In this document: piece by piece, positions 1 through 64,000 of the stretch | How the letters are laid out: each line of letters opens with the position of its first letter | How positions within the stretch are numbered: position 1 is the first letter of the stretch | Source of the DNA: Micromonospora sp. HM5-17 | Lineage (GTDB): Bacteria > Actinomycetota > Actinomycetes > Mycobacteriales > Micromonosporaceae | DNA length: 64,000 nucleotides | Reading direction: 5' to 3' | Assembly: GCF_003762835.1 (NCBI RefSeq) | Contig: NZ_RJWA01000001.1 | Location: forward strand, 682,001-746,000 | Translations under genes and position numbers: made by a program | Notes under the pieces: generated by a model | Databases searched by the model: none | The model's input: only the letters and a program-made list of their open reading frames with translations | What the model was told of the DNA's origin: nothing

Positions 1-632
1 TCGGCCGGGGTCGGGATGGCGGTCGTCAGCGGCATCGCCCGGCCCCGCGCGACGGACGGACCACCCGGAGCGGCGGGTTCGTCTGCCGAGGAGGTCGAGG
101 TGTGCGGGTTGTCGTCGGCCTGCTTCCGCGGTGCGTTGCCAACCTCGGCCCCGCCCGAGTCGGCCGGGGCCGCGCTCTGGTCAGCGGCGTCCTGGTCGTC
201 CGGGGTGTCGGCCGCGTCAGCGTCGGTCGGCTCGGTCGACTCGGCGTCGGCAGACCCGGCGTCGGGCGAGCCGGCGTCGGGCGAGCCGGCGTCGGCCGGC
301 TTGGCCGAGGCGGTGTCGGTGGCCGGTGCGGTGTCGGTGGCCGGCGTTCCGTCCCCGGCCGGTGCCGCCTCCGCCCTCGCCGTGGGCTGGTCGGCCGGCA
401 CCGCCGGCGGATCCGTCCACAGTGCACCAGGTGGGGGCGGCGGAGGCGGCTCGTACGCCTCGGGAAGCTCCTCCTCGGCGGTGGTCTCCGGCAATGCGGT
501 GCCGACCGGCGGCGGTGGGGGCAGCGGGGGCAGCTCGCCGCTCTGGTCCAGGGCGGTCGGGTCGGCGTCGCTCGGGGCGTCAGGAGCCGGCGCTACGTCT
601 CCAGCGTGCGGCTTTGCCTGCGATGCGTCCAT
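1..632 (-). CDS. Ala/Pro/Asp-rich protein, 3' end beyond window
   Basis: I do not recognise this gene. It starts at an ATG at 632 behind a GGGAGG ribosome binding site and stays open to base 1, so only the first 210 residues are visible and the C-terminal part is missing. The visible part is low complexity: Pro runs near residues 34-41 and 60-66, then Ala/Asp/Ser/Thr-rich sequence with short repeats (TDTAPATDTA; DAGSP three times in slightly varied form). No signal peptide or membrane segment is seen in this part, so it looks like a disordered N-terminal region in front of a domain that lies outside the window. It follows the NlpC/P60 gene on the same strand by 109 bases and could be co-transcribed with it. 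The opposite strand is also open here, but ribosome binding site and spacing favour this strand. Confidence 0.6.
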   Translation of the reverse strand, partial: MDASQAKPHAGDVAPAPDAPSDADPTALDQSGELPPLPPPPPVGTALPETTAEEELPEAYEPPPPPPPGALWTDPPAVPADQPTARAEAAPAGDGTPATDTAPATDTASAKPADAGSPDAGSPDAGSADAESTEPTDADAADTPDDQDAADQSAAPADSGGAEVGNAPRKQADDNPHTSTSSADEPAAPGGPSVARGRAMPLTTAIPTPA

Positions 633-741
633 TGCTGCCTCCCGCGCCCACGCCCGGGCCGGTCGGCCGGGCCGGAAGTACGTCAACCGTCACCGTGCCA
701 TATCTCAGCATGGCCGCCCAGTCGGCCGACGGCCGGTGCCG

Positions 742-2211
742 TCAGTCATCGCTGGGGCTACCGCCGGCGGTCGGCGTCGAGCCGGTGGCGCTCGGCGCGT
801 TGCTCGACGAACCACCTGTCGGGGTGGTCGTCGGCTCCGTCGTCGGCGCGGTCGTCGGTGGCGTCGGGATGGTCGTCGGCGTCGTCGGCGTGACGGTCGG
901 CATGCTGGTGGGCGGCTTGGTGGTCGGCGGCGTGGTCGTCGGTGGCTTCGTCGTCTTGGACGGCGTCGGACGCGGCGACGGCGTCGTCGGCGGCCGGGTG
1001 GTGGGGCTGGTGGTCGGTGCCGGCACCGCCGGGAAGACCCGGGTCGCGGCGTAGAACCGCGACCACCAGACCGTGGAGACCTTCACCACGTCGCCGGTGG
1101 TCGGCGCGTGCACCATCTTGCCGTCGCCGATGTACATCCCGACGTGGTGGATGGAGGTCCAGCTGCTGCCGGAGGCGAAGAAGAGCAGGTCACCGGGGAG
1201 CAGCGCCTCCCGGGCCACCGTCTGGCTCCGGGTGCCGTTGTACTGGTCCCGCGACACGCGGGGCAGCGTCTTGCCCTGGGACCGGTAGGCGGCCCAGACC
1301 AGGCCGGAGCAGTCGAACCGGTCCGGCCCCTCGGCGCCCCACTGGTACGGGTCGCCCCGCTGGGCGAGGGCGTATTTCACCGCGCCGAGCGCCTTCGGGT
1401 TGGCGACCAGACCGTTGACGCTGTCCAGCCCGATCTCGTTGCCGATCCGCTGCTCTGCCGCCTCCCGTTCGCGTTCGATCTCCGCGAGCTTCTCCGCGTT
1501 CTCGCGCTTCAGCTTGAGCAGCGCGGCGGAGCGCTCCTTGTACTTCTTCTCCGCCTCGGTGAAGGCGGCGGCCGCCTGCTGGCTCTCCGCCACCGCCTTC
1601 TGGTACGCGGCCTCGGCCTGCTGCTGCGCGGCCAGCGCGCGGTTCACCTCGGCGGCGGCGAGGCTCGTGTCCCGGGGGCTCCGCTCCTCGCCGCGCTGGA
1701 TCCGCTTCAGCAGCTCCAGACCGTGCAGATCGGACCCGAACGCGCCGGGCGGCAGGCCGGCGGCGTCCTTGAGCGCCTCGGCCGCCGCACTGTCCGCGAT
1801 CGCCCGCGCCTGCTCCAGCTCGGCGCGGGCCGTGGCGAGGGCGGTGTTGGCGGCCGTCACGGCGGCCGCCTTCTCGTCCCGCGTCTGGCGCAGCTTCAGG
1901 AGCTCCTCGCCGAGGGTGGCGACCTCGACCTCGAGCGCGTAGATCTGGCTCGCCAGTGGACCGGTCACCGTGGGGATCTGGAGATTGGGTGGCACCGAGG
2001 GGGAGGATCCGGGGCTCGGGGGCGCCCCGGCCGGCACCGGCCGGACACCCGGATCGGGAACGGTGTTGGGTGTGGCGGGTTCGGCCCAGACCGGAGTCGC
2101 GAGCACCCCGGCGACGATCGCGCCGACCAGGGCGGACCACACCAACGGGCGGAGCACCGGCGACACCGTGCCGTCCGTCCGCTCCGCCTGTCCGCGCCCG
2201 CTGTTCGCCAT
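742..2211 (-). CDS. Secreted NlpC/P60 peptidoglycan endopeptidase with coiled coil and Thr/Pro tail
   Basis: Predicted cell-wall hydrolase cutting peptide stems of peptidoglycan outside the membrane. The 489-residue product has a signal peptide or anchor (about residues 18-43), a Pro-rich linker, a long Ala/Glu-rich coiled coil (about 85-255) and an NlpC/P60 domain (about 270-395) with the catalytic Cys301 in DRFDCSGLVW, His355/356 in IHHVGMYIG and a third polar residue at His368. The order coiled coil then NlpC/P60 matches the RipA/RipC type of actinobacterial hydrolases. Unusually, about 90 residues of Thr/Pro-rich sequence follow the catalytic domain and end in a Ser/Gly-rich stretch; such tails often span or bind the wall. 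The ATG at 2211 was chosen over an upstream start at 2289 because the signal peptide follows it closely and GGGGAAG precedes it. Confidence 0.9.
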   Translation of the reverse strand: MANSGRGQAERTDGTVSPVLRPLVWSALVGAIVAGVLATPVWAEPATPNTVPDPGVRPVPAGAPPSPGSSPSVPPNLQIPTVTGPLASQIYALEVEVATLGEELLKLRQTRDEKAAAVTAANTALATARAELEQARAIADSAAAEALKDAAGLPPGAFGSDLHGLELLKRIQRGEERSPRDTSLAAAEVNRALAAQQQAEAAYQKAVAESQQAAAAFTEAEKKYKERSAALLKLKRENAEKLAEIEREREAAEQRIGNEIGLDSVNGLVANPKALGAVKYALAQRGDPYQWGAEGPDRFDCSGLVWAAYRSQGKTLPRVSRDQYNGTRSQTVAREALLPGDLLFFASGSSWTSIHHVGMYIGDGKMVHAPTTGDVVKVSTVWWSRFYAATRVFPAVPAPTTSPTTRPPTTPSPRPTPSKTTKPPTTTPPTTKPPTSMPTVTPTTPTTIPTPPTTAPTTEPTTTPTGGSSSNAPSATGSTPTAGGSPSDD

Positions 2212-2408
2212 GCCGCTTCCCCGTTCCGGCGTACCGTACGGTCGCCCGTGCGCGCCGTCGGCCCGCCTTGGTGCTGTGTCCCGTCCCACTTCGTCTTACC
2301 GGAATGTGCCGGTGATGTCGATCCGGAGCAGGTAACGAGACGCTGAGAAGGCGGTGAACCAGGTCGCGTTCGGTGACGGTCCGGCGAGGACGCCCCGCGC
2401 CCGCCACG

Positions 2409-2414
2409 TAGGCT
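2409..2414 (+). promoter_or_regulatory. Candidate -10 element TAGGCT before mqnE-like gene
   Basis: TAGGCT fits the actinobacterial TANNNT -10 pattern and lies 25 bases before the GTG start, with a GGAGG ribosome binding site between. The same hexamer stands before mqnC and the Pro/His-repeat gene. No convincing -35 was found. Confidence 0.4.
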
Positions 2415-2439
2415 CGTCCCCGGATCGGCGGGAGGAGAC

Positions 2440-3450
2440 GTGGCTGCGATGGACGCCGGACGCAAGCGTGAGCTGGAACAGAAGGTGTACGGCGGGGAGC
2501 GACTGAGCCGCGCCGACGGCGAGGCGCTCTACGCGAGCGACGACCTGGTCTGGCTCGGTCGGCTGGCCCACCACCGCCGTACGGAGGCGCACGGCGACCG
2601 GGTGACGTTCGAGGTCGGCGGCGGGGAGCCGCTGTCGTCCGGGCACGACTATCCGGAGCTGCTGCGCCACCTCGCCGCGACGCCGGGCGGCGTGCCGGAC
2701 GTGGTCACCGCCACCGACATCCGGCGGTTCGAGGCGGCCACCGGGCGGCCCGCCGAGGAACTTCTCGACGAACTCGCCGCCGCCGGGCTGGCGTCGCTGG
2801 CCGGCGGCGACGCGGGGATCTTCGACCCCGAGGTCCGGTCGCGGGCCGCCGGCACGCCGATCGACTGGGCGGACTGGGCACGTATCCATCGCCTCGCACA
2901 CGCCCGGGGGCTCCGGACGTCGGCGACGATGCGCTACGGCCAGGGTGAGGAATCTCGGCACCGGATCGACCACCTGCTCCGGTTGCGGGAGCTTCAGGAC
3001 GAGACGGGGGGATTCCAGGTCTTCGTACCGATACGCCACGAGCACCCGGCCACCGGTCCGGGGGGCGCGGGCGGGACCGGCGCCGGAAACCCGCCCCGGG
3101 CGGCCTCGCCGGCGGAGTCGCTGAAGACCGTCGCCATCTCCCGGCTGCTCCTCGACAACGTGCCGCATCTGCGGTGCTCCTGGGCCACGGACGGGCTCCC
3201 GGTCGCCCAGCTCGCGCTGAGCTTCGGCGTGGACGACCTGGCCGGTTCACCGGCCGACCGGATGGACTCGCTGGCCGACGTGGCGGACTCGCAGAGCACC
3301 GCCCCGTCCCGGGACGAGCTGCTGAACCTGATCTGGGACGCCGGTTTTCGCCCCGTGGAACGGGACGCCCGGTACGCGGTGCTGCGCGAGTACGACGCCC
3401 CGGTCCCGCTGGCGCAGCGCCGGGCCGAGCCGCAGCACATCTGGTCCTGA
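2440..3450 (+). CDS. MqnE-like (aminofutalosine synthase family) protein lacking the radical-SAM cysteines
   Basis: The 336-residue product follows the MqnE family at both ends: residues 1-57 (EQKVYGGERLSRADGEALY, SDDLVWLGRLA) and from about residue 90 on (DVVTATDIRRFEA, GIFDPEVRSRA, ATMRYGQ, RLRELQDETGGFQVF, LLLDNVPHLRCSW, LSFGVDDL). MqnE is a radical-SAM enzyme joining a chorismate-derived enolpyruvyl ether to S-adenosylmethionine. The stretch that normally carries the CX3CX2C cluster motif and the start of the barrel is missing: after GDRVTFEV the sequence passes through a short Gly-rich link (about 58-69) to DYPELLRHL. No Cys codons for the motif occur in any nearby frame, so this looks like an in-frame deletion, not a frameshift. 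It cannot be a standard MqnE. The GTG start has GGAGG five bases upstream; DUF4229 follows. Confidence 0.8.
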   Translation: MAAMDAGRKRELEQKVYGGERLSRADGEALYASDDLVWLGRLAHHRRTEAHGDRVTFEVGGGEPLSSGHDYPELLRHLAATPGGVPDVVTATDIRRFEAATGRPAEELLDELAAAGLASLAGGDAGIFDPEVRSRAAGTPIDWADWARIHRLAHARGLRTSATMRYGQGEESRHRIDHLLRLRELQDETGGFQVFVPIRHEHPATGPGGAGGTGAGNPPRAASPAESLKTVAISRLLLDNVPHLRCSWATDGLPVAQLALSFGVDDLAGSPADRMDSLADVADSQSTAPSRDELLNLIWDAGFRPVERDARYAVLREYDAPVPLAQRRAEPQHIWS

Positions 3451-3577
3451 CCGCGGCGGACTCGACGCGGGTCACCCGTACCCGGGCGCCCTGATCCGGG
3501 CCGGTCGACCCGTCCACCAGCCTGTCGGCCCGACCGTGGTGGGGTTCCCGCCCCGGCTCACGTACCCTCGACTGGTC

Positions 3578-4348
3578 ATGACTGAGCGACCCGAGCGGAC
3601 GCCGTCCTTTCCTCGCCGGGACGAGGAGGGGCGGATCGTCGTGCTCGCCGACCTGCTCGGGCTCACGTTGGCCGGGGTCGTCGTCGGTGTCGTGGCCCTG
3701 CTGGTCTTCGACTGGAGCTTCGCGCTCCTCGGCCTGGGCGACGCCGGTCGGGCGAGCGGCTGGTTGGCCGTGGTCCTGCCGGCCTGGGTCTTCGTCGAGG
3801 AGTTTCGGGCCTGGAGGTTCGGCGCGGCCCGGGTCGCCGCCGCGCTGGTGGCCGCCGCCGTGGGGATCAGCGCCGGACTGTTGGCGGCCGGGCTGGCCGC
3901 CGGGGCGCCGCCGCTGGTCTCGGGCGGGCTGGCCGCCGCTGTCTTCGCCATGGCGTACGGGTTGATCTGGTTTGTCGGCGTCCGGTGGCTCGCCAACCGG
4001 ACGGGCTGTCGGGGTGGGGCGGGGATGAGTCCTGCGGTGAAGTACACGCTGGGCCGGATCGGGCTCTTCGTGGCGGTGTTCCTGCCGCTCTGGCCGGTCG
4101 AGATGAACGTCTTCCTCAAGCTCATCCTCGCCCTGGCGTTCTCCGCCGCGCTGTCGTTCTTCCTGCTTCGGGGCTGGCGCGACGAGATGGCGCGGCAACT
4201 CGCCGACGCGGCGGAGCGGCGCAGGGCGGAGAAGGATCGGCTGCGCGCCGCACTGGCCGGCGAGGACGGCGTCACCGGCGGCGACGGGCCGGCGGGGCAG
4301 AAGCCGGTGGAGCAGAAGCCGACCGACGGGTCCGCCGACCCGCGCTGA
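3578..4348 (+). CDS. DUF4229 family membrane protein
   Basis: A 256-residue integral membrane protein. An N-terminal half with about four hydrophobic segments (residues 25-145) is followed by a segment beginning SPAVKYTLGRIGLFV that resembles the DUF4229 domain: two membrane helices and then a charged helix (RDEMARQLADAAERRRAEKDRLR) typical of its end. The tail is polar and Lys/Pro-rich. The function is unknown; DUF4229 genes often neighbour mqnE in actinobacteria, which fits the gene upstream. The ATG at 3578 has no ribosome binding site, but TACCCT lies nine bases before it, so the mRNA may be leaderless or nearly so. The gene is convergent with the C39-like peptidase gene and separated from it by a hairpin. 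Confidence 0.8.
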   Translation: MTERPERTPSFPRRDEEGRIVVLADLLGLTLAGVVVGVVALLVFDWSFALLGLGDAGRASGWLAVVLPAWVFVEEFRAWRFGAARVAAALVAAAVGISAGLLAAGLAAGAPPLVSGGLAAAVFAMAYGLIWFVGVRWLANRTGCRGGAGMSPAVKYTLGRIGLFVAVFLPLWPVEMNVFLKLILALAFSAALSFFLLRGWRDEMARQLADAAERRRAEKDRLRAALAGEDGVTGGDGPAGQKPVEQKPTDGSADPR

Positions 4349-4357
4349 GCCGCGCGA

Positions 4358-4391
4358 CCCCGTACCCGGGCGCCGTTGACCGGATACGGGG
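4358..4391. terminator. Hairpin between convergent genes
   Basis: CCCCGTACCCGG and CCGGATACGGGG pair over 11 of 12 positions around a 10-base loop. There is no U-tract, as is common for GC-rich actinobacterial terminators. It sits between the DUF4229 stop and the opposing peptidase stop, so it can serve both. Confidence 0.55.
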
Positions 4392-4426
4392 CCGCCATCC
4401 TCCCCAGGAGGTCTCAGGGGTGGGGG

Positions 4427-5785
4427 CTACCAGTTCGTCGAACCCGCCACCCGTGGCCACGGCCGGCCGAGCGGCTTGATCAGGTACGCGATACCGCCCG
4501 ACCCGCTGGAGACGCCGCCGCTGGCGTTGATCCGCTTCGTCCGCAGCCAGACCTGCTCGAACTGGTCGCGGCGGTAGACGTTGCGGACCACGTCGTTGCT
4601 GGCCGAGGCGGGGTCGTTGACCACGACGTCGCCCTTGGCGGTGAAGCCGACCACCACGAAGAGGTGCCCGGCGGTGCCGTAGTTCGCGCCGTCGAGCTCG
4701 CTGGCGAGGAACGACTGGCTGGTGATCACCGGGATGCCCGCGGCGATGAAGTGCTCCACCTCGTCCAGCGAGTGCAGCCGGGTCACCTTCGCCTCCAGGC
4801 CGAAGCTGGCGGCGTACGCGGTGTTGAAGGGCCAGTTTCCGCAGCCTTCGTACGCGTAGTCGTAGGTCATCCGGGCGGCGTGGTTGACCGTCGGGTCGGG
4901 GTAGTCCGGGTTGACCCAGGCGGTCTCCTCGGCGCTCGGGCGCCGACCCCAGTACTCGATCACCATCTCCGTCGAGGTCGGCGAGCACCAGGCCTGGCCC
5001 CCGCCGTCGTACTCCGGATAGTGGCCGGCGTGGATGTTCTGCGAGTAGGTGGGGACGGCGAGTTCCCGCCCCCAGGCGATCCGGCCGGCGCTCGGGGTGA
5101 CGGTGAAGCGGTCCGGCACCATCGAGCACATCGCACCGAGCAGCCACACCCGGGGCGAGCGCCGGGCATCCGGCGCGCGGTAGAGGGTGAGCCGGAGCTG
5201 GTACGCCCGCAGCAGAACCCCGTTCGCGACGTCGTCGATCGCGAACGTGTCGGTGAAGATCGTCGACCAGGGGTCGCCCTGCCGGTTCACGCTGGTCCGG
5301 CGGATGTCCTGGTCGCCGTAGGCCCACCGGCCCATGACGTACCACGGGGTCCGCACGCCGGTGTTGTAGGTGCCCTGGAGCTCGACCTGGATCCAGGTGC
5401 CGGCCGGGGTGTCGGCGTTCCACGACGCGACGAGTTCGCTGGCGTCGAAGCCGATCGGGGTCAGCGGGGAGGTCCAGGTGGCGTACGACCAGGTCCGGGT
5501 GATCCCGGTGTGCGGGTCGGTGTAGTCCACGGTGCCGACCGGACGCTTGATCGTGATCGCGGGTCGGACCCCGGGGATGGCGACGGTGCCGTGGTGGGTG
5601 CCGCGGCGCCAGTCCGGGTAGCTGGACCACTCCTGGAAGCTGATCTGCTCGTCGTGTCGGACCGGCCGTCGGCGGTGCGTGGTGGTGCCGGCCCGGGCCG
5701 GGGCGGCGGTGCCGAGCAGGGCGAGGCTGCTGAGGCCGGCGACGGTGAGGGCGCGCCGGCTGATGGGGGTGTGGGCAATGGCCAT
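4427..5785 (-). CDS. Tat-exported C39-like (Peptidase_C39_2) family protein
   Basis: A secreted 452-residue protein. The N-terminus carries a twin-Arg signal (SRRALTVAGLSSLALLG, then AAPARA cleavage region). The middle (about 60-240) is a beta-rich region of the kind seen in actinobacterial C39 family proteins, and the C-terminal half (about 255-440) is a papain-like Peptidase_C39_2 fold: QAWCSPTSTEMVIEYWG carries the likely catalytic Cys, GHLFVVVGF the His and NDPAS the Asp/Asn. The substrate is unknown; bacteriocin-exporter C39 domains are distant relatives, but here no ABC transporter parts are attached. The ATG at 5785 was chosen over the longer frame from 5935 because the Tat signal starts right behind it. 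Confidence 0.8.
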   Translation of the reverse strand: MAIAHTPISRRALTVAGLSSLALLGTAAPARAGTTTHRRRPVRHDEQISFQEWSSYPDWRRGTHHGTVAIPGVRPAITIKRPVGTVDYTDPHTGITRTWSYATWTSPLTPIGFDASELVASWNADTPAGTWIQVELQGTYNTGVRTPWYVMGRWAYGDQDIRRTSVNRQGDPWSTIFTDTFAIDDVANGVLLRAYQLRLTLYRAPDARRSPRVWLLGAMCSMVPDRFTVTPSAGRIAWGRELAVPTYSQNIHAGHYPEYDGGGQAWCSPTSTEMVIEYWGRRPSAEETAWVNPDYPDPTVNHAARMTYDYAYEGCGNWPFNTAYAASFGLEAKVTRLHSLDEVEHFIAAGIPVITSQSFLASELDGANYGTAGHLFVVVGFTAKGDVVVNDPASASNDVVRNVYRRDQFEQVWLRTKRINASGGVSSGSGGIAYLIKPLGRPWPRVAGSTNW

Positions 5786-5994
5786 CGATGCTCCGCGGGG
5801 GTACGAAGGTCGCGTCCTGTGGTCACTATCCCGTCCGTTGACAACTTTCGCCAGAGCCTGATTGCAGGAAAATCTTTGCCGGCATGAGGGTCGGGTTGGG
5901 ATGGAAATCATCGCGGTCGATATTGAGTTGATCATAGACGGATGGTGCAGTGTGGACTACCCAGCGGATTCCTCCGCACCCCCAGGAGGTGTGC

Positions 5995-7947
5995 ATGTCC
6001 TCCCGCACCCCGACCCCCGGGCCGTCGATCCCGCCCCGGACTCCCGCCCGCCGCGCCGGCCTCGGTGCCTCCGCCCGCGCCGCCGCACGGCGACGCCGGA
6101 CCGCCCTGTTCACCGGCGTGGTCGTCCTCGGGCTCGCCGCCGCGTTGACCGGGCCGGTACCGGCCGGCGCCGGGCCCGAACCCGCCGGCGCGGAGCCGGC
6201 CGCGGCCGAGTACCGGGTACTCGGCCCCCGCACCTGGGCAGACCGCGACGCCGTCGCGCGGACCGGCGCCTCGATCGATGACATCGAGCACGGCGTGCTG
6301 CACGTCACCGCCACCCCGGCCGAGGTGAAGGCGATCACCGCGCTCGGCTTTGAGGTGGAGGCCGTGCCGGCGCCGCCCGACCGCGGCGCGGCCGATGGGA
6401 CCGTCGGCCTCTTCGACTTCCCGCCGGCCGACTCCAGCTACCACAACTACGCCGAGCTGAACGCGGTGCTCAACCAGGTGGTCGCCGACCACCCGAACAT
6501 CGCGCGCCGCTCGAGCATCGGGACCTCCTACGAGGGGCGCGACCTGCCGATCATCAAGATCTCCGACAACGTCGCCGTGGACGAGGACGAACCGGAGATC
6601 CTCTTCAACGCGCAGCAGCACGCCCGCGAGCACCTGACCGTCGAGATGGCGATCTACCTCATCAACCTCTTCACCGACTCGTACGGCTCCGACTCGCGGA
6701 TCACCACCATCGTCAACACCCGGGAGATCTGGATCGTCCCGACCGTCAACCCGGACGGCAGCGAGTACGACATCGCCACCGGCTCGTACCGGTCCTGGCG
6801 GAAGAACCGGCAGCCGAACAGCGGCTCGTCGGCCGTCGGCACCGACCTGAACCGGAACTGGGGCTACAACTGGGGCTGCTGCGGTGGCTCCTCCGGCTCG
6901 CCCTCCTCGGAGACCTACCGGGGCCCGTCGGCGTTCTCCGCCCCCGAGACGCAGCGGCTCCGCGACTTCGTCAACAGCCGGGTGGTCGACGGCGTCCAGC
7001 AGATCACCGTGAACATCGACTTCCACACCTACTCGGAGCTGGTGCTCTGGCCGTACGGCTACACGACCGCGAACACCGCGCCGGGGCTGAACGCCGACCA
7101 GGAGGCGACGTTCCGGACCATCGGCCGGCAGATGGCCGCCACCAACGGCTACACCCCGGAACAGTCCAGCGACCTCTACATCACCGACGGGGACAGCCTC
7201 GACTGGATGTGGGCGACGCACAACATCTTCGCGTACACCTTCGAGATGTACCCCCGGTCGGCCCTGGGCGGCGGGTTCTACCCGCCGGACGAGGTGATCG
7301 CACGGGAGACCTCCCGCAACCGGGAGGCGGTGCTGATCCTGGCCGAGTACGCCGACTGCCCGTACCGGGCGATCGGCAAGCAGGCCCAGTACTGCGGGAC
7401 GGGCGGCGGCACCACGGTCTGGCAGGACACCTTCGAGACCGAGACCGGCTGGACGACCAACCCGTCCGGTACGGACACCGCCACCTCCGGGGCCTGGGAG
7501 CGGGGTGCCGCCCAGGCGACCACCTCCAGCGGGGCCAAGCAACTCACCCCGTACGCCGGCAGCAACGACCTGGTCACCGGCCGGCTCGCCGGCAGCGGGG
7601 CCGGGGACCACGACGTGGACGGCGGCGTGACCAGCGCCCAGTCCCCGGCGATCACGCTCCCGGCCAGCGGCACGCTGACCCTCTCCTTCGCCTGGTATCT
7701 CGCGCACGGCTCGAACTCGTCGTCCGCGGACTACCTGCGGGTCAGTGTGGTGCACAGCGGCGGCACGACCCAGGTGTTCCACCAGGCGGGTGCGGCGAGC
7801 AACCGTAACGGCGCCTGGGCGACCGCCGGTGTCGACCTGTCGGCGTATGCCGGACAGTCGATCCGGCTGCTGGTCCAGGCCGCCGACGCCTCCGGGGCGA
7901 GCCTGGTCGAGGCGGCGATCGACAACGTGACCGTCACCGCCTCCTGA
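5995..7947 (+). CDS. Secreted M14 family zinc carboxypeptidase
   Basis: Extracellular metallocarboxypeptidase of 650 residues, expected to remove C-terminal residues from peptides. A signal peptide with an Arg-rich start (hydrophobic core about 37-60) is followed by a propeptide-like region to about 140 and the M14 domain (about 145-455). Zinc ligands are visible as His209 and Glu212 in QQHARE and His344 in NIDFHTYSE; Glu417 in AYTFEMYP is the catalytic glutamate; TVNPDGSEY and TDLNRNWGY are substrate-binding signatures. The last 170 residues form a beta-sandwich-like domain ([13 protein letters not shown] to the end). AGGAGGT lies just before the ATG at 5995, which settles the start. The divergent neighbour is also an exported peptidase-like gene, so the 209-base gap probably holds both promoters. 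Confidence 0.93.
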
Positions 7948-8107
7948 CGGACGTACCGATCCGGGTCTCGGCCGGCCAATCCGCTGGTTGGGACCCGGAT
8001 CGTGTGGTTTCTGCCGCCTGCCAATCTGGATCCTCCGGTCGTACGGCGGCACAATGCCCGAAGCATGTTACGAGGAGCATTTGCGTGCTTACAGAAGGGG
8101 TAAGCAA

Positions 8108-8893
8108 ATGACCATGGAAATGTGGATCCGGGCTTTGAAGTCCGCCCGAGCCGGTGCCGGCGTCTCGCAGGAGAAGTTGGCCGAGATGATCAACTACAGC
8201 ACGTCGCTGATTGCTCAGATCGATACCGGCCGCCGCCGCCCGACCATGGCGCTCGCGATCGCCGCCGACGCCGCGCTTCAGACCGACGGTCTCCTCGCCC
8301 ACCTGCTGAAGCAGGCGAATTCACAGCACCCGCCAACCTGGTTCGCGCCGTGGCTGAAGGCCGAGCGCGAGGCGACCTGGCTGCGAACCTCCCATCCCGG
8401 TCTGGTCCCAGGGCTGTTGCAGACCGAGGCGTACGCGCGGGCACTCTTCTCAGCCGGCGGTCAGTACGAGCCGGACGAGGAAGAGGAGTTGATCGCGGAG
8501 CGGCTCGAACGACAAACCATGCTCACCGGAGAGCGCCCGAAGCGCCTCATCGCGGTCCTCGACGAGTTGGCTCTGCGCCGGATCATCGGGGGCCGGGAGG
8601 TTGCGGAGGAACAGCTCCGGCACCTGCTCGACATGGCCCAACGGCCGAACGTCACGCTGCACGTCATCCCGGCCGATGCGGGGGCCTATCCCGGGATTGG
8701 CGGTGGCTTCATTCTGGCGACGATGCCGGAGGGGGACGTGGTGGTCTACCTGGAGAATGCTGCCGTTGGCGAGCTAATGGACCGACCGGAGACGGTCGAT
8801 ATGATGCAGCGCAAGTGGGACTCCCTGCTCGGGCGGGCGATGCCGGAGCAGATCTCCCTCGCGATCATCGAGAAGCTGATGGGAGAACTCTGA
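8108..8893 (+). CDS. XRE-type HTH regulator with DUF5753 domain
   Basis: A 261-residue DNA-binding protein of the actinobacterial HTH-DUF5753 class. The helix-turn-helix covers about residues 8-60 (LKSARAGAGVSQEKLAEM...SLIAQIDTGRRRPTM) and the DUF5753 region covers about 75-250 (LVPGLLQTEAYARAL, ERLERQTML, EEQLRHLLDMAQRPNVTLHVIP, GGGFILATM). It overlaps by one base (TGATG) with a small DUF397 gene. Such pairs are abundant in Streptomyces and relatives, where a few (the WhiJ-type loci) influence development and antibiotic production; the ligand and target here are unknown. ATG 8108 was chosen because AGAAGGGG lies seven bases upstream and the domain starts directly after it; the frame is open further upstream. 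Confidence 0.9.
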   Translation: MTMEMWIRALKSARAGAGVSQEKLAEMINYSTSLIAQIDTGRRRPTMALAIAADAALQTDGLLAHLLKQANSQHPPTWFAPWLKAEREATWLRTSHPGLVPGLLQTEAYARALFSAGGQYEPDEEEELIAERLERQTMLTGERPKRLIAVLDELALRRIIGGREVAEEQLRHLLDMAQRPNVTLHVIPADAGAYPGIGGGFILATMPEGDVVVYLENAAVGELMDRPETVDMMQRKWDSLLGRAMPEQISLAIIEKLMGEL

Positions 8894-9075
8894 TGTACGA
8901 GCTCCGGTGGCGGAAGAGTAGCCGCAGCGCTGACCACGGTGACTGCGTCGAGGTCGCGGACAATTTGCCGGGGTGGGTGCTGGTCCGGGACAGTAAGGAC
9001 CGGACGGGCGGTGTGTTGAGATTTGCTCCCGTCTCGTGGCAGGCCTTCGTCACCGCGATCGCCCGTCGCCCGTAG
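8893..9075 (+). CDS. DUF397 domain small protein
   Basis: A 60-residue DUF397 protein: LRWRKSSRSADHGDCVEVAD, then VLVRDSKD and SWQAFVTAI, which covers the whole domain. It is coupled to the HTH-DUF5753 gene (stop and start share one base), the normal arrangement of this pair. DUF397 partners are thought to act together with or against their HTH neighbour; the mechanism is not settled. Confidence 0.93.
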   Translation: MYELRWRKSSRSADHGDCVEVADNLPGWVLVRDSKDRTGGVLRFAPVSWQAFVTAIARRP

Positions 9076-9109
9076 CCGCCCACCCCGATCCTCGGAACCT
9101 TACCCGTCG

Positions 9110-9165
9110 CCCGCTCTTGGCGGGTGTTCTTCTGAACCGCGTCCGCAACTGTCGGGAAGTTGCGG
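9110..9165. terminator. Two hairpins between convergent genes
   Basis: CCCGC-TCTTG-GCGGG at 9110-9124 is followed by a T-rich stretch, and CCGCAACT/AGTTGCGG at 9143-9165 forms a perfect eight-base stem with a seven-base loop. They lie between the DUF397 stop and the stop of the opposing VOC gene. Confidence 0.55.
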
Positions 9166-9248
9166 TGTCCGGGGCGGGCGGAGGGCGCCGTTTCCCAGAT
9201 GGTGCGCGATCGTGGGGACGGCGACGCGACGATCTGCCGGAGCGCCCG

Positions 9249-9617
9249 TCACTCCGGTGCGTGGCAGACCGCCTCGACGTTGTTGCCGTCCGGGTCCCGG
9301 ACGAAGGCACCGAAGTACGTCGGGTGGTACTCCGGCCAGAGACGAGGGGCGTGCAGGACCTCCGCGCCGGCCGCCACGGCGGCGTCGTGGAACGCGACGA
9401 CGGCGGCCCGGGTGTCGGCGGTGAACGCGAGGTGTGTCTCCCGGGGCGTACCGCCGGTGGTCGCCGGCCCCAGCCAGAGCACCGGCCGCGTCGTGCCGTA
9501 CGCGATGGCACCGTCGATCTCCATCAGCCGCCGACCGCCGAGTGGCGCGAGTACGGCGTCGTAGAACGCCGTGCTCGCGGAGACGTCTCCAACCTGGATC
9601 GATATGTGGTCGAACAT
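9249..9617 (-). CDS. VOC superfamily protein (glyoxalase/dioxygenase fold)
   Basis: A 122-residue single-domain vicinal-oxygen-chelate protein: MFDHISIQVGDVSAS with the first metal-type His, PRETHLAFTADTRAAV in the middle and FVRDPDGNNVEAVCH at the C-terminal end. The family includes glyoxalase I, ring-cleaving dioxygenases and antibiotic-binding proteins; the sequence alone does not give a substrate. The ATG at 9617 has GGGAG upstream; a longer frame from 9779 adds only low-complexity sequence. A strongly AT-rich palindrome lies about 165 bases upstream. Confidence 0.85.
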   Translation of the reverse strand: MFDHISIQVGDVSASTAFYDAVLAPLGGRRLMEIDGAIAYGTTRPVLWLGPATTGGTPRETHLAFTADTRAAVVAFHDAAVAAGAEVLHAPRLWPEYHPTYFGAFVRDPDGNNVEAVCHAPE

Positions 9618-9782
9618 CGTCACTCCCGTCGGCGGCCGTTGACGCCGGTTCACGGTACCGCGGGTGGCGACGGTGCCGGAGCTGCCGAATCGGGGTGGCG
9701 GCCGGCCGGAGACGGCCGAGCGCCCGCCCCCGGGAGTTGGGGAGGCGGACGCTCGGAGTTCGGGGCGACCGATGGTCACCGT

Positions 9783-9805
9783 AAACCTATAGGTTTAATA
9801 GGTTT
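9783..9805. promoter_or_regulatory. AAACCTATAGGTTT palindrome plus a third half-site
   Basis: A perfect 14-base palindrome (9783-9796) is followed by another ATAGGTTT at 9798-9805. It is a sharp AT-rich island in a GC-rich gap upstream of the VOC gene and looks like an operator for a dimeric repressor. No cognate regulator is adjacent. Confidence 0.5.
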
Positions 9806-9880
9806 GATGGTCTGGGCAGTAGTGCACACCTGGCGGATCAGCACCGTCCCACCGGTGTTCCGGATCCCGGGCCGGGCCCG

Positions 9881-10891
9881 TCAGGAGTTCGCCGCCGCCG
9901 GTGCCGGGTGCCGCCCGGCCGCGACCGCCGCCACCAGCGGACCGAGCATCAGACCGGTGATCAGGCCCACCAGGGCGTAGAGGGTGTCGGAGTCGGCCGC
10001 GTTGACCGGGACGCTGCCGGCGAGCGCGGTGAGCCAGGCCCCGACCGGCACCGTGAAGGTGAGCAGGACCGCGATGACCATCATCAGCACCGGATAGGCG
10101 AGCAGGGCGACGCCCAGGGCAGCCAGCCGGGACCATCCGCCGGACCGGTACGACGCCAGCAGCACGACCCCGGCGAGTAGCAGCATCCCGAGCAGCATCA
10201 TCGGCCCGCTGCGGTGGTATGGGTCGATGCCCCGGAGGAGGAGCACCCCGGCTCCGCCGACGACGGCGAGCAGCCCCGGTGCGGCCCGGCGGACGGCGAA
10301 ACCAGCTCGCGCGGCGCCCTGCCCGGCGGCCCGCGCGGCGCCTTGGGCGGCGCCGGCGCAGGTCGCGACCAGGAGGAGGCCGAGCACCACCGCGGCCGGG
10401 TTCAGCGCCGGCTCCGTGTCGGTCGGTGACTCCACGCCGGCGGCCCACGGCGTCAGCGCGGCGGCGACCGCCCCGACCACGACCAGCGCGGAGCGCCTGG
10501 CGGGCGGTCCGGCATGGTTCGGCCGGCGCGCGAGCAGCAGTGCGGTCGCCGTCACGACGGCGGAGGCGACCAGCGCCAGGATGACGGCCGGCACCGGGCC
10601 GGAGATGTCGGCCCGGTCCAGCGCCAGGTCGGCGGCGAGCCAGAGCCCGCCGAGGACGGCGACCCGGGTGACTGCCGGCCGGGCGCCGTCGAGTGCCACC
10701 AGGAGTCCGAGCACGGCCGCGATGATTGCGGTGACCCGCAGGTCGCGTACCCAGTAGGTGTTGTTCTCCGCGTACGCCTGTGGGCCGGTCGGCTCGGTCC
10801 ACGGCTGGAGCAGGGCCAGTCCGATCGCCCAGGAGATGGCGGCGCCGGTCGCCGCGCCGATCCCGATGACGCCGTGCCCGTTCATCCGCAT
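9881..10891 (-). CDS. Polytopic membrane protein, unknown function
   Basis: I do not recognise a family. The 336-residue product has about nine or ten hydrophobic segments spread over the whole length, short polar loops and a conserved-looking extracytoplasmic loop after the first helix (QPWTEPTGPQAYAENNTYWVRDLR). There is no ribosome binding site before the ATG at 10891, but TACCGT stands six bases upstream, consistent with a leaderless mRNA; a second ATG at 10885 is possible. It is divergent from the cobalamin riboswitch and btuF, with no evident functional link to them. Confidence 0.75.
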   Translation of the reverse strand: MRMNGHGVIGIGAATGAAISWAIGLALLQPWTEPTGPQAYAENNTYWVRDLRVTAIIAAVLGLLVALDGARPAVTRVAVLGGLWLAADLALDRADISGPVPAVILALVASAVVTATALLLARRPNHAGPPARRSALVVVGAVAAALTPWAAGVESPTDTEPALNPAAVVLGLLLVATCAGAAQGAARAAGQGAARAGFAVRRAAPGLLAVVGGAGVLLLRGIDPYHRSGPMMLLGMLLLAGVVLLASYRSGGWSRLAALGVALLAYPVLMMVIAVLLTFTVPVGAWLTALAGSVPVNAADSDTLYALVGLITGLMLGPLVAAVAAGRHPAPAAANS

Positions 10892-11079
10892 GGGAGGACG
10901 GTAGCGGCGCGGCGCCCGCGGCGGAACCTCAGGCCATCGGTCACCGTCGGCGATGGACGCGGCGGCTGGACGGCGCGTTCGGGCGGCACCGGTGCGGTGG
11001 CGGAGACCCGGCCGGCGCGCGATGCGGTGATCAGCGGGAATGCGGATGCGCTGGCGGGACGGTCGATGAGGGGTGACCG
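10892..11079. other. Divergent intergenic region before the riboswitch
   Basis: This GC-rich gap between the membrane-protein gene and the cobalamin riboswitch must hold the promoters of both. I see the TACCGT -10 of the membrane-protein gene at its left edge, but no clear promoter for the riboswitch transcript and no convincing small ORF. Confidence 0.4.
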
Positions 11080-11225
11080 TCTCGATGCGCTACGGTTGCC
11101 CCGACCACCCCGCAGCGAAGCCGGTGCGAAACCGGCGCTGTCCCGCAACTGTGATGCCTCCCGTGCCGCCCGGCCCTGGGCCGCGGCGCGGCGGGGATGA
11201 GCCAGGTCGCCTGCGGGTCTGGTCG
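11080..11225 (+). ncRNA. Cobalamin (adenosylcobalamin-type) riboswitch
   Basis: The leader of btuF carries the conserved blocks of the cobalamin riboswitch in order: GATGCGCTACGG near 11084, then the core AAGCCGGTGCGAAACCGGCG (11119-11138) with its self-pairing GCCGGT/ACCGGC arms, then TGTCCCGCAACTGTGATGC, and GAGCCAGGTCGCCTGC near the 3' end. The following 90 bases contain GC-rich complementary segments that could mask the btuF ribosome binding site (CAGGAGGA just before the start). Binding of the coenzyme would be expected to shut down the importer. The limits are approximate. Confidence 0.93.
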
Positions 11226-11316
11226 CGGACTGCGCCTTCGAGGAAGGGCGCCCCGCGGACGGGGCCGACCGGTCCCTGTCGGCGGAGCACCAGTACCTCG
11301 ACCGACAGGAGGACCG

Positions 11317-12252
11317 ATGAGCAGACGTACGCCCAGAATGATCGCCGCGCTGCTGGCCACCATGGCGCTCGCCCTCGGGGCCTGTGCCGACCGGAGCGCC
11401 GAGCAGCCGAGCACCGGAGCGAGCGGTTCCGCCGCCAGCTACCCGGTGACGGTGGGGAACCTCACGCTCGACAAGCGGCCGGAAAAGATCGTCGTACTCG
11501 GGCCCACCGCCACCGAGATGCTCTACGCGATCGGTGCCGGCCCGCAGGTCACCGCCGTCGACGACAACTCCAACTACCCGCCCGAGGCGCCGCGGACCGA
11601 CCTCTCCGCGTTCACCCCGAACGCCGAGGCGATCGCCGCCCGGCAGCCCGACCTGGTGGTGCTGACCAACGACCAGAACAAGATCGTCGACCAGCTCGGT
11701 CAGCTCAAGATCCCGCACTACCTTGCGCCGGCCGCACGGACGCTGGACGACACGTACCGGCAGCTCACCGAGCTCGGGACGCTGACCGGGCACCCGGACG
11801 AGGCGGCCGACCTGGTCCGGCGGATGAAGGACGAGATCACCAAGCTCACCGCCGACCTGCCGCAGCGGTCGCGGAAGCTCACCTACTACTACGAACTCGG
11901 GCCGGAGTACCACTCGGTGACCAGCGCGACCTTCGTCGGCTCGCTGTTCAGCCTGGTCGGGCTGGAGAACATCGCCGACCCGGCCGACCCCGACGGCGGG
12001 AAGGGCGGCTACCCGCAGCTCGGCGAGGAGTCGATCATCCAGGCCAACCCGGACCTGATCTTCCTGGCCGACACCCGGTGCTGTCAGCAGTCCGCCGAGA
12101 CGGTCAGGGCTCGCAAGGGCTGGGCCGGGATCACGGCGGTCAAGAACAACCAGATCGTCGCCCTCGACGACGACATCGCCTCCCGCTGGGGTCCTCGCGT
12201 CGTCGACCTGCTCCGGGCCATCGTGGACGCGGTGGCCAGGGTTCCCGCCTGA
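11317..12252 (+). CDS. btuF: Cobalamin ABC transporter substrate-binding lipoprotein
   Basis: Predicted lipid-anchored B12-binding protein of 311 residues. A lipoprotein signal ends at LALGAC (Cys about residue 23). The mature part is a class III periplasmic-binding fold: KRPEKIVVLGPTATEMLYAIG, then NAEAIAARQPDLVVLTN, a central helix, and QANPDLIFLADT and NNQIVALDDD in the second lobe. The family also binds iron-siderophores, so B12 specificity is inferred from the riboswitch directly upstream and not from the protein alone. A strong AGGAGGA precedes ATG 11317. The permease and ATPase follow with a two-base gap and then an overlap, forming one operon. Confidence 0.88.
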   Translation: MSRRTPRMIAALLATMALALGACADRSAEQPSTGASGSAASYPVTVGNLTLDKRPEKIVVLGPTATEMLYAIGAGPQVTAVDDNSNYPPEAPRTDLSAFTPNAEAIAARQPDLVVLTNDQNKIVDQLGQLKIPHYLAPAARTLDDTYRQLTELGTLTGHPDEAADLVRRMKDEITKLTADLPQRSRKLTYYYELGPEYHSVTSATFVGSLFSLVGLENIADPADPDGGKGGYPQLGEESIIQANPDLIFLADTRCCQQSAETVRARKGWAGITAVKNNQIVALDDDIASRWGPRVVDLLRAIVDAVARVPA

Positions 12253-12254
12253 GC

Positions 12255-13391
12255 ATGGCGGAAACTCCGGTGAGCTCCGGTGCCCCGGCCCCATCCGGCC
12301 GGGGCGCCCGGCGGGCCCGGGACGTGAGGGATCCGTTCCCCGCCCGGCCCGCCGGGCTGCGGCGGCGCTGGCTGGTCGCCGGCATCGTCGCCGTCGCGGT
12401 CGCCGCGGTCGCCGGCATCGCGTACGGGCCGGTCAGCCTGCCGCCGGGCAGCGTCGCGGCGGAACTGCTCAACCTCGTACCCGGGGTGCACCTTCAGAGC
12501 GGGCTGAACGAGCGCGAGATCGCCATCGTCACCGACCTGCGCCTGCCCCGGGTGGTACTCGGGCTGCTCGTCGGCGGGACGCTCGCCCTGGCCGGCGGCT
12601 GCTACCAGGGCGTCTTCCGCAACCCGCTGGCCGACCCGCACCTGCTCGGGGTGGCGGCCGGGGCCGGGCTGGCGGTCACCGCGGTGATCGTGATGCGCGG
12701 CGTGACCGGCGCGGACATCACCGTCGGCCTGCCCGTCACGGTGCCGCTGGCCGCGTTCGTCGGGGCGCTGGGTGCGGTCCTGCTCACCTATCTGCTCGGT
12801 GCCGCCGGTGGCCGAGACCGCTCCCCGGCCACCCTGATCCTGGCCGGGGTCGCCGTCTCCGCCTTCCTCTCCGCCGGGCAGACGTACCTGTTGCAGAACA
12901 ACGCGGAGAGCATCCAGGAGGTCTACTCGTGGATGCTCGGCCGGCTCACCACCGCCGGGTGGCACGACGTCCTGATCGTGCTGCCGTACGCGGTGGTCAC
13001 CGCCGGCGTGCTGCTGCTGCACCGCCGGGAGCTCGACGTCCTCACCATCGGGGACGACGAGGCGAGCAGCCTCGGCCTGCACCCGCAGCGGTCCCGGCTG
13101 CTGCTGGTCGCCGCCGCCTCGCTCGGCACCGCCGCCGCCGTGTCGGTCTCCGGGCTGATCGGGTTCGTCGGGATCATCGTTCCGCACACCGTACGGATGC
13201 TCGCCGGGGCGAGCTACCGGGCGATCCTGCCCCTCTCCGTCCTCTTCGGCGGTGCCTTCCTCGCCCTGACCGACCTGATTGCCCGGACCGTCGCCGCCCC
13301 GGCCGAGATCCCGATCGGGGTGGTCACCGCGATCCTCGGCGGCCCCTTCTTCGCCCTCGTGCTGCGGACGACGAAGCGGGTGGAGACGTGA
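12255..13391 (+). CDS. btuC: FecCD/BtuC family permease
   Basis: A 378-residue membrane subunit that should form a homodimeric channel for vitamin B12. After a polar N-terminus of about 35 residues there are about ten membrane helices. Family hallmarks include RLPRVVLGLLVGGTLALAGG, CYQGVFRNPLADPHLLGVAAGA, the ATPase-coupling region SLGLHP near residue 275 and GLIGFVGIIVPHTVRML. It starts two bases after the btuF stop and its stop overlaps the start of the ATPase gene. Confidence 0.9.
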   Translation: MAETPVSSGAPAPSGRGARRARDVRDPFPARPAGLRRRWLVAGIVAVAVAAVAGIAYGPVSLPPGSVAAELLNLVPGVHLQSGLNEREIAIVTDLRLPRVVLGLLVGGTLALAGGCYQGVFRNPLADPHLLGVAAGAGLAVTAVIVMRGVTGADITVGLPVTVPLAAFVGALGAVLLTYLLGAAGGRDRSPATLILAGVAVSAFLSAGQTYLLQNNAESIQEVYSWMLGRLTTAGWHDVLIVLPYAVVTAGVLLLHRRELDVLTIGDDEASSLGLHPQRSRLLLVAAASLGTAAAVSVSGLIGFVGIIVPHTVRMLAGASYRAILPLSVLFGGAFLALTDLIARTVAAPAEIPIGVVTAILGGPFFALVLRTTKRVET

Positions 13392-14230
13392 GCGAGGACG
13401 TGCGCACCGCCGTCGGGGCGGAGGCGGATCTCCCGGCCGTCGAGGTGACCGGGCTGCGGGTCACGCTCGGCGGGACCCCGATCCTGGCCGGGGTCGGTCT
13501 GTCGGTGTCGGCCGGGGAGTGGGTGACGGTGATCGGCCCGAACGGTGCCGGCAAGTCCACGCTGCTCCGCGCGGTCGCCGGGTTGCTGCCGGCCGACGCC
13601 GGCTCCATCCGCCTCTTCGGTACGCCGTCGACCCGGTTGAGCCGGCGGGAACGGGCCCGGGTCGTGGCGGCGGTGGCCCAGTCCCCGGTCGTACCGGCCG
13701 GGATGGCGGTCGTCGACTACGTGCTGCTCGGACGCACCCCGTACATCCCCCCGTTCGGGCGGGAGTCGGCGGCAGACCTGGCGGTGGTTGCCGACGTCCT
13801 CGACCGGCTGGAACTGACCCGGTTCGCGTCCCGGCCGCTCGCGACACTCTCCGGCGGCGAGCGGCAGCGGGTCTTCCTGGCCCGGGCCCTGGCCCAGGGG
13901 GCGCCCCTGCTGCTGCTCGACGAGCCGACCAGCGCACTGGACATCGGACACCAGCAGGAGGTGCTGGAGCTGGTCGACCAGTTGCGCCGCGACGACGGCC
14001 TGACCGTGCTCGCCACCATGCACGACCTGTCGGTCGCCGGCGAGTACGCCGACCGCCTGGTGCTGATGGCGGGCGGCCGGGTCGTCGCCGACGGGCCGCC
14101 CCGGGAGGTGCTCGTCGAGGAGCTGCTGGCGACGCACTACCAGGCGCGGGTTCGGGTGATCGACGGCGACCACGGTCCGCTGGTCGTCCCCGTCCGGGCG
14201 ACGGGACGCCGCGCCGACCGCCCCGGCTGA
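13388..14230 (+). CDS. btuD: Cobalamin ABC transporter ATPase
   Basis: The 280-residue cytoplasmic ATPase that powers the importer. It has Walker A GPNGAGKS (about 50-57), Q-loop AAVAQSP, ABC signature LSGGERQR (about 154-161), Walker B LLLLDEP (174-180), D-loop SALD and the switch His in TMHDLS. The sequence VDYVLLGRTPY is typical of BtuD/FecE-class ATPases. The GTG start at 13388 overlaps the permease stop (GTGA), implying coupled translation. The product ends convergent to an ABC-2 permease gene about 60 bases away. Confidence 0.92.
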   Translation: MSEDVRTAVGAEADLPAVEVTGLRVTLGGTPILAGVGLSVSAGEWVTVIGPNGAGKSTLLRAVAGLLPADAGSIRLFGTPSTRLSRRERARVVAAVAQSPVVPAGMAVVDYVLLGRTPYIPPFGRESAADLAVVADVLDRLELTRFASRPLATLSGGERQRVFLARALAQGAPLLLLDEPTSALDIGHQQEVLELVDQLRRDDGLTVLATMHDLSVAGEYADRLVLMAGGRVVADGPPREVLVEELLATHYQARVRVIDGDHGPLVVPVRATGRRADRPG

Positions 14231-14290
14231 GGCCGGTCACCTCGCGGAACCGGCGCTTCTGGTCGGTCGCGGTGCCCCTCGTCGACCGAC

Positions 14291-15028
14291 CTAGCTGAAC
14301 CGACGTCCCTCGTCGCGCCGGTAGGCCCAGCCGGCGACGGCGGCCAGCACCACGATCCAGACGCCCAGCATCACCAGCGAGGTCGGGTTGACCCGGAAGT
14401 CGCCGACCGCCGCCCACATCAGTTCGACCGCGCCCCGGGTCGGCAGGTACGGAGCGATCGCCGTGATGAAGCCCGGCGCGTCGCCCGGCGGGAACAGCAG
14501 ACCGCCGCCGACGGCCAGCGGGAAGAAGATGACCTGGGCCACCACGGTCGCGGCCTTGCTCGGCAGCGCGTAGCCGATCGCGAGCCCCATCAGGGTGAAC
14601 GGCACCGCGATGAGGACGACCGTGCCGAGCGCGGCCAGGAACGCCGGCCCGCTGACCCGGGCCTCGGTCGCCAGGGCGGCCACGAGCACCACCGGGATCA
14701 GCGACAGCAGGGTCATCGCCAGGCCGGCGGCGATCCGTCCGGCGAACCGTGGTGCGGCCCCGGCGGGAAGCGTACGCAGGTACGGGTCCCAGGGCTGGGC
14801 GCGGTCCTCGGCGACCCCGATGCCGTACTGGAAGATGTTGGTGCTCATCACCGCGAAGGTGACCATCGAGGCGGTGGCGTACGTCGCGACCACCGGGTCG
14901 TCGCCGCTGAACGGCACGACGAAGAACAGCATCGACACCGTCGGGAAGAACGTGCTACCGATCACCGCGATCGGGATCCGGACGGTCTCCAGGAGCTGGT
15001 ATCTGGTGTGGACGAGGGCAAGGCGCAC
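14291..15028 (-). CDS. ABC-2 type exporter permease
   Basis: A 245-residue membrane subunit of an ABC exporter with six predicted helices and the ABC-2 layout (LALVHTRYQLLETVRIP at the start, LTLLSLIPVVLVAALA in the middle, AVGGGLLFPPGDAPGFITAIAPYLP before the last helix). It works with the ATPase encoded directly upstream; the cargo may be a drug, lipid or peptide and cannot be told. The start is the GTG at 15028, with GAGGAG overlapping the ATPase stop; the open frame extends further upstream only because it is antisense-like inside the ATPase gene. Confidence 0.85.
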   Translation of the reverse strand: MRLALVHTRYQLLETVRIPIAVIGSTFFPTVSMLFFVVPFSGDDPVVATYATASMVTFAVMSTNIFQYGIGVAEDRAQPWDPYLRTLPAGAAPRFAGRIAAGLAMTLLSLIPVVLVAALATEARVSGPAFLAALGTVVLIAVPFTLMGLAIGYALPSKAATVVAQVIFFPLAVGGGLLFPPGDAPGFITAIAPYLPTRGAVELMWAAVGDFRVNPTSLVMLGVWIVVLAAVAGWAYRRDEGRRFS

Positions 15029-15039
15029 GGTCGGGCTCC

Positions 15040-15951
15040 TCAGGCGTCGGCGGTCTCGGCGGTGACGGGCGGGGCGGTGGTGGGAGTGGTGGCGCTGGTG
15101 ATCGCCAGGAAGGCGTCCTCCAGCGAGGTGGGCCGGATCTCCAGGTCCGAGAAGGCGACGCCGCTGCGTACCAGGTCCCGGACGAACTGGTCGGAGTCGG
15201 TGGTGAGCAGCCGGGTCACCCCGTCGACCCGCTCCACGCCGCGTACGCCCGGCAGGTCCGGCAGATCCGGCGCGACCAGGTTGACCCGGCGTACCCGGCT
15301 CAGGCCCCGGATCGCGTCGACGGTGTCGTCCGCGAGCACCCGGCCGCGGCCGAGTACCACCACCCGCTGGGCCAGTTCCTCGATCTCCTCCAGGTAGTGG
15401 CTGCTGAGCAGCACCGTGCCGCCCTCGGCGTGGAACTGCCGGATGCCGTCCCACAGGTCACGGCGGGCGGTGACGTCCAGACCGGTGGTCGGCTCGTCGA
15501 GGACGACGAGGCGGGGACGGCCGACGAAGGCCAGGGCGACGGCGAGTCGTCGCCTCTGCCCGCCGGAGAGGCCACCGGTCTGCCGCCGGACCAGGTCGGT
15601 GAGGCCGAACCGGTCGAGCAGTTCGGCTCGGGGCATCGGGTCGGGGTAGTGCGCCGAGACGAGGTCGACCACCTCGCCGACCCGCAGCGTCGGCGGCAGA
15701 CCGGTCTCCTGCGGGGTCATCCCGAGCCGGCGTCGCGACGCCGGATCCCGCGGGTCGCCGCCGAACAGCTCGACCCGGCCGGTGGTGACGCGGCGGAGCC
15801 CGACGAGGAGGTTCAGCAGGGTGCTCTTGCCGGCCCCGTTGGGACCGAGCAGCCCGACCAGCTCACCGGAGTGCAGGTCGAGGTTGACCCGATCGAGTGC
15901 GGTGATCTCGCCGTACCGGCGGGTGACCTGGACGGCGCGGGCTACGATCAT
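15040..15951 (-). CDS. ABC transporter ATPase (DrrA/CcmA-like)
   Basis: A 303-residue ATPase: Walker A GPNGAGKS (about 40-47), signature LSGGQRRR, Walker B LVVLDEPTTGLD and H-switch SSHYLEE. The extended C-terminal region (about 215-303) with PTSLEDAFLAITS is typical for exporters of drug or lipid type. It overlaps the winged-helix gene upstream by four bases (ATGA) and is followed after 11 bases by the permease gene, so all are translated from one message. Confidence 0.9.
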   Translation of the reverse strand: MIVARAVQVTRRYGEITALDRVNLDLHSGELVGLLGPNGAGKSTLLNLLVGLRRVTTGRVELFGGDPRDPASRRRLGMTPQETGLPPTLRVGEVVDLVSAHYPDPMPRAELLDRFGLTDLVRRQTGGLSGGQRRRLAVALAFVGRPRLVVLDEPTTGLDVTARRDLWDGIRQFHAEGGTVLLSSHYLEEIEELAQRVVVLGRGRVLADDTVDAIRGLSRVRRVNLVAPDLPDLPGVRGVERVDGVTRLLTTDSDQFVRDLVRSGVAFSDLEIRPTSLEDAFLAITSATTPTTAPPVTAETADA

Positions 15952-16286
15952 GACTTCTCCTCGGTCGAGGGGGATCGGGGGGTCGGGTCGAGCAGGGCAC
16001 GCACCGCGGCGGTGTACTCCTCGAAGGCGAGCCGGCCGCGTCGGGTCAGCCCGACGAGGGTGACCGGGGTACGTCCCTGGTGCGTCTTGACGATCTCGAC
16101 GTACTTCGCCTCTTCGAGCTTGCGCAGGTGGACGGAGAGGTTCCCGGCCGTCATCCGCAGGATCTCCTGGAGCCGGGGGAAGGTGATCCGGTCGCGGTCG
16201 GACAGGGTCGCCAGGGTGGCCATCACCCGCAGCCGGGCCTGCGCGTGGATCACCGGGTCGAGTTCCGGCGGCGGTGCCGTGGTCAC
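15948..16286 (-). CDS. Winged-helix transcriptional regulator
   Basis: A 112-residue regulator with an ArsR/MarR-like winged helix (LRVMATLATLSDRDRITFPRLQEILRMTAGNLSVHLRKLEEAKYVEI and the wing around HQGRTPVTLVGLTRRG). This compact type is found beside ABC-2 exporter genes in many actinobacteria and probably controls this operon in response to an unknown signal. It starts at a GTG that overlaps the upstream gene (GTGA) and its stop overlaps the ATPase start, so it is embedded in the operon. Confidence 0.85.
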   Translation of the reverse strand: MTTAPPPELDPVIHAQARLRVMATLATLSDRDRITFPRLQEILRMTAGNLSVHLRKLEEAKYVEIVKTHQGRTPVTLVGLTRRGRLAFEEYTAAVRALLDPTPRSPSTEEKS

Positions 16287-16975
16287 CGCGTTCCCCGTTC
16301 CGGGAGCGCCGGGGTCGGCCTCCGGCGCCGGAGTTCGACCAGGCCGCCGACCACCACCATGCCGCCGCCACCGGCGATCGCGACCACCAGCGCGTGCCAG
16401 CCCGGTCCGGTGACGATGCCGACGACGTTGGTGACGCTGATCCAGGCGCCGAGGGTGAAGAGGTTCCGGTCGAGCCAGATCGCACCGCCGGCCATGTGAA
16501 GGGCGCCGGTCAGCCCGACCATCACGCCGGACCAGAGCAGGGTGCTGAGCTCGTCGGGCAGGCGGTCGCTGACCTGGGCCAGTACGGTCGTCATCGTGGC
16601 GAAGCCGAGGCCCCAGGAGATGCCGTACCAGGCGCCCCGGCGGGCGGATTCACCGGTGACCTGTCCGTAGGCGCGGGCACTGACGAGGCCGGTGAGCAGC
16701 GCCGCCACCGCGAGCAGCCCGAGCAGCGTGGTCAGCGGCAGCCACGCCGGAAGCGCCACGAGGACCCGGCCGTCCGGCCCGAAGCGCAGGAAGAAGAGGC
16801 CGAACCCGATGAGCCAGGCCAGTCCCCAGGGCCAGTAGTAGAGCAGCATGTTCGGGGTGAGGCGACGCGCGGCCTCGGCCTGCTGCTCGGCGATCATGCG
16901 CAGCGCGGTCGCGGGATCGGCGGGGGGCCGCTCGTCCGGGTCGTCAAAGGACGCGCTGGCGTTACTCCCAGTCAT
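16283..16975 (-). CDS. Membrane protein, first gene of the ABC-2 operon
   Basis: A 230-residue protein of unknown function with a cytoplasmic N-terminus of about 45 residues (MIAEQQAEAARRLTPN) and about six membrane helices. It is the first gene of a four-gene unit (membrane protein, regulator, ATPase, permease) linked by overlaps, so it may be a sensor or accessory subunit of the exporter. ATG 16975 starts close to the AT-rich sequence CGTAAAGTAG, which may contain the -10 element, so the leader would be very short. Confidence 0.8.
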   Translation of the reverse strand: MTGSNASASFDDPDERPPADPATALRMIAEQQAEAARRLTPNMLLYYWPWGLAWLIGFGLFFLRFGPDGRVLVALPAWLPLTTLLGLLAVAALLTGLVSARAYGQVTGESARRGAWYGISWGLGFATMTTVLAQVSDRLPDELSTLLWSGVMVGLTGALHMAGGAIWLDRNLFTLGAWISVTNVVGIVTGPGWHALVVAIAGGGGMVVVGGLVELRRRRPTPALPERGTR

Positions 16976-17040
16976 GCAAACTACTTTACGGCACAAAGTC
17001 CACGACGTTGCCAACCAGTTTGCCCGGTTGTCATCGCTGG

Positions 17041-17098
17041 GGGAGCCGCCGCGACCGGAGGGAACCGCCGGGAGCCGCCGCGACCGGAGGGAACCGGA
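17041..17098. repeat. 29-bp tandem repeat, two copies
   Basis: The unit GGGAGCCGCCGCGACCGGAG plus nine more bases occurs at 17041-17069 and again from 17070. The two copies are identical over 27 bases. It lies in the 243-base gap between the helR-type gene and the ABC-2 operon; no ORF uses it. Confidence 0.85.
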
Positions 17099-17218
17099 CG
17101 TAATGCCCTCCGGCCGCGGCGGCCAGGTCGGCCGGGAAGCAGCAAGGCGGGCAGATCCGCCGGGAAGGCGACGGAGATTCGCGCCGGTAGGCGTCTCGGT
17201 TCCGCCGGGGCACCCTCC

Positions 17219-20469
<3,251 letters not shown>

Positions 20470-20496
20470 CGGCGTCACCGTCACCCCGGTCAACCG

Positions 20497-20533
20497 GACG
20501 TCCGCCGGCCCTGCCGGAGGGCCCGCGGACGTC
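20497..20533. terminator. Strong hairpin between convergent genes
   Basis: GACGTCCGC pairs with GCGGACGTC, and inside them GGCCC pairs with GGGCC around a seven-base loop, giving 14 pairs with one mismatch. It lies between the mqnA stop and the opposing serine-hydrolase stop and can end both transcripts. Confidence 0.75.
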
Positions 20534-20583
20534 GGTGGAAGCGCCTGCCGTGCCGGGTGCTGCCGTCGCCGGTCCGTGCGATC

Positions 20584-21534
20584 TCAGTCGGTACGGAGCT
20601 GACGCGCCACGTCCTCGCAGATCTTGGCGCCGTGCGTGTAACCGAGGTTGATCGCGTACCGGGTCTCGACCGCCATGGTCCAGCCGTCGCCGATCGCCAG
20701 GCAGTTGACCGTGTACTTCTGTTCGCGGGTGCGGTCCACCCAGCCGTTCTTGATCGCGATGGTCTTCTGGACGGAGGCCGGGAAGGCCTTGCGGATGCCG
20801 AAGTTGCCGACCCCGCGGACCGCGCGCATCTCGTCCAGGAGCCACTCCGTCCACTTCGGCCCGGCGGCCCGGCCGTCGGCGATGCAGGCGCCCATCCGGG
20901 CGGCGTCCCGGGCGGAGAGGGCGGTCCGGCTCCACCCGCCGTCCGCGGACGGGCTGCTGTCGGTCAGCTCGCAGATGTCGATCAGCCGCTTGATCGACGC
21001 CGTACCCCCGTTGAGTTCGTAGAGAGTCTGGGCGGCGGCGTTGTCGCTGTCCCGGATCATGATCGAGACCTGGTGAAGTCGAGCGTCGCTCGGGGTCTGG
21101 CCCTTCTCGGCGGCGCGGCGCAGGTAGTCGGCGCCGATCCAGGCCTTGATCATCGAGGCGGTCGGGTTGGTCTCGTCCATGTTGCCCGACCCGGAGATCT
21201 TGCCCGTACGGGTGTCCATGAGGGCCCAGTTCCACCAGCCGTCGGTGTCGACCGTCACGTTGGTCGGAGCGACCGGCAGCGGCGGCAGCGTCGGGCTCGG
21301 CGTCGGGGTGGGGGTCGTCCGGCCCGGAGTCCCACCGGTCGTGGCCGAGTCGCCCGAACCCGCCGGTTCGCCCCACCTGGCGGCGGCGGTGCTGGCGAAC
21401 GGGGAACCGGGCAGGAGCCGGAGGCCGACCAACACCAGTACGAGCAGGACACCGGTGATCAGGCTCAGCCGGAGCGCCGTCGCGCGGGTGGAGTCGGAGC
21501 CGGTGCCCCGAGCGGAATCTCGCCGGCGTGCCAT
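20584..21534 (-). CDS. Membrane-anchored serine hydrolase (beta-lactamase/PBP-like)
   Basis: A 316-residue protein with one N-terminal membrane segment (about 22-42), a Thr/Pro-rich linker (about 68-90) and a class A beta-lactamase-like domain. The active-site SXXK is TASMIKAW, the second motif is RDSDNAAAQ (SDN as in class A enzymes) and the third position is occupied by KNGW in place of KTG. It could be a beta-lactamase-related peptidase; activity on antibiotics cannot be inferred. It is the second of two tandem paralogues, with a one-base overlap (TGATG), pointing to duplication. Confidence 0.82.
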   Translation of the reverse strand: MARRRDSARGTGSDSTRATALRLSLITGVLLVLVLVGLRLLPGSPFASTAAARWGEPAGSGDSATTGGTPGRTTPTPTPSPTLPPLPVAPTNVTVDTDGWWNWALMDTRTGKISGSGNMDETNPTASMIKAWIGADYLRRAAEKGQTPSDARLHQVSIMIRDSDNAAAQTLYELNGGTASIKRLIDICELTDSSPSADGGWSRTALSARDAARMGACIADGRAAGPKWTEWLLDEMRAVRGVGNFGIRKAFPASVQKTIAIKNGWVDRTREQKYTVNCLAIGDGWTMAVETRYAINLGYTHGAKICEDVARQLRTD

Positions 21535-22529
21535 CAGAACGTTCCTCCGCCCGGGTTGGCCGACGAGTCGGGGTCGGCCGACGAGTCGGTGATCGGCTTC
21601 GGCACCTTCATCGCGGCACCGGGGCGCGGCGTGACGAGTTGGCTGGCCACGCTGGCGCAGATCCTGGCCCCGAAGTCGAGACCATTACGCACCGGGTACC
21701 GGGTCAGCACCGACAGCACCCAGTCGTCGGCGACGGCCAGGCAGTTCAGGTGCCACATCCCGTCGGCCCAGATCGGGGTCCAGCCGTTCTTGATTCCCAC
21801 GCCCTGCGACACGATCTCCTTTGGCAGGCCGTCGATGATGCCCCAGCGACCGCCGCCCTGGCGGAGCTGCTGGTCCTTCGCGGCGGTGGTGCCCCGCACC
21901 TTGGTCATCTCCTCCAGCACCCACTTCGTCCACTTCGGCCCGGCGGCGGTGCCGTCCTTGATGCACTCTCCCATCCGGACGGCGTCCCGAGCGGACATTT
22001 GGGTGTAACTCCACCAGACGGTGCTCTTCCCGGGCGGAATTACCTTCCGGGTCTCGGTGAGACCGCACATCTCGATCAGCCGGTCGATCACCGCGCCCCG
22101 GCCGCCCGCGTTGAAGAGCGCCTCGGCGGCGTCGTCGTTGCTGTCCCGGATCGCCGTGCTGGCCTGCCGGCGGCGTGTGGGCGACGGTTCCGCGTCACCG
22201 AGGCGGCGGAGATAGTCCGCGACGATCCAGACCTTGATCATCGATTCGGTGGAGTTGGTCGCCGTCATGTTCTTGGCGCCGGAGATCTTGCCGGTCTTCC
22301 GGTCCAGCAGCGCCCAGGAGACGAAGCCGTCAACCCCGCGGACGGTCACCGGCGCGGCGGCGAGTGTCGGCGCCGGCGGTGCCGCCGGGATGATTCCGGC
22401 CTCCTCGTCCGGCGACGACGAGTCGCCCGAACCTGGGCCGACGAGCTTCGCGTAGGCGGTGGGCACGAGCAGCAGCCCGCCAAGCACGATTGCGGCGATG
22501 GCGAGCACCAGGGGCAGGCGGGAGCGCAT
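21534..22529 (-). CDS. Membrane-anchored serine hydrolase paralogue
   Basis: A 331-residue paralogue of the next gene: N-terminal hydrophobic segment (about 4-25), acidic Ser-rich linker, then the same hydrolase domain with STESMIKVW (SXXK), RDSNDDAAE (SDN changed to SND) and IKNGWTP (KTG-like). The C-terminal 35 residues are Pro/Ser/Asp-rich. ATG 22529 is preferred over 22580 because the hydrophobic segment follows directly; a GGAG lies ten bases upstream. It is divergent from paaA over a regulatory region of more than 360 bases. Confidence 0.82.
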   Translation of the reverse strand: MRSRLPLVLAIAAIVLGGLLLVPTAYAKLVGPGSGDSSSPDEEAGIIPAAPPAPTLAAAPVTVRGVDGFVSWALLDRKTGKISGAKNMTATNSTESMIKVWIVADYLRRLGDAEPSPTRRRQASTAIRDSNDDAAEALFNAGGRGAVIDRLIEMCGLTETRKVIPPGKSTVWWSYTQMSARDAVRMGECIKDGTAAGPKWTKWVLEEMTKVRGTTAAKDQQLRQGGGRWGIIDGLPKEIVSQGVGIKNGWTPIWADGMWHLNCLAVADDWVLSVLTRYPVRNGLDFGARICASVASQLVTPRPGAAMKVPKPITDSSADPDSSANPGGGTF

Positions 22530-22770
22530 GAGGAGAAGGCTCCAAGCGTGAGGGCCGGGGGGCCGCGTTGTCCGAGGCACAGGGGGTCTTGTGACGTTGT
22601 CAGCGCGGTCCCTCGCCCCACACCGGCGGGTGCGCCGCGCCTCCCGTCCCGCCGGGGGACGGCGGAACGGAACGGGGCAAGTCTACGTGCCGTGGCCCGG
22701 TTCGCCAGACCGCCGACCCGGCGAGCCGGGATCTCGTGCCGGGAAATACGTCGCCATCTCGTGCTATATC

Positions 22771-22782
22771 CCGAATATTCGG
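22771..22782. promoter_or_regulatory. CCGAATATTCGG palindrome
   Basis: A perfect 12-base palindrome in the paaA upstream region, five bases from the Crp-type site. It is a candidate binding site of a local repressor such as a TetR- or GntR-type Paa regulator; no such gene is in the window. Confidence 0.45.
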
Positions 22783-22787
22783 TGCAG

Positions 22788-22803
22788 TGTGACCAGGGTC
22801 ACG
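22788..22803. promoter_or_regulatory. Crp/GlxR-type site upstream of paaA
   Basis: TGTGACCAGGGTCACG matches the Crp-family consensus TGTGA-N6-TCACA at nine of ten fixed positions. Catabolite-type control of phenylacetate degradation by Crp family proteins is known in other bacteria. Confidence 0.5.
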
Positions 22804-22870
22804 GCCGTCGGGCGGGAGTCGGTGGCTACTCGGCGTCGATCAGGTGGCCGGGGGTACCAGGCCGCAATTC

Positions 22871-22909
22871 TGTTACACATCTTGGTTATCTGCATGTCGG
22901 GCTGTAACA
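22871..22909. promoter_or_regulatory. TGTTACA / TGTAACA inverted repeat across the paaA start
   Basis: TGTTACA at 22871-22877 and TGTAACA at 22903-22909 form a perfect seven-base inverted repeat with 25 bases between. It brackets the ATG at 22894 and could be an operator or could fold in the mRNA. Confidence 0.35.
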
Positions 22910-24003
22910 CTTGCTCCGTGCACGGACATCACTTTCCGGAGCCGGGTGACGGTCCCGCCAGCGGCCTGCTCGGTCAGGTCGAGGCGGCCGAGGCGGCGCT
23001 GCGGGCCGCCGCCGAGCGTGGCCGGCCCGGTGCCCCGGACGGCGCGGCCGGCGACACCGACCCGCAGGAGTACTTCACCGCGTTGATCGAGGCCGACCAG
23101 AAGATCGAGCCTCGGGACTGGATGCCGGACGCCTACCGGCGGACGCTCATCCGGCAGATCGCGCAGCACGCGCATTCCGAGATCATCGGTATGCAACCGG
23201 AGGGGAACTGGATCACCCGCGCACCCTCGCTCAAACGCAAGGCGATCCTGCTGGCCAAGGTCCAGGACGAGGCCGGACACGGCCTCTACCTGTACGCCGC
23301 CGCCGAGACCCTCGGGGTGAGCCGGGACGAACTGGTCGAGCTGCTGCTGGCGGGGCGGCAGAAGTACAGCTCGATCTTCAACTATCCGACCCTGACCTGG
23401 GCGGACGTCGGTGCCATCGGCTGGCTGGTGGACGGCGCGGCGATCGTCAACCAGGTGCCGCTCTGCCGCTGCTCCTACGGGCCGTACGCGCGGGCGATGA
23501 TCCGGATCTGCAAGGAGGAGTCCTTCCACCAGCGGCAGGGATACGAGATCCTCTACACCCTGGCGCACGGCACGCCCGCGCAGCGGGAGATGGCCCAGGA
23601 CGCGGTGAACCGGTGGTGGTACCCCTCACTGGCGATGTTCGGCCCGCCGGACCGCGACTCCACCCACTCCGAGCAGTCGATGGCGTGGAAGATCAAGCGG
23701 TTCTCCAACGACGAGCTCCGGCAGCGCTTCGTCGACATGTGCGTGCCGCAGGCCGAGATCCTCGGCCTGCGGATCCCCGACCCGGAACTCCGCTGGAACC
23801 CCGAGCGGCAGTCGTACGACTTCACCCCGCCGGACTACGCCGAGCTGATGCGGGTGATCTCCGGTGACGGACCGTGCAACCGGCAGCGAATGGCGCGCCG
23901 GCGTCGCGCCCACGCCGAGGGTGCCTGGGTCCGGGAGGCCGCCGCGGCGTACGCCGCCAAGCGGGCGGCCCGGGCGACGGCCCCGACGGAGGTGGCGGCG
24001 TGA
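22894..24003 (+). CDS. paaA: 1,2-phenylacetyl-CoA epoxidase catalytic subunit PaaA
   Basis: Catalytic di-iron subunit of the multicomponent monooxygenase that epoxidises the ring of phenylacetyl-CoA, the key step of aerobic phenylacetate breakdown. The 369-residue product has the ferritin-like helical core with iron ligands in [42 protein letters not shown] and [13 protein letters not shown]. The start is uncertain: neither ATG 22894 nor the in-frame GTG 22918 (VHGHHFPEP) has a ribosome binding site. It is first in a paaABCDE unit in which each next start overlaps the preceding stop, except paaC-paaD. Confidence 0.93.
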
Positions 24004-24338
24004 GCGACGACCCGCGGACCCGGACCGGCGGCGGCGCGCCGGCCAAGACGGCCGACCGGTCCGGCTGGCCACTCTGGGAGGTCTTCGTCCGCCCCCGGCG
24101 CGGGCTGGCGCACCACCACGTCGGCAGCCTGCACGCCCCGGACGCCGAACTGGCGCTCCGCAACGCCCGCGACCTGTACACACGCCGGCAGGAGGGGGTC
24201 TCCATCTGGGTCGTCCCGGCCGCCGCGATCACCGCCTCCAGCCCGGACGAAAAGGACGCCTTCTTCGCCCCGGCCGCCGACAAGGTCTACCGGCACCCGA
24301 CCTTCTACGAGGTGCCGGAGGGGGCGGCCCACCTGTGA
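24000..24338 (+). CDS. paaB: 1,2-phenylacetyl-CoA epoxidase subunit PaaB
   Basis: A 112-residue PaaB protein: [41 protein letters not shown] is the typical core, followed by [17 protein letters not shown]. PaaB is needed for the activity of the PaaAC oxygenase and probably shapes the oligomer or electron transfer. The GTG start overlaps the paaA stop (GTGA) and its own stop overlaps paaC. Confidence 0.93.
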
Positions 24339-25060
24339 AGACCACCGTGGACCACCTGCTGGCGCTCGGCGACGACGCGCTCATCGCCGCGCAGCGGCTC
24401 GGGGAGTGGGTCGCGGCCGCCCCCGAGCTGGAGGAGGACGTCGCGCTCGCCAACATCGCGCTGGACCAGCTCGGCGCCGCCCGGCTGCTGCTGACGTACG
24501 CGGGGGAACTGGAGGGCGCCGGTCGGGACGAGGACGCGCTGGCGTACCTGCGCGACGACCGCGAGTTCCGCAACTGTCTGCTGGTCGAGCTGCCGAACGG
24601 CGACTTCGCGGTCACCATGGCGAAACTGCTCTTCCTGGCGGCGTACCAGCTCACGCTCTACACCGCGCTCAGTGGATGCGCGGACGAACGCCTCGCCGCG
24701 ATCGCCAGCAAGGCGCGCAAGGAGGTCGCCTACCACCTCGACCACGCCCGGCTGTGGACGGTGCGGCTCGGCGACGGCACCGCCGAATCGCACCGGCGGA
24801 TGCAGGCGGCGGTCGACGAGATCTGGCCGTACACCCACGAGCTCTTCCTGCCCGACCCGACCGCGCCGGTCGATCCGGCCGGACTCCGCGCCGAGTTCCT
24901 GGCCATCGTCGAGCCGGTGCTCGCCGAGGCGACGCTGGAGCGTCCGGCCGACGACTGGGCGCCGGAGGGCGGCCGGCGGGGACTGCACACCGAGCACCTC
25001 TCCTACCTGCTCGCCGAGATGCAGGTGCTGCACCGCGCCCACCCCGGAGCGCGCTGGTGA
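24335..25060 (+). CDS. paaC: 1,2-phenylacetyl-CoA epoxidase structural subunit PaaC
   Basis: A 241-residue ferritin-like protein that pairs with PaaA but is not catalytic. Family features include LLALGDDALIAAQRLGEW, LEEDVALANIALDQLGAARLLL, FRNCLLVELPNGDFA and KEVAYHLDHARLWTVRLGDGT; the last part carries HTEHLSYLLAEMQVLHRAHPGARW. GTG 24335 overlaps the paaB stop. Confidence 0.93.
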   Translation: MKTTVDHLLALGDDALIAAQRLGEWVAAAPELEEDVALANIALDQLGAARLLLTYAGELEGAGRDEDALAYLRDDREFRNCLLVELPNGDFAVTMAKLLFLAAYQLTLYTALSGCADERLAAIASKARKEVAYHLDHARLWTVRLGDGTAESHRRMQAAVDEIWPYTHELFLPDPTAPVDPAGLRAEFLAIVEPVLAEATLERPADDWAPEGGRRGLHTEHLSYLLAEMQVLHRAHPGARW

Positions 25061-25172
25061 GCGCGAGAGGTGCCCGATCCGGGCTGGTTCGCGTGGGAGG
25101 CGGCCACACCCGAACGCGAGGTGCCGACGCGTGGCGACCCGGCTCCGCGGTCCCGGCCGGAGGGTCGGCCCG

Positions 25173-25655
25173 ATGAGCGCCGACCGGCTCCGCGACGTGG
25201 TGGCGGCGGTGGTCGACCCGGAGCTGCGGGTGGTGACCATCGAGGAGCTCGGCATCCTCCGGGACGTGGCGGAGGACCCGACGAGCGGGCGGGTCACCGT
25301 GACCATCACCCCGACCTACACCGGCTGCCCGGCGATGGACGTCATCCGTGCCGACATCCGGCGCGCCCTGGCCGCCGCCGGGCACCCGGACGCCGAGGTC
25401 GTCACGGTCTACGCCCCGGCCTGGAGCACCGACTGGATCTCCGCGTCCGGCCGGGCGAAGCTCGCCGCCGCCGGCATCGCCCCACCGGGTCCCGCCGGCT
25501 CCGGCCGGTCGGTCCCGCTGACCCTGACCGTACGCTGCCCGCACTGCGGGGCCGCCGACACCGAGCAGGTCAGCCGCTTCGGCTCGACGGCCTGCAAGGC
25601 GCTGTGGCGCTGCCGGGCCTGCCGGGAACCCTTCGACCACCTGAGGGCGCTGTGA
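25173..25655 (+). CDS. paaD: Phenylacetyl-CoA epoxidase maturation protein PaaD
   Basis: A 160-residue protein of the MIP18/DUF59 (SufT-like) family, thought to help assemble metal clusters of the epoxidase. The DUF59 core is DPELRVVTIEELGILRDV and TPTYTGCPAMDVI with the conserved Cys; the C-terminus has a zinc-ribbon-like cluster (CPHCG and CRACRE). It starts 112 bases after paaC, the only clear gap in the operon, with GGAGGG before ATG 25173. Its stop overlaps the paaE start. Confidence 0.9.
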   Translation: MSADRLRDVVAAVVDPELRVVTIEELGILRDVAEDPTSGRVTVTITPTYTGCPAMDVIRADIRRALAAAGHPDAEVVTVYAPAWSTDWISASGRAKLAAAGIAPPGPAGSGRSVPLTLTVRCPHCGAADTEQVSRFGSTACKALWRCRACREPFDHLRAL

Positions 25656-26758
25656 GTGTGACGATCACCCGGCCGGTACGCCGTCGGCCGGTCTTCCACC
25701 CGCTGCCGGTCCGCGCCGTCGACCGGCTCACCGAGGACGCGGTCGCGGTCACCTTCGCGGTGCCGCCGGAGCTGCGCGACACGTTCGCGTTCCGGGCCGG
25801 CCAGCATCTCACCGTGCGCCGGGTCGGCGAGGACGGCGCGGAGGTACGGCGCTCGTACTCGATCTGCTCGACCCCGGCCGAGCTGGCCGCGGCGGGTCGG
25901 CTGCGGATCGGCGTCCGTGAGGTGCCGGGCGGCGCCTTCTCCCGGTTCGCGGTCACCTCGCTCCGGGCCGGCGACACGGTCGAGGTGCTGCCGCCGCTCG
26001 GGCACTTCACCACGGACTTCGCGCCGGACCGGGTCCGGCGCTACGCCGCGATCGCCGCCGGCTCCGGCATCACCCCGGTGCTCTCGCTGGTCGCCACCGC
26101 GCTCGCGGTCGAGCCGGCGAGCAGCGTCACCCTGCTCTACGGCAACCGGTACGCCCGTACCGTGATGTTCGCCGAGGAACTGGCGGACCTGAAGGACCGG
26201 TATCCGGAGCGGCTGCAACTGCTGCACGTCCTCTCCCGGGAGCCGGGTGAGGCGCCGCTGCTCTCCGGCCGGATCGACGCCGACCGGCTCGGGCGGATTC
26301 TCGACACCATCGTCCCGGTCGACCGGGTCGACGAGTGGTTCCTCTGTGGGCCGTACGGCATGGTGGTCGACGCCCGGGCGGTGCTCGCCGACCGGGGCGT
26401 ACCGGCGGACGCCGTCCACGCGGAGCTGTTCCACGTCGACGCGCCGCCCGCGCCGCCGGCGCGTCCGACCGGGGCGGCGGGCGGGAGCGAGGTGACGGTC
26501 CGGCTGGACGGCCGGACGTCGCGCTTCCGGATGGGGCGCGACGAGCGGGTGCTGGACGCGGCGCTCAGGGTCCGCGGCGAGTTGCCGTACGCCTGCAAGG
26601 GCGGGGTCTGCTCGACGTGCCGGGCGAAGCTGGTTGCCGGCGAGGTGACGATGGCTCGGAACTACGCACTGGAGCCGGACGAGGTGGCCGCCGGGTACGT
26701 CCTCACCTGCCAGGCCAGCCCGGTGAGCGAGACCCTGGAGCTCGACTACGACGCGTGA
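25652..26758 (+). CDS. paaE: Phenylacetyl-CoA epoxidase reductase PaaE
   Basis: A 368-residue electron-transfer subunit. The N-terminal FAD domain shows RRSYSICS, the NAD(P)H domain shows GSGITPVLSL, LLYGNRY and FLCGPYGMV, and a plant-type [2Fe-2S] ferredoxin domain closes the protein (YACKGGVCSTCRAKL and LTCQA give four Cys). It passes electrons from NADPH to the PaaA iron centre. The later genes of the pathway (ligase, isomerase, ring hydrolase) are not in this window, so the cluster here is only the epoxidase. Confidence 0.93.
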   Translation: MSVTITRPVRRRPVFHPLPVRAVDRLTEDAVAVTFAVPPELRDTFAFRAGQHLTVRRVGEDGAEVRRSYSICSTPAELAAAGRLRIGVREVPGGAFSRFAVTSLRAGDTVEVLPPLGHFTTDFAPDRVRRYAAIAAGSGITPVLSLVATALAVEPASSVTLLYGNRYARTVMFAEELADLKDRYPERLQLLHVLSREPGEAPLLSGRIDADRLGRILDTIVPVDRVDEWFLCGPYGMVVDARAVLADRGVPADAVHAELFHVDAPPAPPARPTGAAGGSEVTVRLDGRTSRFRMGRDERVLDAALRVRGELPYACKGGVCSTCRAKLVAGEVTMARNYALEPDEVAAGYVLTCQASPVSETLELDYDA

Positions 26759-26822
26759 GAGTGCCGCGCCGGAGCGGAGCGTGGCCCTTGTGTGATCGAA
26801 GTATTCCCACTAGTAAGAGCGC

Positions 26823-28085
26823 ATGCGACTGCTCCCGCGCCGTACCCCGGTCCGAGTCGTGCTGGCGGCCTGCCTGGCGGTGGGGGTGACGGGTGCGGGT
26901 CTGCCCGGGTCGCCCGCCGCCGTGGCCCTGGCGGCGGCACCGGCGGCCGGGGCGCCGGCGGCCGCCGACCCGTTCCCGGCGTACACCCGGTTCAACATCC
27001 CGGCCGAGGACGGCACCCGGGACCGGGCGATCGAGGACGAGCTGGTCCGGCTCGCGGACGGCGTACCGGCCGGCTCCTACATCCGGGCCGTCATGTTCAG
27101 CTGGAGCTCGCCGGTGGTCGCCGAGGCGCTGGCCCGGGCGGCGGCCCGGGGCGCCGTCGTACGGGTCGTGCTCGACGAGACCGGCGGCGGGGTCAACACC
27201 CGTGCGGACAACGCGGCACTCCAGGTGCTCCGCTCGGCGAACCTGGACGACCTGGTGATCTGCGGTAAGACCGCGGCGGCGGTCGCCGGCTCGACCGCGT
27301 GCATCGGCAACCGGAGCAACTCGATCAACCACAACAAGATCTTCACGTTCTCGACCAGCGGCACGATGAAGCGCGTCGTCGTCATCAGTTCGCAGAACCT
27401 GACGTTCAGCCAGAACAACTACTTCAACAGCGCGCTGATCGTGCACGAGGACTACGACCTGTACGACCACTTCACGGCGTACTTCAACGACCTGCGCGCG
27501 CAGCGGAAGAACAACGACTACTTCAACTCCGCCAACGGCTACTACAAGTCCCCGAACACCGGTGTCACCGTCTACCACTCGCCAAGGGCCGACAGCGACA
27601 CGCTGGCGAACCGGCTGGCCGAGGTGACGGCGTACGAGCCCGGCTGCTCGGTGGACGTGGCCCACGCGCAGATCACCGACGCCCGCCCCGAGGTCGCCGC
27701 CCAACTGCGCCGGATCGGCCGGATGGGCTGCCGGGTGCGGGTGGTGTACGGCTCGATGGGCGGCACCACGTACGCCACGCTGAACGGGCAGCCGAACATC
27801 TCGCTGAAGAAGTACCACGACGCCGAGGCCAGCAACTACGACGGTCGGGTGGTCACCGTCCACTCGAAGAACGTCATCATCCGCGGCACCTTCGCCGGGG
27901 TCCCCGGCCGCAGCATCGTCTTCACCGGCTCGCACAACATCACCGAGCCGGCGCTGCACGACCACGACGAGACACTGGTCAAGATCGAGCACCCGACGGT
28001 CTGGAACGACTTCCACGCCAACTTCGAGACGCTGTGGAGCCGGGCCAAGTGCGTCAACCCCGACAACGGCAGCTGCACCACCTGA
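26823..28085 (+). CDS. Secreted phospholipase D-like protein
   Basis: A 420-residue exported protein of the PLD superfamily. A signal peptide (about residues 8-40) is followed by two PLD half-domains. Each has an HXK motif: His170-Lys172 in SINHNKIFTFS and His347-Lys349 in TVHSKNVIIRG, with the downstream Asn/Ser of SSQNLTFSQNN and TGSHNITEPA. The Asp of the classical HKD motif is replaced in both copies, as in many secreted actinobacterial members, so activity on phospholipids is probable but not certain. There are 64 bases between paaE and this gene and no evidence that they are co-transcribed. Confidence 0.82.
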   Translation: MRLLPRRTPVRVVLAACLAVGVTGAGLPGSPAAVALAAAPAAGAPAAADPFPAYTRFNIPAEDGTRDRAIEDELVRLADGVPAGSYIRAVMFSWSSPVVAEALARAAARGAVVRVVLDETGGGVNTRADNAALQVLRSANLDDLVICGKTAAAVAGSTACIGNRSNSINHNKIFTFSTSGTMKRVVVISSQNLTFSQNNYFNSALIVHEDYDLYDHFTAYFNDLRAQRKNNDYFNSANGYYKSPNTGVTVYHSPRADSDTLANRLAEVTAYEPGCSVDVAHAQITDARPEVAAQLRRIGRMGCRVRVVYGSMGGTTYATLNGQPNISLKKYHDAEASNYDGRVVTVHSKNVIIRGTFAGVPGRSIVFTGSHNITEPALHDHDETLVKIEHPTVWNDFHANFETLWSRAKCVNPDNGSCTT

Positions 28086-28164
28086 CCGGGGGCGGTCGGA
28101 GCGATCGGAGGGTGGTGTGGCCGACAGCCGAGGGCGGGCCCTGCTGCGCCGCCGGGGCGCGGCG

Positions 28165-28170
28165 TAGGCT
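28165..28170 (+). promoter_or_regulatory. -10 element TAGGCT of a leaderless mqnC transcript
   Basis: TAGGCT stands seven bases before the GTG start of mqnC and there is no ribosome binding site. The arrangement equals that of mqnA and the Pro/His-repeat gene. Confidence 0.5.
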
Positions 28171-28177
28171 CGGGGGC

Positions 28178-29368
28178 GTGACGGCGAGCCGGGACATCGA
28201 CGACATCCTGCAACGCGGCGCGGACGGCGGGCGGATCACGCCCGAGGAGGCGCTGCTGCTCTACACCGAGGCGCCCTTCCACGCGCTCGGCGAGGCGGCC
28301 GACGCGGTACGGCGACGCCGCTACCCGGACAACATCGTCACGTACCTGATCGACCGCAACATCAACTACACCAACGTCTGCGTCACCGCGTGCAGGTTCT
28401 GCGCCTTCTACCGGCCGCCGAAGCACAAGGAGGGCTGGACCCACCCGACCGAGGAGATCCTTCGGCGCTGCGGTGAGGCGGTCGAGCTGGGCGCCACCCA
28501 GGTGATGCTCCAGGGCGGCCACCACCCCGACTACGGCGTCGAGTACTACGAGGAGCTCTTCTCCGCGGTCAAGCGGGCGTACCCGCAGCTCGCGATCCAC
28601 TCGATCGGGCCGAGCGAGATCCTGCACATGGCGAAGGTCTCCGGCGTCAGCCTCGAGGAGGCGATCCGCCGGATCAAGGCCGCCGGGCTGGACTCGATCG
28701 CCGGGGCCGGCGCCGAGATGCTGCCGGACCGGCCGCGCAAGGCGATCGCCCCGCTGAAGGAGTCCGGCGCCCGCTGGCTGGAGGTGATGGAGCTCGCCCA
28801 CCGGCAGGGGATCGAGTCGACCGCCACCATGATGATGGGGACCGGCGAGACCAACGCCGAGCGGATCGAGCACATGCGCATGATCCGGGACGTGCAGGAC
28901 CGCACCCGGGGCTTCCGGGCCTTCATCCCCTGGACGTACCAGCCGGAGAACAACCACCTCAAGGGGCGGACCCAGGCGACCACGATGGAGTACCTGCGGC
29001 TCATCGCGGTGGCCCGGCTCTTCTTCGACACCGTTCCGCACCTCCAGGCGTCGTGGCTGACCACGGGCAAGGAGGTCGGTCAGCTCGCCCTGCACATGGG
29101 GGTGGACGACCTCGGGTCGATCATGCTGGAGGAGAACGTCATCTCCTCGGCCGGCGCGCGGCACCGCGCCAACCTGCACGAGCTGATCTGGATGATCCGC
29201 TCCGCCGACCGGGTCCCGGCACAGCGTGACACCCTTTACCGCCACCTCCGGGTGCACCGCACCCCGGCCGACGACCCGACCGACGACCGGGTGGTGTCGC
29301 ACTTCTCGTCGATCGCGCTGCCGGGCGGCGGGGTGGGTCGACCGCTGCCTCTGGTCGAGGCCCGCTGA
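28178..29368 (+). CDS. mqnC: Dehypoxanthine futalosine cyclase
   Basis: A 396-residue radical-SAM enzyme that cyclises dehypoxanthinylfutalosine, the third step of the futalosine menaquinone route. The cluster motif CX3CX2C is intact (Cys68, Cys72, Cys75 in NVCVTACRFCAFYR). Other MqnC hallmarks are LIDRNINYTNVC, QVMLQGGHHPDYGVEYYEEL, LDSIAGAGAEML, TATMMMGTGET, FIPWTYQPENNHL and LHMGVDDLGSIMLEENV. The GTG start is supported by the leaderless -10 element. The contrast with the mqnE-like gene, in which the same motif is gone, is notable. Confidence 0.95.
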   Translation: MTASRDIDDILQRGADGGRITPEEALLLYTEAPFHALGEAADAVRRRRYPDNIVTYLIDRNINYTNVCVTACRFCAFYRPPKHKEGWTHPTEEILRRCGEAVELGATQVMLQGGHHPDYGVEYYEELFSAVKRAYPQLAIHSIGPSEILHMAKVSGVSLEEAIRRIKAAGLDSIAGAGAEMLPDRPRKAIAPLKESGARWLEVMELAHRQGIESTATMMMGTGETNAERIEHMRMIRDVQDRTRGFRAFIPWTYQPENNHLKGRTQATTMEYLRLIAVARLFFDTVPHLQASWLTTGKEVGQLALHMGVDDLGSIMLEENVISSAGARHRANLHELIWMIRSADRVPAQRDTLYRHLRVHRTPADDPTDDRVVSHFSSIALPGGGVGRPLPLVEAR

Positions 29369-29891
29369 GCCGGGCTCGGCCGAGGTTCGCCGGGCACGAC
29401 TCCGGCCAGGTCCGCCGGCTCGCGCCGCATCCCGCCGGGCGGGGTCGCCGGGCCCGCCGGATGATCCTCCGTTCGGTCCACTCGGAATGGGCGAGCGGCC
29501 GGTTGTCGGTGGCGAATCGGCGAGTTACCGGCAGGTACGCCCCGGAAAAGCGGGATTAATCGGGACATCCTGGGTGCACATTCTGGTTTCGTCGTCATAA
29601 CGGTTGGATCAACGAAGCGGGCTTGCCGACGCGAACCCGATAACGTCCCCGGCGAACGTCCCGACCGGTCGAGACGGCGGCGGGATGTCGACCGGTGATG
29701 GTCGTCCTCTATCGGTCCATGCGGACCGTTCACATAACGCACGGCATCGCGGGCGGGGTGGTACGCCACCCCGCCCGCGGTGTGTCCACGGTCCGGCGAC
29801 CAATCAGACCCTCGGCGCCGCCCCGAACCTGCGTGCCCGCTCGTGGCCCCGGCCCGGCTCACCGGCGCGGCGGCTGGCAGACTTGTCGGGC
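29369..29891. other. Intergenic region mqnC-menG
   Basis: This 523-base gap holds no gene I can support. It contains a short hairpin (CGGTCC/GGACCG near 29712-29728) and a strong hairpin listed separately, and the menG promoter must lie at its right end (CAGACT at 29878, eight bases before the GTG). The stretch 29520-29650 is less GC-rich than average. Confidence 0.5.
29749..29778 (+). terminator. 13-bp perfect hairpin
   Basis: GCGGGCGGGGTGG and CCACCCCGCCCGC form a perfect 13-base stem around the loop TACG, without a U-tract. It lies 380 bases after the mqnC stop and 114 before menG. It may be an I-shaped terminator or the core of a structured RNA; the orientation is assumed. Confidence 0.6.
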
Positions 29892-30602
29892 GTGACCCGC
29901 ACCCCATCCGGACGCCGTGCCAGCCTGGACAAGCAGCCGCACGAGGTTGCGGCGATGTTCGACGAGGTGGCGTCCCGGTACGACCTGACCAACACCGTCA
30001 TCTCGTTCGGTCAGGACCGGCGCTGGCGGCGGTCCACCATGGCCGCCCTGGAGCCGAACCCGGGCGACCGCGTCCTGGACGTGGGGGCCGGCACCGGCGT
30101 CTCCACCGCGGAGCTGGCCACCTCCGGGGCGTACGCGGTCGGGGTGGACCTCTCCATCGGCATGCTCCGGGCCGGCCGCCGGGTACGCCCCGACGTGCCG
30201 TTGCTGGCGGGTGACGCGCTGCGCCTGCCGTTCCCGGACGAGAGCTTCGACGCGGTCACGATCTCGTTCGCGCTGCGGAACGTGGTCGACCCGGTGGCGG
30301 CGCTGCGGGAGATGGCCCGGGTGACCCGCCCCGGCGGCCGGCTCGTGGTCTGCGAGTTCAGTACGCCGACCAACCCGCTCTTCCGGACCGTCTACCTCTC
30401 CTACCTGATGCGGTCGTTGCCGGCCGTGGCCCGGATGGTGGCCAGCAACCCCGACGCGTACGTCTACCTCGCCGAGTCGATCCGCGCCTGGCCGGACCAG
30501 GCCGGACTGGCGGCGCGGATCGCCAGCGCGGGATGGGAGCGGGTGGCCTGGCGGAACCTGACCGGCGGAGTCGTGGCGCTGCATCGCGCGATTCGTTCGT
30601 GA
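29892..30602 (+). CDS. menG: Demethylmenaquinone methyltransferase
   Basis: A 236-residue SAM-dependent methyltransferase of the UbiE/MenG family, making menaquinone from demethylmenaquinone. Motifs are [27 protein letters not shown] (UbiE signature 1), [15 protein letters not shown] (SAM motif I), [25 protein letters not shown] (UbiE signature 2) and [13 protein letters not shown]. The short variant is typical of actinobacteria. Its GTG start is probably leaderless. It lies near the other menaquinone genes but in its own transcription unit. Confidence 0.94.
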
Positions 30603-30660
30603 ATTTTCTTGTCGTAAATGTCTTTAGCCCGTTCAATCCGCATAGCCCGTTTTGACCCCG

Positions 30661-30666
30661 TAGGCT
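30661..30666 (+). promoter_or_regulatory. -10 element TAGGCT of a leaderless transcript
   Basis: TAGGCT ends six bases before the ATG at 30673; there is no ribosome binding site. Confidence 0.45.
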
Positions 30667-30672
30667 GCGCCC

Positions 30673-31401
30673 ATGACGGGGGCAGACCGGCAGGCCGACG
30701 ATGAAGGGCGATTCGACCAGGGCACCGCGGACGCCGGGTGGACCGCGCGCGACCGGGACACATCCGGCGTCGGACCCGATCCGGCCGGGCGGGCGGCGTC
30801 CGGTGCCGAGCCTGATCCGGCCGAGCGGGAGGCCACCGGCGCCGAGCCTGATCCGGCCACGGAGGCCGCCGAGCTGATCGCCCAGCTCCGACAGTTGGCC
30901 GGGCCGGACCCGGCCACGGTGCGGACCGTGGTCGCCGACGTCCTGGCCGCGCTGGACCGGGTCAGCGGCGGTGCCCTGCGGGAACAACTGCCGTACGACG
31001 ACGAGCTGCTGCGCGAGCCGCCGCCGGAGCAGCCGGGGCGGGATTCCCCGACCGGGCGGCACACCGCCGAGGGCGAGCCGGCGGGCCGGGCCGGGGTCAC
31101 CAACGGCCACCCGGTGGAGCCGCACCCGGTCACGCCGTACCCACCGTCGCCGCACCCGGTCGAACCCCACCCCCGCGAGCCCCACCCCGGGCGTCCCGAG
31201 CCGGCCGAGCCGCATCCGGGCGAGCCTCACCCCGCCGACCCCCATCCGGCCGAGCCGCGGCCGACCGACCCGCATCCGGTCGAGCCGCATCCGACGGACC
31301 CGCACCCGGCGGAGCCGGGGCCGGTCACCCCCGGACCCCTCCGGCGGAGCCCGACGCAACGCGGCCGGCCCCAGCAGCGGGACGGCGAGGACCGCACCTG
31401 A
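30673..31401 (+). CDS. Pro/His-repeat protein, unknown function
   Basis: I do not recognise a family. The 242-residue product has a polar N-terminus with GAEPDPAE-like repeats (about 35-65), a short helical segment that may be a conserved domain (EAAELIAQLRQLAG to VSGGALREQLPYDD, about 67-115) and then a C-terminal repeat region (about 145-220) built from units such as HPVEPHP, HPADPHP and HPTDPHP, with about 15 His-Pro pairs. His-rich tails of this kind may bind metal ions. There is no signal peptide. The leaderless -10 upstream and the position between menG and the menJ-nuo locus support a real gene. Confidence 0.65.
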   Translation: MTGADRQADDEGRFDQGTADAGWTARDRDTSGVGPDPAGRAASGAEPDPAEREATGAEPDPATEAAELIAQLRQLAGPDPATVRTVVADVLAALDRVSGGALREQLPYDDELLREPPPEQPGRDSPTGRHTAEGEPAGRAGVTNGHPVEPHPVTPYPPSPHPVEPHPREPHPGRPEPAEPHPGEPHPADPHPAEPRPTDPHPVEPHPTDPHPAEPGPVTPGPLRRSPTQRGRPQQRDGEDRT

Positions 31402-31447
31402 TCCCGGCGGGCCGGCACCGGAGGGGTAACCACCACGCCTACCTCGG

Positions 31448-31466
31448 CAAGTTAGGGTCACCTAAC
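31448..31466 (+). promoter_or_regulatory. IdeR/DmdR-type iron box upstream of menJ
   Basis: GCAAGTTAGGGTCACCTAA matches 14 of 19 positions of the actinobacterial iron box TTAGGTTAGGCTAACCTAA; its core GTTAGG-GTCA-CCTAAC is a perfect palindrome. It lies just upstream of the candidate menJ promoter. The match is by eye. Confidence 0.5.
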
Positions 31467-31469
31467 CCG

Positions 31470-31496
31470 TTGTCGGCCTCGTCGCAGTCTTAGACT
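31470..31496 (+). promoter_or_regulatory. Candidate menJ promoter
   Basis: TTGTCG (31470-31475) and TAGACT (31491-31496) form a -35/-10 pair with a 15-base spacer, shorter than the usual 17. The -10 is convincing and the -35 less so. The iron box is on its upstream side and the Rex site on its downstream side. Confidence 0.45.
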
Positions 31497-31512
31497 CCTC
31501 CCCGACAGCAGC

Positions 31513-31530
31513 TTGTGAAGCATTTCACGA
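31513..31530 (+). promoter_or_regulatory. Rex operator upstream of menJ
   Basis: TTGTGAAGCATTTCACGA matches the Rex consensus TTGTGAA-N4-TTCACAA at 13 of 14 fixed positions. It sits 17 bases downstream of the -10 element and ahead of the ribosome binding site, where a bound repressor would block transcription. Rex releases DNA when NADH is high. Confidence 0.75.
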
Positions 31531-31551
31531 GCGATCGCAGGGGAGGCGCAG

Positions 31552-32829
31552 ATGACCGCAGTCGAGCCCGACGCCGACGTCATCGTCGTCGGCGCCGGTC
31601 CGGGCGGCTCCACCACCGCCTACCACCTGGCGCGGCACGGCGTCCGGGTGCTGCTGCTCGAGAAGACCGAGTTCCCCCGGGAGAAGGTCTGCGGCGACGG
31701 GCTGACCCCCCGTGCGGTCAAGCAACTCGTCAAGCTCGGGGTCGACACCTCGCCCGAGGCCGGCTGGGTGCGCAACCGCGGCCTGCGGGTCATCGGCGGC
31801 GGCGTCCGGCTCGAACTCGACTGGCCCGACCTGGCCAGCTTCCCCAACTACGGCCTGGTCCGGCCCCGGCTCGACCTCGACGACCTGCTCGCCCGGCGCG
31901 CGGTCGAGGCCGGCGCGACGCTGCGCACCGGGGCCACCGTCACCGGCCCCGTCCTCGACGACACCGGTCGGGTGATCGGAGTCACCGCCGAGGTCGGCCC
32001 GGAGAAGGCCCCCGCCACCTTCCACGCGCCGCTGGTGGTCGCCGCCGACGGTGTCTCCGGGCGGCTGCCCCTGGCGCTGGGCCTGACCAAGCGCGACGAC
32101 CGGCCGATGGGCGTCGCGGTCCGTCGCTACTACCGCTCGCCGGCCCGGCACCGGGACGACTACCTCGAGTCGTGGCTGGAGCTGCGGAGCAGGGAACACC
32201 CCGACAAGCTGCTCCCCGGGTACGGCTGGATCTTCGGGATGGGCGACGGCCGGGTCAACGTCGGGCTCGGGGCGCTGAACTCCTCCCCCACCTTCGGCAA
32301 GACCAACTACCGCCAGCTGCTGCGTGACTGGCTCCGCAACACGCCGGCCGACTGGGGCTTCGCGGACGAGGCGAACGCGGACGGACCGATCCTCGGTGCC
32401 GCCCTGCCGATGGGCTTCAACCGGGTGCCGCACTACACCCGGGGTGTGCTGCTGGTCGGCGACTCCGGCGGCATGGTCAACCCCTTCAACGGCGAGGGGA
32501 TCGCGTACGCGATGGAGTCCGGTGAACTCGCCGCCGAGGTGATGGTGCAGGCGCTGGCCCGACCGGCGGGGGCGGAGCGGGAGCGTGCGCTGGCCGCGTA
32601 CCCCGCCGAGCTGAAGCAGCGGTACGGCGGCTACTACCGGCTCGGCAACATCTTCGTGAGGCTGATCGGCAATCCGCATGTGATGCGGATCGCCACCCGG
32701 CACGGGATGCCGCACCCCACCCTGATGCGGTTCGTGCTGAAGCTGATGGCGAACCTCACCGACCCACGTGGCGGGGACGCCATGGACCGAGTTATCAACG
32801 CAATGACGAGGGTGGCTCCGGCCGTGTAG
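31552..32829 (+). CDS. menJ: Geranylgeranyl reductase family protein, probable menaquinone reductase
   Basis: A 425-residue FAD-dependent reductase. The N-terminal dinucleotide fold VIVVGAGPGGSTTAYHLARHG, the EKVCGDGLTPRAV loop with its Cys and the second FAD motif GVLLVGDSGGMVNPFNGEGI are all present; PHTYTRG-like and YGWIFGMGDGRVNVGLG motifs are those of the family. Actinobacterial members next to nuo include MenJ, which saturates one isoprene unit of menaquinone, and this context supports that role over archaeal-type lipid reductases. GGGGAGG precedes the ATG. Predicted Rex and iron sites lie upstream; nuoA follows after 121 bases. Confidence 0.85.
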   Translation: MTAVEPDADVIVVGAGPGGSTTAYHLARHGVRVLLLEKTEFPREKVCGDGLTPRAVKQLVKLGVDTSPEAGWVRNRGLRVIGGGVRLELDWPDLASFPNYGLVRPRLDLDDLLARRAVEAGATLRTGATVTGPVLDDTGRVIGVTAEVGPEKAPATFHAPLVVAADGVSGRLPLALGLTKRDDRPMGVAVRRYYRSPARHRDDYLESWLELRSREHPDKLLPGYGWIFGMGDGRVNVGLGALNSSPTFGKTNYRQLLRDWLRNTPADWGFADEANADGPILGAALPMGFNRVPHYTRGVLLVGDSGGMVNPFNGEGIAYAMESGELAAEVMVQALARPAGAERERALAAYPAELKQRYGGYYRLGNIFVRLIGNPHVMRIATRHGMPHPTLMRFVLKLMANLTDPRGGDAMDRVINAMTRVAPAV

Positions 32830-32890
32830 ACCGTGGCGTGGCCCGCCGGAGCGGGCGTCGGGACACCCCCCGGGCGGCGTGGCCCGGAGC

Positions 32891-32919
32891 TTGTGAATAG
32901 TGTGAATTTGGCATTAATC
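32891..32919 (+). promoter_or_regulatory. Candidate nuoA promoter with a Rex half-site
   Basis: TTGTGA (32891-32896) and TTAATC (32914-32919) are 17 bases apart in an AT-rich island before nuoA. The -35 coincides with an exact Rex half-site TTGTGAA; the second half is not conserved, and TGTGAAT is repeated directly instead. Confidence 0.45.
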
Positions 32920-32950
32920 GAGGGCCGGGAAGGACGAGCAGGGGAAAACG

Positions 32951-33316
32951 ATGTCGCTCTCGCCGTACGTACCCATCATTGGGCTGTTCGCCCTCGCTGC
33001 GGCATTCGCGCTGTTCTCCGTCGCCGCCGCGCGCCTCGCCGGACCCCGGCGCTACAACAAGGCCAAGCTCGAGGCGTACGAGTGCGGCATCGAGCCCAGC
33101 CCCACGCCGGTCGGGGGTGGTCGGTTCCCGATCAAGTTCTACCTGACGGCGATGCTGTTCATCGTCTTCGACATCGAGATCATCTTCCTGTATCCGTGGG
33201 CGGTCTCCTTCAACCTGCTGGGGACCTTCGCCTTCGTGGAGATGGTGCTGTTCATCGTCGCGGTCTTCGTCGCGTACGCCTACGTGTGGCGCCGTGGCGG
33301 CCTGGACTGGGACTGA
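32951..33316 (+). CDS. nuoA: NADH-quinone oxidoreductase subunit A
   Basis: A 121-residue membrane subunit of NDH-1 with three helices. [11 protein letters not shown] carries the functional loop Cys, followed by [24 protein letters not shown], the family signature. It opens the 14-gene nuo operon. NDH-1 passes electrons from NADH to menaquinone and pumps protons. Confidence 0.96.
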
Positions 33317-33329
33317 GGGAGGTCGTCTG

Positions 33330-34004
33330 ATGGGTATCGAGGAAAAACTCCCGGCCGGCATCCTGCTGACCTCGGTGGAGAAGCTGGTCAACTGGTCCCG
33401 TAAGTCGTCGTTCTGGGGAGCCACCTTCGGACTGGCCTGCTGTGCCATCGAGATGATGGCCGCCGGTGCGCCGCACTATGACCTCGGGCGCTGGGGCATG
33501 GAGGTCTTCCGCGCCTCGCCCCGGCAGGCGGACCTGATGATCGTCGCCGGTCGGGTGAGCCAGAAGATGGCGCCGGTGCTGCGGCAGATCTACGACCAGA
33601 TGGCCGAGCCGCGCTGGGTGCTGTCGATGGGCGTCTGCGCCAGCAGCGGCGGCATGTTCAACAACTACGCGATCGTGCAGGGCGTCGACCACATCGTGCC
33701 GGTGGACATGTACCTTCCCGGCTGCCCGCCCCGGCCCGAGATGCTGATCGACGCCATTCTCAAGCTGCGCGAGAAGATCGGCCACGAGCCGCTCGGCCCG
33801 AACGGCCGCAAGATGCTCGAGGCGCGCCGGGCGCGGGGCGACGTCCCGGTGGTCCCGCCCGGCTCGATGCCCTCGTCGTACCGCAACGACAAGGCCCGCC
33901 GGGCCGAGTGGACCAAGGCGGTCGCCGAGGGCCGTGAGGAGCAGCTGCGGATCGAGAACTGGATGAAGGCGCAGAACCACCTCGTAAGGGGGAGCGGCCG
34001 ATGA
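33330..34004 (+). CDS. nuoB: NADH-quinone oxidoreductase subunit B
   Basis: A 224-residue subunit carrying iron-sulfur cluster N2. All four ligands are visible: Cys37 and Cys38 in [11 protein letters not shown], Cys103 in MGVCASSGG and Cys132 in LPGCPPRPE. The C-terminal 55 residues are polar and longer than in Escherichia coli. The ATG follows nuoA after 13 bases; its stop overlaps nuoC (ATGA). Confidence 0.96.
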
Positions 34005-34765
34005 GTGCCGAGAACACGAACGGCGCGACGCCGAACCGACCCAGCGAGGAGTCCGGGGGCGGCGTACCGGTGGCCCGCCCACCGGCCGGCGCGACCAGCG
34101 GCGCCCCCGCCGAACAGCCGTCGTCCAGCCCGGCCGGACGCGGCATGTTCGGCGTCCGGGGCTCCGGCGACACCTCCGGCTTCGGCGGGCTGGTCCGGCA
34201 GCGGGTCGCCGTCGTCGACAGCCCTCGGCCCTACGGTGGCTACTTCGACGAGATCCGGGACGCCCTGGAGGAGGCGTACCCGGCCTTCTCGGACGCGGTC
34301 GAGAAGGTCGTGGTCGACCGGGGCGAGCTGACCATCCACGTCCGCCCGGAGCGGATCGTCGAGGTCTGCCAGGTGATGCGGGACGACCCCAGCCTCCGGT
34401 TCGAGCTCTGCTCCTCCGTCTCCGGTGTCGACTACCTCGGCAGCGACCCGCGGCGGCTGCACGTCGTCTACCACCTGACCTCGATGACCTACCGCCGGCG
34501 GGTCCGGCTGGAGGTCGCGGTCACCGCCGAGGACCCGCACGTGCCGAGCGTCACCTCCGTCTACCCCACCGCCGACTGGCAGGAGCGGGAGACGTACGAC
34601 ATGTTCGGCGTGATATTCGACGGTCACCCCGGCCTGACCCGGATCCTGATGCCGGACGACTGGGAGGGTCACCCCCAGCGCAAGGACTACCCGCTCGGCG
34701 GCGTCCCGGTCGAGTACAAGGGCGCCCAGATCCCACCGCCGGACCAGCGGAGGTCGTACCAGTGA
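34001..34765 (+). CDS. nuoC: NADH-quinone oxidoreductase subunit C
   Basis: A 254-residue subunit of the peripheral arm. The first 75 residues are a low-complexity Pro/Gly/Ser extension; the conserved domain then ends with [21 protein letters not shown] and the sequence [11 protein letters not shown]. As in other actinobacteria nuoC and nuoD are separate genes. It is translationally coupled on both sides. Confidence 0.95.
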
Positions 34766-36096
34766 GCACCTCGACGAACCCGAGCTACGCCACGTCCCGG
34801 GAGACCACCGAGGGCCGGGTCTTCACCGTCACCGGTGGCGACTGGGACACGGTGGTCAACGGACACGACCCGATCAACGACGAGCGAATCGTCGTCAACA
34901 TGGGGCCGCAGCACCCGTCCACGCACGGCGTGCTCCGGCTGATCCTGGAGCTGGAGGGCGAGACCGTCCGCGAGGCGCGGGCGGTGGTCGGCTACCTGCA
35001 CACCGGCATCGAGAAGAACCTCGAGTACCGCACCTGGGTGCAGGGCAGCACCTTCGTCACCCGGATGGACTACCTCTCACCGCTGTTCAACGAGACGGCG
35101 TACGCGCTGGCGGTGGAGAAGCTGCTCGGCATCTCCGACGAGGTGCCCGACCGGGCCACCACGATCCGGGTGCTGATGATGGAGCTCAACCGGATCTCGT
35201 CGCACCTGGTCTGGGTCGCCACCACGGCGATGGAGCTGGGCGCGATCAACATCATGCTCTACGGCTTCCGGGAGCGCGAGTACATCCTGGAGATCTTCGA
35301 GCTGATCACCGGCCTGCGGATGAACATGGCGTACATCCGGCCGGGTGGGGTCGCCCAGGACGTGCCGGACGAGGCGATCGTCAAGATCCGCGAGTTCATC
35401 AAGCTGCTGCCGAAGCGCCTGGACGAGTACGAGGCGATGCTCTCGGAGCAGCCGATCTGGCTGGAGCGGACCCAGAACGTGGCGGTGCTGGACGTCACCG
35501 GCTGCGTCGCGCTCGGCGTGACCGGCCCGGTGCTGCGCTCCGCCGGTCTCGCCTGGGACCTGCGCAAGACCATGCCGTACTGCGGCTACGAGACGTACGA
35601 GTTCGACGTGCCGACCACCGAGAGCGGCGACGTCTGGGGCCGCTACCTGGTGCGGATGGCCGAGATGCGCGAGTCGCTGAAGATCATCGAGCAGGCGGTC
35701 GACCGGCTCCGCCCCGGTCCGGTCATGGTGTCGGACAAGAAGATCGCCTGGCCGGCACAGCTCGCCATCGGTCTCGACGGCATGGGCAACTCGCTGGAGC
35801 ACGTCGCCAAGATCATGGGTCAGTCGATGGAGTCGCTGATCCACCACTTCAAGCTGGTTACCGAGGGCTTCCGGGTTCCCGCGGGTCAGGCGTACGTCGC
35901 GATCGAGTCGCCCCGTGGCGAGCTGGGCGTCCACGCGGTCTCCGACGGCGGCACCCGGCCGTACCGGGTGCACTACCGCGAGCCGAGCTTCGTCAACCTC
36001 CAGGCCCTGCCGGCGATCTCCGAGGGTGGCCTGATCGCGGACGTGATCGCTGGCGGCGCGTCCCTGGACCCGGTGATGGGTGGGTGTGATCGCTAA
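34762..36096 (+). CDS. nuoD: NADH-quinone oxidoreductase subunit D
   Basis: A 444-residue 49-kDa-type subunit forming the quinone site together with NuoB. Signatures are [22 protein letters not shown], the quinone-site His within [28 protein letters not shown] and [17 protein letters not shown] 34762 overlaps the nuoC stop (GTGA); nuoE starts directly after the TAA. Confidence 0.96.
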
Positions 36097-36969
36097 ATGA
36101 CCGAGACTCAGCTCAACGGCTCCTCCGGCCCCGGCCCCGTGCCGGCGCAGCGCGGCGGTACGACCCGCGCCGCCGACCTGGCGGCGAAGCTGACCGACCG
36201 GGCCCGGGAGATCATCGCCCGCTACCCGGCCGACCGGTCCCGCTCCGCCCTGCTCCCGCTGCTGCACCTCGTACAGTCCGAGGAGGGGTACGTCTCCCCG
36301 GCCGGCATCGAGTTCTGCGCCCAGATGCTCGGTCTGAACAAGGCCCAGGTCGGGGCGGTGGCGAGCTTCTACACGATGTACAAGCGCCGCCCCACCGGTG
36401 ACTGGCTGGTCAGCGTCTGCACCAACACGATGTGCAACGTCCTCGGCGGCCAGCAGGTCTACGACGCGCTCAGCGAGCACCTCGGGATCGGGCACGAGGA
36501 GACCACCCCGGACGGGAAGATCACCCTGGAGCACGCCGAGTGCCTGGCCGCCTGCGACTACGGCCCGGTGATGACCGTCAACTACGACTTCTTCGACCAG
36601 GTCGACCCGGACACCGCGGTCGCCCTGGTCAACGAGCTGCGGGCCGGCAACCGGCCGAAGCCGTCCCGCGGCGGCCGGCTCTGCACGCTCAAGGAGATAT
36701 CGGTGCAGCTCGCCGGCTTCCCGGACCCACGCCCCGAGGCGGTCGCCGACGGGGTGCCCGGCGAACCGACGCTGCGCGGCCTGCGCCTGGCGCAGCAGCA
36801 CGGCATCTCGGTGGCGGGCTTCGACCCGAACACCCCGATCACGGCGTCGGGGAGCGGCGCGCCCGCGGCCGAGGCGGCCGGGGCCGCGGCGAACACGCCG
36901 GCCAGCGACCGCAAGCCGGCCGGTGACGCGGCCAAGCCCCAGGAGCAGGCGCTCAAGGAGGCCAAATGA
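36097..36969 (+). CDS. nuoE: NADH-quinone oxidoreductase subunit E with long C-terminal extension
   Basis: The 290-residue 24-kDa-type subunit. The thioredoxin-like [2Fe-2S] domain covers about residues 25-185, with ligands in SVCTNTMCNVLGG and HAECLAACDYGPV. About 100 extra residues follow: an ISVQLAGFPDPRPEAV segment and an Ala/Pro/Lys-rich tail to the end. E. coli NuoE has only 166 residues; long tails are common in actinobacteria. It overlaps nuoF by ATGA. Confidence 0.95.
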   Translation: MTETQLNGSSGPGPVPAQRGGTTRAADLAAKLTDRAREIIARYPADRSRSALLPLLHLVQSEEGYVSPAGIEFCAQMLGLNKAQVGAVASFYTMYKRRPTGDWLVSVCTNTMCNVLGGQQVYDALSEHLGIGHEETTPDGKITLEHAECLAACDYGPVMTVNYDFFDQVDPDTAVALVNELRAGNRPKPSRGGRLCTLKEISVQLAGFPDPRPEAVADGVPGEPTLRGLRLAQQHGISVAGFDPNTPITASGSGAPAAEAAGAAANTPASDRKPAGDAAKPQEQALKEAK

Positions 36970-38285
36970 GCACCACGCCGCGCCGGGAGACGCTGGAGAA
37001 GCTGACCCCGGTCCTCACCAAGCGCTGGCTGTCGCCGGACGCCTGGCGGATCGACGTCTACGAGCAGCTCGACGGGTACGCCGCGCTGCGCAAGGCGCTC
37101 GCCGTACACCCGGACGACCTGATCCAGCTCATCAAGGACTCCGGTCTGCGCGGGCGGGGCGGCGCCGGCTTCCCGACCGGCCTGAAGTGGGGCTTCATCC
37201 CGCAGAACGACGGCAGGCCGCACTACCTCGTGGTCAACGCCGACGAGGGCGAGCCCGGAACCTGCAAGGACCTGCCGCTGATGACCCACGACCCGCACTC
37301 GCTGGTCGAGGGGGTCATCATCGCGGCGTACGCGATCCGGGCGAACCGCGCCTTCATCTACATCCGGGGCGAGGCGGTGCACGCCGCCCGGCGACTGCGC
37401 AACGCCGTCCAGGAGGCGTACCGGGCCGGCTACCTCGGGCGCAACATTCTCGGCTCCGGTTTCGACCTGGACCTGGTCGTGCACAGCGGCGCCGGGGCGT
37501 ACATCTGCGGCGAGGAGACGGCGCTGCTGGACTCGCTGGAGGGCTTCCGGGGCCAGCCCCGGCTGCGCCCGCCGTTCCCGGCGACGCACGGCCTGTACGC
37601 CTCCCCGACCGTGGTCAACAACGTCGGGACGATCGCCAGCGTGCCGTACATCGTGCTCGGCGGGGCGGCCTGGTGGAAGAGCATGGGTACGGAGAAGTCC
37701 TCCGGGCCGATGATCTACTCGCTCTCCGGCCGGATCGTCCACCCGGGCCAGTACGAGTGCTCGATGGGGATCACCCTGCGGGAGCTGATCGAGCTGGCCG
37801 GCGGTATGCAGCCCGGTCACAACCTGCGGTTCTGGACCCCGGGCGGCTCCTCGACCCCGATGCTGACCGCGGATCACCTCGACGTGCCGCTGGACTTCGA
37901 GGGGGTGGCGGCGGCCGGTTCGATCCTCGGCACCACCGCGACCCAAATCTTCTCCGACCAGGACTGCCCGGTCTACGCCACCTACCGGTGGCTGGAGTTC
38001 TACCACCACGAGTCGTGCGGGAAGTGCACGCCGTGTCGGGAGGGCAACTACTGGATGGTCCGCACCTACCGGCGGATCCTCGCCGGCCAGGGCACCTACG
38101 AGGACCTGGACACCCTGCTGGACACCTGCGACAACATCCTCGGCCGCTCGTTCTGCGGTCTCGGTGACGGCGCGACCAGTTCGGTGACCTCCTCGCTCAA
38201 GTACTTCAAGCAGGACTACCTCGACTACATCGAGGGGCGGAAGCCGCCGAAGCTGTCCGAGAAGACCCTGGTAGGAGCGCACTAG
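36966..38285 (+). CDS. nuoF: NADH-quinone oxidoreductase subunit F (NADH-binding)
   Basis: The 439-residue subunit with the NADH and FMN sites and cluster N3. [17 protein letters not shown] is the NADH-binding Gly-rich loop, [12 protein letters not shown] and [15 protein letters not shown] the FMN region, and [11 protein letters not shown] with SFCGLGDG supplies four Cys for the 4Fe-4S cluster. A 139-base gap, unusual for this operon, separates it from nuoG. Confidence 0.96.
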
Positions 38286-38424
38286 TGCGAGTGCGAGGAG
38301 CGAGTGTTCGGGTGTGGCCCGCGCGAGGCGCGGCCGGGCCGGAGCACGGGGAGAGCGGAGCGGCGCGTGGGCCGCAGGTGGGCCGCGACGGACGAGCCCC
38401 GCGGTCGCGAGCGGAGGGACAATC
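38286..38424 (+). other. nuoF-nuoG spacer with repeat sequence
   Basis: This is the longest gap in nuo. It is purine-rich with GCGAG/GGAGCGAG-like repeats and ends with GCCCCGCGGTCGCGAGCGGA and GGG (38396-38418), which recurs with two changes before nuoH (40918-40940). No ORF with a ribosome binding site was seen; the repeat carries the nuoG ribosome binding site. Confidence 0.6.
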
Positions 38425-40917
38425 ATGACTGACGTCGCGAAGAAGGCCGACACCGTCACGCTCACCATCGACGGCATCGAGGTCACCGCGCCAAAGGGGG
38501 CGCTGCTGATCCGGGTCGCCGAACAGCTGGGCATCGAGATCCCGCGGTTCTGCGACCACCCGCTGCTGGCGCCGGCCGGTGCCTGCCGGCAGTGCCTGGT
38601 CGAGGTGGAGGGGCAGCGCAAGCCGGTCGCCTCCTGCACCCAGACCGTCGCCGAGGGCATGGTGGTCCGTACCCAGCTCACGTCCCCGGTCGCCAAGATG
38701 GCGCAGCAGGGGGTCATGGAGCTGCTGCTGATCAACCACCCGCTCGACTGCCCGATGTGCGACAAGGGCGGCGAGTGCCCGCTCCAGAACCAGGCGATGT
38801 CGACCGGCCGGACCGACACCCGGTTCCGCGAACACAAGCGGGAGTACCCGAAGCCGCTCCCCATCTCCACCCAGATCCTGCTCGACCGCGAGCGCTGCGT
38901 CCTCTGCCAGCGCTGCACCCGGTTCTCCGAGGAGATCGCCGGCGACAAGTTCATCGACCTGATGAACCGGTCGAGCGCCGAGGAGATCAACGTCTACCGG
39001 GACGAGGTCTACGGCGGCGCGGAGAGCGAGACGGGTGACGTCCCGTTCAACTCGTACTTCTCCGGCAACACCGTGCAGATCTGCCCGGTCGGCGCGCTGA
39101 CCGGTGCCCAGTACCGGTTCCGGGCCCGGCCGTTCGACCTGGTCTCCACCCCGAGCGTCTGCGAGCACTGCGCCGCCGGCTGCGCCCAGCGGACGGACCA
39201 CCGGCGCGGCAAGGTGCTGCGTCGGCTCGCCGGCGACGACCCGGCGGTGAACGAGGAGTGGAACTGCGACAAGGGACGCTGGGGCTTCCGGTACGCCACC
39301 GCGACCGAGCGGATCACCACGCCGCTGCTGCGGGACGCCCGGACCGGTGAGCTCCGGGAGGCGTCCTGGAGCGAGGCGCTGGCCCACACCGCCGAGCGGC
39401 TGCGGGAGGCCCGGGACGCGGGTTCCGGTGTCGGCGTGTTGACCGGCGGCCGGCTCACCGTCGAGGACGCCTACGCCTACGCGAAGTTCGCCCGGGTGGC
39501 GCTGCGCACCAACGACATCGACTTCCGGGCCCGGCCGGTCTCCGCCGAGGAGGCGCAGTTCCTGGCCAGCACGGTCGCGGGCAGCACCGCCGTGACCTAC
39601 GCCGACGTCGAGAAGGCGCCGGCGGTGGTGATTGCCGGACTGGAGCCGGAGGAGGAGTGCCCGATCCTCTTCCTGCGGCTGCGCAAGGCGTACACCAGGC
39701 GCAAGCTCCGGGTGCTGGCGCTGGCGCCGTTCGCCAGCCGGGGCCTGACCAAGCTCGGCGCCACCGTGCTTACCACCGTTCCGGGCGACGAGGCGCGGCT
39801 GCTGGCCGAGGACGCCACCATCGCCGAGGCGCTGCGCCAGCCGGGCGCGATCCTGCTGGTCGGTGAGCGCCTGGGCGGTGTGCCGGGCGGGCTCTCGGCC
39901 GCCGCCGCGCTGGCCGACTCGACCGGGGCCAAGCTGGCCTGGGTGCCGCGTCGGGCCGGAGACCGGGGCGCGGTCGACACCGGCTGCCTGCCGAACCTGC
40001 TCCCGGCCGGCCGGCCGGTGAGCGACCCGGCGGCCCGGGCCGAACTGGCCGAACTCTGGGACCTGGCGGCCGGGGTCATCCCGAGTGCGCCGGGTCGGGA
40101 CACCGACGGCATCCTCGCCGCCGCCGTCGCGGGCTCGCTGGGCGCGCTGGTGGTGGCCGGGGTCGACCCGGCCGACCTGGCCGACCCGCAGCTCGCCACC
40201 GAGGCGCTGGAGAAGGTCCCCTTCCTGGTCAGCCTGGAGGTGCGGCACAGCGCGGTCACCCGCCGCGCCGACGTGGTCCTCCCGGTCGCACCGGTGGTGG
40301 AGAAGGCCGGCAGCTTCCTCGACTGGGAGGGACGGCTGCGCACCTTCGAGGCGGTGCTGAACACCGCGGCGATGACCGACGCCCGGGTGCTGGACGCGAT
40401 CGCCGCGCAGCTCGACGTCCGGCTCGGCACCGGCGACGTGCCCAGCATCCGCCGCGAACTCGGGTCGCTGCCGACGACCCGCGCCAGCCGGACCCCCGCC
40501 CCGGCCGTGGCCCCGGCCGAGCCGGCCCAGCCCGGCCCGGGTGAGGCGATCCTCGCCACCTGGCACCAGCTGATCGACAACGGCACGCTGATCGAGGGCG
40601 ACCCGCACCTCGGCGGTACGGCCCGCCCGCCGGTGGTCCGGCTCGGCAAGGGCACCGCCGAGGCGCTCGGGGTCGCCGAGGGCGAGGCGGTGACGGTCGG
40701 CACCGACCGGGGCGCGATCACCCTGCCGGTGGCGATCACCGACATGCCGGACGGCGTGGTCTGGCTCCCCACCAACTCGCCCGGCGCGACGGTCCGGCGT
40801 AGCCTCGGCGTCCCGGCCGGCGCGCTGGTCCGGCTGACCGCCGGCGCCGCGCCGGTGGCCGCCGACGCGGCCGGCGCGCCGGGACCGCTGCTGAACAGTG
40901 CCGGAGGCATCCAGTGA
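38425..40917 (+). CDS. nuoG: NADH-quinone oxidoreductase subunit G
   Basis: An 830-residue molybdopterin-oxidoreductase-like subunit with a chain of iron-sulfur clusters. The N-terminal [2Fe-2S] ligands are in [20 protein letters not shown], followed by a His/Cys cluster in [18 protein letters not shown], a 4Fe-4S motif [10 protein letters not shown] and a further set in [11 protein letters not shown]. The large C-terminal part is the catalytically inactive molybdopterin fold. The GCG-GAGGGAC region serves as ribosome binding site; the open frame further upstream lies in the repeat spacer. Confidence 0.95.
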
Positions 40918-40940
40918 GCCCCGCGGTCGCGAACGAAGGG
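40918..40940 (+). repeat. Second copy of the nuo intercistronic repeat
   Basis: This 23-base sequence is identical at 21 positions to 38396-38418. It begins in the nuoG stop region and carries GGGAGG for nuoH. Weaker relatives (CCCCGTCGCGAACG, CCGCGAACGTAAGGAAGG) lie before nuoN at 47603-47647. Confidence 0.7.
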
Positions 40941-40948
40941 AGGATCCG

Positions 40949-42373
40949 GTGAGCGGCCTGACGTACCTCGCCCAGGATCCGACGCTGCAGGACTTCGGCA
41001 AGGACCCCTGGTGGCTGGTCCTGATCAAGATCGTCGGGGCGTTCGTCTTCGCGGTCCTGGCGACCCTGCTCGGCGTCTGGTTCGAGCGGCGCGTGGTGGC
41101 CCGGATGGCCCAGCGCCCCGGTCTGAACCAGATCGGTCCGTTCGGTCTGCTCCAGACCCTCGCCGACGGTCTGAAGATGGCCTTCAAGGAGGACATCCTG
41201 CCGAGGGCGGCGGACAAGGTCGTCTACTTCTTCGCCCCGACCATCTCGGTGATCAGTGCGGTCACCGCGCTGTCGGTGGTGCCGTTCGGCCCGATGGTGA
41301 GCATCTTCGGGGAGCGGACGCCACTGCAGGTCACCGACGTCTCGGTGGCGGTGCTGGTGCTGCTGGCCTGCTCCTCGATGGGCGTCTACGGCATCGTCCT
41401 CGGCGGCTGGGCCTCCGGCTCGACGTACCCGCTGCTGGGTGGTCTTCGGTCGAGCGCGCAGATGATCTCGTACGAGGTCGCGATGGGCCTGAGCATCGTC
41501 GCGGTCTTCATGACCGCCGGAACGATGTCGACCAGCGGCATTGTCGCGGCCCAGGGCGACGGCACCCGACTGAGCCTCTTCGGCGCGGTGGACCTGCCCG
41601 CCCCCGGCTGGTACGCGATCCTGCTGCTGCCGAGCTTCGTCATCTTCTTCATCTCCACCGTCGGTGAGACGAACCGGGCGCCGTTCGACCTCCCGGAGGC
41701 CGAGTCGGAGCTGGTCGCGGGCTTCATGACCGAGTACAGCTCGCTGAAGTTCGCGCTCTTCATGCTCTCCGAGTACGTCGCCATGGTGACCATGTCGGCG
41801 GTCACCACGACGCTCTTCCTCGGCGGCTGGCGGGCCCCGTGGCCGATCACCCTCTGGGAGGGCGCCAACTCCGGCTGGTGGCCGCTGCTCTGGTTCATGG
41901 GCAAGGTCATCCTGCTGGTCTTCGTCTTCATCTGGCTGCGGGGCACCCTGCCCCGGTTCCGGTACGACCAGTTCATGCGGCTCGGCTGGAAGGTGCTGCT
42001 CCCGATCAACCTGGTCTGGATCCTGGTGCTGTCGGGCATCCGCACCCTCCAGAAGGAGGACCTCAGCGACACCAACCGGTACCTGATCATCGCCGGGGCG
42101 GTGCTGGTGGTCCTGCTGGTCACGCTGCTGTGGCCCAGCAAGAAGCAGCCGCCGAAGCGGAGCCTCCAGGAGCAGGTGGACCGGCGGCCGCCGGGCAGCT
42201 TCCCGCTGCCGCCGATGGATCTCCAGGTTCCGCCGAGCCCCCGGACGAAGCGGGCGGTCGCCGAGCGCGAGCCCGCCAACGTGGGGGCCGGTGTGGGTGC
42301 CGGCGAACCGGCCAACGTGGGCGCCGGTCAGCCGGGTGGCACCGGTGCCGGTCACGACGAGAAGGAGGTGTGA
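40949..42373 (+). CDS. nuoH: NADH-quinone oxidoreductase subunit H
   Basis: A 474-residue membrane subunit at the entrance of the quinone channel. Signatures are [32 protein letters not shown] and the acidic loop [20 protein letters not shown]. Eight or nine helices are followed by a cytoplasmic tail of about 80 residues ending in Gly/Ala-rich repeats ([17 protein letters not shown]). The GTG at 40949 has GGGAGG upstream. Confidence 0.95.
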
Positions 42374-42374
42374 C

Positions 42375-42965
42375 GTGGGCGCGATCACCGGGACGTTCAA
42401 GGGTTTCGGGGTCACCTTCTCGCACATGTTCAAGAAGGTCGTCACCACCGACTACCCGTTCAAGCCGCCGGTGGCCGCACCGCGCTACCACGGGCGGCAC
42501 ATCCTGAACCGGCACCCGGACGGGCTGGAGAAGTGCATCGGCTGCGAGCTGTGCGCCTGGGCCTGCCCGGCGGACGCGATCTACGTCGAGGGTGGCGACA
42601 ACACCGAGGAGCAGCGCTTCTCCCCGGGTGAGCGGTACGCCAAGACGTACCAGATCAACTACGCCCGCTGCATCTTCTGCGGGCTCTGCATCGAGGCCTG
42701 CCCGACCCGGTCGCTCACCATGAGCAACGAGTACGAGCTGGCCCGGGACGACCGGCAGGACCTGATCTTCACCAAGGAGCAGCTGCTGGCGCCGCTGCTG
42801 CCCGGGATGGAGAAGCCGCCGCACCCGATGCGGCTCGGTGACACCGAGCAGGACTACTACGTCGGTGCGTTGACGAACCCGGGGACCTCGGTGGGCGCCG
42901 AGCGGGCGCCCAGGTCGGAGACGCAGACGGTCGACGACTCCGGTACGACGGGAGAGAAGTCATGA
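42375..42965 (+). CDS. nuoI: NADH-quinone oxidoreductase subunit I
   Basis: The 196-residue 8Fe ferredoxin-like subunit with two complete 4Fe-4S motifs: [12 protein letters not shown] and [12 protein letters not shown]. It carries clusters N6a and N6b between NuoG and NuoB. The GTG start follows nuoH after one base; the stop overlaps nuoJ (ATGA). Confidence 0.96.
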
Positions 42966-43723
42966 CGGTCATCGCCGCGGCCGGCGGGGTCGGCGGCGGG
43001 GAGGAGATCGCGTTCTGGATCCTCGCCCCGCTGGCCCTGATTGGCGGGCTCGGCATGGTCTGGGCGCGTAACGCGGTGCACTCGGCGCTCTGGCTGGTGC
43101 TGACGATGCTCTGCCTCGGCGCCTTCTACGTGCTCCAGTCCGGCCCGTTCATCGGCATGGTGCAGATCATCGTCTACACCGGCGCGATCATGATGCTCTT
43201 CCTGTTCGTGCTGATGCTGGTCGGCCGGGACGCCTCGGACTCGCTGATCGAGACGCTCCGTGGGCAGCGGGTCGCCGCGATCACGCTCGGCCTCGGCTTC
43301 GGCCTGCTGGTCGCCACCGGTCTCTGGCGGGCACTCGGCCGGGTCGACGCCGCCGGGCTGGAGCAGGCGAACGCGGACGGGAACGTCCAGGGGATCGCCA
43401 AGCTGCTCTTCACCAAGTACGTCTTCGCCTTCGAGGTCACCTCGGCGCTGCTGATCACCGCCGCGGTCGGCGCGATGGTGCTGGCGCACATCGAGCGGCG
43501 TCGGCAGAACCGGATGGACCAGGTGGCGACGATGAAGGCCCGGTTCCGGCCCGGCAACTACCCCGGTCCGAAGCCCGGTCCCGGTGTCTACGCCACCTCC
43601 ACCTCGGTCGCCACCCCGGCGCGACTGCCGGACGGCAGGCTGACCGAGCGGAGCGTGCCGCAGATCCTGCCGCAGCGCGAACTGGCGCCCGAGGAGATCG
43701 CGGTGAAGGGGACGGAGAAGTAA
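42962..43723 (+). CDS. nuoJ: NADH-quinone oxidoreductase subunit J
   Basis: A 253-residue membrane subunit. Five helices occupy residues 1-180 ([27 protein letters not shown], then [21 protein letters not shown]), and a polar tail of about 70 residues follows. Helix 3, with the [15 protein letters not shown] signature, takes part in proton-pump coupling. Confidence 0.95.
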
Positions 43724-43724
43724 G

Positions 43725-44042
43725 ATGTCGGATTTCTTCTCGGTGACGCCGAACCACTACCTGATCCTCGCCGCGGTGCTCTTCACCATCGGCGCGGTCG
43801 GGGTGCTGATCCGGCGTAACGCGATCGTCCTCTTCATGTGCATCGAGCTGATGCTCAACGCGGCCAACCTCGCACTGGTCACGTTCAGCCGGATCAACGG
43901 CGACCTGAACGGTCAGATCATGGCGTTCTTCGTCATGGTGGTGGCCGCGGCGGAGGTCGTGGTCGGGCTGGCCATCATCATGACGATCTTCCGTACCCGG
44001 CGCTCGGCGAGCGTCGACGACGCCAACCTGCTGAAGTACTAA
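43725..44042 (+). CDS. nuoK: NADH-quinone oxidoreductase subunit K
   Basis: A 105-residue three-helix subunit. [20 protein letters not shown], the conserved Glu in [14 protein letters not shown] and a second Glu in [14 protein letters not shown] are present. It follows nuoJ after one base. Confidence 0.96.
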
Positions 44043-44055
44043 GAGGGGCCCACCA

Positions 44056-45978
44056 GTGGAACATACTGTGGAGTACGCCCAGGCCACGGGGTTGCTGGGC
44101 AGCGTGTGGCTGCTGGTGGCCGTCCCGGCGGTCAGCGCCGCGATCCTTCTGCTGCTCGGCCGACGGGCCGACCGGTGGGGGCACTGGCTCGGTGTCGCCA
44201 GCGTCGGCGTCGCCTTCGTCCTCGGCCTGACCTACTTCTTCCAGCTGCGCGACCTGGAGAACCGCTCGGTCGAGCGCAGCCTCTGGGAGTTCATCGCCGT
44301 CGGCAACCTGCACGTCGACTTCGGCCTGCTCTTCGACCCGCTGGCCGCGGTCTTCGTCCTGCTGATCACCGGCGTGGGCTTCCTGATCCACGTGTACGCG
44401 GTCGGCTACATGGCGCACGACCCCGGACGGCGGCGCTTCTTTGGGTTCTTCAACCTGTTCGTCGCCGCGATGCTGCTCCTGGTGCTCGGCAACAACTACG
44501 TGATGCTCTACGTCGGCTGGGAGGGCGTGGGCGTCGCGTCGTACCTGCTGATCTCGTTCTGGCAGAACCGGCCGAGCGCGGCGACCGCGGGCAAGAAGGC
44601 GTTCCTGATGAACCGGGTCGGTGACGCCGGCCTGGCGATCGCGATCTTCATCATGTTCGCCACCCTGGGCAGCACCCAGTACGCGGACGTCTTCAACGGG
44701 GCGGGCGCCCTGGCGAGCGGCACCGTGCTGGCGATGGGGCTGCTGCTCCTCCTCGGTGCGACCGGTAAGTCCGGCCAGTTCCCGCTCCAGGCCTGGCTGC
44801 CGGACGCGATGGAGGGCCCGACCCCGGTCTCCGCGCTGATCCACGCCGCCACGATGGTGACCGCCGGCGTCTACCTGATCGCGCGCTCCAACCCGATCTT
44901 CTCGCTCGACCCGACGCTGCAGACCGTGGTGGTCAGCGTCGGTGCGCTGACCCTGCTGATGGGCTGCATCATCGGCGCGGCCAAGGACGACATCAAGCGG
45001 GTCCTGGCCTGGTCGACGGTGAGCCAGATCGGCTACATGTTCCTCGGCGTCGGGCTCGGCGGCGGGGCGTACGCGCTGGCCATCATCCACCTGCTGGCGC
45101 ACGGCTTCTTCAAGGCCAACATGTTCCTCGGTGCCGGCTCGGTGATGCACGGCATGAAGGACCAGGTCAACATCCGCCGCTTCGGCGGGCTGGCGAAGCA
45201 CATGCGGATCACCTGGATCACCTTCGGCCTCGGCTGGCTGGCGATCATCGGTATGTGGCCGTTCTCCGGCTACTTCACCAAGGAACCGATCATCGTGGCC
45301 GCCTTCGAGCGCGACGACTGGACCGCCTGGCTGTACGGCGGCGCGGCGTTGCTCGGCGCCGGCCTGACCGCCTTCTACATGACCCGGCTCTTCGTGCTCA
45401 CCTTCCACGGTCCGAAGCGGTGGACCGAGGACATCGACCACCCGCACGAGTCCCCGCCGATCATGACGATCCCGCTGATCCTGCTCGGTCTCGGCTCGGT
45501 GGTCGCCGGTTGGCTGATGGCGACCCCGGTCGCCGACTGGCTGACCCCGGTCCTCGGCGGCCACGGCGAGGGCGAGCACCACCCGGTGCTCTCCCACACC
45601 ATGATCACGGTGCTCTCGCTCACCCTGACCGTGCTCGGCGCCGGCCTGGCCTGGCTGCTGTTCCGCAACGGCACCGCCCTCGAGGAGCAGCCGGCCGGCC
45701 CGCTGGTCCGGGCCGCGCGGCGCAACCTCTACACCGACGCGTTCAACGAGGCGGTCTTCGAGAAGCCGGGCATCTTCCTCACCCGGGCGCTCGTCTTCCT
45801 CGACAACCGCGGCGTCGACGGGCTGGTCAACGCGCTCGCCGCCGCGGTGGGCGGTGGCTCCGGCCGGCTGCGGCGGCTCCAGACCGGCTTCGTCCGGTCG
45901 TACGCGATGTCCATGCTGACCGGCGCCGTGCTGGTGGTGGCGGCGTTCCTGGCGGTCCAGGCGGGGTGGTTCGCGTGA
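44056..45978 (+). CDS. nuoL: NADH-quinone oxidoreductase subunit L
   Basis: The 640-residue antiporter-like subunit at the far end of the membrane arm, including the long lateral helix at its C-terminus. Conserved residues are the Glu of MLYVGWEGVGVASYLLI, the Lys of LLLLGATGKSGQFPLQAWLPDAM and the Lys/His of DDIKRVLAWSTVSQIGYM. GTG 44056 has AGAGGGG upstream. Confidence 0.95.
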   Translation: MEHTVEYAQATGLLGSVWLLVAVPAVSAAILLLLGRRADRWGHWLGVASVGVAFVLGLTYFFQLRDLENRSVERSLWEFIAVGNLHVDFGLLFDPLAAVFVLLITGVGFLIHVYAVGYMAHDPGRRRFFGFFNLFVAAMLLLVLGNNYVMLYVGWEGVGVASYLLISFWQNRPSAATAGKKAFLMNRVGDAGLAIAIFIMFATLGSTQYADVFNGAGALASGTVLAMGLLLLLGATGKSGQFPLQAWLPDAMEGPTPVSALIHAATMVTAGVYLIARSNPIFSLDPTLQTVVVSVGALTLLMGCIIGAAKDDIKRVLAWSTVSQIGYMFLGVGLGGGAYALAIIHLLAHGFFKANMFLGAGSVMHGMKDQVNIRRFGGLAKHMRITWITFGLGWLAIIGMWPFSGYFTKEPIIVAAFERDDWTAWLYGGAALLGAGLTAFYMTRLFVLTFHGPKRWTEDIDHPHESPPIMTIPLILLGLGSVVAGWLMATPVADWLTPVLGGHGEGEHHPVLSHTMITVLSLTLTVLGAGLAWLLFRNGTALEEQPAGPLVRAARRNLYTDAFNEAVFEKPGIFLTRALVFLDNRGVDGLVNALAAAVGGGSGRLRRLQTGFVRSYAMSMLTGAVLVVAAFLAVQAGWFA

Positions 45979-46060
45979 CCCACCTGAATCGACCGGCCGC
46001 GCCGATCCGGCCGGCCGAACCCATCCGGCCGGGTGCTGACGACGGAGGTAAGGCCGAATA

Positions 46061-47596
46061 ATGTCCGACTTCCCCTTCCTCTCGGTGCTCACCGTCGCAC
46101 CGCTGGTCGGCGGCCTGCTGGTGGCGTTCCTCCCCGCCAGCAGGGGTGAGCTGGCGAAGCGGGTCGCGTTCGGCTGGTCGCTGGCCGTCCTGGCGCTCGC
46201 GATCGCCATGTGGGTCGCGTTCGACGCCGGCGGCGACCGGCTCCAGCTGCGCGAGTCGTACTCGTGGATCCCGGCCTGGGGGGTGAACTTCACCTTCGCG
46301 GCCGACGGGATCGCGCTGGTCATGCTGATGCTGATCGCGCTGCTCGTCCCGGTGGTGATCCTCGCGTCGTGGCACGACGCGGACAACCTGAAGCGGTCGG
46401 TGCCGGTCTACTTCGGCCTGCTGCTCTTCCTCGAGAGCACGATGATCGGCGTCTTCGCCGCCGCCGACGTCTTCCTCTTCTACGTGTTCTTCGAGGTCAT
46501 GCTGGTGCCGATGTACTTCCTCATCGGCAGCTACGGCGGCCACCAGCGGCAGTACGCGGCGGTGAAGTTCTTCCTCTACTCCCTGGTCGGCGGTCTGTTC
46601 ATGCTGGCCGCGGTGATCGGGCTGTGGGCGCTGGGCGGGAAGACCTTCGACTGGGAGGCGCTGACCCAGGCGGACCTCTCCACCGGTGCCGAGCGATGGC
46701 TCTTCCTCGGCTTCTTCCTCGCCTTCGCGATCAAGGCGCCGTTCTTCCCGTTCCACACCTGGCTGCCGGACGCCGGTGGCGCCGCCCCGGCCGGCGCCGC
46801 CGCGCTGCTGGTCGGCGTGCTGGACAAGGTCGGCACCTTCGGCATCCTGCGGTACTGCCTGCCGCTGTTCCCGGACGCGTCGAAGTGGTTCGCCCCGTGG
46901 GCGATCGCGCTGGCGCTGATCGGGATCATCTACGCGGCGCTGCTGGCGGTCGGGCAGAACGACCTGAAGCGGCTGGTGTCGTACACCTCGATCGCCCATT
47001 TCGGCTTCATCGGGGTCGGCATCTTCGCCTTCACCACCCAGGCGGGCACCGGCGCGGTGCTCTACATGGTCAACCACGGCCTGGCGACCGGCCTGCTCTT
47101 CCTGGTGGTCGGCATGCTGGTGGCCCGGCGCGGCTCCGCGTTGATCAGCGACTTCGGCGGCGCGAGCAAGCTGGTCCCGGTGCTGGCCGGAGTGCTCTTC
47201 TTCGCGGGTCTCGCCTCGCTGGCCCTGCCCGGCACGGCGCCGTTCGTCTCCGAGTTCCTGGTGCTGATCGGGACGTACACGGTGAACAAGCCGGTCGCGA
47301 TCGTCGCCACCGCCGGCATCATTCTGGCCGCCGCGTACGTGCTGTGGATGGTGCAGCGCACCACCCAGGGCACCCTGAACCCGGCGCTGTCCGGCGTCGA
47401 GGGGATGCGGCGGGACCTGTCGGTGCGGGAGCGGGTCGTGGTCGCCCCGCTGATCGCGCTCCTGCTGCTGCTCGGCTTCTACCCGAAGCCGGTCACCGAC
47501 GTCATCAACCCGGCCGTCCAGGCCACCATGGAGCAGGACCTCGGCCGGCACGACCCGGCCCCGACCGTGGGCACCGTCCAGGAGGCACACCGGTGA
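46061..47596 (+). CDS. nuoM: NADH-quinone oxidoreductase subunit M
   Basis: A 511-residue antiporter-like subunit with about 14 helices. Markers are YVFFEVMLVPMYFLIGSYGG (Glu), AFAIKAPFFPFHTWLPDA (Lys) and NDLKRLVSYTSIAHFGFI. An 82-base spacer containing two ATCCGGCCGG copies separates it from nuoL; GGAGG lies before the ATG. Confidence 0.95.
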   Translation: MSDFPFLSVLTVAPLVGGLLVAFLPASRGELAKRVAFGWSLAVLALAIAMWVAFDAGGDRLQLRESYSWIPAWGVNFTFAADGIALVMLMLIALLVPVVILASWHDADNLKRSVPVYFGLLLFLESTMIGVFAAADVFLFYVFFEVMLVPMYFLIGSYGGHQRQYAAVKFFLYSLVGGLFMLAAVIGLWALGGKTFDWEALTQADLSTGAERWLFLGFFLAFAIKAPFFPFHTWLPDAGGAAPAGAAALLVGVLDKVGTFGILRYCLPLFPDASKWFAPWAIALALIGIIYAALLAVGQNDLKRLVSYTSIAHFGFIGVGIFAFTTQAGTGAVLYMVNHGLATGLLFLVVGMLVARRGSALISDFGGASKLVPVLAGVLFFAGLASLALPGTAPFVSEFLVLIGTYTVNKPVAIVATAGIILAAAYVLWMVQRTTQGTLNPALSGVEGMRRDLSVRERVVVAPLIALLLLLGFYPKPVTDVINPAVQATMEQDLGRHDPAPTVGTVQEAHR

Positions 47597-47651
47597 GCCG
47601 GCTCCCCGTCGCGAACGTACGGCTCTCAGCCGCGAACGTAAGGAAGGTCCG

Positions 47652-49208
47652 ATGACGGATCTCAAGCTCCCGACGCTCGACTACGCGGCACTTGCGCCGA
47701 TCCTGATCCTGTTCGGGGCGTCGCTCCTCGGCGTCCTCGTCGAGGCGTTCCTCCCGCGGGCCCGCCGGCACCCGGTGCAGCTCGTCCTCAGCCTGCTCGC
47801 CGTCGTCGCCGCGCTGGTGATGGTGGTACTGAACGCCGACAACCGGCTGGTCACCGCCGCCACCGCGATCGCGATCGACGGGCCGGCACTGTTCCTCCAG
47901 GGCGCGATCCTGGTCCTGGCCGGGATCTCGCTGCTGCTGATCGGGGAGCGCGCGGTCCAGCGCGGCGGGGCCTTCGTGGCGCACGCCGCGGTGACCGTCG
48001 GCTCGCCGGAGGACGCCCGGCAGGCGGAGAAGGAGGGCGGGCTGACCGAGGTCTACCCGCTGACCCTCTTCGCCGTCTCCGGCATGCTGCTCTTCGTCGC
48101 CGCGAACGACCTGCTGACGATGTTCATCGCGCTGGAGGCGTTCTCGCTGCCGCTCTACCTGCTCTGCGCGCTGGCCCGGCGCCGGCGGCTGCTCAGCCAG
48201 GAGGCGGCGCTGAAGTACTTCCTGCTCGGCTCGTACGCCTCGGCGTTCTTCCTGTTCGGCATGGCGCTGGTCTACGGCTTCACGGTCGGCGCGGGCGACC
48301 AGGGCGGCGGGGTGGACTTCCTGACCATCCGGGACGCGGTCGGCAACTCGTCGGCCAGTTCGATCCTGCTCCTCGCCGGTCTGGCGCTGCTCGCCATCGG
48401 CCTGCTGTTCAAGATCGCCGCGGCGCCGTTCCACGTCTGGACCCCGGACGTTTACCAGGGGGCGCCGACCCCGATCACCGGCTTCATGGCGGCCTGCACC
48501 AAGGTCGCCGCGTTCGGCGGTCTGCTCCGGGTGCTCTACGTCGCGTTCTTCGGGGCGAGCTGGGACTTCAAGCCGGTCCTCGGCGTGGTCGCCGTCCTGA
48601 CGATGCTGGTCGGGGCGGTCCTCGCGGTCACCCAGACCGACATCAAGCGGCTGCTGGCGTACTCGTCCGTGGCGAACGCCGGTTACCTGCTGGTCGGCGT
48701 CCTGGCGCTGTCCCGGGACGGGCTCTCCAGCACGATGTTCTACCTGGTGGCGTACGGCTTCTCGGTGCTCGCCGCGTTCGGGGTGGTGACCCTGGTCCGC
48801 GACGCCGACGGCGAGGCGACCCACCTCTCCCGGTGGGCCGGGCTCGGGCGGCGCTCCCCGCTCTACGCCGGTCTGTTCACCTTCGTGCTGCTGGCCTTCG
48901 CCGGCATCCCGCTGACCAGCGGCTTCACCAGCAAGTTCGCGGTCTTCGGGGCGGCGCTGGACGCCGGGCAGTCCTACCTGGTGATCGCCGGCGTGCTGAC
49001 CAGCATGATCCTCGCCTTCCCGTACCTGCGGGTGGTGGTGATGATGTGGCTCTCCGAGCCGGGTGAGAGCACGCCGAGCGTCTCGCTGCCGGGCGGGCTG
49101 ACCGCCGCCGCGCTGATGATCGGCGTGGCGGCCACCCTGGTGCTCGGGGTCGTCCCAACGCCGCTGCTCGACCTGGCCAACGGTGCCGCCGAGTTCGTCG
49201 GACGATGA
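47652..49208 (+). CDS. nuoN: NADH-quinone oxidoreductase subunit N
   Basis: A 518-residue antiporter-like subunit, last of the complex. Motifs include FIALEAFSLPLYLLCALARR (Glu), LLFKIAAAPFHVWTPDVYQGAP (Lys) and TDIKRLLAYSSVANAGYLLVG. Its stop overlaps the start of the polyprenyl synthase gene (ATGA), which ties that gene to the operon. Confidence 0.95.
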   Translation: MTDLKLPTLDYAALAPILILFGASLLGVLVEAFLPRARRHPVQLVLSLLAVVAALVMVVLNADNRLVTAATAIAIDGPALFLQGAILVLAGISLLLIGERAVQRGGAFVAHAAVTVGSPEDARQAEKEGGLTEVYPLTLFAVSGMLLFVAANDLLTMFIALEAFSLPLYLLCALARRRRLLSQEAALKYFLLGSYASAFFLFGMALVYGFTVGAGDQGGGVDFLTIRDAVGNSSASSILLLAGLALLAIGLLFKIAAAPFHVWTPDVYQGAPTPITGFMAACTKVAAFGGLLRVLYVAFFGASWDFKPVLGVVAVLTMLVGAVLAVTQTDIKRLLAYSSVANAGYLLVGVLALSRDGLSSTMFYLVAYGFSVLAAFGVVTLVRDADGEATHLSRWAGLGRRSPLYAGLFTFVLLAFAGIPLTSGFTSKFAVFGAALDAGQSYLVIAGVLTSMILAFPYLRVVVMMWLSEPGESTPSVSLPGGLTAAALMIGVAATLVLGVVPTPLLDLANGAAEFVGR

Positions 49209-50302
49209 CCGCGTCCCCCCGGCCTTCGCCCCCGACCGCCCCCCACCAGGTATTTCCGGTTGGGTGTGGCATGGTTGAAGGCGTGGGGGGAACGGCTGAC
49301 GCAATTGCGGCGATCGGGCTCGACTTCGCGGACGAGCGGGTCGAGGCCTCGGTCTCCCGGGTGCTCGCCGAGGTGGAGTCCGAGCTGCGACGCAACGTCG
49401 TCAGCGCCGATCCGCTGGTGACGGAGGCCGCGCGGCACCTGCTGGAGGCGGGCGGCAAGCGGTTCCGACCGCTGCTCGTCGCCCTCGGCGCCCAGTTCGG
49501 TGACCCGGAGGCTCCCCAGGTGGTGCCGGCGGCGGTGGTGATGGAGCTCACCCACCTGGCCACGCTCTACCACGACGACGTGATGGACGAGGCGCCGGTG
49601 CGGCGGGGAACGCCCAGCGCCAACTCCCGGTGGAGCAACTCGGTGGCGATCCTGGTCGGGGACTACCTCTTCGCCCGGGCCGCGGACATCGCCGCCGACC
49701 TGGGCACCGAGGCGGTCCGGTTGCAGGCCCGCACGTTCTCCCGGCTGGTGCACGGCCAGATCGCCGAGACGGTCGGCCCGCGCGGCGACGTCGACCCGGT
49801 CGCGCACTACCTGGACGTCATCGCCGAGAAGACCGGCTCGCTGATCGCCACGTCCGCCCGGTTCGGCGGGATGTTCGGCGGCGCCCCGGCCGCGTACACC
49901 GAGGCCCTGGCCGGGTACGGCGAGACCATCGGCATGGCGTTCCAGCTCTCGGACGACCTGCTCGACATCGCCTCCGAGTCCGTGCAGTCCGGCAAGACCC
50001 CCGGCACCGACCTGCGGGAGGGGGTCCCCACCCTGCCGGTGCTGTACGCGCTGGCCTCCGACGACCGTGACGCCGCCTCGATGCGGCTGCGGGAGATCCT
50101 CGCCCAGGGGCCGGTCACCGACGACGCCCTGCACGCCGAGGCGCTCGGCCTGCTCCGGGAGTCTCCGGCGCTGAAGCGGGCCCGGGAGACGGTGCGCAGC
50201 TACGCCGAGGAGGCGCGGGCGCAGCTGAGCCCGCTGCCGGACGCCGCACCGCGGCGCGCCTTGGAGGCGCTCTGCGACTTCATCGCCGACCGCACCGGCT
50301 GA
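49205..50302 (+). CDS. Polyprenyl diphosphate synthase (menaquinone side chain)
   Basis: A trans-prenyltransferase of up to 365 residues that should make the long isoprenoid diphosphate for the menaquinone tail. First Asp-rich motif: LYHDDVMDEAPVRRG; second: FQLSDDLLDIAS; GGKRFRPLL binds the diphosphate. The chain length cannot be read from the sequence. The annotated ATG overlaps the nuoN stop; an alternative is ATG 49271 (MVEGVGG) since the first 22 residues are Pro-rich and poorly family-like. Its place behind nuoN, together with menJ in front of nuoA, frames NDH-1 with menaquinone genes. Confidence 0.9.
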   Translation: MTASPRPSPPTAPHQVFPVGCGMVEGVGGTADAIAAIGLDFADERVEASVSRVLAEVESELRRNVVSADPLVTEAARHLLEAGGKRFRPLLVALGAQFGDPEAPQVVPAAVVMELTHLATLYHDDVMDEAPVRRGTPSANSRWSNSVAILVGDYLFARAADIAADLGTEAVRLQARTFSRLVHGQIAETVGPRGDVDPVAHYLDVIAEKTGSLIATSARFGGMFGGAPAAYTEALAGYGETIGMAFQLSDDLLDIASESVQSGKTPGTDLREGVPTLPVLYALASDDRDAASMRLREILAQGPVTDDALHAEALGLLRESPALKRARETVRSYAEEARAQLSPLPDAAPRRALEALCDFIADRTG

Positions 50303-50306
50303 GGTG

Positions 50307-50358
50307 TAAGGAAGGGCCCCTTTTTATCGCTTTCTGTCGTACAAGGGCCCCTTCCTAA
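50307..50358. terminator. TAAGGAAGGGCCCCTT-type inverted repeat, bidirectional terminator
   Basis: TAAGGAAGGGCCCCTT (50307-50322) and AAGGGCCCCTTCCTAA (50343-50358) pair over 14 of 16 positions around a 20-base loop; a T-run follows the left arm. It lies between convergent genes and overlaps the MFS stop codon. I recall this element type as abundant in Micromonospora intergenic regions. Confidence 0.8.
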
Positions 50359-51557
50359 CCGTTCCGGGCGGCAGCCGGGCGGCCACCGAGCAGCATCCGG
50401 CGTCCGGTCAGCATGAGGGCAGCGGCGAGCAGCATCGCCCCGGCGGCGGTGAGCCACATCATCGGGTAGCCGAGGTGTCCGGCGATCGCGCCCAGTCCGA
50501 GCGGGCCGAGACTGCCGCCCGCGTACACCCCGGTCTGGGTGATCGAGGTGGCGGCGGCCGGGGCCTGCGGGTGAAGCTGCACCACGGCGAAGTTCAGCAG
50601 CCCGGGCCAGGCCCAGCCGATGCCGAAGCCGAGCGCCACCCCGACGGCCAGCGCGACCGGCCCGGCGACGGTGAGCAGGGCCAGCCCGGCGGCGCCGACG
50701 GTGAGCATCCCGGCGATGGTCGCGACGTGTCCCCCGGCGCGGTGGTCGGCCCACCAGCCGGTGCCGAGCCGGCCGAGCAGGCAGAGGGCGCTGCCAAGGG
50801 TCAGCACCAGGCCGGCGAGCCCCGGCGAGAGACCGCGGGCCACCGCCGAGTCGACCAGGAAGGTGCCGAGGGCGTTCGCGGCGGCGGCCGCCAGGGCGGC
50901 GGCGACGCCGAGGACCGCCAGGGCTCCGGTGGCGTGCCCGCTCCGCTGTCGGGCCGTTCGGGCGACCGGGCGCGGGCTCGCCGGGACGAGCGGGAGGGCG
51001 GCCAGGGCCAGCCCGGTGGCGAGGATGAACGCCCACCGCCAGCCGACGGTGAGCGCCACGGCCGGTACGGCGGCTCCGGCGAGCAGGGTCGCGGTGGGGA
51101 TGGCGGACTGCTTGATCCCGAAGGAGAGGCCCTGCCGGCCGGGCGGGACGCCACGGGCCAGCGAGGTGTTGCTGGCGAGCTGTCCGAGCGCGTTGGCGCC
51201 GGCGCCGATCGCCAGCAGCCCGACCAGGGCCAGGTAGGAGTGGGCCAGGAGGGCGACGGCCAGGGTGGTCGCGGCGGAGAGCAGGATTCCGGCTCGGGCG
51301 ACGACGACCGGCCCGTACCGCTCGACGAGGGCGCCCGACGGGATCGAGGCGAGCGCGCTGACGCCGAAGTAGACGGAGACCGCCAGGCCCAGCCCGGCGG
51401 GGGAGAAGCGCAGCTCGTCGCCGAGCTGCACCGCGAGCCCGCCGACCAGGAAGACCGGGAGTACGCAGGCGACGGTGGTGGCCGCGGCGCTCAGGACGGT
51501 ACGACTGGGGCGGGAAAGGGTTACGGGGTGCGGGGGAGAAACGTTGAATTCGGCCAT
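50355..51557 (-). CDS. MFS transporter
   Basis: A 400-residue major facilitator with about 12 helices and the family loop SGALVERYGPVVVARAG after helix 2. The substrate is unknown. It resembles CynX/NimT-like or multidrug-type exporters in its short loops. ATG 51557 was chosen because the first helix follows; the frame is open further upstream. It is divergent from an IclR-type gene, suggesting control by it, and its stop codon lies inside the terminator repeat. Confidence 0.88.
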   Translation of the reverse strand: MAEFNVSPPHPVTLSRPSRTVLSAAATTVACVLPVFLVGGLAVQLGDELRFSPAGLGLAVSVYFGVSALASIPSGALVERYGPVVVARAGILLSAATTLAVALLAHSYLALVGLLAIGAGANALGQLASNTSLARGVPPGRQGLSFGIKQSAIPTATLLAGAAVPAVALTVGWRWAFILATGLALAALPLVPASPRPVARTARQRSGHATGALAVLGVAAALAAAAANALGTFLVDSAVARGLSPGLAGLVLTLGSALCLLGRLGTGWWADHRAGGHVATIAGMLTVGAAGLALLTVAGPVALAVGVALGFGIGWAWPGLLNFAVVQLHPQAPAAATSITQTGVYAGGSLGPLGLGAIAGHLGYPMMWLTAAGAMLLAAALMLTGRRMLLGGRPAAARNG

Positions 51558-51709
51558 TTGCGACGAGCCTACGCGACCCACTCGTATGAACCGTTCGTGT
51601 CGGCAGGTGCACACACGGTGCCCGGGAATCTGGCATCCTCGATCCGAACGGGCATTTTCCAGGCGCCCGGTTTTTCATATTCTGTAAGTCCCCGGCGGCG
51701 GAGGTGGTT

Positions 51710-52492
51710 GTGCGCGACCCCTTGGCGGAACCTTCTGACCTGATCCGCAGCGTGTCGCGTGCCCTGCGCGTGCTTGAAGCGGTCGGACGGGCACCGAAGG
51801 GTCTGACCGTGAAGCAGATTGCCCGGCGTTGCGAGTTGACGGTGGCCACCACGTACCACCTGGTGCGCACGCTCGCCTACGAGGGCTACGTGATCAGGCG
51901 CGAGGACGGCACGTACATCGTCGGGTTGGAGGTGGCCGACCGGTACCGGGAACTCGTAACCGCGTTCCGCGGGCCGCCGTCGATCGGCGAGACGCTGCGC
52001 CGGGCCGCCTCGGAAACCGGGTACAGTCACTACCTGGGCCGGTTCGTCGGCGGCCAGGTGGCGGTCACCGCGGTCGCCGAGGGGCCCCGGTCGCCGTACC
52101 TGGAGGACCTGGTCCCCGGCTTCGACGAGGGGGCGCACGCCACCGCGCTCGGCAAGGCCCTGCTCGCCACGCTCACCCCCGAACAGCGGTTCCGCTACCT
52201 GCGGGAGTACGGCATGCGGCCGTTCACCCCGCAGACCCTGGTCGCGGCCGACGCCTTCGAGGCCGACCTGGCGGCCGGGGAGCGGCGTGGGATGCAGTTG
52301 GAGCTGGGACAGTTCCGGCAGGGCGTCGCCTGTGCGGCCGTCCTGGTGACGCCGGACAAGGACATGGAGCGGCGGACGGTGCTCGCCTGCGCGCTCCCGG
52401 CGGCCGAGATGATGACCTCGGCGCGGGTGGTCCGGGCCAAGCTGCTGGCGGTGGCCCACGCCATCGCCGACAGCCTCGCCGCCGAGTCCTGA
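51710..52492 (+). CDS. IclR family transcriptional regulator
   Basis: A 260-residue regulator: N-terminal winged helix (SVSRALRVLEAVGRAPKGLTVKQIARRCELTVATTYHLVRTLAYEGYVIR, about 11-65) and the IclR effector domain (about 80-255, with HATALGKALLATL and GMQLELGQFRQGVACAAVLV). IclR proteins sense small carboxylic or aromatic acids. GTG 51710 was chosen over GTG 51704 because GGAGG is five bases upstream. The divergent MFS gene is the likely target; the ligand is unknown. Confidence 0.88.
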   Translation: MRDPLAEPSDLIRSVSRALRVLEAVGRAPKGLTVKQIARRCELTVATTYHLVRTLAYEGYVIRREDGTYIVGLEVADRYRELVTAFRGPPSIGETLRRAASETGYSHYLGRFVGGQVAVTAVAEGPRSPYLEDLVPGFDEGAHATALGKALLATLTPEQRFRYLREYGMRPFTPQTLVAADAFEADLAAGERRGMQLELGQFRQGVACAAVLVTPDKDMERRTVLACALPAAEMMTSARVVRAKLLAVAHAIADSLAAES

Positions 52493-52554
52493 GACGACGT
52501 GGCCCCCGGCTGCCCGGCGCTGCCGGGATGACCGGGGGCCACGGTGACCTCCAC

Positions 52555-52735
52555 CGGTACGGGTTCACCCGCCGATTTCCGCCGCGGGGTTACCCGCTGG
52601 CGTCTGGCGGTGGTGCGGGTTCACCCGCCGACCTCCGCCGCGCCTCCGCCGCGGCTTCACCCGCTGACCTTCGCCGCGGCTTCACGTGTTGCTGACCTTC
52701 AACGTGGGGTTACCCGTCGACGTGCGGCGGGGTGG
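52555..52735. repeat. Degenerate tandem repeats between iclR-type gene and phoX
   Basis: About six imperfect units of 24-37 bases, consensus near GGTTCACCCGCCGACCTYCG followed by CCGCGG, fill the gap between the convergent genes. Units begin near 52561, 52591, 52618, 52663, 52691 and 52707; later copies are more diverged. No gene uses it. Confidence 0.7.
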
Positions 52736-52739
52736 CGGC

Positions 52740-54872
52740 TCAGCTGCCGACGACGCCGCCGTCGAGTCGCCAGGTGACCACCACGCCCGGCTTGGCGAAG
52801 TCGCCGTCCGGCCAGTTCGAGGCCGGGTTCTCCACCGAGGCGCCGCTGATCTCGCCCGGGTGCTGGACAGCGACGAAGAGTGAACGGTTGTCCGTGGTGA
52901 TGAACGGACCGCAGGTCTCGGCGCCGACCGGCACGGTGAGGAACTGCTTGAGGTGGCCGCGCTCCGGCCCCTCGACGGCGGTGGCGAAAAGGCCGTCGTT
53001 GCTGCCCAGCGCGTTGCCGTCGGTGGAGATCCAGAGGTTGCCGGCGCCGTCGAAGGCGACGTTGTCTGGGCAGGAGATCGGGGAGACCTTGGTCTTGTCG
53101 TAGCCGGCGAAGAACGTCGACGGGTCCGTCGGGTCGCCGCAGACGATCAGCACCGACCAGGAGAAGGTCTCCGAGGTGTTGTCGTTCCCGTCCTCGACCA
53201 GCTCCAGCACGTGCCCGTGCTTGTTGTTGGTCCGCGGGTTCGCCTCGTCGGGCGCCGGGTTGCTGCCGACACCCCGGTTCGTGTTGTTGGTCAGCGCCAC
53301 GTACACCTTGCCGGTCCGGTGGCTCGGCTCCACATCCTCGGGACGGTCCATCTTGGTCGCCCCGACCGCGTCGCCAGCGAGCCGGGTGAAGGTGAGGACC
53401 TCCGCGGCGGTCATCCCCGGGACGTACGACGTGGTGCCGCGGACCAGCTTGATCCACCGGCCCCGGCCGTTGAAGGCGCCGTCGCTCGGGACCTTCCCCG
53501 AACCGTCGATCTCGTCGGCGCTGGTGAACTCGAACTTCGCGACGTACAGGGTGCCGGACTCGAGCAGGCTCAGGTTGTGCTTCCGGGCGGCCCAGGAGTC
53601 ACCCTTGACGAACTTCTTCTCCGAGACGAACTTGTAGAGGTAGTCGAACCGCTCGTCGTCGCCCATGTACGCCACGGCGTGACCGTTGCGGGCGATGATG
53701 ACGTTCGCGCCCTCGTGCTTGAACCGGCCGAGCGCGGTGTGCTTGCGCGGTCTGCTCTCCGGGTCGAACGGGTCGACCTCGACGATCCAGCCGAACCGGT
53801 GTGCCTCGTTGGGGTGCTTGGCCAGGTCGAACCGCTCGTCGGCCCGGTCCCACTTCCGGCTGCCCGAGGGGTAGCGGGCGGTGGTGCTGATGCCGTACCG
53901 GGCGAGCTTCGGCTTGAGCGCCTCGGGCGCGCCGTCGCCGCCGACGAAGTACTGGTTGAAGTTTTCCTCGCCGGAGAGGACCGTGCCCCACGGGGTGACG
54001 CCGCCGGCGCAGTTGTTCAGGGTGCCGACGACGGTACGACCCCGCGGGTCTGCCGTGGTCCTCAGCCAGGTCGACCCGGCCGCCGGACCGGTGAACTCGA
54101 ACCTCGTCGACAGCGCGGTGATCCGCCGGTTGTACGGCAGCCGCCCCTTGCGGACCGGCTTCCACTGACCGGTGTCGCCGACCCGCTCGATCTCGACCAC
54201 GCTGAGTCCGTGTGCCGCCATCGCGACCCGGAGCTGCTCGACACTGAGCGCGTCCAGGCTGGTGAAGCCCGGGAACATCAGCTCCTCGTTGGTGTACTCG
54301 TGGTTGACCACGAGCAGGGCGCGCGTGCCCCGGCGGTCCAGGGGCAGTACTCCGACGAAGTCGTTGTTGTAGCCGAACTGCCGCGACTGCCGGGCCGCGG
54401 TCTGCCGATGTACGTCGAACCGGGGCGCGTCGGGCAGCACCGGGTCGCCCCAGCGGATCACCACCGCGTGGTCGTACCCGTTCGGTACCACCAGTGAGTC
54501 GAGTTTGTTCGGCGGGATCGGCTTGAAGGTCAGGGCACCGGCGCCGGCCTGGTGCCCGGTCGAAGTGACGCGGTCGGCCTCCGGCACCACCGGAGTCGAG
54601 CCGCCGCCCGAGGCGGCCAGCGCCGGTGAGCCGGCCAGCGTGCCGGCCACCGCTCCGCCGAAGCCGAGCACCAAGGCGCCGACCGCGCCGGCCCGGACCA
54701 CGCCGCGCCGGGTGACCTCGGCGGTGACGACGTCACCGAAGTACGCGTTGTCCGACTCGTTCGGTACGGGGTGGTCACAGGCGTTGCCGCAGCGGTACAT
54801 GCAGGTCATGGCGCTCCGCCCACCGTGGCCCGCCGGGCCGAGCAGGGGGAGCAGCCGGGGTCGCTCGCTCAT
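52740..54872 (-). CDS. phoX: PhoX family alkaline phosphatase
   Basis: A 710-residue Tat-exported phosphatase of the PhoX/DUF839 class, which frees phosphate from organic phosphates and depends on calcium and iron. A twin-Arg signal EVTRRGVVRAGAVGALVLG lies behind an N-terminal region of about 50 residues with a Cys cluster (CMYRCGNACDHP) usual in actinobacterial members. Conserved PhoX segments include LLVVNHEYTNEELMFPG, NNCAGGVTPWGTVLSGEENFNQYF, GWIVEVDPFDP and MDRPEDVEPS; the end has CPDNVAFDGAGNLWISTDG. A PHO box of three 11-base units lies 92-124 bases upstream. Confidence 0.92.
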   Translation of the reverse strand: MSERPRLLPLLGPAGHGGRSAMTCMYRCGNACDHPVPNESDNAYFGDVVTAEVTRRGVVRAGAVGALVLGFGGAVAGTLAGSPALAASGGGSTPVVPEADRVTSTGHQAGAGALTFKPIPPNKLDSLVVPNGYDHAVVIRWGDPVLPDAPRFDVHRQTAARQSRQFGYNNDFVGVLPLDRRGTRALLVVNHEYTNEELMFPGFTSLDALSVEQLRVAMAAHGLSVVEIERVGDTGQWKPVRKGRLPYNRRITALSTRFEFTGPAAGSTWLRTTADPRGRTVVGTLNNCAGGVTPWGTVLSGEENFNQYFVGGDGAPEALKPKLARYGISTTARYPSGSRKWDRADERFDLAKHPNEAHRFGWIVEVDPFDPESRPRKHTALGRFKHEGANVIIARNGHAVAYMGDDERFDYLYKFVSEKKFVKGDSWAARKHNLSLLESGTLYVAKFEFTSADEIDGSGKVPSDGAFNGRGRWIKLVRGTTSYVPGMTAAEVLTFTRLAGDAVGATKMDRPEDVEPSHRTGKVYVALTNNTNRGVGSNPAPDEANPRTNNKHGHVLELVEDGNDNTSETFSWSVLIVCGDPTDPSTFFAGYDKTKVSPISCPDNVAFDGAGNLWISTDGNALGSNDGLFATAVEGPERGHLKQFLTVPVGAETCGPFITTDNRSLFVAVQHPGEISGASVENPASNWPDGDFAKPGVVVTWRLDGGVVGS

Positions 54873-54963
54873 CGCCAGAAGAAGCCTCTCTGCTGGTCGT
54901 GGTGGCCGCCTGGCCGTACCTGGCCGGCGGATCCCTGCCGGACGCTAGGAGCGCGTCGTGATC

Positions 54964-54996
54964 GACGGTCAGCTCCCGGGTGAAGCGGACGTGAAC
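54964..54996 (-). promoter_or_regulatory. PHO box (three PhoP direct-repeat units) of phoX
   Basis: Read on the phoX strand, three consecutive 11-base units begin with GTTCAC, CTTCAC and (after AG) CTGAC. This matches the PhoP direct-repeat unit GKTCAYYYRSG with the exact 11-base period of Streptomyces PHO boxes. Induction on phosphate limitation is expected. Confidence 0.8.
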
Positions 54997-55014
54997 AAAC
55001 TCGCCTGAGCCGCA

Positions 55015-55038
55015 GGTTCAGCCGTTCGGCGTTGAACC
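55015..55038. promoter_or_regulatory. GGTTCA / TGAACC inverted repeat before the sigma factor gene
   Basis: A perfect six-base inverted repeat with a 12-base spacer lies in the divergent region, about 30-50 bases before the sigma factor frame. It may be an operator or part of the promoter. Confidence 0.3.
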
Positions 55039-55065
55039 GGTCGGCCGTCGGTTCCGTGGGAAGGG

Positions 55066-55656
55066 GTGCGGGGTGCGCCGCGTACCGTGCGACACGAGGC
55101 ACGGATACGACGGCCGTGCGGGCGGAGGCGAGGTGACACTATCAGCGACCAGGACGCCGAACTGCTACGCGCCTTGCATGACGAGCACGCCGAGGCGTTG
55201 TTCGGTCACGCGCTGCGCCTGATGCGGGGCGACCGGCAGCGGGCCGAGGATCTGGTGCAGGAGACGTTGCTGCGGGCCTGGCGACACCCGGAGGCCCTCG
55301 ACCCCGACCGGGGATCGGTACGGGCCTGGCTCTTCACCATCGCCCGCAACCTCGCCATCGACGCCTGGCGCAAGCGCGGTTCGCGGGTGGGTGAGGTGGT
55401 GACCGACGAACTACCCGAGCCGCCGCAGACGGTCGACGAGGCGGACCGGGCGGTGGAGGCGTGGACGGTCGCCGAGGCGCTCAACCGGCTCTCGGCGTCG
55501 CACCGGGAGGTGCTGGTGGAGTGCTTCTACCAGGGCCGGTCGGTGACCGAGGCCGCCGCCAGGCTGGGCATTCCGCCCGGCACGGTGAAGTCCCGTACGC
55601 ACTACGCCCTGCGATCCCTACGGTTGATACTGGCGGAGATGGGGGTGACGGGGTGA
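55066..55656 (+). CDS. ECF sigma factor
   Basis: An extracytoplasmic-function sigma factor of up to 196 residues. Region 2 is LLRALHDEHAEALFGHALRLMRGDRQRAEDLVQETLLRAW with the -10-binding helix, and region 4 is ALNRLSASHREVLVECFYQGRSVTEAAARLGIPPGTVKSRTHYALRSLR. The conserved part begins only near residue 27 (SDQDAELL). The start is uncertain: GTG 55066 and GTG 55087 are in frame; the good GGAGG near 55124 has no normal start codon at the right distance. The anti-sigma gene overlaps its stop, so the pair is co-expressed. It resembles the SigL/SigK groups. Confidence 0.88.
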   Translation: MRGAPRTVRHEARIRRPCGRRRGDTISDQDAELLRALHDEHAEALFGHALRLMRGDRQRAEDLVQETLLRAWRHPEALDPDRGSVRAWLFTIARNLAIDAWRKRGSRVGEVVTDELPEPPQTVDEADRAVEAWTVAEALNRLSASHREVLVECFYQGRSVTEAAARLGIPPGTVKSRTHYALRSLRLILAEMGVTG

Positions 55657-56348
55657 GGCGGTGCGAATACGCCCACGATGATGGCGCGTACGTGCTCGGT
55701 GCCCTCTCCCCTGCCGAGCGGAGCGCGTACGAGCGGCACCTCGCCACCTGCGCGGACTGCCGCGACGCGGTCGCCGAGATCGCCGTCCTGCCTGGACTGC
55801 TCGGACGGCTCGCACCGGCCGACCTGGAGCGGATCACCCCGCCGGTCGGTGTCGAGGAACGGCTGCCGAAGCTGCTCGACGCGGCCCGGGCGCGTCGGCG
55901 CCGAGAGCGTCGGGTCGATCGGCTGCGTACCGTCGGGGTGGCGCTGGTCGCCGCCGGACTGGCCGCGGTCGCCGGGGTCGGGCTGGCCTGGCCGCTGACC
56001 CGTGCCGACTCCGGCACCGATGTCGAGGTGCGGATGGTCGCCATGGAGCCGGTGCAGGGCGGCGCGGTCCCGGTCACGGCCGAGATCGGCTTCGACGGGA
56101 CGCGGTGGGGCACGGTGGTGACCATGCGCTGCCAGTACGCCGAAACCGCCGACTACACGAAGGCGTACACCTTCCGGCTGGTGGCGCACGGCCCGAACGG
56201 CGAGACGGAGCAGGTGGGCTCCTGGCTTGCCGCCCCCGGCGACGAGGCCACCTTCACCGGGGTCACCCGTTTCACCCGATCCGAGCTGACCCGGCTGGAA
56301 CTCCTCCGCTACGACAACACTCCGCTGCTGGTGTACGACGTCCGGTAG
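55653..56348 (+). CDS. Anti-sigma factor with zinc-binding N-terminal domain
   Basis: A 231-residue membrane anti-sigma factor. The N-terminal ZAS-type domain has the HX3CX2C motif at His29, Cys33, Cys36 plus Cys4/His8 (CEYAHDDGAYVLGALSP), expected to hold the sigma factor. A single membrane helix (about 91-110) and an extracytoplasmic beta-rich sensor domain follow. The GTG overlaps the sigma stop (GTGA). The signal is not known. Confidence 0.88.
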   Translation: MRRCEYAHDDGAYVLGALSPAERSAYERHLATCADCRDAVAEIAVLPGLLGRLAPADLERITPPVGVEERLPKLLDAARARRRRERRVDRLRTVGVALVAAGLAAVAGVGLAWPLTRADSGTDVEVRMVAMEPVQGGAVPVTAEIGFDGTRWGTVVTMRCQYAETADYTKAYTFRLVAHGPNGETEQVGSWLAAPGDEATFTGVTRFTRSELTRLELLRYDNTPLLVYDVR

Positions 56349-56489
56349 CGATCCACCACCCCTTGTCGGAGGAGCCGCGGCCGGGATGGTCCCGGACGCG
56401 ACCGGGGTGGTCCCTCCGTACCCGTTTCCGGTACGTCGCTGACGCGTCGTTCGCCGTGCACCGTCCGGTGGGGCGGGCCACGCCGCGGG

Positions 56490-58088
56490 TCAGCGGCGGC
56501 GGAGCGTCTGCCGCAGCCGGGCGGCGATCCGGCCCGGGGTCACCGGCACCACGGAGATCATCAGCCGGCCGGAGGCGTCCCGGACCGGGGTCACCACGGA
56601 GAGCCGGGCGCCGTGCCGCCGGACCAGCGGCACCGCGCCGGTGAGCCGGGGCGCCCGCAGCGCCACGGCACCACCGGCTCCGTTGGCGCGGTGCGCCCCG
56701 AGGGCCCGTGCCGGATCGAAGGCCCCGACCTGGGCCGAGACGATGCGACGGCGGCCGGTCGCGCCGCTGCCGACCAGCAGGTCGGCGACGCGGAACCGGA
56801 TCCGGAGCCGGGTACCGGCCGGGCCCTGGGCGGTGATCAGGGTCTGCGCCGGGACCTCCTCCGCGCTGACCACGATCGGCGCGGCGCCGCGTGCGGCCAG
56901 GTCGGGCACCGGTGAGGACGCGTCCAGCGTCAGCACCCGTTCGCCCTGCTCGTCGGTCTCCCAGGTCGCCTCGGTGACGTCGAGCTTCGCCGACCACTCC
57001 GGCAGAGTGGTGACCTCGAAGCAGGAGTCCGGAAGCCGCCGTCCCGGGTCGCGGAATCCGGGGTACGCGGCGTAGCGGCGCTGCCCCTCGACCACCGTCG
57101 CCGGCACCCCGACCTCGGCGTCCTGCCGGATCACGGCGAGGAGGTCGTCGAGCCGGCCGTCCCGGGTCAGCGCCAGCCGGATTCGGGTCTCCGCCCCGAG
57201 TTGGGCGGCGATGTCGTCGGTGAGATACGCCGACACCATCCGCCCGACCCCGTCGTGGATCGCCTGCTGCGTGTCGCGGTCGAGGCGAAGCAGGTCGTCC
57301 TCGACCAGCTTGGCGATCTCGTGGTCGAAGCGGCGTGCCATCACCGCGTCCCGTTGCCGGCCCGGCGCGATCAGGTCGGCGATGAACGCCATGATGGTCT
57401 CGATGGTCCGCAGCCGTTCCTGGTGCCGGCTCTGGTAGGTGATGTTGGTGGCACCCAACCGGCGTACGGCGTAGTAGTACTCGTAGTCGGCCAGCACCGA
57501 GATCCGGCGCGCCCGGTAGCAGGCCTCCAGGGTGAACGGCAGGTCGCTGGCGATCCGCAGGTCCTCCCGGTAGCGGATGCCGTGCCGGTCCAGCAGCTCC
57601 TTCCGGAACAGTTTCGTGTTGGCCAGCGAGCGCGGCAGTGGTGAGTCGAAGAGGCTGAGGTCGGGTTCGGTGCGGGCGAAGATGTCCTGGTAGATGTGGC
57701 GACTGTTGACCCCGACCACCTTGCCGAGGACGACGTCCGAGCCGTACGTGTCGGCAGCGGTGACGAGGCGCTCCAGCGCCTCCCGGCCCAGGTAGTCGTC
57801 GGCGCCGACGAAGAAGACGTACCGGCCGGTGGCGGCGTCGAGACCCCGGTTGAACGGGCGGGCCGGGCCACCGGAGTTGGCCTGGTGGATGACGGTGAAA
57901 ACCCCCGGGTAGCGGGCGGCGAACCGGTCGAGTGTCCGACCGCTGCGGTCGGTCGATCCGTCGTCCACCGCCACGATCTGCAACCGTGACAGGCCGATCG
58001 TCTGCCCGACCAGCGACGTCAGACACCGGGTCAGGTACGGCATCGTGTTGTAGACCGCCAGCACCACGCTGACGTCCGGGGTGCTCAC
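56490..58088 (-). CDS. Family 2 glycosyltransferase with C-terminal beta domain
   Basis: A 532-residue GT-A enzyme. The catalytic domain (about 5-240) shows VSVVLAVYNTMPYLTRCLTSLVGQT, the UDP-binding AVDDGSTDRSGR, GADDYLGREALERLV and a SDLPFTLEACYRA region. The following helical linker and a C-terminal beta-rich part (about 390-530) recall TagF/TarS-like wall-polymer transferases, so a role in cell-surface polymer synthesis is likely. GTG 58088 overlaps the upstream GT4 stop. The open frame continues far upstream only as an antisense-like shadow. Confidence 0.82.
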   Translation of the reverse strand: MSTPDVSVVLAVYNTMPYLTRCLTSLVGQTIGLSRLQIVAVDDGSTDRSGRTLDRFAARYPGVFTVIHQANSGGPARPFNRGLDAATGRYVFFVGADDYLGREALERLVTAADTYGSDVVLGKVVGVNSRHIYQDIFARTEPDLSLFDSPLPRSLANTKLFRKELLDRHGIRYREDLRIASDLPFTLEACYRARRISVLADYEYYYAVRRLGATNITYQSRHQERLRTIETIMAFIADLIAPGRQRDAVMARRFDHEIAKLVEDDLLRLDRDTQQAIHDGVGRMVSAYLTDDIAAQLGAETRIRLALTRDGRLDDLLAVIRQDAEVGVPATVVEGQRRYAAYPGFRDPGRRLPDSCFEVTTLPEWSAKLDVTEATWETDEQGERVLTLDASSPVPDLAARGAAPIVVSAEEVPAQTLITAQGPAGTRLRIRFRVADLLVGSGATGRRRIVSAQVGAFDPARALGAHRANGAGGAVALRAPRLTGAVPLVRRHGARLSVVTPVRDASGRLMISVVPVTPGRIAARLRQTLRRR

Positions 58089-59752
58089 GGAACGTTCGCC
58101 TTCACTGTGGACGTCGCGGACTCGGCGGGTGCCTCCGCCGTCCCGCGCGGTGCCAGCAACCTCTGGTAGATCTCGTCGAGCCGTTCGGCCTGCGCCTCCC
58201 AGGTCCAGCCGGGCAGCGGTGAGTCCGGCCCGTCGTACGCCGCCCGGTAGCGCGCCGGGTCGGCGAGGACCGTCCGCACCGCGCGGACGAAGTCGGCCAC
58301 GTCCCTGGCCCGGAACACCTCGCCCTGGCCGGTGGCCCGGACCGTCTCCGCCATCGTCCGCACGTCGCTGACCACGATCGGCAGCCGCGCGTGCGCGTAC
58401 TCGAAGAACTTGGTGATCAGGGCGATCTCGTGGTTGGGCCAGTGGTGGAGCGGGATGACCCCGACGTCCGCGCCGGAGAGGAACTCCACCACCTGCCACG
58501 GCGACACGTACCGGAGCGCGTGCACCCGTTCCGCCACCCCGAGCCGGGCGGCGTCGGCGCCGAGCTGGCGGACGTACGGCGCCTGCGGGTCGGCCACCAC
58601 CAGGGCCAGGTGCACCCCGGGGAGCCGCGGCAGCGCCGCGACCACGGTGTCCAGGCCCCGCTGGACCGCCGCCGAGCCGGCGTAGACCAGCAGCGGCGTC
58701 TTCGAGTCGACGCCGCAGAGCGTGCGCAGCGCCGGCGGCCGGGACGCGGCACCGCTGCCGTGGCCTGGAGCCGGCTCCGCTCGGGCGGCGTCGCCGTCGG
58801 CCGCGATGCCGTCGTCGACCGGGGCGACGACCGGGGCGTTGAGCACGACGGTGGGGCGGGCGGCCAACCCGTACTCCCGGTGCAGCAGCTCGGCGAGGGC
58901 GTCGGAGACGGTGACCACCGCGTCGGCGTACGGCGCGTACTCGCGCTCGTAGCCGAGGTGGGCCGGCAGCCAACGGGCGTTGTCCCGGCGGGGCCGGGCC
59001 CCGGGCAGGAACTCGTGCGCGTCCCAGAGCAGGCGTACCGGACGGCCGGCGGCCCGGGCGCGCTGCCGGGCCCGGGCGCCGACCCCGAGCATCCGGAAGT
59101 CGTGGGCGTGGATGAGGTCCGGCGCCAGCTCGTCGATCACCGGGCCGAAGGCCCGTTCGTAGTTCCACAGCCCCGGTTCCAGCCACCGCCAGGCCTGGTC
59201 GCCCTTGACGGCCCGCCAGAACCACACCTGGGCGTGCTCCACGGGGCGACGGGCCAGCCGCGCGGCCCGCAGCGGCAGACCGCCACGAGCGAGCAACCAC
59301 TGCCGTAGTCTGCCACCGCCCGGGGCGCGGGCACCCGCCCCGACTCGCCCGCCGATCCGGGCTTCCGCGTCGCCCGCGCCGGGTCCGGCATCCGGGCCTT
59401 TCGCGCCGGCTCCGGCATCCGGGCCTCCCGCGCCGGGTCCGACGGTCGGGTCTTTCACGCCGGCCGGGTCGGAGGCCCGTCGAGGGGCCACTGCGCCGGA
59501 GACGGCCCCGGCGGCATCGGGGCGTGGCCGGCCCTCCGGCAGCGGGAGCAGCCGGACCAGCGCGGGGCCGAGCCGCCACCGCTGCTCCTCGCCGGTTGGC
59601 GAGCAACCCAGCAGCGTCACGTCCCAGCCGGCCTCGGCCATCGAGCGGGCGCTCTTCTGAACCCGGGAGTCTCCCTCGACGCCGTTGTCGACGAGCATGA
59701 CGACGCGGCCACGGGCAGCGCGGCTCGCCGCCGTACCGTCATTGCGACCCAT
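58085..59752 (-). CDS. Family 4-like glycosyltransferase with low-complexity insert
   Basis: A 555-residue GT-B enzyme. The N-terminal Rossmann domain starts RVVMLVDNGVEGDSRVQKSARSMAEAGWDVTLLG and continues with DLIHAHDFRMLGVGA and LLWDAHEF; the C-terminal donor domain contains LLVYAGSAAVQRGLDTV, FLSGADVGVIPL and TKFFEYAHARLPIVVSDV. Residues 76-148 are an insert of Gly/Ala/Pro/Asp repeats made by 27-base DNA repeats, splitting the first domain in a loop. It belongs to a two-gene unit with the GT2 gene; the sugar and acceptor are unknown. Confidence 0.85.
   Translation of the reverse strand: MGRNDGTAASRAARGRVVMLVDNGVEGDSRVQKSARSMAEAGWDVTLLGCSPTGEEQRWRLGPALVRLLPLPEGRPRPDAAGAVSGAVAPRRASDPAGVKDPTVGPGAGGPDAGAGAKGPDAGPGAGDAEARIGGRVGAGARAPGGGRLRQWLLARGGLPLRAARLARRPVEHAQVWFWRAVKGDQAWRWLEPGLWNYERAFGPVIDELAPDLIHAHDFRMLGVGARARQRARAAGRPVRLLWDAHEFLPGARPRRDNARWLPAHLGYEREYAPYADAVVTVSDALAELLHREYGLAARPTVVLNAPVVAPVDDGIAADGDAARAEPAPGHGSGAASRPPALRTLCGVDSKTPLLVYAGSAAVQRGLDTVVAALPRLPGVHLALVVADPQAPYVRQLGADAARLGVAERVHALRYVSPWQVVEFLSGADVGVIPLHHWPNHEIALITKFFEYAHARLPIVVSDVRTMAETVRATGQGEVFRARDVADFVRAVRTVLADPARYRAAYDGPDSPLPGWTWEAQAERLDEIYQRLLAPRGTAEAPAESATSTVKANVP
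59375..59455. repeat. 27-bp tandem repeat inside the GT4 gene
   Basis: Three units beginning CGCGCCGGGTCCGGCATCCG start at 59375, 59402 and 59429; each codes for nine residues (GPDAGPGAG, GPDAGAGAK and a diverged DPTVGPGAG). The period of 27 keeps the frame. Confidence 0.85.
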
Positions 59753-60146
59753 GACTCTCCGATTCTCCGGCACCCGACCGAAATCATCGGCGAGTGTACG
59801 GCACCCTATTGCCGAGCCGGCCGGACGTGGATCGGCGTCCGTGGCCGCTTCCGAGGCCTCGATCTGACGTATCCGCCGCCGTCCCGCACATCGCTGATAT
59901 ACGTATAGTCCCTGGTCTGCCCAGCTCAGCGCCGGTTCGTATACCCGTACGACACCTGCCGGACGAATTCTGCTTCCGGGATGTACGCCTATTCGCCATT
60001 CGGCGTCAACCTTCACGTCGCGGCCGGCCAATAGTGTTCGGCGCCTGACGCACGCCCCTCGCCATGCGATCGGCCCACGCCCGACGGATACCCGGGCGTG
60101 ATGGCGAACCGTGCCCTCGAATTCATGTCGGAGTTGGCAGGTCTTC
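59753..60146. other. Divergent intergenic region between glycosyltransferase operons
   Basis: No gene is seen. The stretch 59890-60150 is AT-richer than the surroundings and holds the perfect palindrome TATACGTATA (59898-59907) and CGTATACCCGTACG near 59938. Promoters for the left and the right glycosyltransferase units must lie here. Confidence 0.5.
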
Positions 60147-61172
60147 ATGTCCGCGACACCCAATGTCAGTGTCGTGATCCCCACCCGGGGTCGCCCCGAG
60201 CTGGTGACTCGCGCGGTCCGGAGCGTCCTGGCGCAGACCGTCGACGACCTCGAGGTCATCGTCGTGATTGACGGACCTGACGACCTGACCCGGAGCGCGC
60301 TCACCGCGGTGGGCGACCCCCGGCTGCGGGTGATCGCCCTACCCGAGTCGGGTGGTGCCCCGAACGCCCGCAATGTCGGCGTCCGGGAGGCGCGGGCGCC
60401 CTGGACGGCGCTGCTCGACGATGACGACGAGTGGCTTCCCGACAAGCTCGCCGTCCAGCTCAAACTCGCCAAGGGCGCGCGGGTGCCGATGCCGATCGTT
60501 GCCAGCCGGCTGGTCAACCGTACGCCGCGCGCCGATTTCGTCATCCCCCGACGGCTGCCGGCCCCCGGCGAGCCGTTGAGCGAGTACCTCACCGTCCGGC
60601 GTGGCCTGTTTCACGGCGACGGCTTCATCCAGACCTCGACGATTCTCGCCCCGACCGAACTGCTCCGCCGGGTGCCGTTCACCGTGGGCCTGCGCCGCCT
60701 CCAGGAACTCGACTGGACGCTGCGGGCACTGCACCACGAGGACGTCGGCCTGGTCATCGCTCCCGAGCCGCTCGTGGTCTGGTACCAGGACGAGGACCGG
60801 CCGCGGATCAGCGACGGACTCGCCTGGGAACACCAGCTGGAGTGGCTGCGGCGGAGCCGTCCGCTCCTGACGCCCCGGGCGTACGCCGCGCTCACCATGA
60901 GCGTGCTCGCCTCCATGGCGGCACCGACCCGCAGCCTGACGGCGTTCCGCACCCTGCTCCGCGAGGCCCGCCGGCACGGCCGTCCCGGGCCGATCGACTA
61001 CCTGACCTTCCTCCAGATCTGGCTGATCCCGCCACAGCTTCGCCGCACCCTGCGCGACCGGGTGCTCCGGCGCCGCCGGGGCGCCGCGGAATCCGCCGTC
61101 CGGCGGGGTGTCGAGGCGTCCGCTGTCCCGGCCACCGGTGCCGCCACGGCCGACCATGACGCGCGACGGTAG
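60147..61172 (+). CDS. Family 2 glycosyltransferase
   Basis: A 341-residue GT-A enzyme: VSVVIPTRGRPELVTRAVRSVLAQTVDDLEVIVVIDG at the N-terminus, ESGGAPNARNVGVREARAPWTALLDDDDEWLP with the DXD-type acidic cluster, and LRRLQELDWTLRALH in the acceptor region. The last 90 residues are helical and Arg-rich. ATG 60147 was chosen because the domain begins directly after it. It overlaps the next gene by 17 bases. Confidence 0.85.
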   Translation: MSATPNVSVVIPTRGRPELVTRAVRSVLAQTVDDLEVIVVIDGPDDLTRSALTAVGDPRLRVIALPESGGAPNARNVGVREARAPWTALLDDDDEWLPDKLAVQLKLAKGARVPMPIVASRLVNRTPRADFVIPRRLPAPGEPLSEYLTVRRGLFHGDGFIQTSTILAPTELLRRVPFTVGLRRLQELDWTLRALHHEDVGLVIAPEPLVVWYQDEDRPRISDGLAWEHQLEWLRRSRPLLTPRAYAALTMSVLASMAAPTRSLTAFRTLLREARRHGRPGPIDYLTFLQIWLIPPQLRRTLRDRVLRRRRGAAESAVRRGVEASAVPATGAATADHDARR

Positions 61173-62283
61173 GACGGTGGTGATCTGGCGCAGCCACCTG
61201 CTCGCCGGATCCGAGACCTTCGTCCGGAACCACGGAGCCGCGCTGGCCCGGTGGCGACCGGTCTACCTGGGTGCGGTCAAGGTCAACTCCGCCATCGCCG
61301 CCGACGGCGACGTCATCGTCTATCCGGGGAGCCTCCGGGGCCGGGCCGATTTTCTCCGGCTTCGGGTGACCGGCTCCTCACCGCGGCTGCGGGCCCGGCT
61401 GGCCGAGCTGCGACCGGCGGTGGTGCACGCCCACTTCGGCAACGACGGCTGGCTGGTCAGCCACGCGGCGGCCCGGCTCGGCGTACCGCTGGTCGTCACC
61501 CTGCACGGGTACGACGTGACCCGGCTGCCCGGCGTACCCGGCTGGCGGGGCGCCCGCTACCGGCGCAACCTACGCCAGGTCTTCGACCGGGCCAGCGTCG
61601 TCCTCGCGGTCTCCGAGTTCATCCGAGACCGGGCGGTGGCGCTGGGCGCGGATCCGGCCAAGGTCCGGGTCCACTACACGGGTGTTCCGGTCCCGCCGCT
61701 GCCGGACGCCACACCGAAACGCTGGGACCTGCTCTTCGTCGGCCGATTCGTCGAGAAGAAGGGAGTCGACGACCTCGTCGAGGCCGTCGGCCGGCTCGAC
61801 GGGCTCCGACCCCGGGTCCTCTTCGTCGGCGACGGGCCGCTGTGGGAACCGGTCCGGCGGCGGGCCGCCGCGCTCGGGCTGGACGCCACCTTCCTCGGCG
61901 CCCAGGAGCCGGCGGCGGTCCGCCGGTACATGACCGAGGCGAAGGTCTTCGTCTCGCCCTCCAAGACCGCCGCGAACGGGGAATCGGAAGGGCTGCCGAC
62001 GACGATCCTGGAGGCGGCGACCGTCGGCGTGCCGACGGTGTCGACGTACCACAGCGGGATCCCGGAGGCGGTGCGGCACGGCGAGACAGGGCTGCTCGGC
62101 GCCGAGGGGGACCGCGCGGCGCTAGCCGCGAACCTCCGGCGGCTGCTCACCGACGACGACCTGCGCGTCCGCCTCGGTGACCGGGCGCGACGGCACGTGG
62201 CGGCCCACTTCGACCTGGCCACCCAGTCCCGCCGCCTCGAGGAGCTGTACGACAGGCTGCGGGTCGGCACCGTACCGGGCTGA
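61156..62283 (+). CDS. Family 4 glycosyltransferase
   Basis: A 375-residue GT-B enzyme resembling colanic-acid or exopolysaccharide transferases: VVIWRSHLLAGSETFVRNHGAAL at the start, VVHAHFGNDGWLV, VTLHGYDVTRLPG, and the donor site with LLFVGRFVEKKGVDDLVEAVGRL, FLGAQEPAAVRRYM, SPSKTAANGESEGLPTTILEA and GVPTVSTYHSGIPEAV. The EX7E motif lies in ESEGLPTTILE. It is translated together with the GT2 gene in front. Confidence 0.88.
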   Translation: MTRDGRTVVIWRSHLLAGSETFVRNHGAALARWRPVYLGAVKVNSAIAADGDVIVYPGSLRGRADFLRLRVTGSSPRLRARLAELRPAVVHAHFGNDGWLVSHAAARLGVPLVVTLHGYDVTRLPGVPGWRGARYRRNLRQVFDRASVVLAVSEFIRDRAVALGADPAKVRVHYTGVPVPPLPDATPKRWDLLFVGRFVEKKGVDDLVEAVGRLDGLRPRVLFVGDGPLWEPVRRRAAALGLDATFLGAQEPAAVRRYMTEAKVFVSPSKTAANGESEGLPTTILEAATVGVPTVSTYHSGIPEAVRHGETGLLGAEGDRAALAANLRRLLTDDDLRVRLGDRARRHVAAHFDLATQSRRLEELYDRLRVGTVPG

Positions 62284-62392
62284 GCTGCCGATAATCAGCT
62301 GTCATCCGCCCTTCGGCCCGGGCTAGGGTCCCAGAGGTTCGCCGTCGGCCGGATGCCGGACGGCGCCACGGGAACGAAAGCAGGGGACGACA

Positions 62393-63136
62393 GTGATCAG
62401 GACGTACACCGCGGTCGAGCGGCCCGACCTCTGGGCTCGGAAGATCGACTCCAAGCTGGTGTGGCCGGAGTACAACATGCACGGCGACGTGGCTGGCCGG
62501 TACTGGAACCTGCTCGACGTGGAACTCGCCGACTTCCAGTTCGTCCTCTACGACGACGAGACCGACGAGGTGGTGGCCGAGGGCCACACCGGCCCGTTCG
62601 GCTGGGACGGCGTGGACGCCCACCTGCCGGACGGCTTCGACCCGGCGCTCGAACTGATCTTCGAGCAGCGCCGGTCGGGTGCGCCGGTCAACACGCTCTG
62701 CGCGCTGGCGGCCGAGATCCCGCGCGCCAACCGCAGCCGGGGGCTGGCCACCGAGATTCTGCGCGCGATGCGGAGCATCGCCGACCGGCACGGGTTCACC
62801 CACCTGGTCGCGCCGGTCCGGCCCTCCTGGAAGGAGCGCTACCCGCTCACCCCGATCGAGCGGTACGTCCAGTGGCGGCGCCCCGACGGCCTGCTGTTCG
62901 ACCCGTGGATGCGGGTGCACGAGCGGCTCGGCGCCCGGGTCGCGGGACCGCTGCCGCGCTCGTTCCGGATCACCGCCCCGGTCGCCGACTGGGAGTCGTG
63001 GACCGGTCTGGTCTTCCCCGAGTCCGGGGAGTACGTCTTCCCCGAGGGCCTCGCCCCGGTGCACATCGACCGGGAGGCCGACCTGGGGTCGTACTGGGAA
63101 CCGAACGTCTGGATGGTCCACCCGCCGTTGCGGTAG
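62393..63136 (+). CDS. GNAT-like N-acetyltransferase family protein
   Basis: A 247-residue protein with the acyl-CoA-binding region of GNAT enzymes: LAAEIPRANRSRGLATEILRAMRSIADRHGFTHLVAPV, where RSRGLA fits the R/QXXGXG/A loop, and then WMRVHERLGARV. The last 80 residues (ADWESWTGLVFPESGEYVFPEGL) are a less known extension. The substrate is unknown. The GTG start has CAGGGGA upstream. Confidence 0.75.
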   Translation: MIRTYTAVERPDLWARKIDSKLVWPEYNMHGDVAGRYWNLLDVELADFQFVLYDDETDEVVAEGHTGPFGWDGVDAHLPDGFDPALELIFEQRRSGAPVNTLCALAAEIPRANRSRGLATEILRAMRSIADRHGFTHLVAPVRPSWKERYPLTPIERYVQWRRPDGLLFDPWMRVHERLGARVAGPLPRSFRITAPVADWESWTGLVFPESGEYVFPEGLAPVHIDREADLGSYWEPNVWMVHPPLR

Positions 63137-63261
63137 CCCTCCGTACTCCGGTGGCGACCCCGCCATCCACTGGCGACTCCCTGGTGACCGCCAGCCCTGC
63201 CCGCGATGCCGTCGTCGCTCCGACATCGACAAGCCGAGGCCGCAACCGGGAGGATCGATTT

Positions 63262-63492
63262 ATGTTCTGGGCTCCCGCCACGGTGATCAATTTGTTGGTG
63301 TATGGTCTCGTCTTCGCTGGTCTGGGCGGTTACGCGCTGATCCGCGCCGTGCCGGCATACCTCGAGAGCCAGGACGGCGCGATCCTCTTTGTGATCATCG
63401 TGGGGGTCGCGTTCCTCGCGATCGCCGTGGCCGCGTTCTGGCGGGCCGGGCGGGCGCGCAGGGCGGGGGCAGGCTGGTTCGACGAGGCCTGA
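63262..63492 (+). CDS. Small two-helix membrane protein
   Basis: A 76-residue protein with two hydrophobic helices (about 8-30 and 40-60) and a basic C-terminus (RAGRARRAGAGWFDEA). GGGAGG stands before the ATG. No family was recognised. It faces the RarD-like gene tail to tail. Confidence 0.75.
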   Translation: MFWAPATVINLLVYGLVFAGLGGYALIRAVPAYLESQDGAILFVIIVGVAFLAIAVAAFWRAGRARRAGAGWFDEA

Positions 63493-63521
63493 TGAGCGCG
63501 GGCGGCCGGCCCGTCTGGTTG

Positions 63522-64000
63522 TCAGCGGACGGTGGCGGCCGGCGTCGGTTCGGTGGCGGTGCCCAGCGCTGCGGCCCGGGTACGCCGGACCTGTCGGATC
63601 CCGTCCGCGGAGAAGACGATCAGCGCGAGCCAGACCAGGGTGAACCCGACGAGCCGGGCCGGCGGCATCGGCTCGTGGAAGATCAGAACGCCGACGCCGA
63701 GTTGGAGGATCGGGGCGAGGTACTGCAGCATCCCCAACGCGGTCAGGCTGAGCCGGTTCGCCGCACCGGCGAAGAGCATCAGGGGGGTGGCGGTCGCCGC
63801 ACCGGCCAGGATCAGCAGCACGGTGTGCCAGGCCGAGACGTGGCCGAAGGTCGAGTCGCCGCGTGCGGTGAGCCAGGCCAGGTAGCCGAGCGCCGGCAGC
63901 GCCAGCGCCGCCGACTCGACGAACATCCCCTCGGCGGCGGGCAACCCGAGCTGCTTCTTGACCAGGCTGTACCCACCGAAGCTCAGTGCCAGGGTGAGCG
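63522..64000 (-). CDS. RarD-like EamA-family permease, 5' end beyond window
   Basis: The last 159 residues of a drug/metabolite-type permease. Visible are SFGGYSLVKKQLGLPAAEGMFVES, FGHVSAWHTVLLILAGAATATPLMLFAGAANRLSLTALGMLQYLAPILQLGVGV and EPMPPARLVGFTLVWLALIVFS, which are characteristic of RarD. About five helices are present here; the N-terminal half lies to the right. Substrates of RarD are not established. Confidence 0.88.
   Translation of the reverse strand, partial: LTLALSFGGYSLVKKQLGLPAAEGMFVESAALALPALGYLAWLTARGDSTFGHVSAWHTVLLILAGAATATPLMLFAGAANRLSLTALGMLQYLAPILQLGVGVLIFHEPMPPARLVGFTLVWLALIVFSADGIRQVRRTRAAALGTATEPTPAATVR

Follow-up and report, generated by a model that had tools for sequence, protein, structure and literature searches.

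The window, by which we mean the whole stretch of 64,000 nucleotides that was analysed, carries an open reading frame at 2440–3450 that encodes 336 amino acids, the start typical of the family being the ATG at 2449. It is preceded by a divergently oriented gene of the NlpC/P60 family and followed by a frame of 270 codons in which a small membrane-type protein and a DUF4229 protein, encoded by two separate genes in relatives, are read as one; mqnA, mqnC and a gene for a UbiE-type methyltransferase lie further along (Table 1). A preliminary description of this DNA had taken MqnA and MqnC to be intact, which was confirmed for both (genes beginning at 19621 and 28178, respectively). Between them, at 22918–24000, a phenylacetate oxygenase gene of the PaaA/PaaC type was noticed, and related phenylacetate-type genes are also present in the mqn regions of other genera.

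Table 1. Features of the mqnE locus and of the neighbouring menaquinone genes (positions in the window).
Feature	Position	Strand	Basis or remark
NlpC/P60 family gene, divergent upstream neighbour	742..2289	-	PF00877; marks the conserved mqnE locus
mqnE orthologue lacking the radical-SAM cluster region	2449..3450	+	Alternative start GTG 2440; GGAGGA upstream
N-terminal segment, conserved	2449..2610	+	Canonical residues 1-54; three helices and one strand in the model
Gly-rich junction	2611..2637	+	Site of the missing canonical residues 60-113
Remaining core, little or no constraint	2638..2919	+	Omega for canonical residues 55-213
C-terminal segment, moderately constrained	2920..3447	+	CofH_C domain and tail RRAEPQHIWS
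Small membrane-type and DUF4229 protein, one frame	3536..4348	+	PF14012; family-type start near 3578
mqnA, intact	19621..20469	+	PF02621 263.8 bits; alignment
mqnC, intact with CX3CX2C	28178..29368	+	Profile matches, alignment
UbiE-type methyltransferase gene adjoining mqnC	29955..30602	+	PF01209 198.1 bits

The Gene Occupies the Native mqnE Locus

Both ends of the encoded protein follow aminofutalosine synthase, as had been stated: the MqnE model TIGR03700 matched both, with a total score (250.9 bits) under the cut-off of 434.55. The match to the radical-SAM family PF04055 (27.2 bits) was also below its gathering cut-off of 29.5, and the CofH_C domain PF19288 reached 37.5 bits with a cut-off of 27. 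The gene had been called a paralogue; however, the gene order and the search of its own genome identified it as the orthologue at the native mqnE locus. When this genome (6.17 Mb, 51 contigs, 96% complete) was searched with the window protein, the protein itself and two further places were retrieved, the MqnC gene and a CofGH-type gene, and no second MqnE was found; nor was one found with TIGR03700 in the seven genomes of the genus sample, which includes the window genome (G000). The gene tree, which joined the window gene and four others of its genus with an SH-aLRT of 99, was in agreement with the gene order in assigning it as the MqnE orthologue.

The NlpC/P60 gene was also present beside canonical mqnE in the compared records of named Micromonospora, Planosporangium, Jidongwangia and Actinoplanes, and this upstream neighbour was common to the full-length and the shortened forms described below; the downstream genes were common to most of them. 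Genes for the membrane-type and DUF4229 proteins followed directly downstream in most of the compared loci, with several genes intervening in G004 and G005 and one in G339 and in Planosporangium mesophilum, while the DUF4229 gene alone was grouped downstream in G101. A match to either gene within the fetched stretch was obtained for 71 of 80 named loci, often a weak one in Streptomyces.

The Cluster-Binding Region Is Missing in Frame

The alignment to a canonical sister protein confirmed that the segment with the cluster motif is missing, since canonical residues 60–113 (54 amino acids, including CSASCAYC) are absent after residue 62 of the window protein. The deletion keeps the reading frame, and no CX3CX2C was found in any of the six frames between window positions 2301 and 3600, nor in the alignment; the protein has a single cysteine, at 246. 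The preliminary description had also denied Cys codons in other frames nearby; the +1 frame has several, which is of no consequence. According to the secondary structure seen in the low-confidence model of a canonical protein, the missing part corresponds to the cluster loop, the first helix and the second strand of the core. Furthermore, the core that flanks the deletion has diverged as well.

The structure model of the window protein, built from an alignment of 27 sequences, had a mean pLDDT of 69.6 and a pTM of 0.73, and its N-terminal segment was the best modelled (block pLDDT of 76–94 for residues 1–60); the control model of the canonical protein was poor (pLDDT 62.1). A Foldseek search with this moderate-confidence model retrieved 6xig_A first (E 1e-19), together with 6xi9, followed by ThiH, HydE and biotin synthase.

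Graded Divergence of MqnE in the Genus and Retention of the Other Pathway Genes

The preliminary description had held that intact homologues in all sister species would make the deletion a local error or a fresh pseudogene. This was not so for the six other genomes of the genus: two carry a canonical mqnE (G004 and G001), three a strongly diverged gene with the motif and one a gene without it, the window gene with its deleted region completing the series. The TIGR03700 scores followed this order, with 516 bits in both G004 and G001, 370 in G005, 365 in G003, 350 in G002 and 264 in G006, and 218 plus 33 bits when the model was run on the window genome. In G005, G003 and G002, CX3CX2C is kept and many otherwise conserved residues are changed, whereas the mqnE of G006, open over 396 residues, has lost the motif in a different manner from the window gene. 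The diverged cluster-bearing genes of G002, G003 and G005, like that of G032 (see below), may still be active. The window genome is also smaller (6.17 Mb) than those of the other six members (8.3–9.8 Mb), possibly by general genome reduction.

The rest of the pathway was retained throughout the genus. MqnA and MqnD were detected in all seven genomes, MqnB over its cut-off and MqnC intact in all seven as well, and no MenD was detected over the cut-off in any of them, the model matching only below it. Pairwise omega values within the genus were 0.05–0.37 for MqnA, MqnB and MqnC and 0.19–0.33 for MqnD, with 0.56–0.60 in the three MqnD pairs of G003, where an insertion in that protein disturbs the trimmed alignment. 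This insertion is a long loop rich in Gly, Asp and Ser; shorter ones were seen in the MqnD of G002, G005 and G006, so that loop growth is not confined to MqnE. Both mqnB and mqnD, for which a search had been advised, were located elsewhere in the window genome, and their products, like MqnA and MqnC, are intact. Two options had been offered at the outset, a true MqnE elsewhere or a first coupling step that is done differently; the former received no support, no second mqnE with CX3CX2C having been found in this draft assembly (96% complete), and the latter was retained.

Selection Acts Mainly on the N-Terminal Segment

Omega was determined by the Nei-Gojobori method with bootstraps, and a neutral simulation with GC bias gave values of 1.0–1.7. 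Between the window gene and the canonical gene of G004, omega was 0.09 [0.02–0.26] for the N-terminal segment, 1.01 [0.61–1.69] for the core (canonical residues 55–213) and 0.66 [0.44–0.94] for the C-terminal segment. The N-terminal values were 0.23 [0.10–0.53] with G005, 0.31 [0.11–0.85] with G006 and 0.44 [0.19–1.04], where neutrality was not excluded, with G002; the C-terminal ones were 0.51–0.53 with these three genomes. The comparison of G006 with G004 yielded 0.17 [0.06–0.38] for the N-terminal segment and 0.88 [0.60–1.31], indistinguishable from neutral, for the C-terminal one. As a reference, three canonical pairs showed 0.07–0.23 (N), 0.18–0.22 (core) and 0.14–0.18 (C).

Similar results were obtained with the shortened genes ("mini-MqnE", see below). 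Four of them from genus g4 compared with canonical G022 gave 0.10–0.27 (N) and 0.33–0.57 (C), and G105 of genus g11 gave 0.26 and 0.85 [0.58–1.26], the latter indistinguishable from neutral. In seven within-genus mini pairs, omega was 0.22–0.67 for the C-terminal and 0.11–0.85 for the N-terminal segment, plus one N-terminal value of 2.09; neutrality was not excluded either for the highest of the former (G011/G012, 0.85 [0.32–3.08]) or for the latter (G102/G104, at very low dS). Additionally, synonymous divergence in the window pairs was 0.30–0.59 in the N-terminal and 0.48–0.54 in the C-terminal segment; being not consistently lower in the former, it gave no sign of a cause at the DNA or RNA level. 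Among 34 degenerate genes, which had been chosen as open frames, the other two forward frames were open in 0 and 4; at a GC content of 72%, the antisense frame in register was open in 21.

These results do not fit a pseudogene, which would show a broken frame or no constraint. The combination of lost catalytic residues and purifying selection is that of a pseudoenzyme, clear for the N-terminal and moderate for the C-terminal segment, with the exceptions given above.

Mini-MqnE Proteins Are Widespread in the Family

The window protein was used to search 354 genomes of the family, which the nearest named records suggest to be Micromonosporaceae, and a match at E 1e-38 or better was obtained in 327. 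Thirty-six genomes poor in MqnE were followed, 27 without a match (seven of these inferred from gaps in the genome numbering) and nine with a partial match or a raised E-value. None of the 36 had a TIGR03700 match over the cut-off, and PF02621 was present in all of them, at two or more places in 35. Thirty loci from these genomes were read: 29 encode an MqnC that contains CX3CX2C and shares 79–94% identity with the G004 protein, and the remaining one is the mqnE of G032, of full length and diverged.

A short protein first met in the syntenic regions (P0001, 216 aa) was then taken as the query. It scored 43.3 bits with PF19288 (cut-off 27) and 162 bits with TIGR03700 (cut-off 435), so that annotation by the latter cut-off would miss such genes. 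Mini-MqnE genes were detected in 32 of the 36 genomes, from seven genera other than that of the window: 13 in g4, five of five in g11, four of four in g3, six of six in g31, one each in g22 and g36 and two in g41. The question of whether the deletion is conserved in relatives was thus answered in part, with core-deleted forms in all the examined genomes of three other genera. No mini was found in G107 (69% complete), G144 (82%) and G187 (99% complete, 590 contigs); hence some form of mqnE was detected in 351 of the 354 family genomes, the exceptions being incomplete or fragmented assemblies.

The minis consist of the N-terminal segment to about residue 57, a short linker and the C-terminal part from about canonical residue 214, which begins later in g31, where they are shortest (open frames of 168–184 codons). 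The core loss amounts to about 155 residues in most of them, compared with 54 in the window. The tail RR..PQ, followed by IWA, VWA or a variant, was present in all 32, and no stop was found inside the mini matches among those listed. CX3CX2C is absent from 31 of the 32; among the genes with a good match, 34 canonical-type ones of the family were read for the motif. The one mini with the motif (G346; L236, about 1449–2234) keeps CPQRCAFC and has lost most of the remaining core, and may be an intermediate. The mini stop is followed, after about 25–30 bases, by the start of the next gene in several genomes of g4.

At the level of the order, at least 110 of 397 genomes had a match at E 1e-20, and those outside the family, among the matches listed, were full-length-looking or short frames. 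In the gene tree, the window gene stayed with its genus and the minis were placed together elsewhere, on long branches. Nevertheless, a single clade of all cluster-less forms was not rejected (p-AU 0.114), nor was one of the window gene and G006 (p-AU 0.748). With these long branches, the core may have been lost once or more often.

Search for a Substitute Synthase

No gene tied to the loss of MqnE was found in the mqnA–mqnC regions examined. Three candidates from these regions were rejected. A gene near mqnA in G002, G003, G005 and G006 (in G005 at L205:10419-11834, minus strand) encodes an AAA/DUF234 ATPase; it is 92–96% identical across the four genomes, and no counterpart was seen in the regions of G004 and the window that were compared. 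An SNF2/SWIM/aldo-keto cassette, which lies between mqnA and mqnC in six genomes poor in MqnE, was met in canonical G022 too, as were the phenylacetate-type genes in canonical G004.

Seven complete genomes, four MqnE-poor and three canonical, were screened for radical-SAM proteins, and 90 loci of the 147 matches, with some duplicates, were grouped. No group among these loci was present in all four MqnE-poor genomes and absent from the canonical ones; two groups were restricted to two MqnE-poor genomes. The substitute may be family-wide, may not be a radical-SAM protein, or may have been missed. A match in G045 and G064 (L235:8559-9545, plus strand, and L234:8737-9684, minus strand) was rejected as an MqnE relic, since it is a CofH-like protein (334 and 321 bits with the CofGH model). 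It also lacks CX3CX2C and lies beside a flavin monooxygenase-type gene; with it, this enzyme group has a second member devoid of the cluster.

Discussion

To our knowledge, no route to aminofutalosine other than MqnE has been described, and this enzyme was reportedly proposed as an antibiotic target by Carl et al. in 2020. The 33 family genomes without the cluster motif (those of 31 minis, the window and G006) keep MqnA and MqnD, and MqnC wherever it was read; in them, either there is a second synthase or the pathway must be supplied by some other route.

The reading that we favor, with a probability of about 0.5, is that MqnE retains a non-catalytic function while another enzyme makes aminofutalosine. 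It is based on the failure to find a second MqnE, the retention of MqnA to MqnD in the genus, the recurrence of shortened forms in 32 genomes and the purifying selection on the N-terminal segment, weaker on the C-terminal one. As dozens of relatives have even shorter forms with mostly preserved ends, a second, non-catalytic task is probable for the protein; and as the catalytic part is lost, some other enzyme would have to perform the lost reaction, which leads us to infer a substitute synthase. Radical chemistry would have been lost in the window protein, and the earlier view that it lacks the requirements for this chemistry and probably has another role was upheld, the motif region being absent and the ends retained. 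From the kept sequence and the neighborhood, the two ends most likely serve the other menaquinone enzymes as a subunit for docking or assembly, perhaps with the products of nearby genes, the small membrane-type protein and the DUF4229 protein, as partners.

In terms of mechanism, the MqnE of this family would have two jobs, the radical reaction in the core (about residues 55–213) and a non-catalytic one that resides in the N-terminal helices together with the C-terminal part and its tail. Something else may have taken over the radical reaction in several lineages; with the reaction supplied otherwise, the core would erode, the putative stage of the window and its genus, and would finally be excised with the ends kept. 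The window gene would then be an mqnE in the course of an in-frame loss of its binding region for the [4Fe-4S] cluster and SAM. The bolder form of this proposal, in which an undiscovered MqnE-free synthesis of aminofutalosine exists and MqnE has become, perhaps repeatedly, a small, still required non-catalytic mini-MqnE with a second, structural function, is put forward tentatively and at rather less than even odds. Since the ends are retained, MqnE would have a role outside catalysis, which may extend to canonical species.

Alternatively, another enzyme might make aminofutalosine throughout the family, so that a dispensable MqnE decays neutrally and its ends look conserved only since the decay is young. 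The core omega near 1, the graded series within the genus and the weak C-terminal constraint in G006 and G105 fit such a decay, and a shared substitute would leave no lineage-specific replacement to be found, as was the case. Nevertheless, we consider this explanation unlikely: some form of the gene persists in 351 of 354 genomes, minis occupy all the examined genomes of g3 (4), g11 (5) and g31 (6), no internal stop was seen among the mini matches listed, and the N-terminal omega is well under the neutral simulation in most pairs.

A two-part synthase, in which substrate binding is left to the mini and the adenosyl radical comes in trans from a separate radical-SAM protein, would account for the otherwise complete pathway and for the retention of both ends despite the loss of the radical half. 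It appears doubtful, as among the 90 loci of 147 matches no radical-SAM group was confined to the four MqnE-poor genomes, and the canonical EYKITHDAD and IRNR stretches, to which a substrate role can be assigned as a guess, are lost in the window and most minis and partly kept in g41. Still more improbable is that the frame is kept only so that translation continues into the downstream membrane-type and DUF4229 genes. The short distance of 25–30 bases in several g4 genomes would suit this idea; nevertheless, other genes intervene in G339 and in full-length G004 and G005, about 127 bases precede the next family-type start in the window, and such a leader would need no amino-acid-level constraint on the N-terminal segment. 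Finally, an artefact of assembly or sequencing of a normal mqnE, which the preliminary description had already dismissed as far as a sequencing frameshift is concerned, is scarcely credible even for a draft genome of 51 contigs that is 96% complete, as the frame is kept, the surrounding core has diverged too, the motif was lost differently in G006, and longer deletions occur in 32 further genomes, single-contig ones among them (e.g., G013, G028, G101, and G147).

With regard to known systems, the window protein shares with MqnE (TIGR03700; 6xi9/6xig from Pedobacter heparinus) the locus in relatives, the N-terminal helices and the C-terminal part, but lacks CX3CX2C and canonical residues 60–113 and scores 251 bits against a cut-off of 435. 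CofH and MqnC (the TIGR00423 group) give weaker matches over the same regions and share the CofH_C domain; unlike the window protein, both keep the cluster, and both kinds are present separately in the window genome. In the accessible portions of the open-access literature, including PMC3914697, PMC9927152, PMC11994313, PMC4746308 and PMC5738691, no description of an MqnE without its cluster was found. Pseudoenzymes in general are, in the accessible text of PMC10211241, conserved relatives of enzymes without catalytic residues; compared with those described there, the present case differs in that the window genome yielded no active copy of MqnE and that the catalytic half has been physically removed in many relatives of the window gene. 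A comparative study of 2016 (PMC4746308) predicts, in the part accessible, a replacement of MqnD in Mitsuokella and Megamonas and none for MqnE. As in the quinone-pathway replacements covered there, the known enzyme of one step is missing from an Mqn pathway that is complete in all other respects; here, however, the old MqnE protein has been trimmed and not lost.
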